A DNA stretch of 64,000 nucleotides from Methanomicrobiales archaeon (lineage in GTDB: Archaea > Halobacteriota > Methanomicrobia > Methanomicrobiales > Methanospirillaceae), in contig JAAYCY010000030.1 in NCBI GenBank assembly GCA_012729535.1, positions 1 to 64,000 of the forward strand. The letters are read 5' to 3'. The notes below the pieces were generated by a model, which had not been told where the DNA came from, made no database searches, and saw nothing but the letters and a program-made list of their open reading frames with translations. Below are positions 1 to 64,000 of the stretch, piece by piece (the stretch's first letter is position 1; every line of letters begins with the position of its first letter). The translations under genes and the position numbers were made by a program.

Positions 1-803
1 CCCGGATTCTGGTATATGTGTACTGGGTTCGCGAGCATTCCTTCAGAAGTTCCGTCTCCAAAGTTCCAGTCCCACATGGTTGGCGAACCTGTTGAAAGAT
101 CAGTGAACTCGACCGTTAGAGGAGCTGTTCCAGATGTTGGATTTGCAGAAAAGTCAGCAACAATACCTCCTGATGAAGATACGGTGATATAGTTATTTTT
201 TGTAACAGTGTGATATCCACCAAATGATCCAACGGTCATCTTCACCGTATATGTCCCGGGAGATTCATAGACATGGGTCGGGTTCTTAATGACCGAGGTT
301 GATCCATCTCCAAAGTCCCAGGTCCAGACCGACCATTGTGTCGTTGAAATATCGGTAAACTGAACTGATAGTGGCGCTGTTCCTGAGGTAGGCGTTGCAG
401 AAAAGTCTGCATCATAGGACTGTCCACCAACGGAAATGTCCAGTTCTTTAGCTGTTCCAGGTTCAAATGGAACAGTCTGGTCAGCCTTTTCATCTCCGAT
501 GTAGAATGAAATTGTTGAGTCGGCTGATTTTACGTCTTCTTCCGTAGCTGCGACAACGAGTTTGTCATCAAATATCCCGTTACCGCCATACTGACCAGGA
601 TTTGAAATAACCAACTTACCCCTGATCTGGTCATTGATCTTTGCAATGAGTGCAGTCCCTGATGCTGCATCTGCTCCATTAACGGTTACTTTCCCATAAA
701 ATTCAGCAGGCAGTGGCGGTACTGCACTTGCCGTCATTATTACGAGGCAAAGCAGAACTGCCAGCAGCGCCGCCGGCCTGAGTATTCGAATCCCATCCAT
801 CAT
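1..803 (-). CDS. PKD-domain secreted surface protein (3' end outside window)
   Basis: The first 267 codons of a secreted, multi-PKD protein are present and the rest lies beyond the left edge. A signal peptide (hydrophobic residues about 10-27) is followed by a beta-rich head (about 30-125) and then PKD modules, the first at about 130-212 and the second beginning near 215. Both carry the PKD hallmarks W-x-F/W-G-DGS/T and NP-x-H-x-Y. PKD modules are immunoglobulin-like folds common in archaeal surface layers and adhesins. A GGGGATG motif lies just upstream of the paired ATG codons, supporting a start at 803 or 800. The role in adhesion or the sheath is inferred from family only. Confidence 0.85.
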   Translation of the reverse strand, partial: MMDGIRILRPAALLAVLLCLVIMTASAVPPLPAEFYGKVTVNGADAASGTALIAKINDQIRGKLVISNPGQYGGNGIFDDKLVVAATEEDVKSADSTISFYIGDEKADQTVPFEPGTAKELDISVGGQSYDADFSATPTSGTAPLSVQFTDISTTQWSVWTWDFGDGSTSVIKNPTHVYESPGTYTVKMTVGSFGGYHTVTKNNYITVSSSGGIVADFSANPTSGTAPLTVEFTDLSTGSPTMWDWNFGDGTSEGMLANPVHIYQNP

Positions 804-1028
804 TACATCCCCTAAAGAAGCATATTTTCCTGATTAAGAGATCAGGATTACAAAGTTTCCTGAGTGTTTGAATATTGTGCACAGTGATGATAAGGATTGT
901 GGAAGAACTCTGCATTGAATGCCTGTTATCGCCAAAGGGATGAAAGGAAAAAATATCGAAAATTTGGTATATTTATTAAAAAATTGAATCTTAAAAATAG
1001 AATCAGGATATTTTCAGGTCACTGATGT

Positions 1029-2609
1029 TCAAATAATCTCTGATCTGACCGTAAGAAACACGGGGCCACGAACATCTGTTTTCAGATTATTGTCGGTGAT
1101 ATATCTCATCGCCCAGGGCTCTATTTTCAGGTTAATATCTCCTGGTAGGCGTGCCATTTTTAAATGGACGGTTGCTGAAAGACCAAATCGCGTAGCCTGT
1201 TCAATTTCGGCAGCAGCCTGTGATGAAGCGGCAAAAAGATAGGATATTCCTGTTGGAATACCTTCTTTCCTGACTTCTGCAAATTTTTCCGTATTAGGGA
1301 CACCAAGGATTGCGCCTTTGTATACAAATATTTCATTCATACAGGCAGGTCCAAGGAGCTTAGCATTTTCCTCAGGTTCCTCAACATATACCCGTATCTG
1401 ATGATCTGCTAACTCCCCCTCAAAAACCTGAAATGAACAAGGGCCGATTGCTGAACCATTTGCTATCGCAGTTTTCATCAGGGTTTTTACCAGTTGTTTT
1501 CCAGCATTACTACATGGTTCCTGGATCAACGATACTCCCCTCGCGAGTTCTGTATCGGTGTATTGGATGGGGAAAAACTGGGGGAAACAGAGTTCACGCA
1601 CATCTTTTGCTTTGTTCATGATCATGGCCAGGCGCTCGACTCCAAGACCCAGATTCATGACCGGAACGCCAATGCCATATTCAGAAAGTGCAACAGGGGA
1701 GTAGATACCAAAAGTTGCGACTTCTACCCATCCGTGGTCAGGGTGGGCAGCGTACACTTCTGTCTGAGTATCCGGCATATAATACTTGGACCGTTTTTCA
1801 TCTGGCCTGAACTGAAAATCTGTGTACCCGAATGCTGAGAGAAGTGCCCTTGCAACCGCTTTTCCGTCTTCAATGGTAACATCCTCTCCTGCTACAACAC
1901 ATGAAGCAGAGTGATAACTCATGAGCCGGTGAGAGTCTTCAGCCTGCTCTCTCCTGAAACAACGGTCTATTGAAAAGAGTCTGATGGGGTGAGGCACTTT
2001 TTCCCATATTGCACCAAGAGTCTGGAACCATCCGCTGGTCATGTGTGACCTGAGTGTTTGTCTTGAAGACTCGGGTTTTAATTCACGAAATTCCGGAAAG
2101 ACCCTGTCCAGAATCTCCACAACCCGGGCATCATCGGTATGCAATACCCCGGATAATTCAAAAGCCAGTTCATCACCGTCAATTTCTGATTTTTTATATG
2201 CATGAAGAGTTTTTCTGAGTGATTCCTCTTCCTCGCCTGTCAGTTCCCTTCCAACGATTGAGTTTATCTTTGAGATTTGCTCTTTTCCAATTCCCACATT
2301 TGGACGGGGAAGTCCCCCAAGATAAAAGACCCGGTCCAGGACAGCCATTGCCTCAGGCCCGAACTGACGGTATACTTCCTGTTCATCGACGATTACAGGA
2401 TTTTCTGTTTCATCAAAACCAATGGAAAGGTATGCTTCCCTAAGACGGTGAATGGTCTCAAAAACGGGATGGACACGTGACCGGTGAAAGGTCAGGCGGG
2501 GATAAAGGGATTTTGCCGAGGGAGGTGTGAGAACTGACGGCCCTTCATGCCATGCTGATTCAAAATCTTCTTTTCCCAGTTTTTTATAATGTTCAGTATC
2601 AAATATCAT
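1029..2609 (-). CDS. sepS: O-phosphoseryl-tRNA(Cys) synthetase (SepRS)
   Basis: Class II aminoacyl-tRNA synthetase that charges tRNA-Cys with O-phosphoserine. SepCysS then converts this to Cys-tRNA, the indirect Cys route of methanogens. At 526 residues it has the usual SepRS length. Class II motif 2 is seen as [10 protein letters not shown] with the following [11 protein letters not shown] segment, and motif 3 as [11 protein letters not shown]. The N-terminal part resembles PheRS alpha, as expected for this family. The ATG overlaps the stop of taw1 (ATGA), so the gene is the last member of an overlapping four-gene operon. No sepCysS partner lies in the window. Confidence 0.95.
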
Positions 2610-3526
2610 GAATCTCGCTCCAGACAGATAACCCGTGAAAGACTGTTTTCTCCTCGTATTCTGTATGAGAGGTGGGGTAGCATCTGTTTTGTAAATTGTT
2701 CAATTTCTTCGTGAAGAGGCATGTGTTTGATAGTAAGCCTGCGCTGGCTGTATCCTACATGCATGTATGCTTTTACTTCGACAAACTGGGCCCCACTCTC
2801 CTGTATTATCCGTGCATAACCGGCAGGATCCTGATCGTTCATTCCTTTGACCAGGGTTACCCGGATTGCAGTCCGTTTTTTGTTATCTGTCTCATGACCC
2901 AGGCTTTTTATGCTTTCAAGAATCCGTTCCCAGTAATCGTCATCAGGCCTTGACATTTTTAGATAGGTTTCCCTGTCCGGTCCTGTGAGAGATACATATT
3001 TCTGAAATGGGTGACAGTTTTTCAGCACTTCTGGCATTGTTCCGTTTGATACGAGGAATGTTGTTCCTCCGGTCTGATTAAGGAGATCAATGAGCTTCAC
3101 GATGTGGGGATAAAGTGTTGGTTCACCTGATAGTGATATAGCATACTGATTGGGACTAAGCGCCTCTTCCCATTTTTCACGGGTAACTCTGGGAGAGACT
3201 TTGTATCCACCAAGTGCTTTTTTCTGAAGGAAAGGGATCCGTGATATGATCTCTTCAGGAAGAAGATCCTTTTCACCGGAATACTCGTGTTCAAAAGAAC
3301 GCCAGCAAAAGAGACACTTATGATTACACCTGAGAGTAGGTGTCATCTGCACGCACTTGTGGCTGGTGATCCCGTAAAACTGGTTTTTGTAGCATTGATC
3401 ACCACCGGTAAGGGATCGTTTGCACCAGAGGCAGGGCTTTAGTGCGGCTGAAGATCCTGGGTGGAAGAACTGGTAACCCATTCCACGGAGAATTTTCTCC
3501 GGTGGTTTACATGGCTCGGAGGGCAT
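2606..3526 (-). CDS. taw1: tRNA 4-demethylwyosine synthase (Taw1/TYW1), radical SAM
   Basis: Radical SAM enzyme that builds the tricyclic 4-demethylwyosine on m1G37 of tRNA-Phe from pyruvate. The radical SAM cysteines appear as C67-x3-C71-x2-C74 (in [12 protein letters not shown]). Four additional N-terminal cysteines (32, 35, 45, 58) are consistent with the second Fe-S cluster known in this family. At 306 residues it matches the archaeal stand-alone form, which lacks the eukaryotic flavodoxin domain. The start overlaps the end of argS by 20 nt and the stop overlaps the sepS start, so it is translated within a tRNA-centred operon. A tRNA-Phe gene, whose product is the substrate, lies at about 18.5 kb. 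Confidence 0.93.
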
Positions 3527-5177
3527 CTATCCCCAAGGTTTCCAGTGCTTCTTTTAGTGTGTTGCGCGTTGCATTAACCAGAGTCAGGCGACGGTTTCTG
3601 ACATGTTCTTCTGCCCTTAACACCGGTTCTGCATGGTAGAAGGAATTGAACAAATCTGCAAGTTCCCGTGCATAAATAGCAAGGAGATGTGGTTTTAATT
3701 CAGTAACAACTTCGCTTATAACTTTTGGAAACAGAGCAATCTTTTTGACAAGTGCTATTTCACCTTCTCCCTCAGCTTTAAAACAAGGAGTATACGTACC
3801 AGCCTTTTCAAGAATACTGCAGGCTCTGGCATGAGCATACTGGATATATGGTCCGCTTTGTTTTTCAAAATCCAAAGCCTCTTTCCAGTCGAAAATCGTG
3901 TTCTTTTCAGGGATTGTCCTGATTATGTCGTACCGGATGGCTGATATTGCAACTGCATGGGCAATCTTCACACGTTGTTCTTCATGAAGTTCAGGTCTTC
4001 TGACGGTTACTTCTTCAAGTGCCCTGCGTTCTGTCTCTGCAATAAGTTCATCAGCTGAAATGAATTTTCCTTTCCGGGTACTCATTGAACCCTCCGGGAG
4101 TGAGACGAATTCAAAAAAGACGATCTCTGGTGGTTTTTCTCCGATAAGGTCAAGTGTTGCCTGGAGCTGTGTCCCAATCAGTTTGTGATCCGCTCCGAGA
4201 ATATCGATGACTCGGTCAAAGTTATGACCTTTCCAGATATGAAATGCCAGATCACGGGCAGCATACACGCTGGTTCCGTCAGAACGCCTCAGAATGTAAC
4301 TTTTCTCAAAACCGTATTGTGAAAGGTCCAAAGAGAGAATTTCATCAATACATGCCTGTGGAAGATGCGATATCCGGGAAAGAACTTTTTCAGTATCGCC
4401 ATTCCTGATAAAATCACTCTCGTATACGAACCTGTCATGTTTCACGTTCATTTTCTCAAGCGTGTCCTTAAAACCGTCCAGGCATCTTTTAACAGGTATT
4501 TTGAACTGGCTGATGGTATCCGGATCTCCGGATTCAACCAATTGCATGAGCCGGTCAATTGCTGCATTCAAGGATGGATCTACATCAAGGTGCCTGTTTG
4601 CTTCAATGTATACCTCTGCAATCAGGTGATCTCCCTTTCCTTCTGCATAGATATCCGCTCTTTGTGATGCAATACCCCAGGCAACTATTGCAATCTGTCT
4701 CCCCATGTCATTAACATAATACTGGACTTCAAGGGGGTAGCCGGCTTTTCTGAAACACCGTGTCAGGGTGTCACCAATTATGGTATTCCTGATATGGCCG
4801 ACATGGAGCGGACCATTCGGATTAGCCGAGGTGTGCTCAAGAACAACCCTTTCAGGTTTCTCTTTTCCTGATCCATATCCATCACAGGTTGCCTGGATAA
4901 GAACATCTGAACAGTATTTTTCACCAAAAACGAAGTTTACATAAGGGCCGATCGCAAAAGTGTTTGCTCCGGTTTCCTGCATGACTCGTTCAGCAATTGA
5001 ATTAACAATTTCTGCTGCAATGAGAGGAGGGGCTTTTTTAAGATCTTTTGCCAGGCTGAATGCAATAGTGGAAGCAAGATCTGCATGGTCACCTCCATCT
5101 GTCAGCATTGGATCATCTTTGCCGGTATGGTCGCGAATTATTGCACCGATGGTGTCACAAAATGTAAGGTACATCAA
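3507..5177 (-). CDS. argS: arginyl-tRNA synthetase
   Basis: Class I synthetase that attaches arginine to tRNA-Arg in the cytoplasm. The HIGH box appears as LHVGH within ANPNGPLHVGHIRNT, and the KMSKS equivalent as SMSTRKGKF. An N-terminal Add1-like domain precedes the Rossmann core and a C-terminal DALR anticodon-binding domain (IQYAHAR onward) ends the protein. The 556-residue length is normal. Its start codon overlaps the prf1 stop (ATGA) and its 3' end overlaps taw1, so expression is probably coupled to the release factor gene upstream. Confidence 0.96.
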   Translation of the reverse strand: MMYLTFCDTIGAIIRDHTGKDDPMLTDGGDHADLASTIAFSLAKDLKKAPPLIAAEIVNSIAERVMQETGANTFAIGPYVNFVFGEKYCSDVLIQATCDGYGSGKEKPERVVLEHTSANPNGPLHVGHIRNTIIGDTLTRCFRKAGYPLEVQYYVNDMGRQIAIVAWGIASQRADIYAEGKGDHLIAEVYIEANRHLDVDPSLNAAIDRLMQLVESGDPDTISQFKIPVKRCLDGFKDTLEKMNVKHDRFVYESDFIRNGDTEKVLSRISHLPQACIDEILSLDLSQYGFEKSYILRRSDGTSVYAARDLAFHIWKGHNFDRVIDILGADHKLIGTQLQATLDLIGEKPPEIVFFEFVSLPEGSMSTRKGKFISADELIAETERRALEEVTVRRPELHEEQRVKIAHAVAISAIRYDIIRTIPEKNTIFDWKEALDFEKQSGPYIQYAHARACSILEKAGTYTPCFKAEGEGEIALVKKIALFPKVISEVVTELKPHLLAIYARELADLFNSFYHAEPVLRAEEHVRNRRLTLVNATRNTLKEALETLGIDALRAM

Positions 5178-6445
5178 TATCCTGTCCTGTATCTAAGAAT
5201 TGCAGCGATTCCACCAAATGCAGTAAATAACTGTGATCCTTCTTCAAAATCATCAGAAATTATGGCCACTTTGCTGTTAGACTGATCTGCCAGGTATGTC
5301 AGTTCATCAACGATGTCTGATGAGTCAGCGAGAACAAGGGGAGAAGTACATTTTGGGCAGGAACCAAGTTCAATATCTTCTGCATTTTCCCCCGGGTTAA
5401 TTTGGACCGTTTTCTGTTCAGTATACCCGCATGCATCACATTTGATTACAAGGCGGCTTTTCCGGAGTTTATCTGATAACAAGACCGTATCAACTGCACC
5501 GATTTCAAGGTTAGCCCTGACCGACTGTTCTCCATATGCTGCAAGGCTATTATCTTTCACGAGTTCTTTAAAGAACCTGTCCATAAGGTGTTTTTCTTCG
5601 ATAACCTCCTGGCCTTTAAGTGCATCTTCTGCAGCATCTACGAGTTCTGGAAGTCCGCTCTCATTGGTATATGCAACATCAAAGAGTCCGATAATCCTTT
5701 TCTGAACCTCGTGGTGGAGAAAGTTACCTTCTTCAAATTCTTCCTTTGTGGGAGATGGTCCTCCGATAAGCAATCCCTTGAACCGTTCAAAGTAGTCCTT
5801 TTCACTAAGGAATATTTCACTGGAACGTTCTCCCACTTTTTTATAGAATTCATTGATTGCGATAAGACGAAGTCGTTCAAACCGGATACTGGACTGACCT
5901 CCTTTCCGCTGTTTTCCTGGGACAGTAGATGTAGTGCCTCCAATCGGGTCAATTCTGTTCCCTCGCAAAAAACCCCAATATGCTTCACGACGGTCTAATA
6001 CCAAAAGTCCGTAAACATACTTCTCTTCCAGCATATTCCGGAGCGGTTCAAGTTCAAATTTAGAACTGCACCGGTACATATAGAGATTTAAAGGTTCAGG
6101 CGGATCAACAATATCACACTCGAGATCCTGCCGGTCACCATATTTATTGACAGTGCCACAGAATACTGCCATTCCGTTTTCAGGTGGTTTTGAATAATAT
6201 TTCAACCTTGAAAGGATACTTGAAATGGCACTTTGAACGTTGGTTCGCGTCTGTTTTGACTTGATGTTCGCACACTGACCGAACTCATCCCTGAGCTGGG
6301 CGGTTACATCAAAGATCTGTTTGTCAGGGGGGATATAGAGAGAGATTAACTCGGTTCCACTACCTTCCTTTGCTTCCAGACGCTCAAGCATCTTTTTAAA
6401 TTCATATTTCCGTCTTGCATCGTCCAGTTCAACCGCTTCGCTCAT
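5174..6445 (-). CDS. prf1: peptide chain release factor aRF1
   Basis: Archaeal/eukaryotic class-1 release factor. It reads all three stop codons and triggers peptidyl-tRNA hydrolysis in the ribosomal A site. The stop-codon recognition motif NIKS is at residues 60-63 and the catalytic GGQ at 182-184 (KGGQSS). The C-terminal domain carries a CxxC...CxxC zinc-ribbon-like insert (CDACGYTEQ...CPKCTSP). At 423 residues it is of standard length. It is the first gene of the prf1-argS-taw1-sepS operon. The 54 nt upstream to the next gene (6446-6499) presumably contain its promoter. Confidence 0.97.
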   Translation of the reverse strand: MSEAVELDDARRKYEFKKMLERLEAKEGSGTELISLYIPPDKQIFDVTAQLRDEFGQCANIKSKQTRTNVQSAISSILSRLKYYSKPPENGMAVFCGTVNKYGDRQDLECDIVDPPEPLNLYMYRCSSKFELEPLRNMLEEKYVYGLLVLDRREAYWGFLRGNRIDPIGGTTSTVPGKQRKGGQSSIRFERLRLIAINEFYKKVGERSSEIFLSEKDYFERFKGLLIGGPSPTKEEFEEGNFLHHEVQKRIIGLFDVAYTNESGLPELVDAAEDALKGQEVIEEKHLMDRFFKELVKDNSLAAYGEQSVRANLEIGAVDTVLLSDKLRKSRLVIKCDACGYTEQKTVQINPGENAEDIELGSCPKCTSPLVLADSSDIVDELTYLADQSNSKVAIISDDFEEGSQLFTAFGGIAAILRYRTGY

Positions 6446-6499
6446 GAGACAATCCTACACTATAAGCTGGTATATATTGTCACCGGTTTGACTTAAGGT

Positions 6500-7420
6500 T
6501 CACCCCTCAACACCTGTGTATGAACCATGCAAAAATGCGATAATTTTGTCATCTACTTCCCTGTTTACTCCATGTGTTCCGTTGAAGGGAATAAACTTTG
6601 AGTTATTTCCTGCTGCATCAGCCAGAGCATGACCATCTTCAAAGGGAATTATCGGATCACCGGGGGCATGGAATAATAATACCGGCCTGGTGTTTATTCT
6701 GGGGATTAGGAACTCAGGGTCAATACTAAGTAGGAATTCTCGGAGGGGAGATTTGTACTGGTCTCCCATACAGTTGAAACCTGACATGGAAATACCAATA
6801 TATCCGGCAAAACTGTTTTCTGATCCGGCAGCAAGAGCAGCATATCTTCCACCATTGGAATCACCAACTGCGTATACAGGAACACTGGGATAATGATCCA
6901 TTACATATTGCTCTGCAGAAATCAAATCAATTGCAATCAGGTACAATTGCGGCCACTCTCCCTGAAGAAATAATTCGGCATCCCGTTCAATATCCATGGG
7001 GTATCCGGGTGTGATTCCACCATTTCCACGGACATCTATTATCAGGACTCCGATATTGTGTTCTGGGTAATATTTCATGTATTCCAGATATCCAGCCGCC
7101 GGATTGTTGGCACCCGGAGCCCATACCAGGAATGCTACAGGAATTTTTGGACTAATCTGTAATGCATGAACATCTCCGAAAAAACCTTTGAAGGTAAGAT
7201 TCGTAATCCTCAGGTTTTCATTTTGTACAATGACCTGTTCCTGAACCAATATTTTTGGAACAGTAAAACTGATATTCCCATCCGGTGAGAGGTTCCACTG
7301 AGGGGCAGTGTCTCTCTGGTCCGGAATAGTGCACCCTGTAGTTATGATAAAAGAAACAATAATCAGACATACCTGAATGGAGTGGTGATTAATCCAGGGA
7401 TAATTTATCATTTTTATCAA
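6500..7420 (-). CDS. secreted lipoprotein, alpha/beta-hydrolase fold
   Basis: Predicted membrane-anchored hydrolase. Hydrophobic residues 15-30 end in a lipobox-like TTGC, suggesting a lipid-modified cysteine. The body has the alpha/beta-hydrolase layout: an oxyanion-region strand (VAFLVWAPG), a nucleophile elbow VGDSNGGR with the candidate serine, an acid in HAPGDPIIPFEDG and a C-terminal GTHGV that would supply the histidine. The substrate is unknown. The start (7420, or an in-frame ATG at 7411) lies inside the end of the NUDIX gene, so it is the last gene of the queDEC-NUDIX transcription unit. Being extracellular, it probably has no link to queuosine-type chemistry. Confidence 0.8.
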   Translation of the reverse strand: MIKMINYPWINHHSIQVCLIIVSFIITTGCTIPDQRDTAPQWNLSPDGNISFTVPKILVQEQVIVQNENLRITNLTFKGFFGDVHALQISPKIPVAFLVWAPGANNPAAGYLEYMKYYPEHNIGVLIIDVRGNGGITPGYPMDIERDAELFLQGEWPQLYLIAIDLISAEQYVMDHYPSVPVYAVGDSNGGRYAALAAGSENSFAGYIGISMSGFNCMGDQYKSPLREFLLSIDPEFLIPRINTRPVLLFHAPGDPIIPFEDGHALADAAGNNSKFIPFNGTHGVNREVDDKIIAFLHGSYTGVEG

Positions 7421-7910
7421 TTATGTACCTTGAAAAAATGCATATAGTCTTTGCATCCACAATCTCACCTTTGACGATCATGTCCACGATTTTTTCTGAA
7501 GAAAACCACATGCTTTCAATTATTTCATCCTCGTCAGCTGAGAATTCATTTGATGGAGTTAAATCAGATGCCTCAAACAACCAGAGTTTTTCATCGGTAA
7601 ATCCCGGAGTTGTATAAATGAATCCACGGGCAACCAGGGTTTTAGCGTCCATACCTGTCTCTTCAATGAGTTCCCGCCGTGCTGTTTCAAGTGGTTCTTC
7701 TCCCTCTTCCATGGTACCTGCCGGTGCTTCATATATAAACTGGTTAACTGGGGCCCGCCATTGCCTGATTAGGAGGAGTTTCTCTCCATCACGAGGGAGA
7801 ATTACCACAGCATCTCCGGGATGAACAACAACTGACTCTTTTTCCTTACCGTTAGGGAGTTGAAATTTACTTTTCTCCACCCATAATCTTCTTCCCCGAT
7901 AAATCTCCAT
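7389..7910 (-). CDS. NUDIX hydrolase (ADP-ribose pyrophosphatase-like)
   Basis: Hydrolase of nucleoside diphosphates linked to another moiety. The Nudix box is visible as G-x5-E-x7-REL-x2-E-x2-G (from GTMEEGEEP to EETGMDA). The overall sequence resembles the ADP-ribose pyrophosphatase subgroup, with a proline-containing segment after the box (YTTPGFTDEKLWLFEA). The start at 7910 is preferred because GGTGA lies at the right spacing and because an upstream in-frame start would run deep into queC. The resulting 173 residues match the family. Five nt separate it from queC. Specificity cannot be read from sequence. Confidence 0.88.
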   Translation of the reverse strand: MEIYRGRRLWVEKSKFQLPNGKEKESVVVHPGDAVVILPRDGEKLLLIRQWRAPVNQFIYEAPAGTMEEGEEPLETARRELIEETGMDAKTLVARGFIYTTPGFTDEKLWLFEASDLTPSNEFSADEDEIIESMWFSSEKIVDMIVKGEIVDAKTICIFSRYIIDKNDKLSLD

Positions 7911-7914
7911 TATT

Positions 7915-8577
7915 TCACCGATATTGAATGGGATCCTGCATTCCAATCTGTCTGAATGCCTCCAGTCTGAAATGACATGAACTGCAGACACCACAGGCAA
8001 CACCATTTTCAGAATAACAAGACCAGGTGTCTTCATATGGGACATGAAGTTTTATCCCGGTTTTCAGAATTTCTGCCTTGTTCAACCTGACAAAGGGGGT
8101 CTTTAGAATTATTCCCGAACCCGGCTTTGTCCCCAGGGTAATTACCTTTTGAAAAGCGTCTATAAATTCAGGTCTACAGTCAGGATACCCCGAATAATCA
8201 GATGCCTGCACTCCGATATAAATTGCCTCTGCTCCCCTGGACTCAGCAAAGCTGGTGGCAACAGATAACAGATTGGCATTCCTGAATGGGACGTAGGTTT
8301 TTGGAACTCCTTCGCCCGCGTCTACATGGGTAGTTACAATGATATCAGGGTCGGTAAGACTTGATCCGCCTATTGCCTTCAGATAATCAAGGTCTACGTT
8401 AAGAAACTCAAGAGCGTTGAGATGTCTGGCGATTACCTGTGCACATTCTAATTCTTTCTTTTGTGTGCGCTGCCCATAGGTAAAGTGCAGGGCAAGAATA
8501 TCATATCCGTCATGTTTTGCAAGGAAGGCAAGGGTTGATGAGTCCATTCCGCCGGACAATAGGCAAACTGCTTTCAT
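7915..8577 (-). CDS. queC: 7-cyano-7-deazaguanine (preQ0) synthase
   Basis: ATP-dependent conversion of 7-carboxy-7-deazaguanine to preQ0, the precursor that ArcTGT inserts into archaeal tRNA for archaeosine. A PP-loop-type ATP site LSGGMDSST sits at residues 7-15. The C-terminal zinc site is formed by [15 protein letters not shown]. The length of 220 residues is typical. It lies directly after queE (1 nt) and before the NUDIX gene (4 nt), so the three preQ0 genes are co-transcribed. No tgtA/arcS gene is present in the window. Confidence 0.96.
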
Positions 8578-8578
8578 A

Positions 8579-9187
8579 TTATGGTATTCCTATGAATTTA
8601 TGTAATTGAAGCTGCATCCGAACCTCGAGATTATGCATGAGGATATATGATGCAATCTGTTGGTAATTCGTGCCGTAAACTGGCGATATAAAAATTTCTG
8701 CTTCAATTTGATGTTCCCTGAAAATGCGATGTGCGTAAAGGAGATCCTCCTCTGTTCCAACAACAAATTTTACCGCATCTGAGGGTTTGAGATTTTGGAG
8801 AAGAGAGACATCACTCTTTTCACCTGAAGACGGACACTTTACATCCATACAAACAGATACCTCATGGGGGAGTGTATTAAAGGGGATGGTCCCGTTTGTT
8901 TCAATGTTTACGTGTTTCCCGGCTTTAATAAGTTTGTTTGCAAGTATTATCACTTCATCCAATTGTAACAACGGTTCTCCACCGGTAATGCATACATGCC
9001 ATGGTTTTTCATGTATTACTTTTTCACAGAGCTGATCAATAGTAATATTCCATCCCCCTTCTCTGCTTTCCGGAGTATCACAGTATGAACAAGAGAGATT
9101 GCATCCTGCCAGGCGGATAAATACCGTCGGGTATCCAGAAGTCAGACCTTCCCCCTGCAGTGATGTAAATATTTCAATGATCTTCAT
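8579..9187 (-). CDS. queE: 7-carboxy-7-deazaguanine synthase, radical SAM
   Basis: Radical SAM enzyme that contracts the ring of 6-carboxytetrahydropterin to 7-carboxy-7-deazaguanine. The C-x3-C-x2-C cluster motif is in [10 protein letters not shown], followed by the SAM-binding GGEP (TGGEPLLQ). The start at 9187 is chosen because conserved family sequence begins at [14 protein letters not shown]. An upstream in-frame extension would only duplicate the coding region of queD. The gene overlaps the end of queD by 14 nt. At 202 residues the size fits archaeal QueE. Confidence 0.95.
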
Positions 9188-9587
9188 GTCTGAGTTCTGC
9201 ACATCCGGTAGGAGATTCCCAGACCCTGATGGTATCCACGATGATATTTCTTCCAGTACCTTTGTATCGACGTTCAATCTCATCTCTGATGAGAAGAGCA
9301 AGTAGTTCGCTTGTTGGATCACCGGGGGTTGTTATTACATCGTGAAATTCACGGATTCTCGGAACCATAGGATCTGATTCATTAAGGATTATTTCATGGT
9401 CATAATGATCTACTACCTCGCGGATTTCGTTATAATCAACCAGAATATTTGTCTCCTTATCAGTGCAACCAGATACCCACACTTCCACTTTCCACCGATG
9501 TCCGTGGAGGTTATGGCACTTTCCCCGGTAATGTAACAACCGGTGACTTGCGTCAAATGAGACTTCTTTGTAGAGCCTGATCTGCAT
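9174..9587 (-). CDS. queD: 6-carboxy-5,6,7,8-tetrahydropterin synthase
   Basis: First dedicated step of preQ0 synthesis, acting on dihydroneopterin triphosphate. The zinc histidines are visible as SFDASHR and HNLHGHRW, with the catalytic cysteine just before (KCHNLHGH). The start at 9587 begins the conserved MQIRLYKEVSF segment. An alternative ATG at 9635 adds 16 residues that do not look conserved. Neither start has a good ribosome site, and either could be leaderless from TATA-like sequences upstream. It heads the queD-queE-queC operon and is divergent from rps12. Confidence 0.92.
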   Translation of the reverse strand: MQIRLYKEVSFDASHRLLHYRGKCHNLHGHRWKVEVWVSGCTDKETNILVDYNEIREVVDHYDHEIILNESDPMVPRIREFHDVITTPGDPTSELLALLIRDEIERRYKGTGRNIIVDTIRVWESPTGCAELRHEDH

Positions 9588-9662
9588 GGGATCAGGTATG
9601 ACGTGAATACAACTATTATATTGCATAAGTGTCAACGTATACAGACAGGTTTCAAAGCCGAC

Positions 9663-9672
9663 ATTTTATATC
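9663..9672. promoter_or_regulatory. shared TATA-like element between queD and rps12
   Basis: An AT block reads GATATAAAAT toward queD and TTTTATATC toward rps12. At the usual 25-30 nt spacing it would place transcription starts near 9640 (minus) and 9697 (plus). It is the only strong TATA-like sequence in the short divergent spacer. The assignment is by motif and position only. Confidence 0.45.
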
Positions 9673-9744
9673 AGAATTGTCGTGCGTTTGGATTCTTTTT
9701 CACCGGTTTTAGGTGAATCTATCGAAGATTATCAGAGTGATGTA

Positions 9745-10173
9745 ATGGGACAGGGTAAATTTGCAGCACGTAAATTAAAGCGTGACTCATCGAGATTTCG
9801 CTGGAGCGACCCACATTTTGCAAGAGCAGCCGGTGGTCTGAAACTGAAGTCAGATCCCCTTGAGGGCGCGCCCCAGGGAAGAGGAATCGTTCTTGAAAAG
9901 ATTGGAGTTGAAGCAAAACAGCCGAACTCAGCTATACGGAAATGCGTTCGTGTTCAGTTAATCAAGAACGGGCGTCAGGTTTCCGCATTTGCGGTTGGTG
10001 ACGGTGCAATTAACTTCATCGATGAGCACGACGAAGTGGAGATTGAAGGAATCGGCGGACGACTCGGTCGGTCCATGGGAGATATTCCTGGTGTCCGTTT
10101 TGTTGTAACCAAGGTGAATAATGTCTGTCTTCATGAACTGGTGATAGGCAGGAAGGAGAAGCCACGCAGGTGA
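9745..10173 (+). CDS. rps12: 30S ribosomal protein S12
   Basis: Core small-subunit protein near the decoding centre. The highly conserved [15 protein letters not shown] segment and the C-terminal [18 protein letters not shown] are plain. The start at 9745 ([12 protein letters not shown]) is preferred over an ATG 63 nt upstream, because the archaeal S12 N-terminus begins here and GAGTGATG lies just before it. The length is 142 residues, as in other archaea. It is followed by rps7 and fusA in the ancestral order of the str operon. No elongation factor 1A gene follows. Confidence 0.97.
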
Positions 10174-10178
10174 TCGTG

Positions 10179-10766
10179 ATGAGTGAAGAAGCATCTGCAG
10201 CCCCGGCACGACTCCTTTTCAACCGCTGGGACATAAATGAGGTCACGATTCGTGATCCTGGTATCGCACGGTACGTGAACCTGAACTCGATGATTGTGCC
10301 ACATTCCTGTGGAAGACTCACCCGCCAGGAATTTCACAAAGCAAATATGCTCATCGTTGAGCGGCTTATCAATCAGCTCATGCGTACTGAAATTAACACG
10401 GGAAAGAAGCAGCTTGCAATACGTATTGTCAAAGATGCCTTTGAAATAATCAACCAGAAAACCAAGAAAAACCCAATAGAGGTTCTCTGTGATGCAGTTG
10501 CAAACACCGGTCCACGCGAAGAAACCGTCCGTCTCAAATATGGTGGTATCAATGTTCCAAAGTCTGTTGATACTGCGCCAATGCGCAGGGTAAATACTGC
10601 TGTTGGTCTGATTGCAGCCGGTGTGTACTCAGCGTCCCATAAGAAGAAGAAACCGGTCGCAAATGCGCTTGCGGAGGAACTTATAGCCGCTGCAAACGGT
10701 GATCCAAAGTGTTACTCAGTCGCAAAGCGTGAAGAACGGGAACGTGTTGCAAAGTCTGCACGGTAA
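10179..10766 (+). CDS. rps7: 30S ribosomal protein S7
   Basis: Primary 16S rRNA-binding protein of the small-subunit head. Conserved S7 stretches are seen (GKKQLAIRIVKDAFEII, NVPKSVDTAPMRRVNTAV, SHKKKKPVANALAEEL). The ATG at 10179 has an ideal AGGTGATC ribosome site overlapping the rps12 stop. An earlier GTG at 10170 is possible but less well placed. At 195 residues it is normal for archaea. It is translated together with rps12 upstream. Confidence 0.97.
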   Translation: MSEEASAAPARLLFNRWDINEVTIRDPGIARYVNLNSMIVPHSCGRLTRQEFHKANMLIVERLINQLMRTEINTGKKQLAIRIVKDAFEIINQKTKKNPIEVLCDAVANTGPREETVRLKYGGINVPKSVDTAPMRRVNTAVGLIAAGVYSASHKKKKPVANALAEELIAAANGDPKCYSVAKREERERVAKSAR

Positions 10767-10809
10767 ATATTGGTCCCATTTCTGTTTTTTTTAAAATTGC
10801 AGGTGAAAT

Positions 10810-13005
10810 ATGAGTCGAGGGAAGAAAACGGTAGAGCGCGTCATGCAGCTCATGAACCAGCCTGAGCATATCAGAAATATCGGAATTGTCGCCCATATCG
10901 ATCATGGCAAGACAACCCTTTCAGATAATCTTCTGGCCGGTGCAGGTATTATCAGCGGAGACCTGGCAGGAAAGGCCTGCTGGATGGACTCTGACGAAGA
11001 GGAACAGGCACGTGGCATTACCATTGATGCATCCAACGTATCAATGGTCCACGAGTACGGAGGAAAAGAGTACCTCATCAACATGATCGACACTCCTGGT
11101 CACGTTGATTTTGGTGGTGATGTTACTCGTGCTATGCGTGCTGTTGACGGAGCAGTAGTTCTTGTCGATGCAGTCGAAGGGACCATGCCCCAGACTGAGA
11201 CCGTTCTGCGTCAGGCATTGAAAGAGCGTGTTAAACCTGTATTATTCATCAACAAGGTTGACCGTCTTATCAATGAGCTGCAGGTTGACGAGATGGAGAT
11301 GCAGATCAGGCTTGGAAAAGTAATCGATAAAGTCAACAAGCTGATCAAGGGCATGAATGAGGAAATGTACAATAATGGCTGGAAACTTGATGCAGCTGGA
11401 GGAACAGTTGCATTTGGGTCAGCATTGTATAACTGGGCTATTTCTGTACCCTACATGAAAAAGTCCGGTATTTCATTTAAGGAAGTATACGAGCACTGTA
11501 AAAAAGGAGAAATGAAAGAGCTTGGAAAGAAAAGCCCTCTTTGTGATGTAGTCCTTGATATGGTCGTTTCGTTCCTTCCTGATCCAAAAGTGGCCCAGCC
11601 CCGGCGTGTCGGTGTCATCTGGCATGGTGACGTAAACAGTGCAGAAGGTAAAGGGATGATAACATGCGATCCGACTGCACCAAGTTGTCTGATGGTTACT
11701 GATATTTCTTTTGACCCTCATGCAGGTGAAGTAGCCACTGGTCGTCTCTTTTCCGGGAAACTCAGCCGTGGAGATGAGATGTATGTTATGGGAACTGCAA
11801 AGAAGGTTAATCGTCTTCAGCAGGTCGGAATTTTTATGGGTCCAACCCGGGTTGAGGTTCCTGAACTCTTTGCCGGTAACATTGCCGCCGTAACTGGTCT
11901 TAAGGATGCCGTTGTGGGTTCAACTGTATCCAGCCTGATGGAAATGACTCCGTTTGAGTCCCTTGAGCATTACTCTGAGCCGGTCGTTACTGTTGCGGTT
12001 GAAGCAAAGAATATGAAAGATCTGCCAAAACTCGTTGAGGTGCTTAGGCAGGTTGCAAAAGAGGATCCGACTCTCCGTGTCAACATCAATGAAGAAACCG
12101 GTGAACACCTGATTTCAGGAATGGGAGAACTTCATCTTGAGATTATTACCGGGCGTATAAAGCGGGATAAGGGTGTTGAGATCATCACATCTGAGCCAAT
12201 TGTTGTTTACCGTGAGACAATTACTCAGGAACTCACCGATGCTGTTGAGGGTAAATCTCCAAACCGTCACAACCGGTTCTACTTTACTCTGCATCCTCTG
12301 CCTGACCATGTGGTTGATCTGATTAAAAGTCACGAGATCTCTATGAACCAGGAATCCCTGGAACGCCGTGATGCGATGGTTAAAGCAGGGTTTGAGAAGG
12401 ATGAAGCAAAAAGTGTCAAAGATATTTATGCAACAAACATCTTCCTTGATATGACCAAGGGTATTCAGTACCTGAATGAAACTATGGAACTCATCATCGA
12501 TGGTATTCATGAAGCCCTGGATGGCGGTCCGCTTGCAGATGAGCCGGTTCAGAACATGCTCATCAAGCTCATTGATGTCAAGCTTCACGAAGACGCCATT
12601 CATCGTGGCCCTGCACAGGTTATCCCTGCAGTTAGGAGTGCAATTAAAGGTGGAATGCTTCTTGCAGGGGATTCACTCCTTGAACCATTGCAGAAATTGC
12701 ATATCACCGTTCCTCAGGATAATATGGGTGGTGCTACTTCCCAGATTCAAAGCCGTCGTGGTCAGGTCTTTGACATGGCTAGTGAAGGAGATACCATTAC
12801 AGTCATTGGGAAAGCACCGGTTGCAGAACTCTTTGGATTTGCCGGGGACATACGGTCAGCAACCGAAGGTCGTGCCATGTGGAACAGTGAATTTGCAGGA
12901 TTTGAGATTGTTCCATCAGGATCTGCCAAAGATATCGTTCTGCAGATAAGAAAGCGCAAGGGTCTGAAAGAAGAGCTGCCTAAGCCCGCGGATTACCTTG
13001 CCTAA
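10810..13005 (+). CDS. fusA: translation elongation factor EF-2
   Basis: GTPase that drives ribosomal translocation. The G1 motif is [12 protein letters not shown] near residue 30, with DTPGH (G3) and NKVD (G4) following. The diphthamide-site histidine is in DAIHRGPAQ at about residue 598, as expected for archaeal EF-2. The total of 731 residues and the domain order G-II-III-IV-V are standard. It starts 43 nt after rps7, with AGGTGA before the ATG. No dph genes are in the window. Confidence 0.98.
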
Positions 13006-13108
13006 ATCCGCTCCCTTTTTTCATCACTCAATTAAATTAATTTATTTTTATTTATTTTCCTTTATATCGCCCAATTTGTTGGTATTTCTGTGCCGAAATT
13101 TAACAAGG

Positions 13109-13162
13109 TATATATGGATCACCGACGAAAAATTCGTGAATAATTTGACTACAGTTGTAGTC
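13109..13162 (+). promoter_or_regulatory. putative promoter with inverted repeat in the 5' leader
   Basis: A TATA-like TATATATG at 13109-13116 points to a transcript start near 13140 for the secreted-protein gene at 13186. Two inverted repeats follow: ACGAA/TTCGT at 13125-13137 with a 3-nt spacer, and GACTACA/TGTAGTC at 13147-13162 with a 2-nt spacer. The second would lie in the leader 23 nt before the start codon. It could be a protein-binding site or a hairpin. Confidence 0.4.
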
Positions 13163-13185
13163 GAAATTTGATGGGGTTGATTAAT

Positions 13186-14025
13186 ATGAAAGATTGTGAT
13201 TTGAGGAGAGTAAGCTGTGTAATTCTGGTTATCCTCGTTCTCTGTGTCGGATGGGTAACTGCAATCAGACCTACTTCTGCATTATATGATCAGACTGGTA
13301 TCTATACTACCATAGATGCAACATGTATCGGGACTTTTATCGTAGATCATGATATGGAATGGCACCAGTCCAGTTCACACGGTTCCAACCTGTTAAATAA
13401 AACTCTGACCGATGGTGAAACCAGAGCGATTTTTACGTATACCGAGGATACGCTGGGGGCTGATGGAGAAACCAGGTATACCAAAGATTTCACTATGGAT
13501 GGTTCAAATGTGTCTCAGGGCAGGGATAATTTGGACGCCAGGCACACGGTGAATTTTAAGACTGAAGAAAGCGGAGCATTGCTCTGGGATGAACAGGCTA
13601 CTATTACGGTTGATGGAGCATCATCTGAAGGTACAGATATCGGACGATGTGTGTTTGCCGGTGGCACAGCTGATGGATCCGCAGCTTTCTCGGGAACCGT
13701 TGAAGCCGGAAGCAGAATGAATGTTCAGGAGGTAGCTGCAGTTACTCAGGTGAATGGAAGGGCAATATCTGAGAGTTCAACAGTACCAGTCAACCTCCGG
13801 TATGGGTTTGACGCTCAGGGTCTTGGAACAACTGATGATAATACCCTCGCAAAAGGTTCCGCAGAGGTTTTCATGAATACGAACTTTGTGACAGGTGATC
13901 CAGCGACTGCAGAAGATTGTTCTACACCGACAAATGTAACAACAATCATTAATGATCGCCAGAGAACCATGGCAAGTGGTCTCTTTGACCTGGCACAGAC
14001 CCACGAATACATATCAACTTACTAA
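13186..14025 (+). CDS. secreted protein of unknown function
   Basis: I do not recognise this family. After a short basic N-terminus, residues 10-26 form a signal peptide ending near VTA. The remaining 250 or so residues are hydrophilic, rich in Thr, Gly and Asp, and look beta-stranded, with several N-glycosylation sequons (for example NKT, NVS, NVT) and few cysteines. No C-terminal anchor is seen. The ATG at 13186 is preferred because GGGGTTGAT is correctly spaced; an ATG at 13171 is also in frame. The gene is monocistronic or co-transcribed with the HEAT protein 21 nt downstream. A promoter with inverted repeats precedes it. Confidence 0.7.
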   Translation: MKDCDLRRVSCVILVILVLCVGWVTAIRPTSALYDQTGIYTTIDATCIGTFIVDHDMEWHQSSSHGSNLLNKTLTDGETRAIFTYTEDTLGADGETRYTKDFTMDGSNVSQGRDNLDARHTVNFKTEESGALLWDEQATITVDGASSEGTDIGRCVFAGGTADGSAAFSGTVEAGSRMNVQEVAAVTQVNGRAISESSTVPVNLRYGFDAQGLGTTDDNTLAKGSAEVFMNTNFVTGDPATAEDCSTPTNVTTIINDRQRTMASGLFDLAQTHEYISTY

Positions 14026-14046
14026 CCTCCCATTTTCTTTTTTTTT

Positions 14047-14520
14047 ATGTTATCTGCTGATATTGAGAAGAATATTGCCGGACTTAGAAATCAGAACAAG
14101 GAAGTCCGTGCAATTTCGATGGAAAACCTTGCTGGATTAGGCAGATCTGTAGTTCCTGCATTGTTATCGCTTCTTGACGATGACAACTGGGTAATCAGGT
14201 ATCGGGCATCTGAAGCGCTGGGTATTATCCAGGATGAAAGCACAATTGAAAGTCTTATCCGGATGACTACTGATAACAAGGACCATGTCAGGTACATGGC
14301 TGTAAAAGCCCTGGCAGGAATGCAGGATTTGAGAGTTGGTCCGGTTCTTATCAGGATGTTATCTGATGACCATTCCTATACCAGAAAAATTGCAGCTAAG
14401 GGACTTGCAAATGCAGGTAAACCTGATGCTATTGAGCACCTGGAAAAAGCCCTTGACTGCGAATCAGATCCAATGGTCAGATTATCTTTTGAAGATGCTC
14501 TAAACCGGTTAAAAAAGTAG
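14047..14520 (+). CDS. HEAT-repeat (PBS-lyase-like) protein
   Basis: This 157-residue protein is built almost entirely of HEAT repeats of about 30 residues. Four can be aligned by the pattern VxxLIxML-x5-VRxxAxxALxxx (for example VVPALLSLLDDDNWVIRYRA and RVGPVLIRMLSDDHSYTRK). Such repeats form a curved helical scaffold for protein-protein contacts. No catalytic motif or targeting signal is present, so it is probably cytoplasmic. No clear ribosome site precedes the ATG, which follows a run of T residues. Partner unknown. It is convergent with metG. Confidence 0.82.
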   Translation: MLSADIEKNIAGLRNQNKEVRAISMENLAGLGRSVVPALLSLLDDDNWVIRYRASEALGIIQDESTIESLIRMTTDNKDHVRYMAVKALAGMQDLRVGPVLIRMLSDDHSYTRKIAAKGLANAGKPDAIEHLEKALDCESDPMVRLSFEDALNRLKK

Positions 14521-14530
14521 TAAATCAGGT

Positions 14531-16525
14531 TTATCGGATCTTTGTTCCCGGAGACACGGGTGTTGCCGGCACCAGGAGTGATGCCTCATCTCCGGCAGCA
14601 AGGATCATACCATTGCTTTCAATTCCGAATATTTTTGCCGGCTTTAAATTTGTACAGACCACCACGTCTTTTCCAACCAGATCCTGTGGAGTATAAAATT
14701 GTGCAATACCACTGACGATCTGTCTGTTCTCATCTCCAATGCTAACCTGCAATTTCAGGAGTTTTGATGACTTTGGGACTACTTCAACTGATAAGATTTT
14801 TCCAGTTTTAATTTCAACCTTTGCAAATTCCTCGATACTTATCTGAGGGGTAACGGGCTTTTTCTGTGCATCCAGTGCATCTATTCGTTCCCTGAGCCGT
14901 CCATCAAACTCTGTGGTCATCTTATCATCAATTTTGGTAAATACAATTGAAGGCTCCGGAAGAGAACCGGGGGGAAGTTTTGTCAGTCCTTGTTCAAAAG
15001 AAATTTTGCAGATATTATCTTTTTGTCCGAACTGGCTCCAAATCTGCGACGCCTTTTCAGGCATTACCGGTTCTATCAGGAGAGTCAGAGCTTTTGCAAG
15101 ATGCAGGCAGTTGCACATTACCTGTGCCATTGCAGAGGGATCTGTTTTTGCAAGTTTCCAGGGTTCTTTGTTCTGGATATAGGTGTTTCCCCAGGCGGAA
15201 AGCGAGAGAATGCAGTCAACCGCTCCTTTAAAGTCGTAATTTTCCATCAGGTTTGTAACCATGCCGAGTGTTTCAGAGATCCTTTCAACAATCTCATCTT
15301 CCACTTCTCCGTCTGGAACTCCACCAAACTGTTTTTGGGACAAATGAAGTGTCCGGTATATAAAATTGCCAAGATTATTTACGATTTCATTATTAACCCG
15401 CTCCTGGAAGAGTTGCCATGAAAAGTTCATCTCTTTGGTATGGCTTGTATAGGTGAGCATGTAATATCTGAGGTAATCTGCTGACAGCCCCAGGTCAAGA
15501 TAATCTTCATTTGTCCAGACCACATATCCACGTGACTTGGAAAACTTATGATCATCAATCTTAAGCATGCCAGAAGCAATCACCGCATGAGGTATTCCAT
15601 ATCCGGCTCCGTGAAGCATAGCAGGCCAGAAGATGCAATGGTGATAGGTGATGTCCTGTCCGATAAAGTGGCTGACCCTGGTGTTTTCACCACACCAGTA
15701 TCGTTTCCAGTCCTTTCCATTCAGTGCTGCCCACTCCTCAGTAAAAGCGATATAACCGATAGGAGCATCTACCCAGACGTATACTACCAGGTCTTCATGA
15801 CCTGGAAATTTGACACCCCATTCTAGTGTCCTTGTAATACACCAGTCATGCAGGTCTTCGTTAACCCACCCAAGAGCATAGTTTATGGCATTATCAGTTC
15901 CCTTCAGGTCACCCAGATAATCTTTCAGCCAGTTTTTGAATCCTGAAAGGCGGAAAAAGAAATGCTCCTGCTCCCGGTACTCTGCCCGATTTCCACATAT
16001 TTTGCAGGTTGGTTCTAAAATTTCACCTGGTTCCAGATGCTTTCCACAGCCCTGGTCGCATTCATCTCCTCTTGCTGGTTTTTTACAGTGTGGACATATT
16101 CCTTCAAGGTACCGGTCAGGTAGAAATTTCTCGCATTTTGTGCAGTATGCCTGGTTAATTATCTTTGGGTAAACATATCCACGTTCAATTAAACGGCTGA
16201 CAAGATGTTTGGCCCGGTTATGTGTTGTTGGATCATCGGTCATCCCAAAATGATCAAATTCAACATGCATTTTTTTGAATGTTTCTGCAAAATGATTGTG
16301 GTAGCGTTCGGAGAGAAGCCGGGGAGTCGTGCCTTCCTTTTCAGCACTCACAACGATTGGTGTTCCATGATTATCTGAACCGCAGATAAAGACCACCTCT
16401 TCCCCTTTTCGTCGCATGAAACGGACAAAAAAGTCTGCAGGAACATATGTCCGGAGATGACCAAGATGACATGGACCGTTGGTGTACGGGAGCCCACAGG
16501 TAACGAGAAGTGGTCGGTTATTCAT
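14531..16525 (-). CDS. metG: methionyl-tRNA synthetase with C-terminal tRNA-binding domain
   Basis: Class I synthetase charging initiator and elongator tRNA-Met. The HIGH motif is CHLGHLRT near the N-terminus and the KMSKS equivalent is HKFSKSRGY. The connective-peptide region has zinc knuckles (CTKCEKF, CPHCKKP, CDQGCGK, CKICGNR). From about residue 565 an EMAPII/Trbp111-type OB domain is fused (VEIKTGKIL...LKLQVSIG...VVCTNLKPAKIFG), which increases tRNA affinity. The 664-residue size fits the fused form. Its start overlaps nothing and it is divergent from the gene at 16657. Confidence 0.96.
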   Translation of the reverse strand: MNNRPLLVTCGLPYTNGPCHLGHLRTYVPADFFVRFMRRKGEEVVFICGSDNHGTPIVVSAEKEGTTPRLLSERYHNHFAETFKKMHVEFDHFGMTDDPTTHNRAKHLVSRLIERGYVYPKIINQAYCTKCEKFLPDRYLEGICPHCKKPARGDECDQGCGKHLEPGEILEPTCKICGNRAEYREQEHFFFRLSGFKNWLKDYLGDLKGTDNAINYALGWVNEDLHDWCITRTLEWGVKFPGHEDLVVYVWVDAPIGYIAFTEEWAALNGKDWKRYWCGENTRVSHFIGQDITYHHCIFWPAMLHGAGYGIPHAVIASGMLKIDDHKFSKSRGYVVWTNEDYLDLGLSADYLRYYMLTYTSHTKEMNFSWQLFQERVNNEIVNNLGNFIYRTLHLSQKQFGGVPDGEVEDEIVERISETLGMVTNLMENYDFKGAVDCILSLSAWGNTYIQNKEPWKLAKTDPSAMAQVMCNCLHLAKALTLLIEPVMPEKASQIWSQFGQKDNICKISFEQGLTKLPPGSLPEPSIVFTKIDDKMTTEFDGRLRERIDALDAQKKPVTPQISIEEFAKVEIKTGKILSVEVVPKSSKLLKLQVSIGDENRQIVSGIAQFYTPQDLVGKDVVVCTNLKPAKIFGIESNGMILAAGDEASLLVPATPVSPGTKIR

Positions 16526-16616
16526 TAAGCTATATTTTTGAAGATAATTCTATAAAATATACAGAGCATGAGTACTCCTTTTTTTTGAATTTACCGCAAT
16601 ATTATAAAAGGAGAAT

Positions 16617-16655
16617 ATGTTCTTGCGCAGGCAGATATCCAAAAGAGCTGACTGA
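16617..16655 (+). CDS. possible 12-codon leader peptide
   Basis: A short open frame, ATG at 16617 to TGA at 16653-16655, has a strong AAGGAG ribosome site directly upstream and ends 1 nt before the ATG of the next gene. The encoded peptide would be MFLRRQISKRAD. It may couple translation to the downstream gene. It is too short for any homology argument. Confidence 0.3.
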   Translation: MFLRRQISKRAD

Positions 16656-16656
16656 T

Positions 16657-17430
16657 ATGAGGAAAAAATTTACCCTGAATACTGTCTCATTGGGTTCTGA
16701 ACCTGAAAGCCCGAAGATTTCATCACTTACTGATTTAGTATCCAAGTATAAAGGGATTGAAGCTGATCTCCTGACATTTCAGCTACTTTTATCGTATTCA
16801 TCCCAGAAAATGGCAAATATCGATGAAATTGGAACCGGTGGAAAATATTATCGCCCCCGGCTTGATGAAGCATTAAAATGGGATGAAGAACTGGGTCCAT
16901 CCATTCAACCTGAAAAAATGGTTAATGATTACTCACTGATAACGAAACATGACAGAACGATCCGTTCGGTTCATGAAAGTCCTTCTCTCATTTCTTCCTC
17001 TCCTTCTCCTGAAGATGAAGATGGATTTGCTGAAATGTGTCATGGGTTTTCATTATTAATGAGGACTCTGCGAGATGCAAGGATTTATGGTCATATTATC
17101 CATATGAAAAATCCTGTCTCTTTAGAACTTGAATTACTATCCACTCCAAAAAATCTCTTGCTCCTTCACGAACCTGATCCGGATTCTATTGAGGAATTAC
17201 TTGAGAATACACAAAATCTGGTTCTTTCTGCAGAAAAGGTATCATTGCTGGAGGATCTTGTTGACCGGTACCAGGTGAGAAATCTTTACCTGTATGGGGC
17301 GTCTGCCCAGGATATAGACTTCGCTTCTCAATACATGGATCCTGATCACATGAAGATTGCAGGTTATTGTCTGAAGAATGAAGAAGAATTTTGGAAGAAA
17401 TTGACCGTATCTGCGATTATTTCTGTATAG
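16657..17430 (+). CDS. hypothetical protein, acidic, unknown function
   Basis: I do not recognise this family. The 257-residue product from MRKKFTLNT is soluble and acidic, has no signal peptide or membrane segment, and looks largely helical. A serine/proline-rich linker (SPSLISSSPSPEDEDG) lies near the middle, followed by a part with alternating strands and helices. The start at 16657 is inferred. Upstream in-frame sequence would extend into the metG promoter region and past a TATA-like TATAAAATATA near 16551. The 3' end overlaps the convergent DHH gene by 14 nt. Confidence 0.6.
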   Translation: MRKKFTLNTVSLGSEPESPKISSLTDLVSKYKGIEADLLTFQLLLSYSSQKMANIDEIGTGGKYYRPRLDEALKWDEELGPSIQPEKMVNDYSLITKHDRTIRSVHESPSLISSSPSPEDEDGFAEMCHGFSLLMRTLRDARIYGHIIHMKNPVSLELELLSTPKNLLLLHEPDPDSIEELLENTQNLVLSAEKVSLLEDLVDRYQVRNLYLYGASAQDIDFASQYMDPDHMKIAGYCLKNEEEFWKKLTVSAIISV

Positions 17431-18403
17431 TATCAGCATAATCAGCAATTTTGCTGAACCATCGGTTTCTTTTTAAAACATATAACCATATTCTGTCTTT
17501 TAGGGTGAAATGAAAAAATCCCCCGGCTGCATTAGGATGGCCACCACCACCAAATTCTCTCGCGATTTTATGACTTATGGGCGGTTCAGACCGAATAGAG
17601 AACTTTCCTGATGGTGAAACGAGCACTTCAATATCGGATCCCAGTTCTTTTCTCAGGTATGCTGCGGTTTCACTCGGGTACCCATACATGGGAGTTACTA
17701 TGGTCCGGTATTTTTTACCCAGAATCGTTGCAGAACGCTTTGTCCGCTCCATGACGCGGTTCATTTCTCTCATAATATCTTCATACTCGGTTCTGATTAG
17801 TTTGTCATCAAATACTCCGAGCATGAGCATATCTCTGACATGTTCTCTATTTTTATGTCTCTGGAGAACAAGACCCAGGACACCTGAACGTGGATCCTGG
17901 TGTTTCCACAGGTCATAGTCACAGACAACAAGGGCGATCTCCTGGGTGATGATATCATCCGGAGTCAGGTCACTGGCACAAATGCCACAGGCACATCTTC
18001 CGGTATCAATGTGCAGGTGCTCAACGATGCTCTTTACAAGGCCTATTTCATCTTCATGCCATCGATGGTGATCCCGCCACTCAATTTTCCATCCTTTCTG
18101 TTTTATCCTTCGGAGATGTGATTCAAGTCCTTTCCGGTACGAAAGGTCGCTAATCGATAGTGTATCCCCATTTCCTGCGATTTGGGAAATGAGTTCAAGG
18201 TATATGGGGAATTTACCAACTGAGCTGAATATTGTGTGGACTCCCTCAGTCCTGAACCTGATCCGGTGGACTGCATCTGCGCCTACAGCATCAAAATCAT
18301 TATGGGTGAGATGGACAACTTTTGCAGTCCGGAGAGCGATATCTGCTGAAATTTTTGCGATATCCGGCCCCGCACTCCGTTTCCTGAAGAACATCGGGAT
18401 CAT
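17417..18403 (-). CDS. DHH-family phosphoesterase
   Basis: Member of the DHH/DHHA1 superfamily (RecJ, NrnA and cyclic-di-nucleotide hydrolases). The first metal motif is THNDFDAVGADA, the DHH-equivalent signature is RDHHRWHEDE near residue 130, and the DHHA1 glycine-rich motif is EFGGGGHPNAAGG near residue 290. These ligands suggest an active Mn-dependent phosphodiesterase acting on short oligonucleotides or a dinucleotide messenger; which one cannot be told. At 328 residues it is of typical length. It is monocistronic and its promoter lies upstream of 18403, before the tRNA-Phe gene. Confidence 0.88.
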   Translation of the reverse strand: MIPMFFRKRSAGPDIAKISADIALRTAKVVHLTHNDFDAVGADAVHRIRFRTEGVHTIFSSVGKFPIYLELISQIAGNGDTLSISDLSYRKGLESHLRRIKQKGWKIEWRDHHRWHEDEIGLVKSIVEHLHIDTGRCACGICASDLTPDDIITQEIALVVCDYDLWKHQDPRSGVLGLVLQRHKNREHVRDMLMLGVFDDKLIRTEYEDIMREMNRVMERTKRSATILGKKYRTIVTPMYGYPSETAAYLRKELGSDIEVLVSPSGKFSIRSEPPISHKIAREFGGGGHPNAAGGFFHFTLKDRIWLYVLKRNRWFSKIADYADTIQK

Positions 18404-18518
18404 GTCAGTCTTCAGATGCCTTAATGGACTTGGTGTATACCTGGTACTACCCGGGTATCATAAAGAGAGTATCAAATGACAAGAATTAATTATGTAGGAG
18501 TGTAATCTGTATAGTCGC

Positions 18519-18592
18519 GCCTCAGTAGCTCAGACTGGGAGAGCGCCAGACTGAAGATCTGGTTGTCCCCGGTTCAAATCCGGGCTGAGGCA
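18519..18592 (+). tRNA. tRNA-Phe (GAA)
   Basis: A complete cloverleaf is seen: acceptor strands GCCTCAG and CTGAGGC with discriminator A, a D-arm with AGCTCAGACTGGGAGAGC, an anticodon stem CCAGA/TCTGG with GAA at 18553-18555, and a T-arm GGTTCAAATCC. CCA is not encoded. Its product is the substrate of Taw1 encoded at 2.6 kb. A decayed integrase gene begins about 145 nt downstream, in keeping with use of tRNA genes as integration sites. Confidence 0.97.
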
Positions 18593-18736
18593 TCTTGACA
18601 GTTTAGGTTCAATGCCTATCCTTTTTTTGGTGAGTGAATCTTATTGGATAGTGGTGACTTTCCACGTCTTCATTTTATCAGTTCAACGATAAGTAGACGG
18701 GGGACCGGTCAATAGAAAAAGCGATAAGCCGGTAAA

Positions 18737-19890
18737 GTGACTGAAGATGATGCAAACCTGATTAAGGGATATGCATATATAAAGTTCCCGGGATGGAAAC
18801 AGTGATACCCGGATTAAAAAGGTATTTTTTACCCTTGTTTCCTGGCGGAAATTTATTCCTAAACCATACTGGGATGCTGGTATCATCGACCAATATGAAG
18901 GGATCAAAGCTCTCAAGGAAGGGACCAGCCGGAGGGGCAAACCCTTCACACAAAATGCAAAACATGATTATATCCGGATTCTTCGGCAGTTCTATATCTG
19001 GATGATTCGTGAAGATTATTCTAAAATACAAGAACAGAAGATCAAAGATATTAGGGTCCCAGCGGTAGATTCAGAAACAAGTGAGCCAGAAGATCTAATT
19101 ACTACGGAGGAGATTGATCAACTTCTCAAAGCCTGTAAAAATAGTAGGGATCGTGCTTTAATAGCCTGTTTTTATGAATCCGGTACACGTGTGGGAGAAC
19201 TGGCTCGGTTGACCTGGAATGACCTTTCTTTTGATGAATATGGAGTCAAGTGTCGTATCAAAGACACAAAGCAGAAAAAAGGGCAAGTATCATACCGATA
19301 TTCTCGCCTGACTTTGAGCCAGCATCATCTGGCGGTCTGGAAAAACGATTCTCCTGACTCATTCCCTGATGCTCCACTGTTTATTAATCTCCAGGATGGT
19401 AGCGAAATCACTTACATCACAGTTACCTGGCTTATTGCCCGGGTCCAGAAGGTTGCAGGGATAGAAAAGAGGCTGAACCCACACATATTCCGGAAGTCCA
19501 GAATTACTCACATGATTGCACAGAATTATCAGGAGTCTGTTGTAAAAAATGAGTATGTGGAACAATTTGAATACAAAAATGTTCAGCACGTATGTCTGTC
19601 TTGGTGAGGATGAGATAGATGATGAATTTCTGAATAAGGCTGGAGTGAAGCGAAAGAAAAAGGCCGAAGAGAATGTTCTTGCTCCCATCACCTGTGCCCG
19701 ATGTCATTATCTGAATGCGGCAGGGATGGCATTTTGTGGGAAATGTGGCTGGGCACTCACCGATGAAGCCATTGCCTCTGTTGAATCTGCTTCAAGTGCT
19801 ATTTAGAAAGCCTTAGGCTCCGGAGTTGAAAAGGATTTGATTGAAGCGATAACAAAACGGGTTATTGAGGAAATGGGGAAGAAATCTTAG
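18737..19890 (+). pseudogene. decayed tyrosine recombinase/integrase with zinc-ribbon tail
   Basis: Remains of an XerC/D-like integrase. A GTG at 18737 opens a frame (TEDDANLIKGYAYIKFPGWK) that stops at TGA 18803. Coding resumes in another frame from about 18843 (WRKFIPKPYWDAGIIDQYEG). The catalytic domain from 19002 shows the Arg region ESGTRVGELARLTW and HIFRKSRITHM. At a run of six A residues near 19547 the frame shifts. The next frame carries the tyrosine region (STYVCLG) and a double CxxC zinc ribbon (CARCHYL, CGKCGW). A TAG at 19804 interrupts the last 27 codons, which end at 19890. Several independent lesions indicate an inactive gene. It lies just after tRNA-Phe, a typical integration site. 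Confidence 0.85.
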
Positions 19891-19928
19891 GTTGTTTCCT
19901 TTCCGCTCTATTTTTTTTAATACTAAAA

Positions 19929-20012
19929 TATACTAATTTGATTAAAATTAGTATAATGGATAATTGAAGAGATTGAAAACTAAAATATACTAATGTGGTT
20001 AAAATTAGTATA
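19929..20012 (+). promoter_or_regulatory. two palindromic putative operators upstream of the Fic gene
   Basis: Two near-identical sites, 19929-19955 and 19986-20012, each have 9-bp arms TATACTAAT and ATTAGTATA separated by 9 nt, and they start 57 bp apart. The flanking ACTAAAA is repeated too. The right arm of the second site overlaps AGTATAAC, about 30 nt before the Fic ATG, which could be the TATA box of a leaderless transcript. The Fic protein carries its own C-terminal winged helix, so self-binding is a reasonable inference. Confidence 0.55.
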
Positions 20013-20041
20013 ACAAATATTATTTAGTAATTATTCAAATC

Positions 20042-21343
20042 ATGAAATCCTTACCGTTGAAACCTCCAGATATCTCTGATTCATCATTTATCAATCAAAT
20101 TATTCTTCGTTATTTTGAGGATTCCGATTTTAAAAAGACAGTTGATTCGTTTAATGACCGGTATTTATACTGGGATGAGTTGATTTACCGGATACAGGAT
20201 GATGAGGAAAGGTTAGAAACCTGGACCGCCATGAAAGTGGTCCGATCCCAAAAGATGGAACAAGTTCCATATCCTCTCTTAAAAATGGAATACTCAACGA
20301 TTCCGGCAATGCAAAAAAGCCTTCATTTGTTTGATCGTCACCTCTCCGGTACCATTCAGATCCAAAACAGGTCTCTCCATCTTGACAAACGATACATTTT
20401 TTCATCCCTGATTGAAGAAGCGATTGCATCTAGTATTCTTGAAGGGGCTGTTACTACCCGGAAAGAAGCCCGGATTATGATCGAGCAGAAAAAAAAGCCA
20501 AAGAATCATGGCGAGCAGATGGTCCTCAATAATTACAACACCCTGCAAATGATTATCGAGAAGAAAGAGGACCGGTTAACTCCAGATTTAATCCAGGATA
20601 TTCAATGGATGGTTACCAAAGATACTATCTATCCTGCTGATGTCGGTCATTTCCGGAATAGTAATGATGTAAGGGTGATGGATGTGGTCAATAATGTGGT
20701 GTATCACGTCCCTCCAGATTTTCAGGAGATTTCACCGTATATAGAACAGGTATGTGAATTTGCTAACCGAGATGATGAAGAAAAGTTCATTCATCCCATT
20801 ATTAAAGGAATAATCATTCATTTCCTGGTCGGGTATATTCACCCGTTTAATGATGGGAATGGTCGGACCGCAAGAAGTCTCTTTTATTGGTATACGCTTT
20901 CCCGGGGATACTGGTTAATGGAATATCTTTCAATATCCCGGAATATCCTGAAGACCAAAGGAAAATATGCCCTTGCATCTCTCTATACAGAATTTGATCA
21001 GTTAGATCTGACCTATTTCATCCGATATCAGATCAATTGCATGAACGAAGCCCTGGATGATCTGATCCAGTACATTGAAGATAAACAGGAACAACAGAAA
21101 AAATCTCAGGAAATGGTCAGGTTAGATAAGAATATTACTCCCCGGCAGGGAGAGATCCTTACCGAGATGATGGAGGCTCCGGGGCAACTGTTCACTATTT
21201 ATCAGATAGCAGAGCGGTTTAATGTGGTTTATCAGACTGCCCGGACTGATCTTATGCATCTGGAAGAATTAGGATATGTCGTGAAGGAAAAGAGAGGGAA
21301 AGGGCTTTATTTTTATTATAAGGAGATATGTGAAGATATTTAG
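20042..21343 (+). CDS. Fic-domain protein (class II) with C-terminal winged helix
   Basis: Predicted AMP transferase that modifies a hydroxyl side chain of a target protein. The Fic core HPFNDGNGRTAR starts at His267 and matches HPFx(D/E)GNGRxxR fully. An N-terminal inhibitory helix motif S-x3-E-G is present at residues 130-135 (SSILEG), so it is a class II, self-inhibited Fic. Residues about 365-428 form a winged helix (GEILTEMMEAPGQLFTIYQI through the wing KEKRGKG). No ribosome site precedes the ATG, which suggests a leaderless message. Two palindromes lie upstream. It sits in AT-rich DNA beside an integrase remnant. A bacterial origin or a toxin role is possible but not shown; no antitoxin gene is adjacent. 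Confidence 0.92.
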   Translation: MKSLPLKPPDISDSSFINQIILRYFEDSDFKKTVDSFNDRYLYWDELIYRIQDDEERLETWTAMKVVRSQKMEQVPYPLLKMEYSTIPAMQKSLHLFDRHLSGTIQIQNRSLHLDKRYIFSSLIEEAIASSILEGAVTTRKEARIMIEQKKKPKNHGEQMVLNNYNTLQMIIEKKEDRLTPDLIQDIQWMVTKDTIYPADVGHFRNSNDVRVMDVVNNVVYHVPPDFQEISPYIEQVCEFANRDDEEKFIHPIIKGIIIHFLVGYIHPFNDGNGRTARSLFYWYTLSRGYWLMEYLSISRNILKTKGKYALASLYTEFDQLDLTYFIRYQINCMNEALDDLIQYIEDKQEQQKKSQEMVRLDKNITPRQGEILTEMMEAPGQLFTIYQIAERFNVVYQTARTDLMHLEELGYVVKEKRGKGLYFYYKEICEDI

Positions 21344-21420
21344 TTCCAGATAGAGGAAATGAAAGGAACCACCATTATTATGTGGTTCAATGGTTCAGTA
21401 ATTCTTTCTCAATCTGATCG

Positions 21421-21819
21421 TTATTCATGTTGAGAAAACTCGGATTCCTCATCTGCCTCCTCTTCATAATCACACCATCCAAAATGGATACATGAGATAC
21501 AATCAGTATTTACAAAGCGGAGACAATTCTCCGGATATGGGTCAGGAAGGCAGGTTGGATCATAATCAGGATTTTCTACTTTTTCAAAACTTCCATCCGG
21601 ATTTAGTTTATAATTAAATGGGTCTTTTTTCCGGGAGTAATCAATATTGAGCATGCAATATCCCTCAATTGTAAGTACAGCATATTGTGAGATATGCGGA
21701 TACGCTTCATCTAGAACATCCATACTTTGTTCATTGATTCTACCCATACATAGTTTGTGAGAAATACATAGGAAGGTGTCTGTTGAATATTCCTGCTTAT
21801 ATGATATACTATAAACCAT
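21421..21819 (-). CDS. small Cys-containing acidic protein, unknown function
   Basis: I do not recognise this 132-residue protein. Its second half is acidic and contains C-x8-C-x2-C-x5-C (from NTDCISCIHFGWCDY backward to NCLRFVN), which may bind a metal or Fe-S cluster. The tail is a run of Glu and Asp. There is no signal peptide or membrane segment. The ATG at 21819 overlaps a perfect inverted repeat, so an internal ATG at 21747 may be the true start. Its location between the Fic gene and a long non-coding stretch suggests accessory DNA. Confidence 0.5.
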   Translation of the reverse strand: MVYSISYKQEYSTDTFLCISHKLCMGRINEQSMDVLDEAYPHISQYAVLTIEGYCMLNIDYSRKKDPFNYKLNPDGSFEKVENPDYDPTCLPDPYPENCLRFVNTDCISCIHFGWCDYEEEADEESEFSQHE

Positions 21820-21849
21820 TCTGGAATACTCCAGAATATCTGCAGATAT
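21819..21849 (-). promoter_or_regulatory. paired perfect palindromes at the start of the Cys-rich gene
   Basis: Two abutting inverted repeats: TTCTGGA/TCCAGAA with a 4-nt spacer at 21819-21836, and the 14-bp perfect palindrome ATATCTGCAGATAT at 21836-21849. The first includes the putative start codon of the minus-strand gene. They could be binding sites for a dimeric repressor or form RNA hairpins. Confidence 0.45.
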
Positions 21850-22540
21850 CTATGTAGTGCTTTTGGTGTGCACGCTTTGAAACGATCTCCGTTTCACCGC
21901 GATTATTTCAAGACGTTGTGGAGGGCACAATAATCGGATTGCATTAATGAGAAAACTATCCAGACCCACTCCCCCAGTTCGATCCGGATTTAGAATACGG
22001 TTATAATACCCTTAATTTTAGAATTTATGCGCATATTGATATATGGTTTTCTTACTACTGTTAATTCTCTCAAAATGTCTCTATTTTTAACATTGGACTT
22101 TAAATCTCGATTTCTCAGGGGGTTGCTATTGTTCTATATAAAAGGTTGGATGAATTATACACCATCATACCGGATCCTTCTTTTTTAGGTGCATTGGTGG
22201 AGACATTCAAACCCTTTATATGCTGCTGTTTTCAGGTCCGGAAAATTCGCATACTTATATAGATCCCTGCCGGAAACATGCATCTGTCTCTTCTGGTAGA
22301 AGATTTAGAGCCATGTTCAATTCAAATAGATGGTTATTACTCTTAATGCTCCCGATAGTGGGATAATTATCTCAAATTAGAATAAACCTGAATAACTTGT
22401 AACATTCAGAAGAAGAGATGAATCTCAACTCCATTCGGTCCATGCTGTTTCTTGTATGTTATGACAGGATGGAACTGTGAGCTGATGTTTTAACTGACTG
22501 ATATCATATCTGTGATTATTCAGTATTATGAGGTTTTTTT
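21850..22540. other. about 690 bp without a recognised gene
   Basis: Both strands are broken by frequent stops. The longest frames I could follow are under 45 codons, such as one from ATG 22075 (MSLFLTLDFKSRFLRGLL and onward), and none has recognisable features. A small hairpin GAAACG/CGTTTC lies near 21878-21893. Several TATA-like strings occur (for example CTATATAAAAGG near 22135). It may be decayed element DNA or contain an unrecognised RNA. Confidence 0.4.
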
Positions 22541-22621
22541 ATGTTAGGTTTTATTATTGCAATTGAGAAAAATCCTGAATTCCATGATTTTTACCGAATG
22601 GAACGCCATAATATGATATGA
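22541..22621 (+). CDS. possible 26-residue small protein coupled to the next gene
   Basis: A frame from ATG 22541 to TGA 22619-22621 is preceded by GAGGT at 7 nt spacing. Its stop overlaps the ATG of the zinc/membrane protein (ATGA), the usual signature of translational coupling. The downstream gene has no convincing ribosome site of its own, which supports translation of this frame. No similarity is recognised. Confidence 0.35.
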   Translation: MLGFIIAIEKNPEFHDFYRMERHNMI

Positions 22622-22812
22622 CACAAATCCCCTGTGTCCATCATGGAGATCATGATGGAGAACATACCTGCCGTATATGTGGAAAAAATCATTGTAATGA
22701 CTGTATACATCCCGGAAGCAGGATATGCTATTCCTGTCTCTATAAAGGAATCATTGTTATCGTGGTTATTATGGTAATCTTTTCATATGTAGCCTGGTAC
22801 GGGCTTTTATGA
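22618..22812 (+). CDS. small zinc-finger membrane protein
   Basis: This 64-residue protein has a B-box-like cluster of Cys and His in its first 40 residues (CVHHGDHDGEHTCRICGKNHCNDC and CYSC pattern; ligands at C6, H8, H9, C18, C21, C26, C29, C37, C40). One membrane helix follows at about 44-62 (GIIVIVVIMVIFSYVAW). The likely topology is a cytoplasmic zinc module tethered by the helix. The family of short B-box plus membrane segment proteins is common in archaea and bacteria, but its role is unknown. It overlaps the 26-codon frame upstream. Confidence 0.6.
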   Translation: MTQIPCVHHGDHDGEHTCRICGKNHCNDCIHPGSRICYSCLYKGIIVIVVIMVIFSYVAWYGLL

Positions 22813-22899
22813 ACGGTGAGTGGAGAATCTCCAAATCCTGTATCGAAATTATGATGTTATAAAAAAGATTATCGCTGAATATATGAACATACTTTCAGC

Positions 22900-23346
22900 A
22901 TGAAAATTCTCACATTATTCTCTCTTTTGTTTATTACATCTCTCATCATCATTACCGGAAATTCTGCGTGTGCGGCATCTGTTGGTGAACATAATCCACT
23001 GGTAGATACCTTATTGAAAAACGGCTCTCCAAATGCATCACTATTGGTAAATCTGGGAATTGAATTCTCAAACATTGCAAAATATAACGAATTGGTTGAA
23101 GCATTTAATCAGGCACTCTCAATTGACCCTGAGAACATTGATGCCTGGAATAACAAGGGTTCCATTCTGGTTGATATTGGGAGGCTGGAAGATGCATCCA
23201 AGGCATTTAATCAGGCACTCCTGATTGATCCGGAAAATGCGTATGCAAAGGAAAATCTGGAAAAGGTTTCAGACAAAATCAATGAATTAACATTGTTAAA
23301 ATCGGTTGAGATCCTGAAAACAAAGATGGAAATTCCGGGTTTGTAA
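22900..23346 (+). CDS. short secreted TPR protein
   Basis: A signal peptide (residues 3-25, ending near ACA) precedes two clear TPR units, with the sequence FNQALSIDPENIDAWNNKGS followed by the near-repeat FNQALLIDPENAYAKENL. TPRs form helical binding surfaces. At 148 residues it is far shorter than the other TPR proteins here (582 and 256 residues) and may be a reduced copy. No anchor is seen after the repeats. It lies at the edge of the accessory stretch. Confidence 0.75.
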   Translation: MKILTLFSLLFITSLIIITGNSACAASVGEHNPLVDTLLKNGSPNASLLVNLGIEFSNIAKYNELVEAFNQALSIDPENIDAWNNKGSILVDIGRLEDASKAFNQALLIDPENAYAKENLEKVSDKINELTLLKSVEILKTKMEIPGL

Positions 23347-23760
23347 AAAAAATAGAGGTTGAGATAATTTTCCTGCCCGGCATAGCCACAAATGCTCCGT
23401 AAGTAACCGTAAGCCGGGTATCATCCATCAGATGACGCATATCCATATCCCCCGTCAACGAGTATTTTTTTGATCGCATGTCCTTACCATCTCACCAAGA
23501 AGTTGTCGTACCTGCTCCTTATTTTTGGCATTGGTACCATGTCCGATAGAATATTCACATTCAGAAAACCGTACCTGGTATACCTGCTCCATCCTCGTTC
23601 CGTCTTCCTGCAGCTGTCAGAATCAGAGAGATTTTTTTCCCGGTTCGGATGTCCATTGGGTATATCCTCTCCGATGACTTTTGGAGCAATAAGAGGATAA
23701 TTATGGGGCACAAAACAAACTTGTTTTTCCCAAAAAAGTAAATTAAAAGAATTTTTTTAT
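23347..23760. other. 414 bp with broken coding-like traces, no intact gene
   Basis: On the minus strand, frames from 23711 down to about 23350 read as protein-like but switch frame and contain stops: LIAPKVIGEDIPNGHPNRE, then in another frame MEQVYQVRFSECEYSIGHG and onward, then MDMRHLMDDTRLTVTYGAFV. This may be a decayed gene of unknown family directly downstream of nrdD. None of the three frames contains a CxxC zinc site or a glycyl-radical motif. Confidence 0.3.
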
Positions 23761-25965
23761 TCAGACCTGAACCGTTGATTTGATAGTACTTTGTGACTGG
23801 TGAGCAGGATCCTTAACCGGAACATTGATCCGTTTACCGTCCCACTCTGAAAACTGGTGAAGACAAACAGTCAGGTCACGGGTAAATGCAAAGTATCCTA
23901 TCTGAGTATTTCTGCATAATTTCATGGCCATATCCATAAGTCCACGAGGATCAGGTCTTGCTTCTCCAAGCCATATATGAAAAATGTTTCCTCCATCAAC
24001 AATTGGGAAGAAGACATGCTCTATCTCAGCCCGCTGTGCAAGGGTGACATCTGCCCCGGGAGCAACATGAGTTCCATTGGTATAGTATATGGGAAGGTCA
24101 CGAGTTACACCCAGGCGGGATAAGGCAATATCAAGATTTCCCTTGATAACCCGCTTTGCATCCTCATGAAATTCATGACGTAAAAGATCCGCTACCGCAA
24201 ACCGCTGTCCGGTTGTCTCGGCAGGAGTCCTGGCAAGAGCAATGGTCATTCCGTGTTTTTTTGTAAGTTCCCTGCTGTATATTTCCATCTCGGTCATTGA
24301 CCAGACCGCTAGTCGGAAAGCCTCTTCTGATTCATGGAGTTGATGGCCTGTAAAGTGTTGAACCATTTCATTCAGACCTACGATTCCAATGGTATACACG
24401 AGACCTTCAAAATCGACGGCTAAGGCTCCTCTTTCTCCGGTTTTCGGATCACGGGGACGCTGCATCGCAAAAGGCATCCGGTTACTCTTCTTGATAAGCT
24501 CCATCCACCGCAGTTTTATTTTAAATACCTCAACAGCAGTGTCCATCATGGAACGGAGTTCTGCAAACAGACGTTCCTCATCACCATGTGCCTTGTAAGA
24601 TGCCCGGGGGCAATTGAGTGATACCACACCCCAGGAACCCATGGAAAAGTGCATTCCATCTTCAAACATCAGTTTTTTATCAAAATCTATGTCCTGGTCT
24701 GCCATGGTGGAAAACTGGTAGGCACAACACTGGTAGCAGGAGATACCTTCACCAGCCCCCCGGTATTCGGGTAGCTGGTTATCGTAATATGGTGTTCCGA
24801 ACTTGGATGCAAGTTCAAAAGTGAGTAGATAGAGGTCTTCATAGGTTGGAAGGTCCGGATGATGTGCATTAAATTCTTCATCCTCATACATGAAATCAGG
24901 TTCAATACTGATTTCCGGTTTTGGAAAATTAAACGGCTTGCCCCAGTAGTCTCCTTCCAGCATAACTTCCATGAGAGATTTAAAGAGGAGACGGACTTCC
25001 CGTTCATATTCACCATATGTCTGATGCGGAGCATCAGAACCGTTCCAGACTTTTCCTTTATAAACACAGGGTTTGTCTTTCCAAAGTTTTGGCACACCGG
25101 GTGAGAGTTGCACAGATGAAAAGACGAGCTGACCTCCTCGTGCCACCATCATCTGTGTCATCTCGTAGACAAACATCTGCATGAGTTGTTTCATCTCTTC
25201 ATATGGTATCCCTGAAAAGTACGGAGCAAGGAATGTCAGAAAATTATAATATCCCTGCCCACCGGCAAAATTTGTCTGGGCACTTCCGAGAGCTTTTACC
25301 GCATGAAGGACGGCTACTTCTGCACGTTTTGCAGGTCCAGCTACTGATGCCTTTGTCCCGTTTCCATCAGGCATGAGCCCGTAGTAAAAAAAATATCTCA
25401 GGTCCCAGTCCTGGCAGAATGGCCGTGTACCAAAGTACTCAAGATCATGAATATGAATATCCCCGCAGAGGTGCCGGTCTGCAAGATGGGGAGGGAGCTG
25501 GAGAAGGTATTGCTCTTTGCTTATCTTGTCAGCCTTCTTTTTATGGGATGTCTCAGCATTCTCCTGCAGGTTAGCATTGTCATTCTTCTCAAACCCCCTA
25601 CCCACATCAATCTGGTGTGCATCATAAACCGGAGTGCCTACCCTGGTGCAAACATTCCGCCATTGAATCCTTCCCCGCTCTATCAGGATGATATTTAATA
25701 TTTCCCTGATCAACGGACCTGATAATGAACGAAGATGTAGTTTTCTAATCCGTTCTTCGACTTCCCGTGCAATCTCCTGCGCAGTTTGTTCATCAGCACC
25801 TTCATACCCGTAAAAAACCTCTACTAACCGGGTTTCATTTAGAATCTGTTTTACGATTCTGTCCCGGTCCCAGTCCAGAATATGCCCGTCGCTGGTTCTG
25901 ACCGGAGGCATGGACGGAATAGCAATACCGTCAAGGGTTGTCTGGCGTGTTATGCCTGGCACCAC
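23761..25965 (-). CDS. nrdD: anaerobic (class III) ribonucleoside-triphosphate reductase, C-terminus atypical
   Basis: Large subunit for anaerobic deoxyribonucleotide synthesis. An ATP-cone (about residues 20-105) precedes the ten-stranded barrel. Family segments are clear (GQGYYNFLTFLAPYFSG, GGQLVFSS, RGAGEGISCYQCCAY with candidate catalytic cysteines, NTQIGYFAFTRDLTVC). In ordinary NrdD the last segment is followed by a four-Cys zinc site and the RVxGY glycyl-radical motif. Here only about 37 residues follow, with neither motif, and no frame downstream supplies them. The GTG start has an AGGTGATG ribosome site overlapping the stop of the redoxin gene. No nrdG activase gene is in the window. 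Activity is therefore doubtful as encoded. Confidence 0.9.
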   Translation of the reverse strand: MVPGITRQTTLDGIAIPSMPPVRTSDGHILDWDRDRIVKQILNETRLVEVFYGYEGADEQTAQEIAREVEERIRKLHLRSLSGPLIREILNIILIERGRIQWRNVCTRVGTPVYDAHQIDVGRGFEKNDNANLQENAETSHKKKADKISKEQYLLQLPPHLADRHLCGDIHIHDLEYFGTRPFCQDWDLRYFFYYGLMPDGNGTKASVAGPAKRAEVAVLHAVKALGSAQTNFAGGQGYYNFLTFLAPYFSGIPYEEMKQLMQMFVYEMTQMMVARGGQLVFSSVQLSPGVPKLWKDKPCVYKGKVWNGSDAPHQTYGEYEREVRLLFKSLMEVMLEGDYWGKPFNFPKPEISIEPDFMYEDEEFNAHHPDLPTYEDLYLLTFELASKFGTPYYDNQLPEYRGAGEGISCYQCCAYQFSTMADQDIDFDKKLMFEDGMHFSMGSWGVVSLNCPRASYKAHGDEERLFAELRSMMDTAVEVFKIKLRWMELIKKSNRMPFAMQRPRDPKTGERGALAVDFEGLVYTIGIVGLNEMVQHFTGHQLHESEEAFRLAVWSMTEMEIYSRELTKKHGMTIALARTPAETTGQRFAVADLLRHEFHEDAKRVIKGNLDIALSRLGVTRDLPIYYTNGTHVAPGADVTLAQRAEIEHVFFPIVDGGNIFHIWLGEARPDPRGLMDMAMKLCRNTQIGYFAFTRDLTVCLHQFSEWDGKRINVPVKDPAHQSQSTIKSTVQV

Positions 25966-25970
25966 ATCAC

Positions 25971-26231
25971 CTAACAGAGTGTCAGAACGGCTTCTTCATT
26001 CACCTGGTCTCCAGTAAAAAGATCCTTTGACGTAAGGAATTTTTTACCAGACTGAAGCACAGGTGCTTCCTGAACGAATACTCCATTCATCCTGAGTTCA
26101 GTAAGTGCTTTCGCAGAAGACATATCCACAATGGTGTATGTAATCTGTCGATTTAAGAGAAATTCCTTTAGTATTTCACAACGTGGACAAAATTCCAGAG
26201 TGTATACGATAATGCCTGCCCCTTCAGCCAT
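25971..26231 (-). CDS. glutaredoxin/NrdH-like redoxin
   Basis: Small thiol-disulfide carrier, 86 residues from MAEGAGIIVYTLEF. The active-site motif is CPRC in a thioredoxin fold, followed by a cis-proline segment (EAPVLQSGKKFL). The start at 26231 has GTGAT at good spacing; longer in-frame starts look non-conserved. It sits immediately upstream of nrdD. Published work on methanogen class III reductases describes a subgroup (NrdD2) reduced by an NrdH-type redoxin rather than by formate. The pairing here suggests the same electron route. Confidence 0.85.
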   Translation of the reverse strand: MAEGAGIIVYTLEFCPRCEILKEFLLNRQITYTIVDMSSAKALTELRMNGVFVQEAPVLQSGKKFLTSKDLFTGDQVNEEAVLTLC

Positions 26232-26394
26232 ATTGATCACTGGTACCGTAATTGTGTAATGGTATGTATCTGATTGATATTTCATTGCTATCTTCAGGGG
26301 CCCCTGGAAACCCACCAGCCCTTAAAAGTGTTTATCTGTATACAAAGCGAAGCAAAGATCCTTATTCTATGAAAAAGAGAAATTATGCCACAGA

Positions 26395-26946
26395 ATGGTT
26401 CGTCTTTTCGTTGCAATTGATCTTCCTGATGACATCCGTGACCAGTTAAGGGTAGTTCAGGACAGCGTGCGTTCTAGCAGGTCCCGCCTCACGCTGGTTG
26501 ACCGGGAGTCAATGCATATTACCCTGAAATTTCTCGGAGAAGTACGTGGTTCACATCTCACCATGATTACTGAAATGTTACAGACGATTGAGATTTCCCC
26601 TTTTTCACTTGAAATGGGATTGATAGGTACGAATAGCAACAAAGCACCCCGGATTGTATGGGCTGAAGTAAATGATACGGGACAATGCAGAAGTTTGGCA
26701 GAGATGATCGATTCAGCTCTTGTCACCCTTGGGTTTGAACCTGAAAAACGTAAATTTAAACCTCATATTACAATAGCCAGGGTCAGACAGTTTCATGAGT
26801 CCCTTTTTGAAGCTGTTGCATTTGTTGCCTCGTCATGTTCCGGAACAATCCCTGTGAGTGAATTCATTCTGAAAAAAAGTGAACTTACTTCGAATGGTCC
26901 GATATATACTAATATTCTTACAGTTCCTCTTCGGGTGCGAGTATGA
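26395..26946 (+). CDS. thpR: RNA 2',3'-cyclic phosphodiesterase
   Basis: LigT/ThpR family 2H phosphoesterase. The two catalytic HxT motifs are HITLKFLGEV and HITIARVR, placed about 80 residues apart as in the family. At 183 residues it is standard. The enzyme opens 2',3'-cyclic phosphates on RNA; its physiological substrate in archaea is unsettled. Its stop overlaps the start of cca, linking it to tRNA 3'-end maintenance. Confidence 0.93.
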   Translation: MVRLFVAIDLPDDIRDQLRVVQDSVRSSRSRLTLVDRESMHITLKFLGEVRGSHLTMITEMLQTIEISPFSLEMGLIGTNSNKAPRIVWAEVNDTGQCRSLAEMIDSALVTLGFEPEKRKFKPHITIARVRQFHESLFEAVAFVASSCSGTIPVSEFILKKSELTSNGPIYTNILTVPLRVRV

Positions 26947-28346
26947 CTTTTTCCGACCTGGAGCTTCATGTTTTAACAGAAATTCGTCCGACAGAGGATG
27001 AACTTGACCGAATGTATGCCATTGCAGACCAGCTCATGTTAGATATCAGGGAATCTGGAAAGGCAGAAGGAATGATGGTCGGTTCGGTTGCACGCAAGAC
27101 CTGTGTGCATGGTGATCGGGATCTTGATGTATTTATGCTCTTTGATCCTTCTCTTCCCCGTGAGGATCTTGAGCATGAAGGTCTGTCTCTTGCATGGAGT
27201 ATTGCAAGTAAGTATACTGATATAATAAAGGAAAAATATGCAGAGCATCCATACCTGAATGCGACTATTGATGATCTAGATGTAGATCTTGTTCCCTGCT
27301 ACAAAGTTCAGGAAGCGACAGGGATTCAAAGCGCTGTTGACCGGACTCCTTTTCATAACCGTTACATAAAGGCAAGAATAGAATCTTATACTGACGATGT
27401 TCTTCTTCTCAAACAATTTGTGAAAGCAGGTGGTGTGTATGGTTCAGACCAGATGACTGAGGGATTTGCGGGGTACTTATGTGAACTGCTTATCCTCCAT
27501 TGTGGAGGTTTTCATCAGTTGCTTAACACAGCCGCAAAATGGAAACCTGGAATATTCATAGACATTGAGCAGCATGCTGCCAAGCGATTTGATGAACCAA
27601 TGGTTGTCATCGATCCTGTTGACCCATGCAGGAATGTTTCGGCTTCAGTATCTGAAACAAGGCTGCTTGAATTTATAGAACTCTGTCAGGGGTATCTGAA
27701 GTCTCCATCCAAATGGTTTTTCTACCGGCCACCTATCTGTATTCTGACTACAGAAGAAGTACAGGCACTGGTATCCGGAAGAGAATCGGCATTTATCGCA
27801 ATCATCTTTAAAACTCCACCGTATATTGAAGATATCGTAGTCCCCCAACTCCGGAAAAGTCTTCACACCTTAAATGATCTGCTTAGACGTAATGAGTTTG
27901 TAGTTGCCCGTGCAGATACCTGGATGCTTGAAGACCGGTGTATGCTTCTCTTTGAACTCCTGGTGGATACGCTGCCGGCAATACGGTTTCATGCCGGCCC
28001 GCCTGTTACCTCTACAGTAAATGCCCAACGGTTTATTGAAAAATATCTTCTTTCAGAAAGCATATTCGCGGGCCCGTTTATCCGGGAAGGGAAGTACGGA
28101 GTGGAACTTCCCCGGCGCTTTAGAAGGGCTGTGGATCTCCTCTCGTCATCAGAGGTATTTTCCACTGCTCTTGGAAAACATGTAAAGTCTGCCATGAGTG
28201 ATGAATTTTCCGTATATTATGGTATTGAATGTTGGCAACCTGGTTTTGAACCATTCATCAGCGAGTTCCTTCAGAAGAGTTCGCCACTTGTCAGGATACG
28301 AAGGGCTGAAGCCAGGTCATCGCAATCATTGTTGGAAACTATTTAG
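26943..28346 (+). CDS. cca: archaeal CCA-adding enzyme
   Basis: Class I tRNA nucleotidyltransferase that adds or repairs the 3' CCA of tRNA. The nucleotidyltransferase signature GSVARKT-x7-DLDVF(M) is at about residues 46-65, and a further carboxylate in DDLDVDLVPCY completes the metal triad. The length of 467 residues matches archaeal enzymes. The two tRNA genes in this window end without an encoded CCA, so the activity is needed. It overlaps thpR by 4 nt. Confidence 0.96.
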   Translation: MTFSDLELHVLTEIRPTEDELDRMYAIADQLMLDIRESGKAEGMMVGSVARKTCVHGDRDLDVFMLFDPSLPREDLEHEGLSLAWSIASKYTDIIKEKYAEHPYLNATIDDLDVDLVPCYKVQEATGIQSAVDRTPFHNRYIKARIESYTDDVLLLKQFVKAGGVYGSDQMTEGFAGYLCELLILHCGGFHQLLNTAAKWKPGIFIDIEQHAAKRFDEPMVVIDPVDPCRNVSASVSETRLLEFIELCQGYLKSPSKWFFYRPPICILTTEEVQALVSGRESAFIAIIFKTPPYIEDIVVPQLRKSLHTLNDLLRRNEFVVARADTWMLEDRCMLLFELLVDTLPAIRFHAGPPVTSTVNAQRFIEKYLLSESIFAGPFIREGKYGVELPRRFRRAVDLLSSSEVFSTALGKHVKSAMSDEFSVYYGIECWQPGFEPFISEFLQKSSPLVRIRRAEARSSQSLLETI

Positions 28347-28354
28347 GTGTACAG

Positions 28355-30103
28355 GTGAAACCCGCTAGTATGTTCGCTTCCCGTTCTCTCCTTTTTTGGC
28401 TCATCCTGTCTGTTATAATCTGGACTCCGGTTATGTCTGCACAGACGGATGACCTGATTTCTGATGGGAATGCTTTCTATGGACAAGGGATGTATGAGGA
28501 AGCGATAGATGCTTTTGAGCATGCCATTGATCTGGATCCTTCGAACGCAGCGGCCTGGTACAATAAAGGTGTCTCTCTTTATAAACTCGGACAGACTGAT
28601 GAAGCAATAGCCTCGTATGAAGTTGCAATCGGACTTGATCCCCGTAATTCTGACTATTGGTACAACAAAGGTAATGCCCTTTTAAGCAAAGGGCTGCTAA
28701 ATGAAGCATATGCTGCTTATGATGTGGCAATTCAACTTGATCCCTATGATGTTCAGGCCTGGATGGCGAAGGGAAATGTGCTCTCATCCCAGCAGCAATA
28801 TGAAGAAGCAATCCGTGCATATGACGCCGCAATACAGATTGCCCCAAATAATGAAGAAACATGGTTTGCCAAGGGTAATGCTCATTACAACCAGGGTAAC
28901 TACAAAGAAGCGGTTTCGGCGTACGAGGTAGCCTTACAAAGGAACAGCAAGGACAGTAAAGCCTGGTACAACAAGGGCAATGCACAATATAACCTGGGGG
29001 ATCTGAACGGTGCGTTGAAAAGCTACGAGATGGCCCTTGCATATAATCCCAAAGATGCTGTTGCATTTACAAATAAGGGGATGGCCCTTGCAGACTTGAA
29101 GAAATATGAGGAAGCAATTGACGCATACCAGGATGCGATAAACCTTGATGTTACAGACCTGAAAGCATGGACTTCACTTGGACAGGTATACACGACCCTG
29201 AAGGAGTATGATAATGCCGTTAAGGCATTCCAGATGGCCTTAAAACTAAACAAAACTGATTCATCCATCTGGAAAAATATTGGTGATGTACTGATGCTTG
29301 AGAAACGGTATGATGAAGCATTGGCTGCGTATGAACAGGCTATAGCCTTAAATCGCAAGGATACCGGAGGATGGGTTGGGAAAGGTAAAGCACTGGCCAG
29401 TCTGTCACGGTATAAAGAAGGGCTTGGTGTTTTTGAGATCGCCTGTGCTATGGAGCCCCAGTATACCTCTGCATGGGTGGGAAAAGGAGATTGCCTTTCC
29501 GGCCTTGGATTTACTAATGAAGCTGATATTGCTTATGAATCAGCGCTCCAGCTTGATCCAAGGAATAGCGTAGCGCTTGCAGCGAAAAGTAAAAACCTGA
29601 TATCCCTGGGTGATTCAGACACCGCTCTCAGCTCATTACAACTCGCAATTATTGCCGATCCCATGAATATTGGATTAAAAAGCAGGTTGGTTGAAATTTA
29701 TGAGAAAAAGGGCAATTACCAGGATGCTCTTGCAATATGGGATTCGCTGGAATCGGATATGGCCGATCCAAACCTGGTCAGAAAGGGCAGAGCGTTGACC
29801 CTGGTCCGTGCAGGACGGGTACAGGATGCATTAAACCTGTATCATGACGTTTTGTCTGAGGATACGGGTTCTGGTATGCTGTTTGAACAGTACGGGGATG
29901 TGCTTTCCCTGGCAGGAGATTCGGTGAACGCTGAAAATGCTTATCGGAAGGCCATGGAACTACAACCAAATCTCACTGGTATTGCCCTGAAGATCCAGAC
30001 TCTTGAATCGATGAAGAACAAGACTCCTCTTGGAGTCCCGGTAATATTATGTGCGTTATTAATTGGGCTCTGCCACATTTATATCCGAAGAAGTGACCGG
30101 TAA
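28355..30103 (+). CDS. secreted, membrane-anchored TPR protein
   Basis: A signal peptide (about residues 6-28) is followed by roughly fourteen TPR units of 34 residues (repeated A-x-YNKG-x9-EAI-x-YE-AI-LDP pattern) to about residue 545. A C-terminal membrane helix (VPVILCALLIGLCHIYI) and an RRSDR tail follow. The repeats should therefore face outward with the tail inside. It starts at a GTG (28355) 8 nt after cca with AGGTGT upstream; an ATG at 28370 is an alternative. Its 3' end overlaps the convergent protease gene by 45 nt. Likely a surface scaffold. Confidence 0.85.
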   Translation: MKPASMFASRSLLFWLILSVIIWTPVMSAQTDDLISDGNAFYGQGMYEEAIDAFEHAIDLDPSNAAAWYNKGVSLYKLGQTDEAIASYEVAIGLDPRNSDYWYNKGNALLSKGLLNEAYAAYDVAIQLDPYDVQAWMAKGNVLSSQQQYEEAIRAYDAAIQIAPNNEETWFAKGNAHYNQGNYKEAVSAYEVALQRNSKDSKAWYNKGNAQYNLGDLNGALKSYEMALAYNPKDAVAFTNKGMALADLKKYEEAIDAYQDAINLDVTDLKAWTSLGQVYTTLKEYDNAVKAFQMALKLNKTDSSIWKNIGDVLMLEKRYDEALAAYEQAIALNRKDTGGWVGKGKALASLSRYKEGLGVFEIACAMEPQYTSAWVGKGDCLSGLGFTNEADIAYESALQLDPRNSVALAAKSKNLISLGDSDTALSSLQLAIIADPMNIGLKSRLVEIYEKKGNYQDALAIWDSLESDMADPNLVRKGRALTLVRAGRVQDALNLYHDVLSEDTGSGMLFEQYGDVLSLAGDSVNAENAYRKAMELQPNLTGIALKIQTLESMKNKTPLGVPVILCALLIGLCHIYIRRSDR

Positions 30104-31321
30104 CATATCTTTTTTTTCACTGCACTTGTCAAGATACCTGCTGATAAATTTGTCCCAGGCTGGGGTGATAAATGCACTTTCCCGGTAATAGTCATAAAAG
30201 AGCGGGTTTATCTGAACCGGAGAGAGAACAGCAATTCCATGTGCTCCCGGGACTCTTTCATCATGTCTGGCAACTACAACAGTTCGGTTTATCCCTTCAA
30301 TAACACCATCTGCAGAATCTGAAATATAGGGTACTTTACGCTTAATGGTTTCTGCGAAATTATACAGGTCCATGGTTGCTTCAGAAAGATCTCCTGATCC
30401 GGTTAGTCCGAATTGTTGGGTATCAGATAACGCTTCTTTAATAATCCGACATCCTTCATCTGTGCCAGCCAGAGCATGGAGATCTTTTGCAAATCTTTCT
30501 AGTTGTAATGTCAGAAATCCAGCATCCTTTAGATAGAGAAGAGATATGGTTTTTCCCTGCCTCTCGTTATTCATGTAATTTTTGAATAACTCTTTTGCGT
30601 GTTCATCTGCTTTAGCATTCGGGTTTTGCCCGAGATATGATATCCAGGGTTTATACGGCCAGCCTTCTGCCGGTTCTGACTCCTCACTGGTAATGGCAAA
30701 ATGTGCAAAGGGAGAGAGTGCTGATACCATTTCCAGGCATCCCATAAGGCATGAATCAAATCCAATAAGCTCAATTTCAGGCCCAATTTCAAGAGAGGTG
30801 GTTAATTCCCCAATTGTAAGTCCATCGTCATCATGATTCTGATCAAACAGCATCCCGGTATATGCCTGGCCATGGCCGATAAAAATGAGAAAAACGCGGG
30901 TATAATGGTGATTTTCCCGAAGGTATGAGAGGTAAAACTGAAGAGTTTTTGGATCACCCATGCTTGCACCCGGGAGGTGAATCGTGAATGAATTATCGTC
31001 TCCGAGTATTCTATTTGAAAGATCAGCTTTTAGATCATCCAGGTCTGCAATAGTCATCCCATGCCACCCGGGTTTGTCAGCACCACCATAAGCGGCAATT
31101 ATGGTACAATTATCTGAAAAACAATTTTCTGCTCCCTTTACTATTTGAAAAAGATCCCTGGTGATAAGGCCGGATTCTTCAAGTGTACCACCTGATGCGT
31201 AGACTGCAATCAGGAGGGTACCTGATGTATCAGCAAATATCGGACAGGTTATGCCGTGACAGAGAACAAGAATAAAAAAAAATATAAGAGAAATTTTCTC
31301 CCTTTTCCCAGGAATTTTCAT
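30059..31321 (-). CDS. clostripain-family (C11) cysteine protease, secreted
   Basis: A signal peptide (residues 10-30) leads to a caspase-like C11 domain. The catalytic His is in FIGHGQAY (His150) and the Cys in GFDSCLMGC (Cys191), with the conserved hydrophobic strands before each. The specificity loop EESEPAEGWPY follows. No C-terminal anchor is seen. Family members often cleave after Arg, but many archaeal copies are untested. It lies downstream of a 201-residue protein that may have a common origin. Its 3' end overlaps the TPR gene on the other strand. Confidence 0.88.
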   Translation of the reverse strand: MKIPGKREKISLIFFFILVLCHGITCPIFADTSGTLLIAVYASGGTLEESGLITRDLFQIVKGAENCFSDNCTIIAAYGGADKPGWHGMTIADLDDLKADLSNRILGDDNSFTIHLPGASMGDPKTLQFYLSYLRENHHYTRVFLIFIGHGQAYTGMLFDQNHDDDGLTIGELTTSLEIGPEIELIGFDSCLMGCLEMVSALSPFAHFAITSEESEPAEGWPYKPWISYLGQNPNAKADEHAKELFKNYMNNERQGKTISLLYLKDAGFLTLQLERFAKDLHALAGTDEGCRIIKEALSDTQQFGLTGSGDLSEATMDLYNFAETIKRKVPYISDSADGVIEGINRTVVVARHDERVPGAHGIAVLSPVQINPLFYDYYRESAFITPAWDKFISRYLDKCSEKKDMLPVTSSDINVAEPN

Positions 31322-31339
31322 CTGTATGTTTTTCCGAAT

Positions 31340-31945
31340 TTATTCTTCCGGTTGAGACTTTTCTTCAGATGTCGTTGTTTCAACTTCTATCTTAACAACT
31401 TCTCCCTCTTCTATCCAGAAGGTTTTCCATCCTGCGTAATTTCCAGGATTGTCATCATATTCTGCGTACATGGCCTGGGCATATGTTCCATCCGGAAGAA
31501 TATCATAGGTCAGAGTGGTGTTTTCAGTCACATTCATCTGTCCAATCTGAATCCATTCGCCTCCATCCGGATTATCTTCCAACAATTCCCATCCATAACT
31601 ATACACGACATCTCCCGGGCCAAGTTCCAGGTTTTGTTTTGAAAACTGAATTGTCCCATTATCACGAACGGTGTATTGTATTGCAACCAGCCTTTTTTCC
31701 CCTGTTCCAGGATTAATATAAATATTAAGGACTGCTGGCGTGTCCATGGATCCACTGACAAGGTCTATTTCTGAGGTAAAAAGAAGGGAACCCTCGGGAA
31801 CAACAGAATCAAAGGACATACCAATAAGGGCGTAATTTTCACTTTCAATATTATCCTGAAGGTAAAACCATTTACCGTCCCAATCTGGAAGATTGTATTG
31901 TCCGTATTCATCCGGCTCAAGTAATTCATCTCCAAGAAGAATCAT
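31340..31945 (-). CDS. hypothetical protein, probably N-terminally truncated
   Basis: This 201-residue product is beta-rich and acidic, with sequons such as NVT and NTT, but it has no signal peptide at the first available start (31945). The same frame stays open and coding-like upstream (DNRVSVYGEYYYSQDDQ), running into the end of the ROK kinase gene with no start codon. It resembles the C-terminal domains that follow the protease domain in longer clostripain-family proteins, so it may be a detached fragment of such a gene. The protease gene follows 18 nt later. This relation is inferred. Confidence 0.5.
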   Translation of the reverse strand: MILLGDELLEPDEYGQYNLPDWDGKWFYLQDNIESENYALIGMSFDSVVPEGSLLFTSEIDLVSGSMDTPAVLNIYINPGTGEKRLVAIQYTVRDNGTIQFSKQNLELGPGDVVYSYGWELLEDNPDGGEWIQIGQMNVTENTTLTYDILPDGTYAQAMYAEYDDNPGNYAGWKTFWIEEGEVVKIEVETTTSEEKSQPEE

Positions 31946-31998
31946 CTGGTCATCCTGGGAGTAATAGTATTCTCCATATACCGATACTCTGTTATCGG

Positions 31999-32958
31999 TT
32001 AAGAAATATCTGGATGGAATACTACCATGCCTGCACCTATTAATGGTGCATCTCCATTCAGGGGACTAATCAGGAATTTGGGAAGTTTTAGGTACCGGTC
32101 AGTATATGCGATTGCATCCTTGAGAAGTTCTGGATATTTCCTGATAACAGTCCCGTCAATGATGATGCATTCCGGATCGTATGCCACAATTACCGCTGAA
32201 AGACCCCTTCCGTTAATTTTTGCCAGGGCATCTCGAAAATCATGATCTTTCTCTTCTTTTCTAAAAATTCGTTCTAGTATTTCCGGTGTCTTTTCATTTC
32301 CATGAACAGGTATCTTATTCCTACTACACCATTTCTGGTAAAAAGTGGGAATTGCTCTCCCAGATGCATATCCTTCCCAATGTCCATTATATCCGCAGGT
32401 ACATGGGAATGAAAAGGTATTATCAACAGGAAAGTGCCCGATTTCTGCGGCATTCCCTCCTCTTCCCCTGATAATCCTGCCTCCGGTAAACACTCCTCCA
32501 CCAATTCCAGTAGAGATGGTGATATATACAACATGGTTAAATCCCTGTGCCCCTCCTACAAGTACTTCACCAAGCACGGCAGCCTGGCAGTCGTTTATAA
32601 GATGTACTGGATATCCTGTCTCTTCTTTAAGGATGCTGACTACCGGGACAGCATCAAAGGGGATATTGGGGGGGTGGTTTAGGATACCCGATTTTAAATC
32701 AACAGGCCCGGCAACAGCGACTCCTATTCCAGCCAGCTGGTACTCGTCACTGGTAAGTTCGGAAAATTTTTCCCCGATAATTTTTGGAATGTCTTCTGGC
32801 TGTCCATCCACCGGAGTTTTAAACCTGGCAACCCTGATAACTCCTCCCTCCTGATTGATTATTCCCACCCTGGTATTAGTTCCCCCGATATCTGCCGCAC
32901 CGGCAACCAGTTTCTTAAGTTTTTTCATAATATCCAAAGATGAATTCTGATTTTCCAT
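31999..32958 (-). CDS. ROK-family sugar kinase (glucokinase-like)
   Basis: Cytoplasmic hexose or N-acetylhexosamine kinase by family. The phosphate-1 motif ADIGGTNTR is at about residues 22-30. The catalytic Asp is in LINDCQAA. The ROK signature GTGIGGG (STGIGGGV) and the zinc site H-x-CTCG (EIGHFPVD...FPCTCGYNGHWE) are present. At 319 residues it is typical. The specific sugar is unknown. It is divergent from the antiporter gene with a 41-nt gap. Confidence 0.9.
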   Translation of the reverse strand: MENQNSSLDIMKKLKKLVAGAADIGGTNTRVGIINQEGGVIRVARFKTPVDGQPEDIPKIIGEKFSELTSDEYQLAGIGVAVAGPVDLKSGILNHPPNIPFDAVPVVSILKEETGYPVHLINDCQAAVLGEVLVGGAQGFNHVVYITISTGIGGGVFTGGRIIRGRGGNAAEIGHFPVDNTFSFPCTCGYNGHWEGYASGRAIPTFYQKWCSRNKIPVHGNEKTPEILERIFRKEEKDHDFRDALAKINGRGLSAVIVAYDPECIIIDGTVIRKYPELLKDAIAYTDRYLKLPKFLISPLNGDAPLIGAGMVVFHPDIS

Positions 32959-32999
32959 GAAAAGAACCTAGTGGTAATGCGTGTAATTATATTGAGGTC

Positions 33000-34973
33000 A
33001 TGGAAGGACAAATAGCGTCACTTTTCACAGGAATTGTAGTAGTCTTCTTAATAGCGGTCCTTTTGCTGATAATTTTATACCGGGTCAGAATTCCATCAGT
33101 TGTTGCATTTCTCATTGCCGGATTTCTGGCTGGCCCTTCCGGTCTTGGTCTGATAACTAACGAAGAATCAATCAGTTTTTTTGCTGAACTTGGTGTTATT
33201 TTTCTCCTTTTTACGATAGGTCTGGAGTTTTCCGTATCACGCATTCTAAAAAGCAGAAGATTCGTACTGATTGGTGGTTTGGTACAGGTTTTCTCAACGA
33301 TTGTCATCTGGACTGTTCTTATGCAGTTAACTGGTATGGACTTGTATCATGCATTTTTCTGGGGTATGCTGGTATCTCTTTCATCCACTGCAATTGTCAT
33401 GAAAGTACTTGCTGACCGGATGGAAGTTGACAGCCCTCATGGCAGGGCAACACTTGGGATTCTCATTTTTCAGGACATTATTGTCATTCCCATGGTTATG
33501 ATAACCCCGGTTCTTGCAGGAACAAGTGATTCAGATGTCTCGCTAATGAAACTGTTAATTGGAACATTCGTCATCCTTGCAGTGGTTTATGTTTCAGCGA
33601 GATACGTTGTTCCGTCCCTTCTGCTTCATGCAGCCCGTCTCAAAAACCGGGAAATGTTTCTGTTTATCGTGATGGGAACCTGCCTGCTGGTTGCTTTCCT
33701 CACCAGTGAATTTGGTCTTTCAATGGCCCTTGGAGCATTTCTTGCTGGTATCATAATATCTGAATCTGAATACAGCACTCATGCCATGTCCAGCATCCTC
33801 CCTTTCCGGGATCTCTTCACCAGTTTTTTTTTCATCTCTATTGGGATGATATTCAATTTCCAATATTTCATACAAAATCCATTGATTATTGCAGAACTGG
33901 TCCTCCTTGTATTTGGAGTAAAATATGCTACCGGCACACTTGCCGCTTTTTGTGCAGGACTTGCACCAAGAGCCTGTGTGCTAACCGGTATCTCTCTCTC
34001 CCAGGTGGGAGAATTCTCTTTTGTGCTTGCAACTACCGGAAATGCTCTTGGTTTTTTAGCCCAGGACTCTTTTCAACTCTTCCTGGATGTCTCGGTTGTG
34101 ACTATGGGACTCGCCCCGATACTGATGGGGCTGTCAGGTAAGATAGCAACTCCTCTTTCCTCTCCGTTATACCGAATCCTGCCGGATCGTCCGGAACAAT
34201 CTGATTCTGAAGAAAAAGGACTGGAAAACCACATTATTATCGTTGGTTACGGGCTGAACGGACAAAATGTGGCGAGATCTGCAGATATTGCAGGTGTCCC
34301 GTACCTGATTATTGAGATGAATCCTGATACTGTAAGGGAGGAGAGAAATAAAGGAAAAACCATCATGTATGGAGATGCTGCCCAGTCAGAAATACTTAAG
34401 AAAGCAGGTATTGTAAAAGCAAGGGTAGTCGTTATTGTTGTGAATGATCCCTTCAGTACCCAGCAGATAGTTCAGACTGTCCGGATGATGAATCCGGTTG
34501 TTCATATCATTGTCAGGACTAGGTACATGGGCGAGGTAACTACTCTCATGGAACTGGGTGCGGACGAGGTTATCCCTGAAGAATTTGAAACTGCTGTTGA
34601 GATTTTTACCCGAATTCTTCATACCTACCTGATTCCGGCAAGTGAAATTGAGCACCTGGTTGGAGAGATTCGTGCAGGAGGGTACCAGATGCTTCGGAAT
34701 ATAAATACTCCCTCCTATTCTCTTGATGACATTAAAGTTCTGGTGCCTGATATCGAGATCCGGACCATCAGGATCCCCGACAATTCCGGATACATTGGAA
34801 TGCCTCTGAAGGAAACGATGATCCGGAGTAAATTCCAGGTCTCTATTGTTGCTATCCGAAGAGGCCAACAGATGATAGTAAGCCCGGGTGGTGAGGAAAG
34901 TATCTGTGCCCAGGACTTGGTTATGGTTCTTGGAAGGCCTGAGAATATTCTTACTGCCTTCTCATCTGAATAA
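33000..34973 (+). CDS. CPA2 cation:proton antiporter with RCK domains (KefB-like)
   Basis: Monovalent cation/proton exchanger of the cytoplasmic membrane. Twelve or so membrane helices span residues 5-385, including the family segment FLLFTIGLEFSVSRI. A TrkA-N (RCK) nucleotide-binding domain follows, with GYGLNGQNVA near residue 413 and an acid at the end of the second strand (IEMNPD). A TrkA-C domain closes the protein at about 570-655. NAD(H) or a nucleotide probably gates transport. At 657 residues it is normal for KefB/KefC-type proteins. No separate Kef regulatory subunit is nearby. Confidence 0.93.
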   Translation: MEGQIASLFTGIVVVFLIAVLLLIILYRVRIPSVVAFLIAGFLAGPSGLGLITNEESISFFAELGVIFLLFTIGLEFSVSRILKSRRFVLIGGLVQVFSTIVIWTVLMQLTGMDLYHAFFWGMLVSLSSTAIVMKVLADRMEVDSPHGRATLGILIFQDIIVIPMVMITPVLAGTSDSDVSLMKLLIGTFVILAVVYVSARYVVPSLLLHAARLKNREMFLFIVMGTCLLVAFLTSEFGLSMALGAFLAGIIISESEYSTHAMSSILPFRDLFTSFFFISIGMIFNFQYFIQNPLIIAELVLLVFGVKYATGTLAAFCAGLAPRACVLTGISLSQVGEFSFVLATTGNALGFLAQDSFQLFLDVSVVTMGLAPILMGLSGKIATPLSSPLYRILPDRPEQSDSEEKGLENHIIIVGYGLNGQNVARSADIAGVPYLIIEMNPDTVREERNKGKTIMYGDAAQSEILKKAGIVKARVVVIVVNDPFSTQQIVQTVRMMNPVVHIIVRTRYMGEVTTLMELGADEVIPEEFETAVEIFTRILHTYLIPASEIEHLVGEIRAGGYQMLRNINTPSYSLDDIKVLVPDIEIRTIRIPDNSGYIGMPLKETMIRSKFQVSIVAIRRGQQMIVSPGGEESICAQDLVMVLGRPENILTAFSSE

Positions 34974-34977
34974 CTGG

Positions 34978-35382
34978 TTATTCTTCACTGTCCATATAAG
35001 CCAATGCTGATTTATATGCACCTTTACCGGAAAAACGTCGTAATTCCTGCAGGTCATCTGATACGATGATGATCGGCTGTAAATTATATACTACAAAAAC
35101 CAGGTTGCAATGCCGGTACTCGCCAATAGATATTCCTTTTGGTAATGCGGATGCCGGGGTAAATGCAAGAATTTCATACCCCTCATCTCCTGGATTTTCC
35201 TCGAAGAAGTAATAAAAAACCTGCCATGCATTGAGAAGATCAGATGTGAGAATAGCATCTCTAATTTCCGGTGTGAGTGCATTAAGGCGTATTCTTATGC
35301 AGACAACATCCTCATCGCAGTCCTCTAGTATTTTATCAACAATTCGTGAGAGTTCTGCAAAAGGGACTGGTTCAGTATCCAT
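34978..35382 (-). CDS. hypothetical protein, 134 residues
   Basis: I do not recognise this family. The product is soluble and acidic, with alternating strands and helices and no signal peptide or cysteine cluster (FVVYNLQPIIIVSDDLQEL near the C-terminus looks like paired strands). Coding is supported by length, base composition and tight packing: it ends 4 nt from the convergent antiporter gene and starts 39 nt from the end of the SIMPL gene, so the two may form an operon. Confidence 0.6.
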   Translation of the reverse strand: MDTEPVPFAELSRIVDKILEDCDEDVVCIRIRLNALTPEIRDAILTSDLLNAWQVFYYFFEENPGDEGYEILAFTPASALPKGISIGEYRHCNLVFVVYNLQPIIIVSDDLQELRRFSGKGAYKSALAYMDSEE

Positions 35383-35421
35383 ATAATAGGTTTTACCTGA
35401 AAACCTAAAAATAGAAGGCGG

Positions 35422-36168
35422 TTATGAAATCTGGTATCCAACCGAAACCCGTGCGGTGACTTCAACCGCTCCAGGTTCAATTGGTGTTGCAGGCGCTGCT
35501 GCTTTGAGACTGGAAACTCCATAATCCTGGTTAAAATAGACTGGTGGCTGATAACCCTCGTCAACGGTTACTTCATGGACATCACCCAGGGTTTTACCCA
35601 TGGCTGTAATAACCGAATCAGCGTCATTTCTTGCTTTTCTTACCGCAATATCCAATGCTTCCTTGCGGAGTTCAGCGGTTTTCTCCTGGCTTAAAGTGAA
35701 TTTAAGGGAATTAACTGAGTTTGCACCATGAGACACAGCAATATCGATGATATCTCCTACCCGGTCAATTTTTTCTGTCTCAATGGAGATGGTATTTGAT
35801 ACCTGGTAGATGGTAACATCCTTACCATACTTTTCTTTTAATGCATCATCCGGGTAGTAGACTTCTGAGATAGAATATGAAGTCGTCCCGATTTCGTTCC
35901 CGGCCAGGTTTCCTTTAGAGGTATCACGCAGGGCCGACATCACGGCATCCATTTTTCTTGCATTTTCTTTTTGTGCGGCCTTTACATCAGGATCTTTTGT
36001 TACTACCGTCAGTTCAATCTCCACGCGGTCAGGAGAAGCCTTTATAGTCCCGCTTCCGGTGACGTGAATAAGAGGAATTTTATCACTGGTGGATTCTGCA
36101 TGTACCGGAAGGATGCACATGAAAAGCATACTCACCAAAATTACAGGTATGAATGTCCGAAGGTTCAT
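35422..36168 (-). CDS. secreted SIMPL-domain (DUF541) protein
   Basis: A signal peptide (residues 5-25, ending HAES) is followed by one SIMPL domain: VTGSGTIKASPDRVEIELTV opens the fold and ARNDADSVITAMGKTLGDV lies in the second half. Members are periplasmic or extracellular in bacteria and are linked loosely to stress resistance; the archaeal function is unknown. An AGGTACT site precedes the ATG. Its start lies only 12 nt from the divergent gene at 36181, so the promoters must lie within coding DNA or overlap. Confidence 0.88.
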   Translation of the reverse strand: MNLRTFIPVILVSMLFMCILPVHAESTSDKIPLIHVTGSGTIKASPDRVEIELTVVTKDPDVKAAQKENARKMDAVMSALRDTSKGNLAGNEIGTTSYSISEVYYPDDALKEKYGKDVTIYQVSNTISIETEKIDRVGDIIDIAVSHGANSVNSLKFTLSQEKTAELRKEALDIAVRKARNDADSVITAMGKTLGDVHEVTVDEGYQPPVYFNQDYGVSSLKAAAPATPIEPGAVEVTARVSVGYQIS

Positions 36169-36180
36169 AGTACCTGAATT

Positions 36181-36558
36181 GTGTTTTTTCGTAATACCCT
36201 TTCCGATGACTTTGAAAAACTTGAGAGTTATTCAATAGAAGGACTCAAGGGTTTTCAGTTGAAAGATGTACGAACCGTGAGAGACGAGGAGACTGACTGG
36301 GCTGTATATCACTACATAACGGCAAATAAGGGATGTAACATGGATATGCTCCTTGAATGGACTGGCCTGGATCCTGTGGTTATTACCTCCTCTTTAAACA
36401 GGCTTACTCGGTATTGCCTGGTAGATTGCAGGGAGGATGCTTATTTTGCCTGCAATATTACCGAGATAATTATGAAAAATCAGATTAAGGGATTATTATC
36501 AGACGGGCTTGAATTATCAGGTGGAGTGATCAGGTATAATCCTGATACTGAGGGATAA
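36181..36558 (+). CDS. small winged-helix protein, possible DNA-binding regulator
   Basis: This 125-residue protein has a helix-turn-helix-like middle ([20 protein letters not shown] followed by [20 protein letters not shown]), resembling MarR/wHTH folds. No membrane or signal segment is present. The GTG at 36181 has no strong ribosome site. It is the first gene of a tightly packed operon with trm56 (1 nt gap), an ATP-grasp gene, tfe and an HD gene. A role as operon regulator is plausible only. Confidence 0.65.
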
Positions 36559-36559
36559 A

Positions 36560-37075
36560 ATGATTGTAGTCTTAAGAATTGGTCACCGGCCACAGCGCGA
36601 CATGCGGGTTACGACTCATGTCGGACTTGCTGCACGGGCATTAGGTGCGTCAGGTATGTACATAGCATCTGATGATAAAGGGGTCGCTGAGAGTATCCGG
36701 GACGTTGTGACCAGGTTTGGTGGAGATTTTTTTGTTGAAGACAAGGTTAAGTGGAACTCATGCATCAAACAATGGAAGCGTGAAGGCGGCTGTGTGGTCC
36801 ATCTGACCATGTTTGGTCAGAACCTTCCGGATGTTGAGAGTGAAATTAAGTCCAGGGAAAAAATTATGGTCATTGTAGGAGCTGAAAAAGTTCCCGGGGA
36901 GATATATGAGCTCGCAGATTATAATGTTGCAGTGACTAACCAGCCCCATTCAGAGATTGCGGGCCTTGCGGTTTTTTTAGATCATATCGCTCCAAATGCA
37001 TTACACCGGGAATTTCCGAATGCCAGGGTTCGTGTGTACCCTAATCCTTGTGGAAAAACGGTGGAAGAACTCTGA
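36560..37075 (+). CDS. trm56: tRNA (cytidine(56)-2'-O)-methyltransferase
   Basis: Archaea-specific SPOUT methyltransferase that methylates the ribose of C56 in the T-loop. The N-terminus [20 protein letters not shown] and the knot region ([34 protein letters not shown]) are diagnostic. At 171 residues it matches the family. Its stop TGA overlaps the putative CTG start of the following ATP-grasp gene. The tRNA-Leu at 39.8 kb is one of many potential substrates. Confidence 0.95.
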
Positions 37076-38148
37076 AGCGGATTCTGGTAGTTGGATTTTC
37101 TACCCGGCATGTTGCTTCATCTGCGAAGAGGGCGGGATACGAGGTATATGCAGTAGATCATTTTTGTGATGCAGATCTCCGGTTGATAACTTCGGCATAC
37201 GATCAGTTCACTGAGCTTTTTGAGCTCCCGGTAAAGATTCGGGAGATGTGCAGAAAATATCATATCGATGCCATCATTCCTACATCAGGTGCTGAGAATC
37301 TCCGGGATCTTCCTGTTCCGGTACTTGGATCCGATCCGGAGATTGCCGGGAAGTACCTGGATAAGAAGTATACCCAGTCCTGGTTTGAAGGTCTGGGTAT
37401 CCCGGTTCCTCCTCTTGTATGTCCCGGTGAATTTCCTGCAATGCTCAAGCCTCTTTCTGGATCGGGTGGATGGCGGAACAGTGTTGTTCACTCGGAAGAT
37501 GATATTGCAGCCTGGAATGAAAAATTTCCCTCAGAACCATATCTGCTCCAAAAGATAGTAGAAGGAATTCCTTCATCAGTCTGCTGTGTCACAGGAGATG
37601 GAAAAGCCCGGGCCGTAGCGGTAAACCGGCAGATCATGAGGGATCATGGACCGTATCGGTTCGGGTTTTCAGGTTCACTTACTCCATTTGACCACTCCAG
37701 GAGAGAGGAGATGATCCGGTATGCAGAACATGCCGCTGCATCTTCAGGCTGCCGGGGAGTCATTGGTATTGATTTTATCGTAAATGATGGTGCTGTATAT
37801 GCAATTGAGCTTAATCCCCGGTTCGTTGCAACACTGGACACAATAGAATCGTCAACTGGAGTAAATCTTGTCAGGCTTCATATCGATGCGTGCCATGGAA
37901 CTATTCCTAAGTCAGTTCCGGCCCCGGTGAAATATGCAATGCGGCGAATTCTGTTTGCTGACAGGCCATTGGTTATTACCGAGGACCTGATCCGTTTTAT
38001 GCCATGGGTGGCTGATATTCCTGTCCCGCCTGCTCAATTTGAAGAAGGAGGTGCAATAATCAGCGTGTTTGGGGAGGGTCATGATTTGGTTGATGCAGAA
38101 AAGTCTCTGGATACTACTATCATGGTAGTAACCCAATATATACAGTGA
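37072..38148 (+). CDS. ATP-grasp ligase of the COG2232 type
   Basis: Predicted ATP-dependent carboxylate ligase of unknown substrate. An N-terminal Rossmann-like part ([20 protein letters not shown]) precedes the ATP-grasp fold, with lysine and glycine-rich loop in [13 protein letters not shown] and the metal-binding IELNPR near residue 250. Conserved sequence begins right after CTG 37072, which overlaps the trm56 stop as CTGA with GGTGGAAGA upstream. The alternative is a TTG at 37048, adding eight unconserved residues. I chose CTG, with caution. Its stop overlaps the tfe start region. A role in a methanogen cofactor pathway is possible but unproven. Confidence 0.85.
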
Positions 38149-38669
38149 TGGTTTCCTACGAGGAAATGCTGGCTGACAAGGCTATATTTGAGTACCTACA
38201 CCGGATGATTGACGATGAAGGGATCGAACTTATTCGTCGTTTTCCTACTGAAAAAGAATATAGTGATGAAGAGCTGGCGGAGATAACAGAGATCAACCTG
38301 AACTCTGTACGAAATACTCTCTATACATTATATGAGCACAGACTTGCCAAATACCGGAGAATAAAAAATAATGAAACCGGATGGCTTACCTACCTCTGGC
38401 AGCTGGAACTGGAGAATATGTACGATTCAGTCTCTAAGGATCTTGAGGTTATTCTTGAAAAACTCAGGCGCCGTTATAAATACGAGAATGAAAATGCATT
38501 CTACAGCTGCCAGGAATGTGGGAATACCGTTACTTTTTCAGATGCGATGGACTCGCAATTTGTCTGTCAGAATTGTAACAATCAACTGGTTCATTTTGAT
38601 AATGAACCGCTCGTATTTGCATTGCAACGTCGTATAGCAAAGATAGAAGAGAATCTCGGTCATGTGTAG
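38148..38669 (+). CDS. tfe: transcription initiation factor E, alpha subunit
   Basis: Archaeal TFE alpha, which stabilises the open promoter complex with RNA polymerase, TBP and TFB. An N-terminal winged helix (residues 5-95) is followed by a coiled linker and a zinc ribbon CQECG...CQNCNN at about residues 122-143. The length of 173 residues is usual. ATG 38148 shares a base with the stop of the ATP-grasp gene. The 3' end overlaps the HD gene by 8 nt. This places a basal transcription factor in a tRNA-modification operon. Confidence 0.95.
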   Translation: MVSYEEMLADKAIFEYLHRMIDDEGIELIRRFPTEKEYSDEELAEITEINLNSVRNTLYTLYEHRLAKYRRIKNNETGWLTYLWQLELENMYDSVSKDLEVILEKLRRRYKYENENAFYSCQECGNTVTFSDAMDSQFVCQNCNNQLVHFDNEPLVFALQRRIAKIEENLGHV

Positions 38670-39189
38670 TCCGGGAGACAAATACATACCTTTTCTTATC
38701 AAGGCTGGATGTGACCCTGAAGTAATTGCACACTGCCTTGTTGTCCGCGATGTAGCCGTCCAAATCACTACTGATTTATTAAATGCAGGAATTTCTATAG
38801 ATTTAGATCTGGTTGCAGCAGGTGCTGTACTTCATGATATCGGCCGTTCACAAACCCATGGGATGGATCATGCTGATGCAGGAGGTATTATCTGTAGGAA
38901 TCTTGGGTTTGATGATAAGATATGTGGTATTGTTGAGAACCATATCGGAGCAGGTCTTTCTGCAGAAGAACGGGTAACATATGGTCTTTTAGCGGTTGAT
39001 CGGATTCCCAAAACTCTCGAGGAAAAAATTGTTGCTCATGCTGATAACATGGTTAAGGGAAAGCGAGAGATTAACAGACAGGAATTTCTTGCGTCTCTTG
39101 ATAAATTTCCTGAAGAGATTCGAACCAGGTTTTTAGCCATTGCAGATGAACTGGAAATGCTTAAAGGTGAAGGAAAAGTCGGGGTTTAA
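38662..39189 (+). CDS. HD-domain phosphohydrolase-like protein (TIGR00295 type)
   Basis: HD superfamily metal-dependent hydrolase. The ligands are visible as H in AHCLVVRD, HD in AVLHDIGRSQTHGMDHA, and H in VENHIGAG, followed by the D of VAHADNMV. At 175 residues it matches a widespread archaeal HDIG family whose substrate is not established; nucleotides are likely. It overlaps tfe at its start and meets the ACT regulator tail to tail, sharing 4 nt. Confidence 0.88.
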   Translation: MCSPGDKYIPFLIKAGCDPEVIAHCLVVRDVAVQITTDLLNAGISIDLDLVAAGAVLHDIGRSQTHGMDHADAGGIICRNLGFDDKICGIVENHIGAGLSAEERVTYGLLAVDRIPKTLEEKIVAHADNMVKGKREINRQEFLASLDKFPEEIRTRFLAIADELEMLKGEGKVGV

Positions 39190-39683
39190 AAAACCAATTT
39201 TTTTACAACCGGCAGTTCGCGAAGTTCATCAATAACACCCGCCGGCATTTTTCCATCGGCAATAATGACAAGGCGCGGTGACTCTGAAAGGTGTGGATCG
39301 GTTACAAAGATCTGCCGCAACCCTATCTGGTGACGAGATAACGTGTGGATACAGGCATCGATAATTCCTGGTTTACTAGCGTCCTGCGGTATAACTGTTA
39401 TCACGGAAAGTGACAGATTTTCAGCAATGACGGAAAGATCGGGTGTGACCCGCATATTTATGAATATGTCTTTGTATGGAGATGTGAGAATGCGCCTTGC
39501 AGTTGCTTCTACAACCCGGCGGTCAACATGAAGATTTGCTGCGACCTGCGTTGCTGCTACCGCTATGGTGTTACAACAGATTTTTCCCTTTTCATTCACG
39601 CCAAATCCATTTTCCAGGAGGAACTTGACGACCCTGGTTTGTGAGGGCGAATCAGCAAACCACTCAAGAATTGCAGACCACAT
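39186..39683 (-). CDS. ACT-domain regulator of amino acid metabolism (COG2150 type)
   Basis: An N-terminal helical part with a helix-turn-helix look (SPSQTRVVKFLLENGFGVNE and AATQVAANLHVDRRVVEATA) precedes an ACT domain (LSVITVIPQDASKPGIIDACIHTLSRHQIGL). ACT domains bind amino acids and alter the attached domain. At 165 residues it fits this archaeal family. The ligand is unknown. It is single-gene on the minus strand. Confidence 0.85.
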   Translation of the reverse strand: MWSAILEWFADSPSQTRVVKFLLENGFGVNEKGKICCNTIAVAATQVAANLHVDRRVVEATARRILTSPYKDIFINMRVTPDLSVIAENLSLSVITVIPQDASKPGIIDACIHTLSRHQIGLRQIFVTDPHLSESPRLVIIADGKMPAGVIDELRELPVVKKLVF

Positions 39684-39827
39684 ACATCATTTTCTGTTTC
39701 TCAATAGTTATAGGAGATACCTCTATACTGGTGATAAAATAGATAAGTTCTTTACATGAGACATCGACCTTATTCAGGCACAGAGACAGGAAGTTTTGCC
39801 AGTACCTGACTCATGTGAATTTATTGA

Positions 39828-39912
39828 GCGAGGGTATCCGAGCCAGGTCAAAGGAGCAAGGTTGAGGGCCTTGTCGCGAAGGCGTTCGAGCGTTCAAATC
39901 GCTTCCCTCGCA
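39828..39912 (+). tRNA. tRNA-Leu (GAG)
   Basis: Long variable-arm tRNA. Acceptor strands are GCGAGGG and CCCTCGC with discriminator A. The anticodon stem CAAGG/CCTTG holds loop TTGAGGG with anticodon GAG, reading CUC and CUU. A variable arm GTCGCGAAGGCG and T-arm GCGTTCAAATCGC follow. CCA is not encoded. A 12-bp copy of part of the T-arm recurs 33 nt downstream. Confidence 0.95.
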
Positions 39913-40389
39913 TCTAGACTTTATGTTCAAATCGCTGGCTGTTGTTTCAGTGTAGTGACTTATGGTATTTGTATCCTATAGGGACACCCATTGGGGTACT
40001 AGGACATAGGATTAAACTATCCACAGTATTCTTTCCGTACGGCGGGAAAGTGTCTGGTTTTTATTTTTCTGGATAGAATTGACGTGACTGACGAGGAAGG
40101 ATCCTTTTTTCCATGAAGATTCCCGGGTAACTTCTATTGAGCAAGTCTTGAGATTATCAGGAGATGCGGGTGTGTTCCTCCAAAATTCAGATTCAGAAAC
40201 AGGTTGTGAACCTATGGAATTTGCGCCAGATTAGAAATCCGTATCCTGTCAGAATATCTCATTGAGTTTTATGATATCTTTAAAAATACCGTAAATTATA
40301 AAATAAACCCATAACTGATGTTTCTGTCATAACAAATGAGAAACAATATTGCGGTGTGAATTAGTAATTACTTAAGGTGAAGTTACCGG
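39913..40389. other. 477 bp intergenic after tRNA-Leu
   Basis: A direct repeat of tRNA T-arm sequence, GTTCAAATCGCT, occurs at 39892-39903 (in the tRNA) and 39925-39936. An unassigned frame of about 48 codons (near 40088-40235) reads as protein-like, with SIEQVLRLSGDAGVFLQN, but lacks a good start and any recognised family. The region ends in an AT-rich promoter-like stretch and AAGGTGAAG, the ribosome site of the gene at 40390. Confidence 0.4.
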
Positions 40390-40911
40390 ATGAACACGTA
40401 TAAGATACTATCAACTCTGTTCATTATCATTATTCTCATTTCCTTTGTTCAGGCGGCAGATGATAACCTGACAAACGGTTCACCTTTGGTATTTTCTGCA
40501 CCCATTCCCTCTCCTGATCACCTGTATGCCATGAGCCATGATTACGTATTACAAAAAGTAACACTTAGTGGAGATTATACGTATACACGGCCGGGAAGGT
40601 CTGTTACTCCCAGGATTGTGATATTTAACCCGGGAGGAGATGATACGGCTTTCGGAGATGTGCCAGTTGAAGCATGGCTTGGGGAAACGCAGTTAATTCC
40701 TGTCGATGGATCCTTTACTCCATTAAAAGGAGGAAAATCTGCCATGTACACCCTGAGGTACATGATTCCCCATGACATCCCTCTTATGCCCTGTCACCTG
40801 ACCCTGAAAATTGATCCCTGGAACATTAGGGGAGAAAAAGGCAATGGTATAAATGAACTTACGACCCTGGCCCTGGTTGCTTTTGATGACCGGGAATTTA
40901 AAAAATTATGA
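40390..40911 (+). CDS. secreted protein, beta-sandwich-like, unknown function
   Basis: A signal peptide (residues 5-23, ending VQA) precedes about 150 residues that look like a single beta-sandwich. The segment RIVIFNPGGDDTAFGDVPVEAWLG is similar in style to CARDB or other Ig-like adhesion modules of archaeal surface proteins. There is no anchor at the C-terminus and few cysteines. An AAGGTGAAG ribosome site supports the ATG at 40390. The 3' end lies 7 nt from the convergent phosphatase gene. I do not recognise a specific family. Confidence 0.7.
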   Translation: MNTYKILSTLFIIIILISFVQAADDNLTNGSPLVFSAPIPSPDHLYAMSHDYVLQKVTLSGDYTYTRPGRSVTPRIVIFNPGGDDTAFGDVPVEAWLGETQLIPVDGSFTPLKGGKSAMYTLRYMIPHDIPLMPCHLTLKIDPWNIRGEKGNGINELTTLALVAFDDREFKKL

Positions 40912-40918
40912 GTTTTCT

Positions 40919-41695
40919 TTAGTTGATATCCGCAATAATTAGGGTAATGTTATCAGGAGCACCTGCGTCAAAGCAACAATTGACAATCTCCCTGGCAGCT
41001 CCTGAAATATCGTCTATCCGGGCAGCCTGTAAAAATTTCTCTCCTCCATAATCCCATATCCCATCAGTGCAGGCAACAATCCGTGATCCTGATACACGTT
41101 CTGTTTTACTTATTCTGATATCAGGAATCCTGGCTACTTTTCCTCCTGAAAGACATGATGTAATCACATGTCCAAAGGGATGAGACCTTGCATCTTTTTC
41201 ATGCAATGTCCCGGCATCGATCATCTCCTGAATGATCGAATGGTCTTTTGTCATAAGCTGCAGGTCTTTTTTTCCGGGAAAACGATAATATACCCTGGAA
41301 TCGCCACATGAGAAGAAAAAAACATCCTCGTTTGTAACCAGAACCCCGGCAAGTGTAGTTCCAAGTCCATCAAGGGCAGGATTTTCCCTGGCTATTCTGT
41401 CAAGGTTCTCCGTTGCTGCGGTAATACAGTTTAACAGTTCGTTCTCGTTAGCAGGGGTAGGAATTATTCCTGCCATGAAACGTAGCACTTCCCTGCTTGC
41501 GATGTCTCCTGCAACACAACCGCCAAGGCCGTCTGCTACTGCAAATATTACCGGTATTGTATCGGTAAGAATGAGCCTGGGATTGTCCATTACCGCTCCG
41601 GAAATGACCTGGTCTGAAACCAGCAGGCTATCTTCATTCCTTTTGCGGTATAGACCGGTATGGCTGTATGCAGCAATCTGAATTGAGGAGTTCAT
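40919..41695 (-). CDS. PP2C-family Ser/Thr protein phosphatase
   Basis: Metal-dependent phosphatase. Motifs appear in order: SHTGLYRKRNEDSLL (motif 1), FAVADGLGGCVAGDIAS (motif 2, DGxGG), FFSCGDSRVYYR (GDSR), MTKDHS, and ACTDGIWDY plus DNITLIIAD (the last metal ligands). The start at 41695 (MNSSIQIAAYSHTG) is chosen because conserved sequence begins here. At 258 residues it is a minimal stand-alone PP2C. No kinase or FHA gene is adjacent, so its target is unknown. Confidence 0.93.
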   Translation of the reverse strand: MNSSIQIAAYSHTGLYRKRNEDSLLVSDQVISGAVMDNPRLILTDTIPVIFAVADGLGGCVAGDIASREVLRFMAGIIPTPANENELLNCITAATENLDRIARENPALDGLGTTLAGVLVTNEDVFFFSCGDSRVYYRFPGKKDLQLMTKDHSIIQEMIDAGTLHEKDARSHPFGHVITSCLSGGKVARIPDIRISKTERVSGSRIVACTDGIWDYGGEKFLQAARIDDISGAAREIVNCCFDAGAPDNITLIIADIN

Positions 41696-41850
41696 ACTAT
41701 TGTCCCAGGACCAAGCAGGTATTGAATATACTATATCCATACGGGAAAAAAGACATACCTTTCCGCATGTGGTTGCTATATTTTTCATAATCAGTCATAC
41801 CGGACATATCATCCAGTAAATACATGAAAAAAAGAAGCGGGATCTGAAGA

Positions 41851-43056
41851 TTACATTTCATCACAGGGGATGTACCTCCCTGCACATACGATATATTGCT
41901 TTTTATCACTCCCGGTTACGAGAGTATAGTAGGCTTCCTTGTAAAAAATGCCACTTTCCAATGGGTTCGAGTATGTATATGTAACAAAACCCGAGCCCTC
42001 TTTCATGGCACCAGATACAATTTCATCTCTGTATTGTTTTCCCTGGGCATCCTTCTTCCCTGCCATATTCAAGCCTGCATCCCCCGGATTTCCAGCATTA
42101 GCAATGAGGGTGACACTGGTATCATAGATATAAACATATAATGAGGGATCATTCCGGTCTTTATAAGGATGCTTGCTGTTTTGAATATCTGCCAATGTTC
42201 CTGTCGCATCGCGGCTTATGCCATCTGAAGTAAGGTTTACCAGATCGGTGATCAGTTGCCGCTCATGCGTAAGATTTGCACAGACCGGACCGACATATTT
42301 TGCAACAATATGTTCATATGTAGTAAACCCTTCTAATCCACGATCATTTTTCAATTTGTCCAGTTCATCCTGGATAATCTGGATTATTTGTGGCTCAGTC
42401 TGGTTTGAAAATGCGTAATAATATGTATTGTCTGCCAGTTTGTCCAGGATGTAGAAAGTGGAAGGGTTTTCTGCAAATGTCTGGATAAGGCTCTCTCCTG
42501 GATACTGGGCATAGACCCAGGCATCTGATGTTCCGTCAACCAGCCGTTTTACTGCTTCCTGTGTAGTGACGACCTGCACGATGTGTTCTTTTGGAACACC
42601 TACACTATTTGCTATGGATACTCCAATATCATCCCTGATAGCAACCACCCGTAAAGTACTATAATCCCGGTTTTTAGTTTTAAGAGTATTATCTATGGCA
42701 AAAAAAACCTCAGGAGACTGGATGATCGGGCCGGCCCAGGAAAATAAGTTTTCCCGCTCTGAATTTCTAGCAGTGGAAAACAGGCAGGTATTGTTATGGG
42801 AAAGAGCAGTATTATATGCATCAGTCCAGGCCATCACCTGAATCTGTTCTGAAGGGAGATTAATTCCAACCCTTTCCAGGATGGTAACGAGCAATTCAAC
42901 AGAGAGACCAGATGGAATTCCGTTTTCGAGGTAGTTAAAAGGCGGGTATTCCTCGGTTACAAACATCATGTCATCAGGTATTTCTACTGCAATGGATACT
43001 CCGGAACATAGGAACAAACAGCTAAGTAATAATAATCCTGAATAAACAGTCTTCAT
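41851..43056 (-). CDS. secreted solute-binding domain fused to a Cache-like domain
   Basis: A signal peptide (residues 3-22) leads to a type 3 solute-binding domain (residues 25-255: VTEEYPPFNYLENGIPSGL, a typical amino-acid binding start, then YNTALSHNNTCLFSTARN). It is followed by a single-Cache-like domain (about 280-400: LVNLTSDGISRDATGTLADI, YVYIYDTSVTLIANAGNPG). No membrane helix or signalling domain follows, so it is a free or loosely bound exported sensor-like protein. The start at 43056 is the first that gives a signal peptide. No transporter genes lie nearby, which argues against an ABC-uptake role. Confidence 0.8.
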   Translation of the reverse strand: MKTVYSGLLLLSCLFLCSGVSIAVEIPDDMMFVTEEYPPFNYLENGIPSGLSVELLVTILERVGINLPSEQIQVMAWTDAYNTALSHNNTCLFSTARNSERENLFSWAGPIIQSPEVFFAIDNTLKTKNRDYSTLRVVAIRDDIGVSIANSVGVPKEHIVQVVTTQEAVKRLVDGTSDAWVYAQYPGESLIQTFAENPSTFYILDKLADNTYYYAFSNQTEPQIIQIIQDELDKLKNDRGLEGFTTYEHIVAKYVGPVCANLTHERQLITDLVNLTSDGISRDATGTLADIQNSKHPYKDRNDPSLYVYIYDTSVTLIANAGNPGDAGLNMAGKKDAQGKQYRDEIVSGAMKEGSGFVTYTYSNPLESGIFYKEAYYTLVTGSDKKQYIVCAGRYIPCDEM

Positions 43057-43093
43057 CAACTGATGGGTTTTCTCTTCTCCTATAAATATTAAT

Positions 43094-43942
43094 TTAAATG
43101 AGGGGAGATGGCTCTTTCTTACCATGAACCGGTAATGATGAATGATACAGATGGATAGGATGGTCAATATCTGCTAATCGAAGCAGGATAAGTTGTTTTC
43201 CTGGTTTTGTTAATGCGAATACCGGTACAGTGGATCCAGCCTGCAGGCATGCCTTCGCTCCGCAGACCTCCCAGACTGCACGTGAAGCACAAGCGGTAAT
43301 GATATCAACATTCTCTCCTGCTTCTTGTGCATCTGGTATTGAATATCCGGTTGTATGAACTGCTATTATGATGGCGCCAGGTTCTACAGATCTGACCCTT
43401 TTTGCATCAGCGGGGTCACTTATCGTAACAACAAGGCTTTTGTATCCTGCTTCCTTTGCGGCAATGACTCCGGATACCGGATCAAGGGAAGCATTCTTCT
43501 GGTCCGGGACAAATCCTCTCCCCTGTATTATTTTTTGAATTACTTCCGGGATGGGACTTGTTGATACAAGACCAGACATCCTGCCTCCGATTCCCTGTAC
43601 CATTTTAGGATCAGTTATTACAACCGTTCCTGCACCGTCACAGACAATAACTGCTGCATCGATAAACCGGGCCGCAAGACCTGAACTTATGAGTTCAGAA
43701 GCTCCAAAACCAACAAAATCATCTGATGAGTAAAGGTTCCGGGTTTTCGTGCACATTCCAAACGAATTGATCCTGTCCTGGATATTTCTTGAGACTGCAT
43801 CAGAAGTCATCTCATATACCGGGCATGCAAATCTAAGTGCAAGTGGGCATTCACTAATTTTTGGTTCCTCTGCAGAGACAACAATACCATCCCTGACAAC
43901 AACCCGTGTTTTTCCAGCAGCTTCGATAATGTGTTCGTCCAT
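43094..43942 (-). CDS. methanogenesis marker protein 8 (DUF2099)
   Basis: One of the proteins found almost only in methanogens. Its function is unproven; a link to methyl-coenzyme M reductase maturation or modification has been suggested from distribution. The family is recognised from CPVYEMTSDAVSRNIQDRI, DDFVGFGASELISSGL, VITDPKMVQGIGGRMSGLV and the late cysteine segment TACASRAVWEVCGAKACLQA. The start at 43942 (MDEHIIEAAGKTRVVVRDG) has AGGT close upstream. At 282 residues the length is as expected. It is followed by unrelated exported proteins, so it may be expressed alone. Confidence 0.9.
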   Translation of the reverse strand: MDEHIIEAAGKTRVVVRDGIVVSAEEPKISECPLALRFACPVYEMTSDAVSRNIQDRINSFGMCTKTRNLYSSDDFVGFGASELISSGLAARFIDAAVIVCDGAGTVVITDPKMVQGIGGRMSGLVSTSPIPEVIQKIIQGRGFVPDQKNASLDPVSGVIAAKEAGYKSLVVTISDPADAKRVRSVEPGAIIIAVHTTGYSIPDAQEAGENVDIITACASRAVWEVCGAKACLQAGSTVPVFALTKPGKQLILLRLADIDHPIHLYHSSLPVHGKKEPSPLI

Positions 43943-43944
43943 AC

Positions 43945-44880
43945 CTATCTCTTTCTCATGAAAAGTAATGCGATACATATACCCGATATGCCTATCCATG
44001 GCAGGAATCCCGATTCCTGGGTTGGAGTAGGAACAGGGGGTGTTGGCAAAGGTGTTCTGTCCGGTATATCTGCCAGGGGTATTTCGTATTCTTCCGGTGT
44101 ATCTATGGTTTTTACAAGGAGGGTTGGAGTGGGAGTCATGAGTGTCTGAGTGATTGTGGGTTCGGTGGTTGCAGGTATACTGGAAAGTGCAGTAAGACTA
44201 ATGTTATCGATGAATCCCTCTGCTTTCATTCCGTTTTGTCCTTCACCGGTGGATGTAATAAACAAATGTGTCAATTCCTCAATCTTCCCACTAACCTTTA
44301 CAAAATGGCTGAACAATGGTACATTATCACCAGGCTTTGTTACCGTTATGCTTACCCGTTTGTCAACAGGATACCAGGTAAGGCGGATATGATACTCTTC
44401 TCCATCAGCAAACCGAACGGTATTTCCACTGTAATTTTCCTTACCCATAATTGAAAATGTTTTAGATCGCAGGTTCTCCTTACTTATTGCAACTAAAGAG
44501 AATGCATTATCACCATTCTGGTTATTAAGTTCTGCAATAATCAGTGGTCCTTTCTGGCTATCCAGGGAATCTGTTCCAAGACCAAACCTGAAAGAACTTT
44601 TTTCGTCTGTGCTCACAGGGTAAACATCAAATTCAAGGGTAAAAGGGCCTGTATGCGGTTCTGAAAGGGGATACGACGCATAAGAACCGGTTCCTCCTTC
44701 AATGAGGTAATGATACCTTCCTGAACTGTCAAGAAAAAAGGAATTATTACTGTTTGTTTCCCATCCCTGTATGTCTGTAAAATCAGTGGAAAACAAGACC
44801 CTGTCGGCAAAAACTCCAGAACACGAAGTAATTGTTAGATATAGGATAATGATGAGTAAAAGATTATTACGGAGATTCAT
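43945..44880 (-). CDS. surface protein with LamG-like fold and C-terminal anchor
   Basis: A signal peptide (about residues 5-26) precedes a jelly-roll domain of the LamG/DUF1080 style (FSTDFTDIQGWETNSNNSFF, then HIRLTWYPVDKRVSITV). A Thr/Pro-rich stalk (TPTLLVKTIDTPEEYEIPL, TPTQESG) leads to a C-terminal hydrophobic helix FLPWIGISGICIALLFM with MRKR at the end. The layout of stalk, helix and basic tail is that of an anchored or sorted archaeal surface protein. The stop lies 2 nt upstream of the marker 8 start, so the two may be co-transcribed. Confidence 0.75.
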   Translation of the reverse strand: MNLRNNLLLIIILYLTITSCSGVFADRVLFSTDFTDIQGWETNSNNSFFLDSSGRYHYLIEGGTGSYASYPLSEPHTGPFTLEFDVYPVSTDEKSSFRFGLGTDSLDSQKGPLIIAELNNQNGDNAFSLVAISKENLRSKTFSIMGKENYSGNTVRFADGEEYHIRLTWYPVDKRVSITVTKPGDNVPLFSHFVKVSGKIEELTHLFITSTGEGQNGMKAEGFIDNISLTALSSIPATTEPTITQTLMTPTPTLLVKTIDTPEEYEIPLADIPDRTPLPTPPVPTPTQESGFLPWIGISGICIALLFMRKR

Positions 44881-44926
44881 ATTTACTATGATTTCTCCTG
44901 CAATGAATGAAAGGTTGCCGATGAAC

Positions 44927-46429
44927 TTACCCCATGGTAAGTTCCCTGATTCCTCCCTGGAAGTTCATACTCTGTGCAGATTTCTGGTAAAAGAACCTTC
45001 CATCCCGGTCCGGTCCGATACCTGAAAATACAATTTTTGGGTTTTCGACATACTGGTATGGTTCAGAATTTATGAAGAGTTTTTCATATGGATCACCTTT
45101 CGGAACGACCAGTTTTAAAGTTGAAGCATAACTGTCAAACCCGCCAATCATAAAGGAATTTACCGGCCCCCTTGCTTGTGTTTCCCCGTTTTTGACCAAT
45201 GTTATGTCATTGAAATTAAATGATGTGAACCTGTTCTTGTCAACAGATATTCTCCCGTCAGATGATTCGGATCCATAAATGAGCTGGATCATATCTCCTG
45301 GTTCGAACTGGAAGAGTTTTCCTGCAATCTTCATTGAGCTGGATGGATCGGTTATCCGTAAGGAAATATATCCGTCAGATTCGAGTTCACCGTTTACACT
45401 GTTTGTCAGGTAAACGTCCATCAGGGTTGGGGATGTGACGTTTATTCCTGTTTCAGAGTAATATTTATCGGTCCCGTATGCATTGGTTACCCGTAGCGTG
45501 ACATTGTAATTTCCTGCATTCTGGAAGATATGCACCGGATTTTTATCAGATGACTGGCTGCCATCACCAAATGACCATTCCCAGCTTTTCGGGTTACCGG
45601 TGGAGAGATCGGTAAACTGCACAGTCAGTGGCGCCTGTCCCATTCCAGGTTCTGCCAGGAACCTGGCTATTGGTGGGGATCCAATTACGATGAAATCTTC
45701 TGCGGTTCGTCTGTTAGAACCATATGCATTGGATACCAGGAGGCTAACACTATATGATCCTGGTACAAAGTATGTATGAACCGGGTTTTGCAGTGTTGAA
45801 GTGGAACCATCACCAAAGGTCCAGAGGTAATCATTGACGGTTCCATAACTAAGGTCATGGAATGTAACCGTTAATGGAGGATCTCCAACTCTTGGTTCAG
45901 CGGTGAAATCAGCAACCGGAGGCTGGGTAGGATTTGCATCCTTTACCTGGACCTGAATGCTGGTAGGTTCAGGGATCGGTGTTTCAGAGAGCACCACTTC
46001 AACAGGCAGCGGTGTTGCAGATACCACCGGTGGAGGTTCAATTCGTGCCTTATCTATAAGGATACTCTCCCCTTTATCGGTCAGATAGTATATTTCGACC
46101 AATCTGGGACTATCCGGTGAAGGATAATACAGGTCTACCCGCTCTCCTTGTGACCATGGCCATGATCCTCCCTGAAAATTAAGATTCTGGTTAGATCGGA
46201 CATCCCCGTTTACCTTAATTACAATCCTGTCAGAAGCAAATGAGTCACCTCCCATATGCTGCATAACAATAGAATCCCCTTCTCCCTCTATACTAATTGA
46301 TGCCTGGGGAATCCTTTCTGGAATCGGATTCCAGATAACAAGGATCACTCCCAGAAGAAACAGAACAATCATGATTATTGACATGACCATGATAGTCTGG
46401 ATCTGAGTCATTGCACATTCTTTACTCAT
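44927..46429 (-). CDS. PKD surface protein with pilin-like N-terminal region (paralog A)
   Basis: A short cytoplasmic segment and one membrane helix (about residues 12-32, MVMSIIMIVLFLLGVILVIW) are followed by a domain of roughly 90 residues resembling the archaeal type IV pilin head (VMQHMGGDSF...GGSWPWSQGE). A linker and two PKD modules (about 165-245 and 250-335; WTFGDGS, WSFGDGS) come next. A unique C-terminal beta domain ends in NFQGGIRELTMG. The start at 46429 is set by GGGGAGATGT just upstream. It shares both ends with the gene immediately upstream (46512-47978). The classical pilin cleavage motif is not obvious. Confidence 0.75.
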   Translation of the reverse strand: MSKECAMTQIQTIMVMSIIMIVLFLLGVILVIWNPIPERIPQASISIEGEGDSIVMQHMGGDSFASDRIVIKVNGDVRSNQNLNFQGGSWPWSQGERVDLYYPSPDSPRLVEIYYLTDKGESILIDKARIEPPPVVSATPLPVEVVLSETPIPEPTSIQVQVKDANPTQPPVADFTAEPRVGDPPLTVTFHDLSYGTVNDYLWTFGDGSTSTLQNPVHTYFVPGSYSVSLLVSNAYGSNRRTAEDFIVIGSPPIARFLAEPGMGQAPLTVQFTDLSTGNPKSWEWSFGDGSQSSDKNPVHIFQNAGNYNVTLRVTNAYGTDKYYSETGINVTSPTLMDVYLTNSVNGELESDGYISLRITDPSSSMKIAGKLFQFEPGDMIQLIYGSESSDGRISVDKNRFTSFNFNDITLVKNGETQARGPVNSFMIGGFDSYASTLKLVVPKGDPYEKLFINSEPYQYVENPKIVFSGIGPDRDGRFFYQKSAQSMNFQGGIRELTMG

Positions 46430-46511
46430 ACATCTCCCCATCCATGAAATTTTGTTTCTCTGTACCCCCGTACAGAATCATTACTGCCCTGCAACCGATC
46501 GCATGATATGA

Positions 46512-47978
46512 TTATGATATTGAGGGGGTAATGACCTCATACGATTCAATACCTCCCCTGAAGGTAAACCCGGCATTTTCCTGAACACTGAAGAGGAATT
46601 TTCCTGTTGAGTCGGTTCCAACATTATGCAGGATTACTGTTTGTCCATTACTTGCAACAATTGCTGGGATACCGTTTACAAGGCCTTTTAAACCGGATTC
46701 ATGAGCAATTATTCGAATCGTTATGTCGGATGTTGCTATCTGGTTGTACTGATTAATGTTTATATTAGTGAGCCATCCTGAACCAAATTCTTTATCGTTA
46801 ACATAAATCGTGGTATCTTCAAATTCAAACTGGACAATTGCATTATTAATGATTGATATTGAACCGGTTCCTCCTGAATTGATATCAATCCTGACCTGAT
46901 CGTCCTTATTAAACGAGTAATCCTTACCGCCTATCCGAATGGTCATACCAGGTCCTTTTACAACAAAGAATAAGGTGCCTCCATCATCGATTTCAGCCGC
47001 TCCAGGGCCTGAAAGAAGGGTATCCTGTCTCTCTTTTGGTAAGACTGTTATCTCTTTTTGTGGGGAGGGTGATGTTTCATCAGGGTCACAGAACAGGAGA
47101 TCCAGACTTGCGATATAAGTGCCCGGGAATGGGTAGGTATGCTGGGGATATCGTGCGTTGGAAGAAATTTTGTCTCCAAAGTCCCATGATCGGTTTTGAG
47201 CGCATACTGTTGTCTGGTCTGCGAACTGTACAACAAGCGGTTGAATACCTGAGGTTGGTTGTGCATCAAACCGTATTAATTCAGCCGGGACAAGAGGTTC
47301 TGCAGCAGGCAGTCCAAAAACCTGTCCTGGCTGGGCATAGGGGATATCCTCTCCGCTAACCGGAACCTGAATTGGCTCCGGAGTAGGTTCCGGTGTAGGT
47401 TCTGGAGTGGGTTCTGGTGTCGGTGTAGGAGTCGGGGTAGGTTCTGCAGATGTTATAAATAACAAACTCTCCATATTGTCTTTGGAATAAATAACTGCGA
47501 CTTTTGCAGGTTTTGCATATCCTGAGGTATCTATCTTCAGGACAACTCCCTGTTTCCATGGCCATGATTCTCCACCCATAAGTAAAAGTTTGTCTGAGGG
47601 TATTTCTGCCCCTTCTATGGTAAACCTGATATCATGTTGATTCAGATCTGGTCCAGATTCAAGATAGAGGTAGAGATCTTCAGCAGACTGGCTGGGTGTT
47701 ATTACCACTTCCGGAGGTCCGGAGGGCGCCAGCATAGGCATAATTACAAAAACACCTGCGAGAATTATCGCGGCGATGGCAACAATGGCGACTATTATCA
47801 GTCTTAAATCTATTTCCAGTTCACGTCCCTTTGTTTGAGAAGCAGGTTCTTCCTCGTCTTCACCAGGCTGTGAATCTGAACTTTCTGGTTCATTTTCCGG
47901 CTCATCAAGCTCCAGCTCAAGCTCGTTAGCCGACTCCTCATCATCGAGAAGTTCGAGCATATCCTCTTCATCTTTCAT
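46512..47978 (-). CDS. PKD surface protein with acidic N-terminus (paralog B)
   Basis: An acidic cytoplasmic segment (about 55 residues, rich in Glu and Asp) precedes one membrane helix (about residues 61-82). A domain sharing GGESWPWKQG with the next gene follows, then a Pro-Thr-Glu repeat stalk (TPTPTPEPTPEPTPEP), one PKD module (RSWDFGDKISSNARYPQHTY) and a C-terminal beta domain ending FRGGIESYEV. The start at 47978 has a strong GGAGGT site. It is a tandem paralog of the downstream gene: the same order of parts but one PKD rather than two. The acidic N-terminus could bind a cytoplasmic partner. Confidence 0.78.
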   Translation of the reverse strand: MKDEEDMLELLDDEESANELELELDEPENEPESSDSQPGEDEEEPASQTKGRELEIDLRLIIVAIVAIAAIILAGVFVIMPMLAPSGPPEVVITPSQSAEDLYLYLESGPDLNQHDIRFTIEGAEIPSDKLLLMGGESWPWKQGVVLKIDTSGYAKPAKVAVIYSKDNMESLLFITSAEPTPTPTPTPEPTPEPTPEPTPEPIQVPVSGEDIPYAQPGQVFGLPAAEPLVPAELIRFDAQPTSGIQPLVVQFADQTTVCAQNRSWDFGDKISSNARYPQHTYPFPGTYIASLDLLFCDPDETSPSPQKEITVLPKERQDTLLSGPGAAEIDDGGTLFFVVKGPGMTIRIGGKDYSFNKDDQVRIDINSGGTGSISIINNAIVQFEFEDTTIYVNDKEFGSGWLTNININQYNQIATSDITIRIIAHESGLKGLVNGIPAIVASNGQTVILHNVGTDSTGKFLFSVQENAGFTFRGGIESYEVITPSIS

Positions 47979-48333
47979 CAAGTACCTCCGTTCCGGATAC
48001 CGGGGGCTCACATCCCATAAACAGGCCAGATATCTGTATGATCCAATTATCCAATATATTATATAAAAGATCGTGTTTGATATTGAGAACTGGTAAAAAA
48101 AATAGATAATAATTGTATTTATGAATCATACGTGCCTTACAAATGCATGAGAGTCCATAATCATGGTTTGAAATAAGGGTTATTCGCAAGTTTGAGTACT
48201 TATCAATTCATTTCTTTTATTCCTGGTCTCTCCTCATTTACGCGCAAAAAACGGAATATCTACTGACTCTGCCTGGCATCATCATTATCAGAGGGAACGC
48301 GAATAGCTGGAATGATTGGATTGCCTGAATCTG
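47979..48333. other. intergenic, likely promoter region of paralog B
   Basis: About 355 bp without a recognisable gene between the DUF3821 gene and paralog B. TATA-like stretches occur near 48052-48067 (AATATATTATATAAAAG). No repeat or RNA is evident apart from the terminator at its right end. Confidence 0.4.
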
Positions 48334-48356
48334 AAAAAAACCCGGTTGGGTTTTTT
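48334..48356 (-). terminator. hairpin terminator after the DUF3821 gene
   Basis: Arms AAAAAACCC and GGGTTTTTT with a 4-nt loop directly follow, and touch, the stop codon of the 51052-48356 gene. Read on the minus strand the hairpin ends in seven T residues. It is the clearest hairpin-plus-T-run terminator in the window. Confidence 0.65.
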
Positions 48357-51052
48357 CATGTATTTTGATCAGTTTCTTCATCATCTGGTTTTATATCACT
48401 TCCTCCATTATCTTCCTCTGAATTGACATTCCCTTGTCCTTCCTTTAGTTCTTCTTCCTCTTTCTTATCTGGCTGATATTTTCCCTGTGTCATAATTAAC
48501 GCCACGAGTCCTGCTATCAGCAGACCGAGGGCTATGCCAGCGGCAAGGAGAACGACAGGTTCTCTCAACGAATCAGTCAACCTTGTCGGAATCAATGAAC
48601 TGACTGGTCTGACCGTATCTGGAATAACAGGTGTCTTTGTTGGTTCTATTGGTTCAGTGGCAATTTCTTTTATGATTTGTGTCTCCTGTATCGGTGTTAC
48701 ATTTATTTGCGTTGTATTATCTACCGTTGGTTCCAGAGGGATTTTTGTTGGTTCAGGAGTTCTGATAACATCAAGCCATCCGGATGTGGTTGCCTGTGAA
48801 GATACGCTCTCGATATAAACATAGTAATTTCCAGCCGGTAGCATTCCTTCGGGTACCTCTATTGAAAATTCCTGATCACCTTCCGATGTGGTATACGTGG
48901 TTATCGTATCGGTAAATCCATACATGTCAGTCCTGTCCCATTTACTGGTCGGAACAAACTGTTCGTTGGAAATCTCGACAAGCAACCTGGAGCCCGGAGC
49001 AAGATTCGTGGAACCGGTTATGAGTACCGGCCTGTCAACAGATGCAATGAGTGATTCCGAATCAATCTCAATCTTTGGATTTTGGATGTAGATTGAATAT
49101 TTCGAGTAGGTATCATCGATGTACGGGCTTTCAAGAGCTGATATAAGGGCGGATGCTGCTGCCGGACCTTGGAGGGATCCTGGACCTGCTATCCTGAATA
49201 CTGGAGCACCATACCAGGGAGTTATCCCAAGTACTATCTCTCTTCGTCCGTCAGGCCAGAGATCATAGTCACCATTCGCCATTGGGTGCTGAACAATAAC
49301 CTGGTATTCTCCCGGTTCCATGGATTCGCTAAATGCCCGTGACAGTTCATATGAGAACCGCCCTCCACGTTCGGTTGAAACGGTGTCATATCTGAAATAA
49401 TTCCTGCCAAAGATCCAGATGGCAACCCCTGCATCAGGACTTCCACCTGTTGCACCGGTAATTATTAGTTCATCACCCTGGGCGACTGACATATGCTGCT
49501 TTGAAATCGTGACATATGGACGTGTCAGGGTAATTGGAATTGTCTCCCATGTAGTGCTGCCAAGATGATACCTGTCAGATGGCGTTGAAACTGCGTATAC
49601 GGTATACGTTCCTGCATCAAGCCCGAGTTGCCCCGTGTAAAGGCGGTAATCCCATGTTTCGCAGTCTCCGCTTGCAACGGTGAAACTTGACGGATTATTA
49701 TTGACTACCGGAACTCTGGGAGCATCAAGTCTGCCACCAGCCGATGGAAGGTTTGGTCCGGTTATAAAGAGGTATGTATCACATGAGCCGGTATTTCTCC
49801 CATGAAGGGATATTTCCTCACCAATGGCAAACGTACTTGAACCTGTTGAAACAGTTACTGAGCCTTTAATTACTTGTATTTCTGTCTTATCGGTTTTAGG
49901 ATTTGAAGCACCACGTGGCCCTTCCACATGAATGGTAAATCTCCGATCATCGGTGTCAGCCGATGTCCTGAATTCAATGGTTCGTTTTCCATTACGGTCC
50001 GGAGTGACTACTGCATAGTAATAAACTCCCCCATATGGAGAAGATGGAACGATTTCACGAATAGTTTGTCTTCTTCCCGAAGGCTGGTACGAACCGATGT
50101 AATACGGACCATCTGGATAATCCTGCCGTACTCCTTCCTGAGAGGTGATGATCATTGGGGGTTGGTCACCCCGTGTCCCGGTTCTGCTGCCCCCTTCAAT
50201 CCAGACATAATATTCCATTCCAGGATTACCGGTAATGGTTATTGCAAAAGGATCTCCTCTTATTATGGATTCATCCGAACTGTATAGTCCTGCACGTTCT
50301 GTTCCAAGGGTTACTTCCACTCCTTTGAGCAAATATCCACCCTGGAATGTCCGCAGATTTTCCTGCATGCGGTTTAAGGCAAATTCAGGTTCAATATGAT
50401 ACAGGCCGGATTCATATCTGCTCCATCCGGTATCCCACCCCCCGGATTCAATTGGAGGAGCATAACTGAGTTCACTTGTCGGAATGAAAGAACTGAATAA
50501 GTACTCTCCTCCATCCGGGGTAGCTACACCTGACAGAGTACCTCCTCCCGGTGTTTTTACCCGGATTTTTAAAGGAGCTTCGTTATAGGAATAGTCCGGC
50601 CTTCTGGTTATTCCAGCAAGATTTGTTTCAACCTGGATTACCAGTGGGGTTCCACGGGCAACCATCCCGTAAGATCTGTCTCCCATAGTATTCCTGTCCA
50701 TAACCTTGAGAGAAACCCGGGGGTTTCTGACGATAAATGCAACTTGTCCAGGTGCATTCCGGGCCTGATCCCATTGGTACCAGGCTCCTATCCTGTCATA
50801 AAAAAGGTCAGGAATTACGTTTAACCTGCCTGAGCTGAGATGCATTATATCAAGTGGCTGGTCTCTTCCAGGTGAAGAACCTGCAGGAAAGTATGCTATT
50901 GATGTATACGGGTACGGAACTGCCAGATGGACATCAAGACCTTCCTCCCCAAGATATACCTCCCCGCCAGGAAGAATTGTAACCGGATTCGCGAAAGCAG
51001 GTACAGAAGAGAGACATAGAACAAGGAAGATCAACACCAGACGAATAGACAT
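48356..51052 (-). CDS. large surface protein of the DUF3821 type
   Basis: A signal peptide (residues 4-21, AFA) is followed by a DUF3821-like N-terminal part (residues 25-130: LPGGEVYLGEEGLDV, IAYFPAGSSPGRD, AWYQWD). A series of beta domains comes next (about 130-780), with repeating phrases such as GDELIITGATGGSPDAGVA and IRGDPFAITITGNPG. A Pro/Thr linker precedes a C-terminal membrane helix (VLLAAGIALGLLIAGLVALI) and an acidic cytoplasmic tail of about 40 residues. At 898 residues it is the largest protein here. Members of this family are abundant in Methanomicrobiales. It is probably an S-layer or sheath component. A terminator follows immediately. Confidence 0.82.
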   Translation of the reverse strand: MSIRLVLIFLVLCLSSVPAFANPVTILPGGEVYLGEEGLDVHLAVPYPYTSIAYFPAGSSPGRDQPLDIMHLSSGRLNVIPDLFYDRIGAWYQWDQARNAPGQVAFIVRNPRVSLKVMDRNTMGDRSYGMVARGTPLVIQVETNLAGITRRPDYSYNEAPLKIRVKTPGGGTLSGVATPDGGEYLFSSFIPTSELSYAPPIESGGWDTGWSRYESGLYHIEPEFALNRMQENLRTFQGGYLLKGVEVTLGTERAGLYSSDESIIRGDPFAITITGNPGMEYYVWIEGGSRTGTRGDQPPMIITSQEGVRQDYPDGPYYIGSYQPSGRRQTIREIVPSSPYGGVYYYAVVTPDRNGKRTIEFRTSADTDDRRFTIHVEGPRGASNPKTDKTEIQVIKGSVTVSTGSSTFAIGEEISLHGRNTGSCDTYLFITGPNLPSAGGRLDAPRVPVVNNNPSSFTVASGDCETWDYRLYTGQLGLDAGTYTVYAVSTPSDRYHLGSTTWETIPITLTRPYVTISKQHMSVAQGDELIITGATGGSPDAGVAIWIFGRNYFRYDTVSTERGGRFSYELSRAFSESMEPGEYQVIVQHPMANGDYDLWPDGRREIVLGITPWYGAPVFRIAGPGSLQGPAAASALISALESPYIDDTYSKYSIYIQNPKIEIDSESLIASVDRPVLITGSTNLAPGSRLLVEISNEQFVPTSKWDRTDMYGFTDTITTYTTSEGDQEFSIEVPEGMLPAGNYYVYIESVSSQATTSGWLDVIRTPEPTKIPLEPTVDNTTQINVTPIQETQIIKEIATEPIEPTKTPVIPDTVRPVSSLIPTRLTDSLREPVVLLAAGIALGLLIAGLVALIMTQGKYQPDKKEEEELKEGQGNVNSEEDNGGSDIKPDDEETDQNT

Positions 51053-51135
51053 AAATCAGGCTATGTTTCAGGAGAGCATGAAGTTTCCGGAAACAAAAAG
51101 ATAAGCCGTTATTTTGTTAACCAATCCAAAAAAAG

Positions 51136-52818
51136 TTATGATTCAATTTTTTCAGGCGCTTTTTTGTCTGGTTCACTTGTAGATATCCACCTGAGTTGTG
51201 CTTTGTTTTCATGTATTCCGGTAACATATGCAAGAGTCAAAAAAGCCGGATATTCAGGATCAGTCATGTAACAAAAGCCTCCTCCGTTCCTTGCCAAAAC
51301 TTGTAATACTGGCATCTGAACTATCCCGTTTTCATCAGCATGGTTTAAAGCAGCAATTATTTCTGAAAATTCACCTGTTCCATCTTCTGATGTTTCGTTA
51401 ACAGATAGGGTGATCTCCCTTATTTGTCTGAATTCCTCTTCGTATAACAGGTCTTTGTCTGAAAGCAGAGAGAATTCTGAGGGAGTAATAGCCGGGAGAG
51501 GGATTTCAAGCGGATATGATGTGGTAATAATCAAATTTTCCAATACCGACCTGACGCTGGAGATTATGATACCACCATCCGGGGTATTATTTGTGATATC
51601 GCTTTCGTATATTGTCCCTCCTCCGGATTGCGAGACAGAGATTTGTATTTCTCCATAAGGGATCATGTTTCTGTCTGTAATACTGGTAAGGTTAGCATGA
51701 ACCACAGAAGGAGCACCGGGATGTGCCATAACCGTTCCCTCTTCATCAATAACCGTAATAAATCTTCCATTTTGCTGAAATTGCCCGCCTGGTTTGTTTA
51801 CTTCTGTTAAGAATTTTTCAGTTCCGCTTCTTTGCATAAACCCGGCTGCCATGTCTCCCATCTCTTCAAGGCTGGAGATATCAACAATTGTTTCTCTATC
51901 TTTTGATGCTATAATCAGCGGAGTATCGATATTGCCACCAGGGGTTAGTGTAACATCTATCCGTGCATCTTCTTTATCCCGAATAAACATGGTAGTTGAA
52001 TAGGGAAGGTACCCGTCAAGAGTGAGAGTTATGGTATGTGGGCCTTCGGGAAGAGTAAGAGTTCGTGGAGTTTTGCCTCTGACGGTCTTATCCAGTGTAA
52101 TTTCTGCTCCTTCTGGATATGATTTTACGAGAAGTGTTCCGGAAGTAATCGGGGCAAACATTGGTTCTAGAATAACATAGTAACTGTTCTCCTTCTTCGG
52201 ACTAACCCAAATGGATTTGTGCCACGTTTCATATCCCGAACGGCTTAACGTAACCTGGTAAAGTCCTGGCATCAGGTTTTTTATTGTTTTGGGTGTGTTC
52301 CCGATAAATCTGCCATTTATTAACAATTGGGCGCCTGATGGAGCCGAGGTGATACGAAGATCTGCACAACATTCATCCGGAACCAGTTTTGCAAATACCC
52401 TGATCGTCTGACCTGGTGTTGGATTTTCATAAAAAACCTGTGTCCATTTTTTATAATTTTCCAGTTCTATTTCTACCGTATGAAATGGCGTTCCAGTAGA
52501 TGAAACCCGGGTAATTACCGGGGTTATTCCTATTGATACTCCATCAAAAGTTACCTGTGCGGCATTAGGATCTGACATTATCCTGAACCATCCGGATTTT
52601 CCTCCAACTCCTTCGACTGTAGGTAATTCGGAGATGAAGGTCAGTTCATCAGGTTTTTCAGATTCCGGTTCCGGGCTATAATCCTCCATCGGAAAAATTT
52701 CTTCATGGTTTATGAAAATAGTGTCATTTTCCGTTTCATTCCCTGACACCGGAATTGTCAGGAGGATGGACAGTAGGATACATATCCCGAATGCTAAGTG
52801 GGAATTTGTGATCATCAT
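51136..52818 (-). CDS. secreted protein with three PEGA domains and a Cache-like domain
   Basis: A signal peptide (about residues 8-26) leads to three PEGA-type repeats (about residues 75-145, 150-220, 227-295). Each shows the pattern S-x-P-x-GA-x(2-3)-DG-x2-G-x-TP (for example SAPSGAQLLINGRFIGNTP). A Cache-like domain follows (about 315-410: GRFITVIDEEGTVMAHPGAP), then a hydrophilic tail. No membrane helix is found. It may be co-transcribed with the DUF3821 gene 83 nt downstream. The mix of PEGA and Cache suggests an exported binding or sensing protein rather than an enzyme. Confidence 0.8.
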   Translation of the reverse strand: MMITNSHLAFGICILLSILLTIPVSGNETENDTIFINHEEIFPMEDYSPEPESEKPDELTFISELPTVEGVGGKSGWFRIMSDPNAAQVTFDGVSIGITPVITRVSSTGTPFHTVEIELENYKKWTQVFYENPTPGQTIRVFAKLVPDECCADLRITSAPSGAQLLINGRFIGNTPKTIKNLMPGLYQVTLSRSGYETWHKSIWVSPKKENSYYVILEPMFAPITSGTLLVKSYPEGAEITLDKTVRGKTPRTLTLPEGPHTITLTLDGYLPYSTTMFIRDKEDARIDVTLTPGGNIDTPLIIASKDRETIVDISSLEEMGDMAAGFMQRSGTEKFLTEVNKPGGQFQQNGRFITVIDEEGTVMAHPGAPSVVHANLTSITDRNMIPYGEIQISVSQSGGGTIYESDITNNTPDGGIIISSVRSVLENLIITTSYPLEIPLPAITPSEFSLLSDKDLLYEEEFRQIREITLSVNETSEDGTGEFSEIIAALNHADENGIVQMPVLQVLARNGGGFCYMTDPEYPAFLTLAYVTGIHENKAQLRWISTSEPDKKAPEKIES

Positions 52819-52999
52819 TGGTTGGGAAATGAACCCGGGAAGAGGAAAATTTTTTCGGTCCAGGTAACTCCCTCATCTAAAGGTATTATCTATTTACCTA
52901 AAAAAGGCTGTTTAGGATTTGCCTGATTGTCATACTGGATACATTATCATATATCAGATACGAAGAGGTTGTACCTGTTGGTTAGAGGAGTTCATCTCA

Positions 53000-53770
53000 A
53001 TGTCCGAAAGTGAGAAAGGATATAATATTCTGTGCTCTTTGTTGATCCTCTTCTGTTTTTTGTATATTCTGCCTGCAAATCCGGTTTATGCAGAGCAGAC
53101 TGTTGAATATTGGTATGAGAAGGGACAAAAATTACATACGCAGGGACTATGTGGTGATGCCATACTGGCATATGAGCAGCTCCTCAATCTGGATCCACAC
53201 AACTCTGCAGCCCTGAATAATATCGGGAATATCTTCTCAGACATGGGTAATTATTCTGCAGCCCTTGATTATTATGAACGAGCTCGTGAAGGGAACCTAA
53301 ACGATCCAATTATCCTTGGAAATATTGGAAGGGTACTCTTTTTACTAGGAAGGTATGAAGAAGCAGAGGAAATACTACAGGAAACCCTGATAATTGATCC
53401 TGAACATGAAATTGCTCTGTATTATCTTGCTACGACTTATTATAAACTGAACAAGTATCATGACGCAGAGTGTCTCTTTAATAAAACGCTCATATTGAAC
53501 GAATCTTTTGCACTCGCCTGGAATAACCTTGGCAATGTATACCTGATGCAGGGCGAGAATGATCAGGCCTATTCTTCCTATCTCCGGGCTGTTAATGAAG
53601 ACCGTAACCTGACACAGGGATGGTATAATCTTGGTATTCTTCTTTTTGAATCTGGAAAATTCTGTCAGTCAGCACGGGCATTTTATGAAGTAAAAATGCT
53701 GGCACCTAAAGATACCGATGCATTACACAAGGAACAACTAGCTCAAAAGTATTGTCTGCCACATGAATGA
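53000..53770 (+). CDS. secreted TPR protein, 256 residues
   Basis: A signal peptide (about residues 9-31, ending VYA) is followed by six TPR units of 34 residues (for example ALNNIGNIFSDMGNYSAALD, AWNNLGNVYLMQGENDQAYS). The start at 53000 gives this signal peptide and has GAGGAG upstream; an earlier in-frame ATG at 52919 gives a longer, less credible leader. There is no C-terminal anchor. It is one of three exported TPR proteins in the window, along with those at 22.9 and 28.4 kb. Confidence 0.82.
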   Translation: MSESEKGYNILCSLLILFCFLYILPANPVYAEQTVEYWYEKGQKLHTQGLCGDAILAYEQLLNLDPHNSAALNNIGNIFSDMGNYSAALDYYERAREGNLNDPIILGNIGRVLFLLGRYEEAEEILQETLIIDPEHEIALYYLATTYYKLNKYHDAECLFNKTLILNESFALAWNNLGNVYLMQGENDQAYSSYLRAVNEDRNLTQGWYNLGILLFESGKFCQSARAFYEVKMLAPKDTDALHKEQLAQKYCLPHE

Positions 53771-53950
53771 ATAAATGTCTAATCCCTCCCCGGATTGATT
53801 TAAATAGTAATAATAATGCCTTTTTATCCGGGATCCGGACACGTGTAGTTTTATAAGATTACTACTAATATTTCTTCAGGTGATACTATGATTGACCGGA
53901 TGGTATGCAGCAGGACAATATATGTCCGGGATTTCTCTTCTGTTCAGGAT

Positions 53951-53977
53951 GGCATGGTCTAGTGGTAATCCTGGGTA
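53951..53977 (+). other. tRNA 5'-half-like fragment
   Basis: GGCATGGTCTAGTGGTAATC continued by CTGGG looks like the acceptor and D-arm end of a tRNA, most like tRNA-Gly, but no anticodon stem or T-arm follows. It lies in the 264-bp spacer between the TPR gene and the GNAT gene. It may be a relic of a tRNA or of an integration event. Confidence 0.35.
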
Positions 53978-54034
53978 ATTTTCGGACTTTTGCGAGTAAT
54001 TTTAGCTTAAATGCGGTATTTGTGCACACTCATT

Positions 54035-54565
54035 ATGAAACCGGAACTTTTGAAAACTGATCGTCTCAGGCTGGTTCCTGTGACTATTAAGACCTGTAAT
54101 GCTGAACTCGCTAGTCTTAATAGACTATCAAGGCTTCTTCAAGCAACCATACCCGGGTCCTGGCCCCCTCCCCTGGTAACAGAGGATACAGTCCATGAAT
54201 TTATCGAACTGCTTTCCGATACAGAAAAGCCAGGGTTATGTTCATGGTACTGGGTGATGGATAACTCACACCAAAAAAAAGATGATATTCTCATTGGTAG
54301 TGGAGGCCTTTATTTTTGTGATGACGGCTCATGTGAGATTGGTTATTCTGTACTTGATGGATATCAACGCCAGGGGTATGCGACTGAAGCAGTTTGCAGA
54401 ATAATTGAATACCTGTTTTCACGCACAGATCTGGAGCATATATATGCAACTACCTATCCCGGTTTATATCCTTCTGTCCGTGTGCTTGAAAAATGCGGAT
54501 TTTTGCCTGATGGTGATGGTAAAGAAGAAGGATCCATTCGGTATGTTATCCATAAATTTTTTTGA
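54035..54565 (+). CDS. GNAT-family acetyltransferase (RimJ/RimL-like)
   Basis: Acetyl-CoA-dependent N-acetyltransferase. The N-terminus LLKTDRLRLVPVT and the acetyl-CoA site YSVLDGYQRQGYATEAV (V/Y-x-QG-Y-ATEA) are typical, and the C-terminal RVLEKCGFLPDG is the conserved last helix and strand. The substrate may be a protein N-terminus, an antibiotic or a small amine; sequence does not say. The start at 54035 (MKPELLKTDR) fits the family; an ATG at 54011 is also in frame. Confidence 0.85.
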   Translation: MKPELLKTDRLRLVPVTIKTCNAELASLNRLSRLLQATIPGSWPPPLVTEDTVHEFIELLSDTEKPGLCSWYWVMDNSHQKKDDILIGSGGLYFCDDGSCEIGYSVLDGYQRQGYATEAVCRIIEYLFSRTDLEHIYATTYPGLYPSVRVLEKCGFLPDGDGKEEGSIRYVIHKFF

Positions 54566-54617
54566 GATAATGAAATAACCCGTGAATTCTTTAATATTTG
54601 AGTGACAAGTATCTTGC

Positions 54618-55025
54618 ATGGCATTTATTATCTGTGACGATCTCTATGCTACCGGTATAGAGTCAATAGACGAGCAGCATAAGCATCTTATATCTCTGCT
54701 CAACCGTATGTTCGAAGCACTATTCCAGAAAAAAGGGAAAGACAAACTGGCATACGTGATTGATGAAATGAAAAAATATGCTGTATATCATTTCTCCACA
54801 GAAGAATCTTTAATGGAGAAGGCAGGATTTACAGGACTTACGGATCATTGTGCATTTCATGAATTGTTTACATCAAAAGTAAATGATTTTTCAGAAAAAT
54901 TTGATCTTCAGGATGAAGCATTAACTGCCGAAGTCACGATTTTTCTGACGAACTGGATAAATGAACACCTTTCCATGGTTGATCAGCAGTATGTTCCTGC
55001 ATTGAAAAATGCGGGAATTACCTAA
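54618..55025 (+). CDS. bacteriohemerythrin
   Basis: Small di-iron oxygen-binding protein. The ligand set is clear: H in DEQHKHL, H-x3-E in HFSTEES, H-x3-H in HCAFHE, and H-x4-D in HLSMVDQ. At 135 residues it has the single-domain length. In anaerobes these proteins are thought to bind O2 for detoxification or delivery. It lies in a stretch with other stress and sensory genes. Confidence 0.93.
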   Translation: MAFIICDDLYATGIESIDEQHKHLISLLNRMFEALFQKKGKDKLAYVIDEMKKYAVYHFSTEESLMEKAGFTGLTDHCAFHELFTSKVNDFSEKFDLQDEALTAEVTIFLTNWINEHLSMVDQQYVPALKNAGIT

Positions 55026-55105
55026 ATGGCGTATCATCAGTTTCTTTCCAAATATATTTATGTCTATAATGCCTTTTAATTAGGCGCATTCTTGCGTAGG
55101 TATTT

Positions 55106-55348
55106 GTGAAAAGAATTATTGATGGTCATACCTATGACACGAGAATCTCTGTTCTGATTGGTGAACGCCAGGAACGTGGTTCATTTATGTACAAAACAGA
55201 TGACGGTGATTTTTATATTTACCATTCATCGGAAGGAAAAACTGAGCAGCTTCCGCGTATAAACCCGATTAGCAGAAGTGTTGCGATCCGCAGGCATTTC
55301 AGGTATAGCATAAACCAGATGGCCTTCGAGGATGCGTTCGGTCAGTAA
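55106..55348 (+). CDS. small conserved-looking protein, unknown function
   Basis: This 80-residue basic protein begins with GTG (MKRIIDGHTYDTRISVLIGE) and has a beta-hairpin-rich start (YDT, GDFYIYHSS) and an acidic helix at the end (NQMAFEDAFG). It resembles small proteins of unknown role that begin with a K-x-INGK-x-YDT motif in many bacteria and archaea, but I cannot name the family. A TATA-like TCTATAATG sits about 40 nt upstream. Confidence 0.5.
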   Translation: MKRIIDGHTYDTRISVLIGERQERGSFMYKTDDGDFYIYHSSEGKTEQLPRINPISRSVAIRRHFRYSINQMAFEDAFGQ

Positions 55349-55447
55349 CGAATATTTGGTTTTCAGGATTATCCATATCTGGATAATAATCTGGAGATTT
55401 TGCAGTTTACGTGAATTTAAACGATTTATATTGCTTTTACATTTGTA

Positions 55448-58126
55448 TCAGGGCAACTCATTACACATTATATGCCCCTGTTCAACTTCCTGGATAATGC
55501 CGTCGATGCTTACAACAAGTCCAGTTTCATCTGAAACCGGCCTTCCGCGTTCGCTCATAACCCTGATTCTGCCGAATTTATCGATGATTCGGTATTCAAT
55601 CTCATAAGGTTCTCCGGTTTTAATTGACAATTTCTTTGCCTCAATTACTCTTTGTTTGTCATCAGGAAATATCAGGGGGATTAGAGAACTAATCTGCCCG
55701 CTTGCAAGTTCCCTGGCAGAGTACCCGGTAACCTTCTCAAGGTTTTCATTATAAAATTCCATGTCTGAGCCGGCAAGAGAGACGCGAAATACAATTCCCG
55801 GTATGTTTTGAGCAAGTGTTCTAAACTGTTTTTCACTTTTCTCAAGCTTTTCTCCTGCTTTATATCGCATAATGGCACTTCCAATCAGGGAAGATCCAAT
55901 CTCCAGGGCATTAATCTCTTTTCTACTCCATATTCTGTCAGAAGATGATTCAAGAAAACCAACCGCCCCCCATATCTCCTGATGAATTTTTACTGGCACC
56001 AGGAGAATGGAACGGACTCCAAAGGGTTCTAAGACTTCCCGGTCACCTGGTCCAAGATCTTTTACCAGGCTGTAAACCGGTCGTCCACTGGTAAATACCT
56101 GCTCGATTACTGATTTATCCTTTACACTCCTTGTCCTTAAAGAAAACCCTGAGCGAGTCCTGCCGGCTGTTCCAGACAGTGCATTCCATTCAAGTTCTGA
56201 TTTTATGAGATGAACACCTTTTGAATGTGATTGTTCAAGGAGACATACCCTGGTGACTGATGTTGCTTCTCCGATATGACTGAGAGTCAGAAGAGCAGCA
56301 TCTTCAAAGCTATCTGATTGCAGGATATCAGATGCTGCCCGGCTTACCGCTTCAAAAATTGCATTCTGTCTTTTAATCTCTATTTCCATCACTTTTCTGT
56401 CACTGATATCCCTGAGGATTTCAATAACTCCTATTACCTCACCAGAAAGTCCATACATCGGGGCTGCTTTAATCCAGAACCAGGTAGGGTTTTTTGTGAC
56501 AGGATGACGAACTTCGATATCAACGGTTACGATATTTTCAAAAAATTGTGGATTTTTATACCGGTATAACACTGCTTCATCGCGAGTAAGAATATAATCT
56601 GCAATAACTGGTCTTTTCTGGTGATAAAATGCTCTTGCATGTGCATAATCTCCTTTCCCTATTATTTCTTCCTGCGAAATCCTGGTCAGGTCCACCATTG
56701 CCCGGTTCCAGGCGGTAACTCTCCCTTTTGTATCCAGAACAAAAACAGGGTCCGGGAGGAATTCCAGGATATCTTCAAGCCTCTGATGAGCTTCTCTGAT
56801 GACTCTTTCAGTCTTTCTTCTTTCGGTGATATCACGGGCTATTGCTAGAATGGAGGTTTTTCCCTGGAGAATAAGAAGATGAGCGTTTATCTCAACCGGA
56901 ATGATACTGTTGTCTTTTTTTATGATATTTATCTCAAAAAATGCCTCATTGTTTTCTTTGAACTGCGTACTAATTCTTTGAAGAAAATCCTGTTCAGAGG
57001 AGGGTATCATTTCTTTCAGCGAATTCTTAAGCAATTCCTGGTATGAATAACCGGTCATCTGGCAGGCAAGTCGGTTTGCATCCTGGATCATGGGATTTTT
57101 CAGCGTATCATCAAGTTCTATCAGAACGATGGCATCATTGGCACTTTCAAAGAGTTTTCTGTATTTTTCTTCGCTTAATGCAAGCTTTCGTTCCGCCTCA
57201 AGCCATGGAGTTATGTCTCTCCATACTGATATGTAGTCCTGGATAACTCCTGAATCTGATAGCCTCGGGGTTGTGGTGGTTTCAAACCATATCCATGTTC
57301 CTTTCAGTGTTCTGAATCTGAACGATGAAGGAAGTCGTGACCAGTTGATTTTTTTCTTATATTTGTCATTTTGAAACCGTGGAAGGTCTTCAGGATGGAT
57401 GTAATCAGAAATTATCGTTCCAGTTAATTCTTTGGACACATAACCGGTGAGCATTTCACAGGCAGGGGATACATATGTAATAGTTCCATCTGCATCCCAT
57501 CTGATAATCATGTCATGGACACTTTCTGTGATAAGTCTGAGGTTTAATTCATTTGCCCGGATAGCATCCTGGAGTCCTTTTTTTTCTGTTATATCTTCCC
57601 CTGAAATTACGAGTGCAGGGCGGTCCTGTAAGAATGAAACTGAAGAGATGGTAAAGAGGTACAGGGTAGTTTTTCCCTCCCAGGTGATAGACGCTTCCTG
57701 TGTTTTTGTCTCTCCGGAGCTTACGGTTCTTATTGCAGCAAGCAGATCCGGTCCGAAAAGGTCATCCAGGTGTAGTGCTTCAATGCTCAGGTTGGATATT
57801 GCTTCAATTTTTGAATTAACCATCTGTAAAAAAGAATTGTTTGCCCATCTGATGGACAGGTCCGTATTCAGGATAATGAGCATATGGGGAGAAAAGTTCA
57901 GGATGGATGATTCGTGCTGGATATCTGAAATATAGTATTTCTTTTTCTGTCCATGCCGTCTCATCTCCAGTTTCCCAGAGAGAACCAGCGAATCCAGGTA
58001 CCGTGCTACTGTGTGACGATGATGACCTGATAAACGTGAAATGTCAGATATGGTAAGTGCCTTTTTTCCCTGAGTGAAGGTCTCTAAAATATCCTGGATT
58101 ATTTGTGAACTTCCCTTATCCACCAA
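55448..58126 (-). CDS. HTH-multi-PAS-GAF signalling protein without a kinase domain
   Basis: An N-terminal winged helix (residues 1-70: SRLSGHHRHTVARYLDSLVL) is followed by PAS domains at about 75-190, 195-315, 325-435 and 440-570, a GAF domain at about 580-745 and a fifth PAS at about 760-885. Each PAS shows the usual RWANNSF or YSPACEMLTGY type start. No His-kinase, HATPase or cyclase domain is present. The arrangement suggests a one-component regulator in which several ligand sensors control DNA binding; the ligands are unknown. The response-regulator gene 259 nt upstream on the same strand may be functionally linked. Confidence 0.85.
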   Translation of the reverse strand: MVDKGSSQIIQDILETFTQGKKALTISDISRLSGHHRHTVARYLDSLVLSGKLEMRRHGQKKKYYISDIQHESSILNFSPHMLIILNTDLSIRWANNSFLQMVNSKIEAISNLSIEALHLDDLFGPDLLAAIRTVSSGETKTQEASITWEGKTTLYLFTISSVSFLQDRPALVISGEDITEKKGLQDAIRANELNLRLITESVHDMIIRWDADGTITYVSPACEMLTGYVSKELTGTIISDYIHPEDLPRFQNDKYKKKINWSRLPSSFRFRTLKGTWIWFETTTTPRLSDSGVIQDYISVWRDITPWLEAERKLALSEEKYRKLFESANDAIVLIELDDTLKNPMIQDANRLACQMTGYSYQELLKNSLKEMIPSSEQDFLQRISTQFKENNEAFFEINIIKKDNSIIPVEINAHLLILQGKTSILAIARDITERRKTERVIREAHQRLEDILEFLPDPVFVLDTKGRVTAWNRAMVDLTRISQEEIIGKGDYAHARAFYHQKRPVIADYILTRDEAVLYRYKNPQFFENIVTVDIEVRHPVTKNPTWFWIKAAPMYGLSGEVIGVIEILRDISDRKVMEIEIKRQNAIFEAVSRAASDILQSDSFEDAALLTLSHIGEATSVTRVCLLEQSHSKGVHLIKSELEWNALSGTAGRTRSGFSLRTRSVKDKSVIEQVFTSGRPVYSLVKDLGPGDREVLEPFGVRSILLVPVKIHQEIWGAVGFLESSSDRIWSRKEINALEIGSSLIGSAIMRYKAGEKLEKSEKQFRTLAQNIPGIVFRVSLAGSDMEFYNENLEKVTGYSARELASGQISSLIPLIFPDDKQRVIEAKKLSIKTGEPYEIEYRIIDKFGRIRVMSERGRPVSDETGLVVSIDGIIQEVEQGHIMCNELP

Positions 58127-58194
58127 ACCATGTTATTGTTAATAAGACTTATTCTTTTGGACTCCTTTTAATGTAACTATTAATTATACGATTG

Positions 58195-58290
58195 CATAAT
58201 ATTGTTGCTCAGTTAGTGGAGTAATTCCCTGACTTTGAGCCGGAGTCCGCTCTGGACGCTACACACACAAGCAATAAACAATATCATAAA
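58195..58290. other. structured, tRNA-like inverted-repeat segment
   Basis: Outer arms ATATTGTT and AACAATAT, extended by GCT/AGC, enclose inner complementary stretches (GTCC/GGAC with a GCTCT loop). The segment GTTGCTCAGTTAGTGGAGTA resembles the D-arm side of a tRNA, but no proper anticodon or T-arm can be assigned. It lies between the response-regulator and PAS-regulator genes, both on the minus strand. It may be a tRNA relic, a leader RNA or a regulatory structure. Confidence 0.35.
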
Positions 58291-58385
58291 AAGAAGGGTG
58301 GTGGCAATCTGGTTTTTCTGGCATTGCGATACCCTTTCTCTCCACCCTTTAACTGGGGTGCCTATTATCTGTTAGTTTTCATCTC

Positions 58386-59699
58386 CTACAATGTATTCGA
58401 AGAGAATCGGATCAATCCATCACGACAAATGATTTCTAAAAACATGGTCTTATCAGAAATTTCATTCCCGCTTATTTCAAAACCCGAATCAGACAGGATA
58501 TTTTTTACCATGAATAGATCAGGATCGCTCCCTGGGTCTTTACGACGGGATTGCATATCATACGAATTTTCTTTAGCAGTGTGTTCTTCATCATATTCCA
58601 CAATTAATGATTTCCTGTTGTCAGTAATCTGAAATGAAAACCTCCATTTATGGAGCTCCTCACCCATCTGCCGGTAAAAAGAGATTATACATGACAGGGC
58701 AAGCTCTAATCGTTTATCAGTCAACACTTCTACATCTTCGGGAATGAGGTTTTCATAACAGATAGGTTTACCCTGAAAAGATTTTATGACCGAATCAATG
58801 AGATTATGGATTCCCTGCCACTTTTTGGTTTCATCTCCGCATTGTAGGAACATGCGGGCATTACGCATGGTCTGTATACTTGTATTGAGGAGTAAACAGG
58901 GATTTTCATCTGTTAATCCCTTTTTGCCTAAATTTTTTTTCTGTTTTTCAGAACATATTGAATGGTATGCTGGATGAATCCTGTAATCTAAAACCTGCCT
59001 GATAACCTCGGTGATGACCATTAATTTATTATGTGCTGCAGCCAGGGATGATTCAAGCCTTCCCCTTTCGAGATTCTTCAGGTGTAATGACTCGTTTGTA
59101 TGAACCAGATCATCAACAACCTTCTGCAGCTGAGCATTGGTGTAATGGAGTCGTTCATGGGCAACCTGTAGTTCACTATTATTTTTTACCGCTGTTTCGT
59201 ATGTAGAGAGGAGGATATTAAGTATTTGCATCCTGCTGGAAGAAATAGTATGAATTTCATGAGAAAACACCACATCAAGAGGCTTATTCACTTCATCAGA
59301 GATGTGGTTTTTAAGGAGCATGATGCTGTTTATCCGTGAATAGATTGATTCCGGATCGTATGGTTTAATAATAAAATTATCTGCACCCGCCTCAAGACCT
59401 TTGATAACATCAATGGGACTATATAAATGGGTGACAAGTATTACCGGGATTTTTGAAGTGGTTTTTTCCTGTTTCAATTTCTTACACAAGGAGAAGCCAT
59501 CCATGTCAGGCATCATAATGTCAGTCAGGATGATATCCGGTTTATCTTCCCTGACTTTATTGAGTGCATCATATCCATTGCTACAGACCGTTACTATATG
59601 TTCCTTTTTTTCAAGAAGGCGGCGCAAATATTCTGCCTGTGTCCGGTTGTCTTCAACTAACAGAATATGATATGCAGAGTTCTCCGTTTTTTCATTCAT
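58386..59699 (-). CDS. response regulator fused to a degenerate histidine-kinase half
   Basis: An N-terminal REC domain (residues 11-130) has an intact acidic pocket: E16/D17, phosphoacceptor D60 (LTDIMMPD), T90 and K112. A coiled coil (about 165-220) follows. The C-terminal part resembles the archaeal dimerisation and ATPase modules of histidine kinases. However, the expected H of the TRHD-type box is replaced (VIRQVLDYR, about residue 235), and the N-box asparagine and glycine-rich lid are missing (CIISFYRQM, DPDLFMVKN). It therefore probably receives phosphate and signals by protein contact rather than as a kinase. The PAS regulator lies downstream. Confidence 0.82.
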   Translation of the reverse strand: MNEKTENSAYHILLVEDNRTQAEYLRRLLEKKEHIVTVCSNGYDALNKVREDKPDIILTDIMMPDMDGFSLCKKLKQEKTTSKIPVILVTHLYSPIDVIKGLEAGADNFIIKPYDPESIYSRINSIMLLKNHISDEVNKPLDVVFSHEIHTISSSRMQILNILLSTYETAVKNNSELQVAHERLHYTNAQLQKVVDDLVHTNESLHLKNLERGRLESSLAAAHNKLMVITEVIRQVLDYRIHPAYHSICSEKQKKNLGKKGLTDENPCLLLNTSIQTMRNARMFLQCGDETKKWQGIHNLIDSVIKSFQGKPICYENLIPEDVEVLTDKRLELALSCIISFYRQMGEELHKWRFSFQITDNRKSLIVEYDEEHTAKENSYDMQSRRKDPGSDPDLFMVKNILSDSGFEISGNEISDKTMFLEIICRDGLIRFSSNTL

Positions 59700-59916
59700 G
59701 TGAATGCCTTTCTGGAAATAGTAAAAAAATCATGAAATAAGAGATTAATAAACACCTGGTACCAAGTTCCTGAACTGTACACACTAAACAGTTATTCCTT
59801 TTTTTTCATTGGTAATATACATGGAAAGGGAGTCCACTTTCACAATCTTTATGTATTGCTTTTAAGTTTACCTTTTCAGATAAATTATGCCGTAACAATG
59901 TGTAAAAAAGGAATTA

Positions 59917-60417
59917 TTATAAGTTAACTTCCAGAAATCTTTTACCTGGAACACCACAGATTGGGCATGCACCCGGGGCTGACTCAAGGGCCACATTTCC
60001 GCAGACAGGACAGAGCATAATTTTCGTAACTTCCAGATCCTTACCGGTTTTCACCGCAGCAAGGGCTTTTTCATATAGCCCTGCATGAATCTCTTCAGCT
60101 TTCATCGCGTAGGTAAATGACCGGGTGGCATCTTCATTTCCTTCTGCCTGAGATTCTTTGATAAATTCAGGGTACATGTGAGTAAATTCTTCAGTTTCTC
60201 CTTCAATTGCTGCAGCGAGATTGTCTGACGTGGAAGGAATTCCGTATACCTGAAGGTGACGGCGGGCGTGGATCTCTTCAGCCAGGGACGCAGCCTTGAA
60301 TAGTGTGGCTACCTTTGGGAAACCATCTTCCGCGGCTTTTTCAGAAAATGATGCATATTTTCTGTTTGCCTGGGACTCCCCGGCAAAACCTGCCATGAGG
60401 TTGTCTTTTGTTGCCAT
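59917..60417 (-). CDS. rubrerythrin
   Basis: Di-iron peroxidase of anaerobes that reduces hydrogen peroxide. The ferritin-like domain shows the E-x(2)-H ligands (GESQANRKY, LAEEIHARRH, MKAEEIHAGLY). The C-terminal rubredoxin-like Fe site has CPVCGN...CPICG. At 166 residues it is of common length. It begins a block of oxidative-stress genes reaching the right edge of the window. It is divergent from the radC-like gene. Confidence 0.95.
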   Translation of the reverse strand: MATKDNLMAGFAGESQANRKYASFSEKAAEDGFPKVATLFKAASLAEEIHARRHLQVYGIPSTSDNLAAAIEGETEEFTHMYPEFIKESQAEGNEDATRSFTYAMKAEEIHAGLYEKALAAVKTGKDLEVTKIMLCPVCGNVALESAPGACPICGVPGKRFLEVNL

Positions 60418-60514
60418 ACTGAATACATCGAAATTCTATTGGATAAGTGTTTCGAGATAAATGGCTAATCAGCAACCTCATCAGTAAAACAAGATAATCT
60501 GTGAAGGCACAACT

Positions 60515-61192
60515 ATGCCTGTAAAACGGATTTTGGAAATTGATCCCCTTGACCGTCCCAGGGAAAAGATAGAAAAAAAAGGGGCATCTTCACTCAAAGA
60601 TTATGAACTAATTGCGGCTATCCTGGGAATGGGCACGAAAAAAAGCGATGTATTATCTGTGTCCAGGAAGGTGTCAGAATTAATCACAAAAGATGAGTTT
60701 CCAGGGTATGAAAAGCTGCTTGAAATTGATGGGATTGGAAAATCTAAAGCTGCCTTGCTTATGGCCTGTTTTGAGTTTACACGTCGTTACGGTAATCCTG
60801 CTTCAATCGAATCCATTCGCATCACTGAGCCCGATCACATCTGCCAGATCCCTGAAATAATGAATCTTCGCAATAAAAACCAGGAACATTTTCTCTGCAC
60901 TACTCTCAATGGAGCATCCGAAGTAATAGCAACCCGGACAATTACGATGGGATTATTAAATCACAGTCTTGTCCATCCACGTGAGGTGTTTGCCGATGCG
61001 ATAACAGACCGGGCTGCAGGAATAATTTGTGTCCATAATCACCCTTCCGGTAATCCTGAACCTTCCATGGAAGATATTAAAGTAACCAGGCAGCTTTTTG
61101 AAGCAGGATCAATCCTGGGAATCAACCTGATTGATCATCTCATCATCACAAAAGGGGGAATAAATTCCCTTCGATCCTTGGGTTATCTCTGA
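60515..61192 (+). CDS. radC: RadC-family protein (JAB/MPN domain)
   Basis: Two parts are seen: an N-terminal helix-hairpin-helix segment (LLEIDGIGKSKAALLMACFE) and a JAB1/MPN-like domain with the zinc motif HNHPSGNPEPSMED. The family (UPF0758) was named for DNA repair, but the bacterial RadC role is disputed. At 225 residues it is full length. Its 3' end overlaps the convergent flavoprotein gene by 10 nt. Located among stress genes, it may still relate to DNA damage. Confidence 0.9.
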   Translation: MPVKRILEIDPLDRPREKIEKKGASSLKDYELIAAILGMGTKKSDVLSVSRKVSELITKDEFPGYEKLLEIDGIGKSKAALLMACFEFTRRYGNPASIESIRITEPDHICQIPEIMNLRNKNQEHFLCTTLNGASEVIATRTITMGLLNHSLVHPREVFADAITDRAAGIICVHNHPSGNPEPSMEDIKVTRQLFEAGSILGINLIDHLIITKGGINSLRSLGYL

Positions 61193-61791
61193 TTCAAAGA
61201 TTTTTCTATCGTTGTTCCCAGGTTAAACCCTTTTTCAAACGCTTCCTTCATGAGATCAGGATAGCGGTCAAGATCAATCTTGTTATCCATATCGCGAATC
61301 AGAAGTTCATCAGCAAGACTGCAATCAAGGATATCACAAAAAGCCTGCATGGTGATCTTTATTCCGTCAAAATTATTAGGGAGATTCATCCCGGAAATAG
61401 AGATAAGGAGTGTCTTTCTTGTTTTTCTTTTCTCCTTGGGAATAAGGGAATCTTTCCGTTCATACTTAGCACAGTAAAAGACCTGGCATCTGTCAATAAA
61501 CGACTTAAGATGGCCCGGAACTCCCATGGTCATGACGGGTGTTGCGATTATTAGTCCGTCCATGGATTTGAGAAGAGGGTACATGGGCCCCATATCATCT
61601 TCCATGATGCAGGTTTTTTGTTCTCGACAATAGTACATCTCTCTGCAAGATGACAGTTCTAGAGATGGAACATCAACCATGATAACTTCACATCCAGCTT
61701 TTTTGGCCCCTTCTATTGCTTTTTTTAATATTTTTGAAGTATTTCCTTCAGGGAGGGGGCTTCCCAAAAGCGCCACAATCTTTGGTTTCAT
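61183..61791 (-). CDS. iron-sulfur flavoprotein-like NAD(P)H-dependent FMN reductase
   Basis: Flavodoxin-fold protein. The FMN phosphate loop is LLGSPLPEGNTSK, and PVMTMGVPGHLKSFIDRCQVF is the usual second FMN segment. A cysteine cluster C-x5-C-x5-C (SCREMYYCREQKTC) resembles the compact [4Fe-4S] motif of Isf proteins but is spaced differently. Related methanogen Isf proteins reduce O2 or H2O2 using ferredoxin. A similar gene begins at 63391. It is expressed alone on the minus strand. Confidence 0.85.
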   Translation of the reverse strand: MKPKIVALLGSPLPEGNTSKILKKAIEGAKKAGCEVIMVDVPSLELSSCREMYYCREQKTCIMEDDMGPMYPLLKSMDGLIIATPVMTMGVPGHLKSFIDRCQVFYCAKYERKDSLIPKEKRKTRKTLLISISGMNLPNNFDGIKITMQAFCDILDCSLADELLIRDMDNKIDLDRYPDLMKEAFEKGFNLGTTIEKSLNQR

Positions 61792-61960
61792 ACTATAGTG
61801 TTCATACTCTCTCTCTTTAAGAACTTATCCGATAGATTTGTATTAGTAGAAAAAAACCCTGATATTTTTACAAATGAGGATATTATTCCTGTTATTTTTA
61901 CTGGAATGTGATACGAATCATTCTTAAAGATCAAAATTGATTAGTGATATGGTGAAAAAT

Positions 61961-62176
61961 ATGACCGAAGAAAAGAAGGTCAAGGCTGGAGATAAAGTCG
62001 GCCCAGGAAAATATGTGTGTATTGATTGTGGAAAATCATTTGAATTTACTGAGGCAGAGCAGGATCTTCGCAAATGCCCGGTTTGTGCATGTGAGATGTA
62101 TAACTGCCTTCCCATGTCTCATATCAGGAGTGATGTGAAGACACCTGAGGATGCACTCAATCCACCAAAACGGTAA
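61961..62176 (+). CDS. zinc-ribbon small protein
   Basis: This 71-residue protein has a rubredoxin-like zinc ribbon (CIDCGKSF...CPVCACEMYNC) preceded by a basic, Gly-rich segment (VKAGDKVGPGKYVC). The start at 61961 has GGTGA at 6 nt; the ATG at 61937 lacks such a site. Such short zinc-ribbon proteins often accompany rubrerythrin or desulforedoxin genes. Its role is probably electron transfer or metal handling, but that is inferred from context. Confidence 0.75.
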   Translation: MTEEKKVKAGDKVGPGKYVCIDCGKSFEFTEAEQDLRKCPVCACEMYNCLPMSHIRSDVKTPEDALNPPKR

Positions 62177-62245
62177 TATCCTCTTTTTTTTCTGGCATAT
62201 TGCTGCGTAACGCCTTTTGAACAGTTTCATCCGGAGGTGAAGTAA

Positions 62246-62371
62246 ATGGTCAATGTGTCTGATGAAGGACAGGTTTTTGAATGTGAAATCTGTGGAAATG
62301 TTGTAAAGGTCATCGAAGTCGGTGGCGGAGAACTCATCTGCTGTGGCGAACCCATGGTTTTGCAGGGGTGA
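62246..62371 (+). CDS. desulforedoxin-like small iron protein
   Basis: A 41-residue protein with a single FeS4 centre: CEICG near residues 13-17 and an adjacent CC pair in LICCGEPM. This is the desulforedoxin pattern, also found as the N-terminal domain of desulfoferrodoxin. A near-perfect GGAGGTGA site precedes the ATG. It starts a compact run with the AhpD-like, peroxiredoxin and flavoprotein genes (gaps of 6, 6 and 8 nt). The likely role is electron supply to a peroxidase or reductase in that operon. Confidence 0.85.
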
Positions 62372-62377
62372 TGTCAC

Positions 62378-62716
62378 ATGAGTTCGGGAATGGATGATCT
62401 GGAAAAAAAGATTGGAAAAGTTCCTAAAATCTTTAAAAAACTGGCAGAGACTGATCCTGATATGCATGAGATGATACTCAAGCTTGATCAGTATATCTGG
62501 GATGATGGTGCTTTATCAAGAAAAACCAAGAAGCTCATAGCAATTGCTATTGCTACGTCGATGAGAGATCAGCATGCAATCAAAGCCCAGATGATTGGTG
62601 CAAAAAACCTCGGAGTTACCAAGGAAGAGGTAGAGGAAGCACTTCGAGTTGCATATCTGTTAGCTGGAATGCCTGCTTATGTAAACGGAAAAGTCATTGA
62701 AGAGGAGATAATGTGA
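62378..62716 (+). CDS. carboxymuconolactone decarboxylase/AhpD-like protein lacking the Cys pair
   Basis: Helical 112-residue protein of the CMD superfamily. The conserved pattern is seen around ALSRKTKKLIAIAIATSMRDQHAIKAQMIGAKN. AhpD enzymes carry C-x2-C four residues before this His; here those positions hold Ala and Met, so thiol peroxidase-partner chemistry is unlikely. The His is kept. It is co-transcribed with desulforedoxin and peroxiredoxin. The function could be structural or a decarboxylase-like reaction on an unknown substrate. Confidence 0.8.
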   Translation: MSSGMDDLEKKIGKVPKIFKKLAETDPDMHEMILKLDQYIWDDGALSRKTKKLIAIAIATSMRDQHAIKAQMIGAKNLGVTKEEVEEALRVAYLLAGMPAYVNGKVIEEEIM

Positions 62717-62722
62717 TGAATT

Positions 62723-63382
62723 ATGTGCTATGATGACGAATCTGATGAGAATTGCACTGGTTTTCCAATTCTGGGGGAACCAGCCCCCGATTTCGAAGCG
62801 ATAACTACTCATGGTAAGCTCAAACTGTCTGATTTGAGAGGAAAATGGGTTGTACTCTTTTCTCATCCCGCTGACTTTACTCCCGTCTGTACGACTGAAT
62901 TCATTGCTTTCACTCAGGCTGCTGACGAGTTTAAAGCCCTTAATACCCAACTTATTGGCCTTTCAATAGACAGTGTCCACTCACACCTGGCCTGGGTCAT
63001 GAATGTAAAGGAGAAGATGGGTGTTGAAATTCCTTTTCCCATTATTGCTGACCTGGATATGAATGTTGCATCGCTTTATGGAATGATTCACCCAGGACAG
63101 AGTTCAACTGCTGCTGTCCGTGCAGTATTCTTTATTGATGATAAGGGGATTTTACGGGCAATGATTTATTACCCGCTGAGCAACGGGCGATACATCCCGG
63201 AAGTTATTCGCCTTGTCAAAGCTTTGCAGACGACTGACAAAGCAGGTGTTGCAACACCTGCTAACTGGCAGCCCGGAGATAATGTCGTGGTTCCTGCACC
63301 TCTGACCACCGAGGCAGCAAAGGTTCGTCTTTCAGAGGGATATGAGTGTAAAGACTGGTACCTCTGCTTTAAAAAGCTCTAA
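62723..63382 (+). CDS. peroxiredoxin (archaeal Prx6-type)
   Basis: Thiol peroxidase that reduces H2O2 and organic peroxides. The peroxidatic cysteine is Cys56 in HPADFTPVCTTEF. The C-terminal extension holds further cysteines (EGYECKDWYLCF) that may act as resolving residues, as in other archaeal members. The 219-residue length fits this subgroup. It lies 6 nt after the AhpD-like gene, with GAGGAGATAA about 12 nt before the start. Its reductant could be the desulforedoxin or flavoprotein of the same run. Confidence 0.94.
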   Translation: MCYDDESDENCTGFPILGEPAPDFEAITTHGKLKLSDLRGKWVVLFSHPADFTPVCTTEFIAFTQAADEFKALNTQLIGLSIDSVHSHLAWVMNVKEKMGVEIPFPIIADLDMNVASLYGMIHPGQSSTAAVRAVFFIDDKGILRAMIYYPLSNGRYIPEVIRLVKALQTTDKAGVATPANWQPGDNVVVPAPLTTEAAKVRLSEGYECKDWYLCFKKL

Positions 63383-63390
63383 CTTTTTTT

Positions 63391-64000
63391 ATGAGAAAGG
63401 AAATCAGAGTTCTAGCAATTGCAGGCAGTCCACGCCGTAATGGTAATTCTGAGATTCTCCTTGACGTTATCATTGAGGAAATGAAAAAGGTTCCTAAAAT
63501 TTCTTTGGAAAAGATTGTTCTCAATGAAGCGGATGTCAGACCCTGCAGGGGGTGTAATGCCTGCGAAAAACTGAATTACTGTGTCATCCGAGATGGAATG
63601 GATCTTTTGTCTCAAAAGATCATTGATGCTGATTGTATCATCCTTGCAGCCCCGATATATTGTATGAGTATTTGTGCCCAGTCAAAATCATTAGTTGATC
63701 GTGCCCAGGTGTTCAGATCACGTAAATATGTTCTAAAGCTGCCTGTTGTGCCACCTGAACGGATTGGAAAACGGTTTGGAGTTTTTATTTCAACCGCAGG
63801 ACAGGACTGGGATTACGTCTTTGATGCAGCGATTCCTGTGGTAAAATGTTTTTTTCATGTTATCGAAGTAAAAAATCGCGATATCTCGTACCTCATGGTG
63901 AGAAAAGTTGATGAAAAGGGGGCAGTGTTACATCATCCAACGGCAATAGCTGATGCACAAGCTCTATCACAAACTCTAATCAGGACTATGAAGGAGCGGC
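63391..64000 (+). CDS. iron-sulfur flavoprotein / FMN reductase (3' end outside window)
   Basis: The first 203 codons of a flavodoxin-fold Isf-like protein. The FMN loop is AGSPRRNGNSE near residue 11. The compact cysteine cluster C-x2-C-x2-C-x5-C typical of Isf (PCRGCNACEKLNYC) is at about residues 51-62. The second FMN segment is APIYCMSICAQSKSLVDR. Isf proteins in methanogens reduce O2 and H2O2 with ferredoxin. It is the last visible gene of the desulforedoxin/AhpD/peroxiredoxin run, 8 nt after the peroxiredoxin gene. The end of the gene lies past the right edge. Confidence 0.9.
   Translation, partial: MRKEIRVLAIAGSPRRNGNSEILLDVIIEEMKKVPKISLEKIVLNEADVRPCRGCNACEKLNYCVIRDGMDLLSQKIIDADCIILAAPIYCMSICAQSKSLVDRAQVFRSRKYVLKLPVVPPERIGKRFGVFISTAGQDWDYVFDAAIPVVKCFFHVIEVKNRDISYLMVRKVDEKGAVLHHPTAIADAQALSQTLIRTMKER

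What the first reader, a model, noticed from the sequence alone, without database searches (positions are those of the whole stretch)
23761..26231. NrdD with no visible glycyl-radical or zinc region, paired with an NrdH-like redoxin
The sequence shows family-conserved residues up to NTQIGYFAFTRDLTVC, after which ordinary class III reductases continue with a four-Cys zinc site and an RVxGY glycyl-radical motif. Here about 37 unrelated residues follow and neither motif is found in any frame for the next 400 bp. Without a radical glycine the enzyme should not turn over. Either the gene is a recent casualty, the radical is supplied by a separate small protein (as YfiD does for pyruvate formate-lyase), or this is a divergent subgroup.
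Basis: partly seen in the sequence, partly recalled or inferred. Interest (0 to 1): 0.65.

Follow-up and report, generated by a model that had tools for sequence, protein, structure and literature searches.

The report
Anaerobic DNA-building-block enzyme in two pieces
In an entire order of methane-making archaea, the oxygen-sensitive enzyme that makes DNA building blocks is not broken but split in two: the radical-carrying part is a separate small protein encoded elsewhere in the genome, and some viruses carry that small part alone.

Summary
The window's NrdD (23761-25965, minus) stops at the core/glycyl-radical-domain (GRD) boundary. It is not a casualty: a separate 120-aa gene on another contig of the same genome encodes the missing zinc/GRD part. 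The curated NrdD profile is tiled almost exactly by the two proteins (1-531 and 533-581 of 581). The same split occurs in all six families sampled of this order (Methanomicrobiales; the window is Methanospirillum): 45 of the 46 genomes with a body have the GRD, and the exception is 73% complete. A 99%-complete member lost both halves but keeps another RNR. In the rest of the phylum complete NrdDs are fused. The tree supports one fission. Both halves are under strong purifying selection, and eight near-complete genomes, including the window's, have no other RNR, so the pair must work. The GRD protein is 120 aa in all 32 aligned, has extra Cys sites, keeps RVTGY in 80/80 loci, and sits in a conserved pyrF-grd-cbiZ-RPA operon. 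Some viral contigs carry a GRD without a detectable body. Most likely NrdG loads the radical on the small protein, which docks into the barrel: an obligate trans-GRD, by analogy with YfiD/GrcA. I found no published description. No biochemistry was done.

The parts
23761..25965 (-). nrdD body (catalytic core without glycyl radical domain), 734 aa, GTG start
   Evidence: TIGR02487 1-531/581, PF13597 1-513/562; Foldseek top 36 PDB hits all class III RNR
25414..25416 (-). Cys184 codon, in RPFCQDWDL; probable active-site strand-A cysteine (assignment by family knowledge)
   Evidence: Invariant in 23 split bodies and in the split/fused comparison
24724..24738 (-). Cys410, Cys413 and Cys414 codons, finger-loop motif CYQCC; probable site of the thiyl radical
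   Evidence: Invariant in split bodies and in fused relatives
23761..23862 (-). Replacement C-terminal tail (residues 702-734) plus stop, where fused enzymes continue into zinc/GRD
   Evidence: Alignment of split versus fused NrdD; first residues conserved (LxQFxE), rest variable
25971..26231 (-). NrdH/glutaredoxin-like redoxin, CPRC, 86 aa, directly upstream of nrdD body; probable reductant
   Evidence: Weak TIGR02196/TIGR02194 matches; conserved neighbour in most split and several fused loci

Best explanation
The window gene is one half of a two-polypeptide class III ribonucleotide reductase. The half in the window is the catalytic barrel. The other half is a separate 120-aa zinc-rich glycyl-radical protein (contig C20, L002:1489-1851 minus, outside the window). 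Shown by sequence: the almost exact division of the family profile, an apparent single origin at the base of Methanomicrobiales, co-inheritance, purifying selection on both, and no other RNR in eight near-complete genomes. Inferred: the radical-SAM activase NrdG2 (G000:C12:45258-45824) abstracts H from Gly95 of the small protein; its RVTGY loop inserts into the barrel of the body and passes the radical to a finger-loop cysteine; the NrdH-like redoxin re-reduces the active site. Because the subunit that O2 would cleave is small and separate, it could be replaced without remaking the 734-aa body, as YfiD does for pyruvate formate-lyase; here the trans-GRD is obligatory rather than a repair part.
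For: Profile tiling 1-531 + 533-581 of TIGR02487. 38 of the 39 genomes with a body also have the GRD gene (exception G013, 73% complete); 7 of 7 more. G150 (99% complete) has neither half but keeps a PF02867-type RNR. Complete NrdD matches listed elsewhere in the phylum run through to 560-562. Split bodies form one group, 100/100 support, beside the fused Methanosarcina-like group. GRD is 120 aa in 32 of 32, 44 invariant columns including R92, T94, G95, Y96; 80 of 80 further loci are stand-alone ORFs with SRVTGY and no body nearby. dN/dS 0.02-0.08 for GRD, 0.02-0.04 for body. No PF02867 RNR in 8 of 32 genomes at least 90% complete, the window's genome among them. NrdG2 above cut-off. No PFL-type glycyl radical domain in the genome, so PFL is not the partner. 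The GRD is a mobile rigid body in fused P. copri NrdD, core 123-671 and GRD 676-739 (PMC11226230): the natural cut falls at that boundary. Active-site cysteines conserved.
Against: No direct evidence of physical association, radical formation or activity. The two genes are usually unlinked. The AlphaFold model of the free GRD is poor (pLDDT 68; radical loop below 50) and finds no fold match; the body model is also only moderate. The complex could not be modelled. The small protein could have an additional role, given its extra cysteine sites.
Confidence: 0.92

Rival explanations
1. The two gene products are ligated after translation (split intein) or their RNAs are trans-spliced, giving an ordinary one-chain NrdD.
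For: Open frames of 900 to over 1,700 aa suggest inteins inside the body in several order members, and phage nrdD genes can be intron-interrupted, as in Enterococcus phage EF1.
Against: No intein domain was found in either half by Pfam or NCBIfam. The body tail is only 33 aa and the GRD N-terminus is a cysteine-rich ribbon, too short for split-intein halves. The GRD has its own complete four-Cys site and constant 120-aa length. The genes are far apart in most genomes.
Confidence: 0.03
2. The window gene is a decaying or mis-sequenced nrdD.
Against: Same end point in 46 genomes of six families; dN/dS about 0.03; only RNR in the genome.
Confidence: 0.01
3. The body works without any glycyl radical, with the radical supplied by another system, and the small protein is an unrelated zinc-ribbon factor (for example of the neighbouring RPA/replication operon).
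For: The GRD gene is co-located with pyrF, cbiZ and replication factor A genes rather than with nrdD, and its extra N-terminal ribbon weakly resembles Spt4-type zinc ribbons.
Against: The C-terminal 45 residues keep SRVTGYLxDVxGWNxGKxQELKDR almost as in fused NrdD, and both parts are lost together in G150.
Confidence: 0.03

Closest known systems
Fused NrdD3-type class III RNR with NrdH-like redoxin (Methanosarcina lineage)
   Same: Body alignable end to end, same cysteines, same adjacent redoxin in several; sister or parent group in the tree. The NrdD3 label is recalled, not tested.
   Different: There the zinc/GRD is the C-terminus of the same chain; here it is a separate protein with additional N-terminal Cys clusters.
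YfiD/GrcA and phage T4 Y06I, autonomous glycyl radical cofactors of pyruvate formate-lyase
   Same: Small stand-alone protein carrying a copy of the GRD, also found in viruses (PMC8683613; viral loci here).
   Different: YfiD repairs an enzyme that has its own GRD; here the enzyme has none. PFL-type domain PF01228 is absent. The PFL paper states that only these two spare parts are validated and that others may exist.
Split class II RNR (NrdJa/NrdJb, Pseudomonas) and intron-split phage nrdD
   Same: RNR encoded by more than one open frame.
   Different: NrdJa/b is a different class with a B12 radical (general knowledge; cited in PMC9669993). In Enterococcus phage EF1 the nrdD pieces flank an HNH intron in one operon; here the genes are unlinked, without an intron.

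Membership tests
Class III RNR (NrdD) | NrdD catalytic core profile and fold | tested here: met
   TIGR02487 482.8 bits; 36 best PDB fold hits all class III RNR
Class III RNR (NrdD) | Active-site strand Cys and finger-loop Cys | tested here: met
   C184, C410, C413, C414 invariant
Class III RNR (NrdD) | C-terminal zinc site and RVxGY glycyl radical on the same chain | tested here: not met
   Absent from the body in all split members; supplied by a separate gene
Class III RNR (NrdD) | Activase NrdG encoded in genome | tested here: met
   TIGR02495 149.6 bits, cut-off 131.15
Class III RNR (NrdD) | NTP reduction via glycyl radical | not testable with these tools
   Needs enzymology and EPR
Autonomous glycyl radical cofactor (YfiD/GrcA) | Stand-alone small protein with glycyl radical motif | tested here: met
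   120-aa ORF, SRVTGY 80/80
Autonomous glycyl radical cofactor (YfiD/GrcA) | PFL-type Gly_radical domain (PF01228) | tested here: not met
   No PF01228 match in the genome; the domain is NrdD-type
Autonomous glycyl radical cofactor (YfiD/GrcA) | Repairs a cleaved enzyme that also has its own GRD | tested here: not met
   The partner body has no GRD in the order; one genome, G025, has an extra fused NrdD

The most novel reading that the evidence does not exclude
The stable radical of a class III RNR sits on a dissociable, exchangeable subunit, making it logically like class I (catalytic subunit plus radical subunit). Activation, O2-damage replacement and perhaps dATP control act on docking, and viruses of these archaea bring their own radical subunit to drive or deregulate the host's catalytic body.
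Probability: 0.45. Interest if true: 0.85.

Novelty: new variant of a known kind. Interest (0 to 1): 0.74.

Why it matters
The class III RNRs described in the reviews I could read hold the radical on the same chain as the active site. A natural, order-wide fission makes that radical domain a separable subunit, so docking, activation and radical transfer can be studied with two purified proteins. It bears on a question posed in the YfiD literature (do trans glycyl-radical proteins exist for other glycyl radical enzymes?), corrects the reading of an essential enzyme in a major methanogen group, and suggests that viruses target it. It also warns that RNR censuses filtering on a glycyl motif or on length may miss or misread these enzymes.

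Tried and rejected
Pseudogene or sequencing error: rejected. Split intein or intron: no inteins in the two halves, genes unlinked. Partner is pyruvate formate-lyase: no PF01228 in the genome. Another RNR makes the body dispensable: true in many relatives but not in the window's genome. AlphaFold of the free GRD: too weak to use; fold search gave only non-significant zinc-ribbon-like matches. GRD gene tree with viruses and fused domains: too short, mostly unresolved; of the virus placements only the grouping of L200 with the GRD of G025 is supported. Phage collection: only distant matches in NrdD of bacterial phages (one checked is intron-split), no close GRD. Literature: ten searches and seven papers opened, no description of a split NrdD; two probably relevant papers on methanogen and thioredoxin-type class III RNR are not in the library, so prior mention cannot be excluded.

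Full report
What was checked. The ORF at 23761-25965 (minus) is a true NrdD: TIGR02487 scores 482.8 bits against a cut-off of 326, but only positions 1-531 of 581 are matched; PF13597 is matched at 1-513 of 562. The predicted fold finds class III RNRs as its 36 best PDB matches, although the model itself is only moderate. The chain ends with NTQIGYFAFTRDLTVC plus 33 residues.

The missing part. Searching the whole genome with the NrdD family gives one other match: C20:7624-7788, profile positions 503-562, in a 120-aa ORF (L002:1489-1851 minus). Against TIGR02487 this protein covers 533-581, where the body stops at 531. It contains CPxCGxxxCPxCG and SRVTGYLQDVSGWNAGKQQELKDR, the usual zinc and glycyl radical motifs, preceded by about 65 residues with further Cys pairs (CxxC...CPxCG and CPLDxxxCxH). 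Fused relatives lack this extension.

Distribution. Among 41 genomes of the window's genus, family and order, 39 have a body and 38 of these also have the separate GRD; the one without is 73% complete. Seven further order members in the phylum survey also have both. G150, 99% complete, has neither and keeps a PF02867-type RNR. Outside the order, complete NrdD matches listed in the same phylum run to profile position 560-562. In the collection of named genomes, the 80 GRD loci kept (252 found) belong, where the title names a lower taxon, to Methanomicrobiales (Methanospirillum, Methanoregula, Methanoculleus, Methanofollis, Methanogenium, Methanolinea and others); a few titles say only Euryarchaeota archaeon. 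All 80 are stand-alone ORFs with SRVTGY and no body in the locus. A body tree puts all 32 split sequences in one group with 100/100 support; the root is not fixed by the data, so a single fission is the simplest reading and not proven.

It must work. Eight of 32 genomes that are at least 90% complete, including the window's own (96.8%), have no PF02867-type RNR. The 120-aa length is kept in 32 of 32, with 44 invariant columns; dN/dS is 0.02-0.08 for the GRD and 0.02-0.04 for the body. An NrdG2 activase above its curated cut-off is present. The body keeps Cys184 and the SCYQCC finger loop found in fused relatives. A redoxin with CPxC lies just upstream in most split and several fused loci.

Gene context of the small half. 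It lies in a conserved cluster tiaS - deoxyhypusine synthase - pyrF - GRD - cbiZ/zinc-finger - replication factor A - a further gene; in the 80 named loci pyrF is near in 78, cbiZ in 75 and RPA in 70. Pyrimidine synthesis and single-stranded-DNA binding fit a role in DNA precursor supply, but this is association only.

Viruses. IMG/VR contigs carry stand-alone GRD genes (L200-L206; the GRD proteins of L205 and L206 are identical). Neighbours include terminase large subunits (L202, L204, L205), a baseplate protein (L203) and recombination/helicase genes (L200). A search of these whole records, up to 64 kb, finds the GRD but no body. The records may be fragments, so absence of a body is not proven. 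Virus L200's GRD groups with that of an order member, G025 (99/95), which points to acquisition from a host.

Mechanism. In fused P. copri NrdD the GRD (676-739) is a mobile rigid body next to the core (123-671) (PMC11226230); the natural cut here is at that junction. I propose that NrdG2 loads the radical on Gly95 of the small protein, the RVTGY loop docks in the barrel, and the radical moves to a finger-loop cysteine. For PFL the spare part YfiD is activated well only when bound to its target (PMC8683613); whether that is so here is unknown. Possible advantages (cheap replacement after O2 damage, control by docking) are inference.

Novelty. The reviews and papers I could read describe the GRD as the C-terminal part of class III RNR and only YfiD and T4 Y06I as validated stand-alone glycyl radical proteins. 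A Methanomicrobiales comparative genome paper has no passage on it. Two probably relevant subscription papers were not available. I rate it a new variant of a known kind.

Noticed in passing
L200:3736-4071, L201:3986-4300, L202:2377-2727, L203:3860-4330, L204:3884-4303, L205/L206:3908-4261: Viral contigs carry a stand-alone GRD gene, several beside terminase or tail genes, with no NrdD body found in the whole record.
   Followed up: partly
L062-L066 (bodies in G024, G025, G027, G028, G029), also G033, G034, G114, G123: NrdD body open frames of 886-1,727 aa with the profile broken at about positions 53-60 and/or 263, suggesting inteins at conserved sites.
   Followed up: no
L061 (G025:C1:590703-592373): One order member carries, besides the split pair, an extra 569-aa fused NrdD that scores lower and differs in type.
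   Followed up: no
L002:587-1492: cbiZ (adenosylcobinamide amidohydrolase) fused to a Cys-rich small domain overlaps the end of the GRD gene and is a conserved neighbour; a link between B12 salvage and RNR choice is possible.
   Followed up: no
G150: Order member that lacks both split NrdD halves and keeps a PF02867-type RNR.
   Followed up: partly
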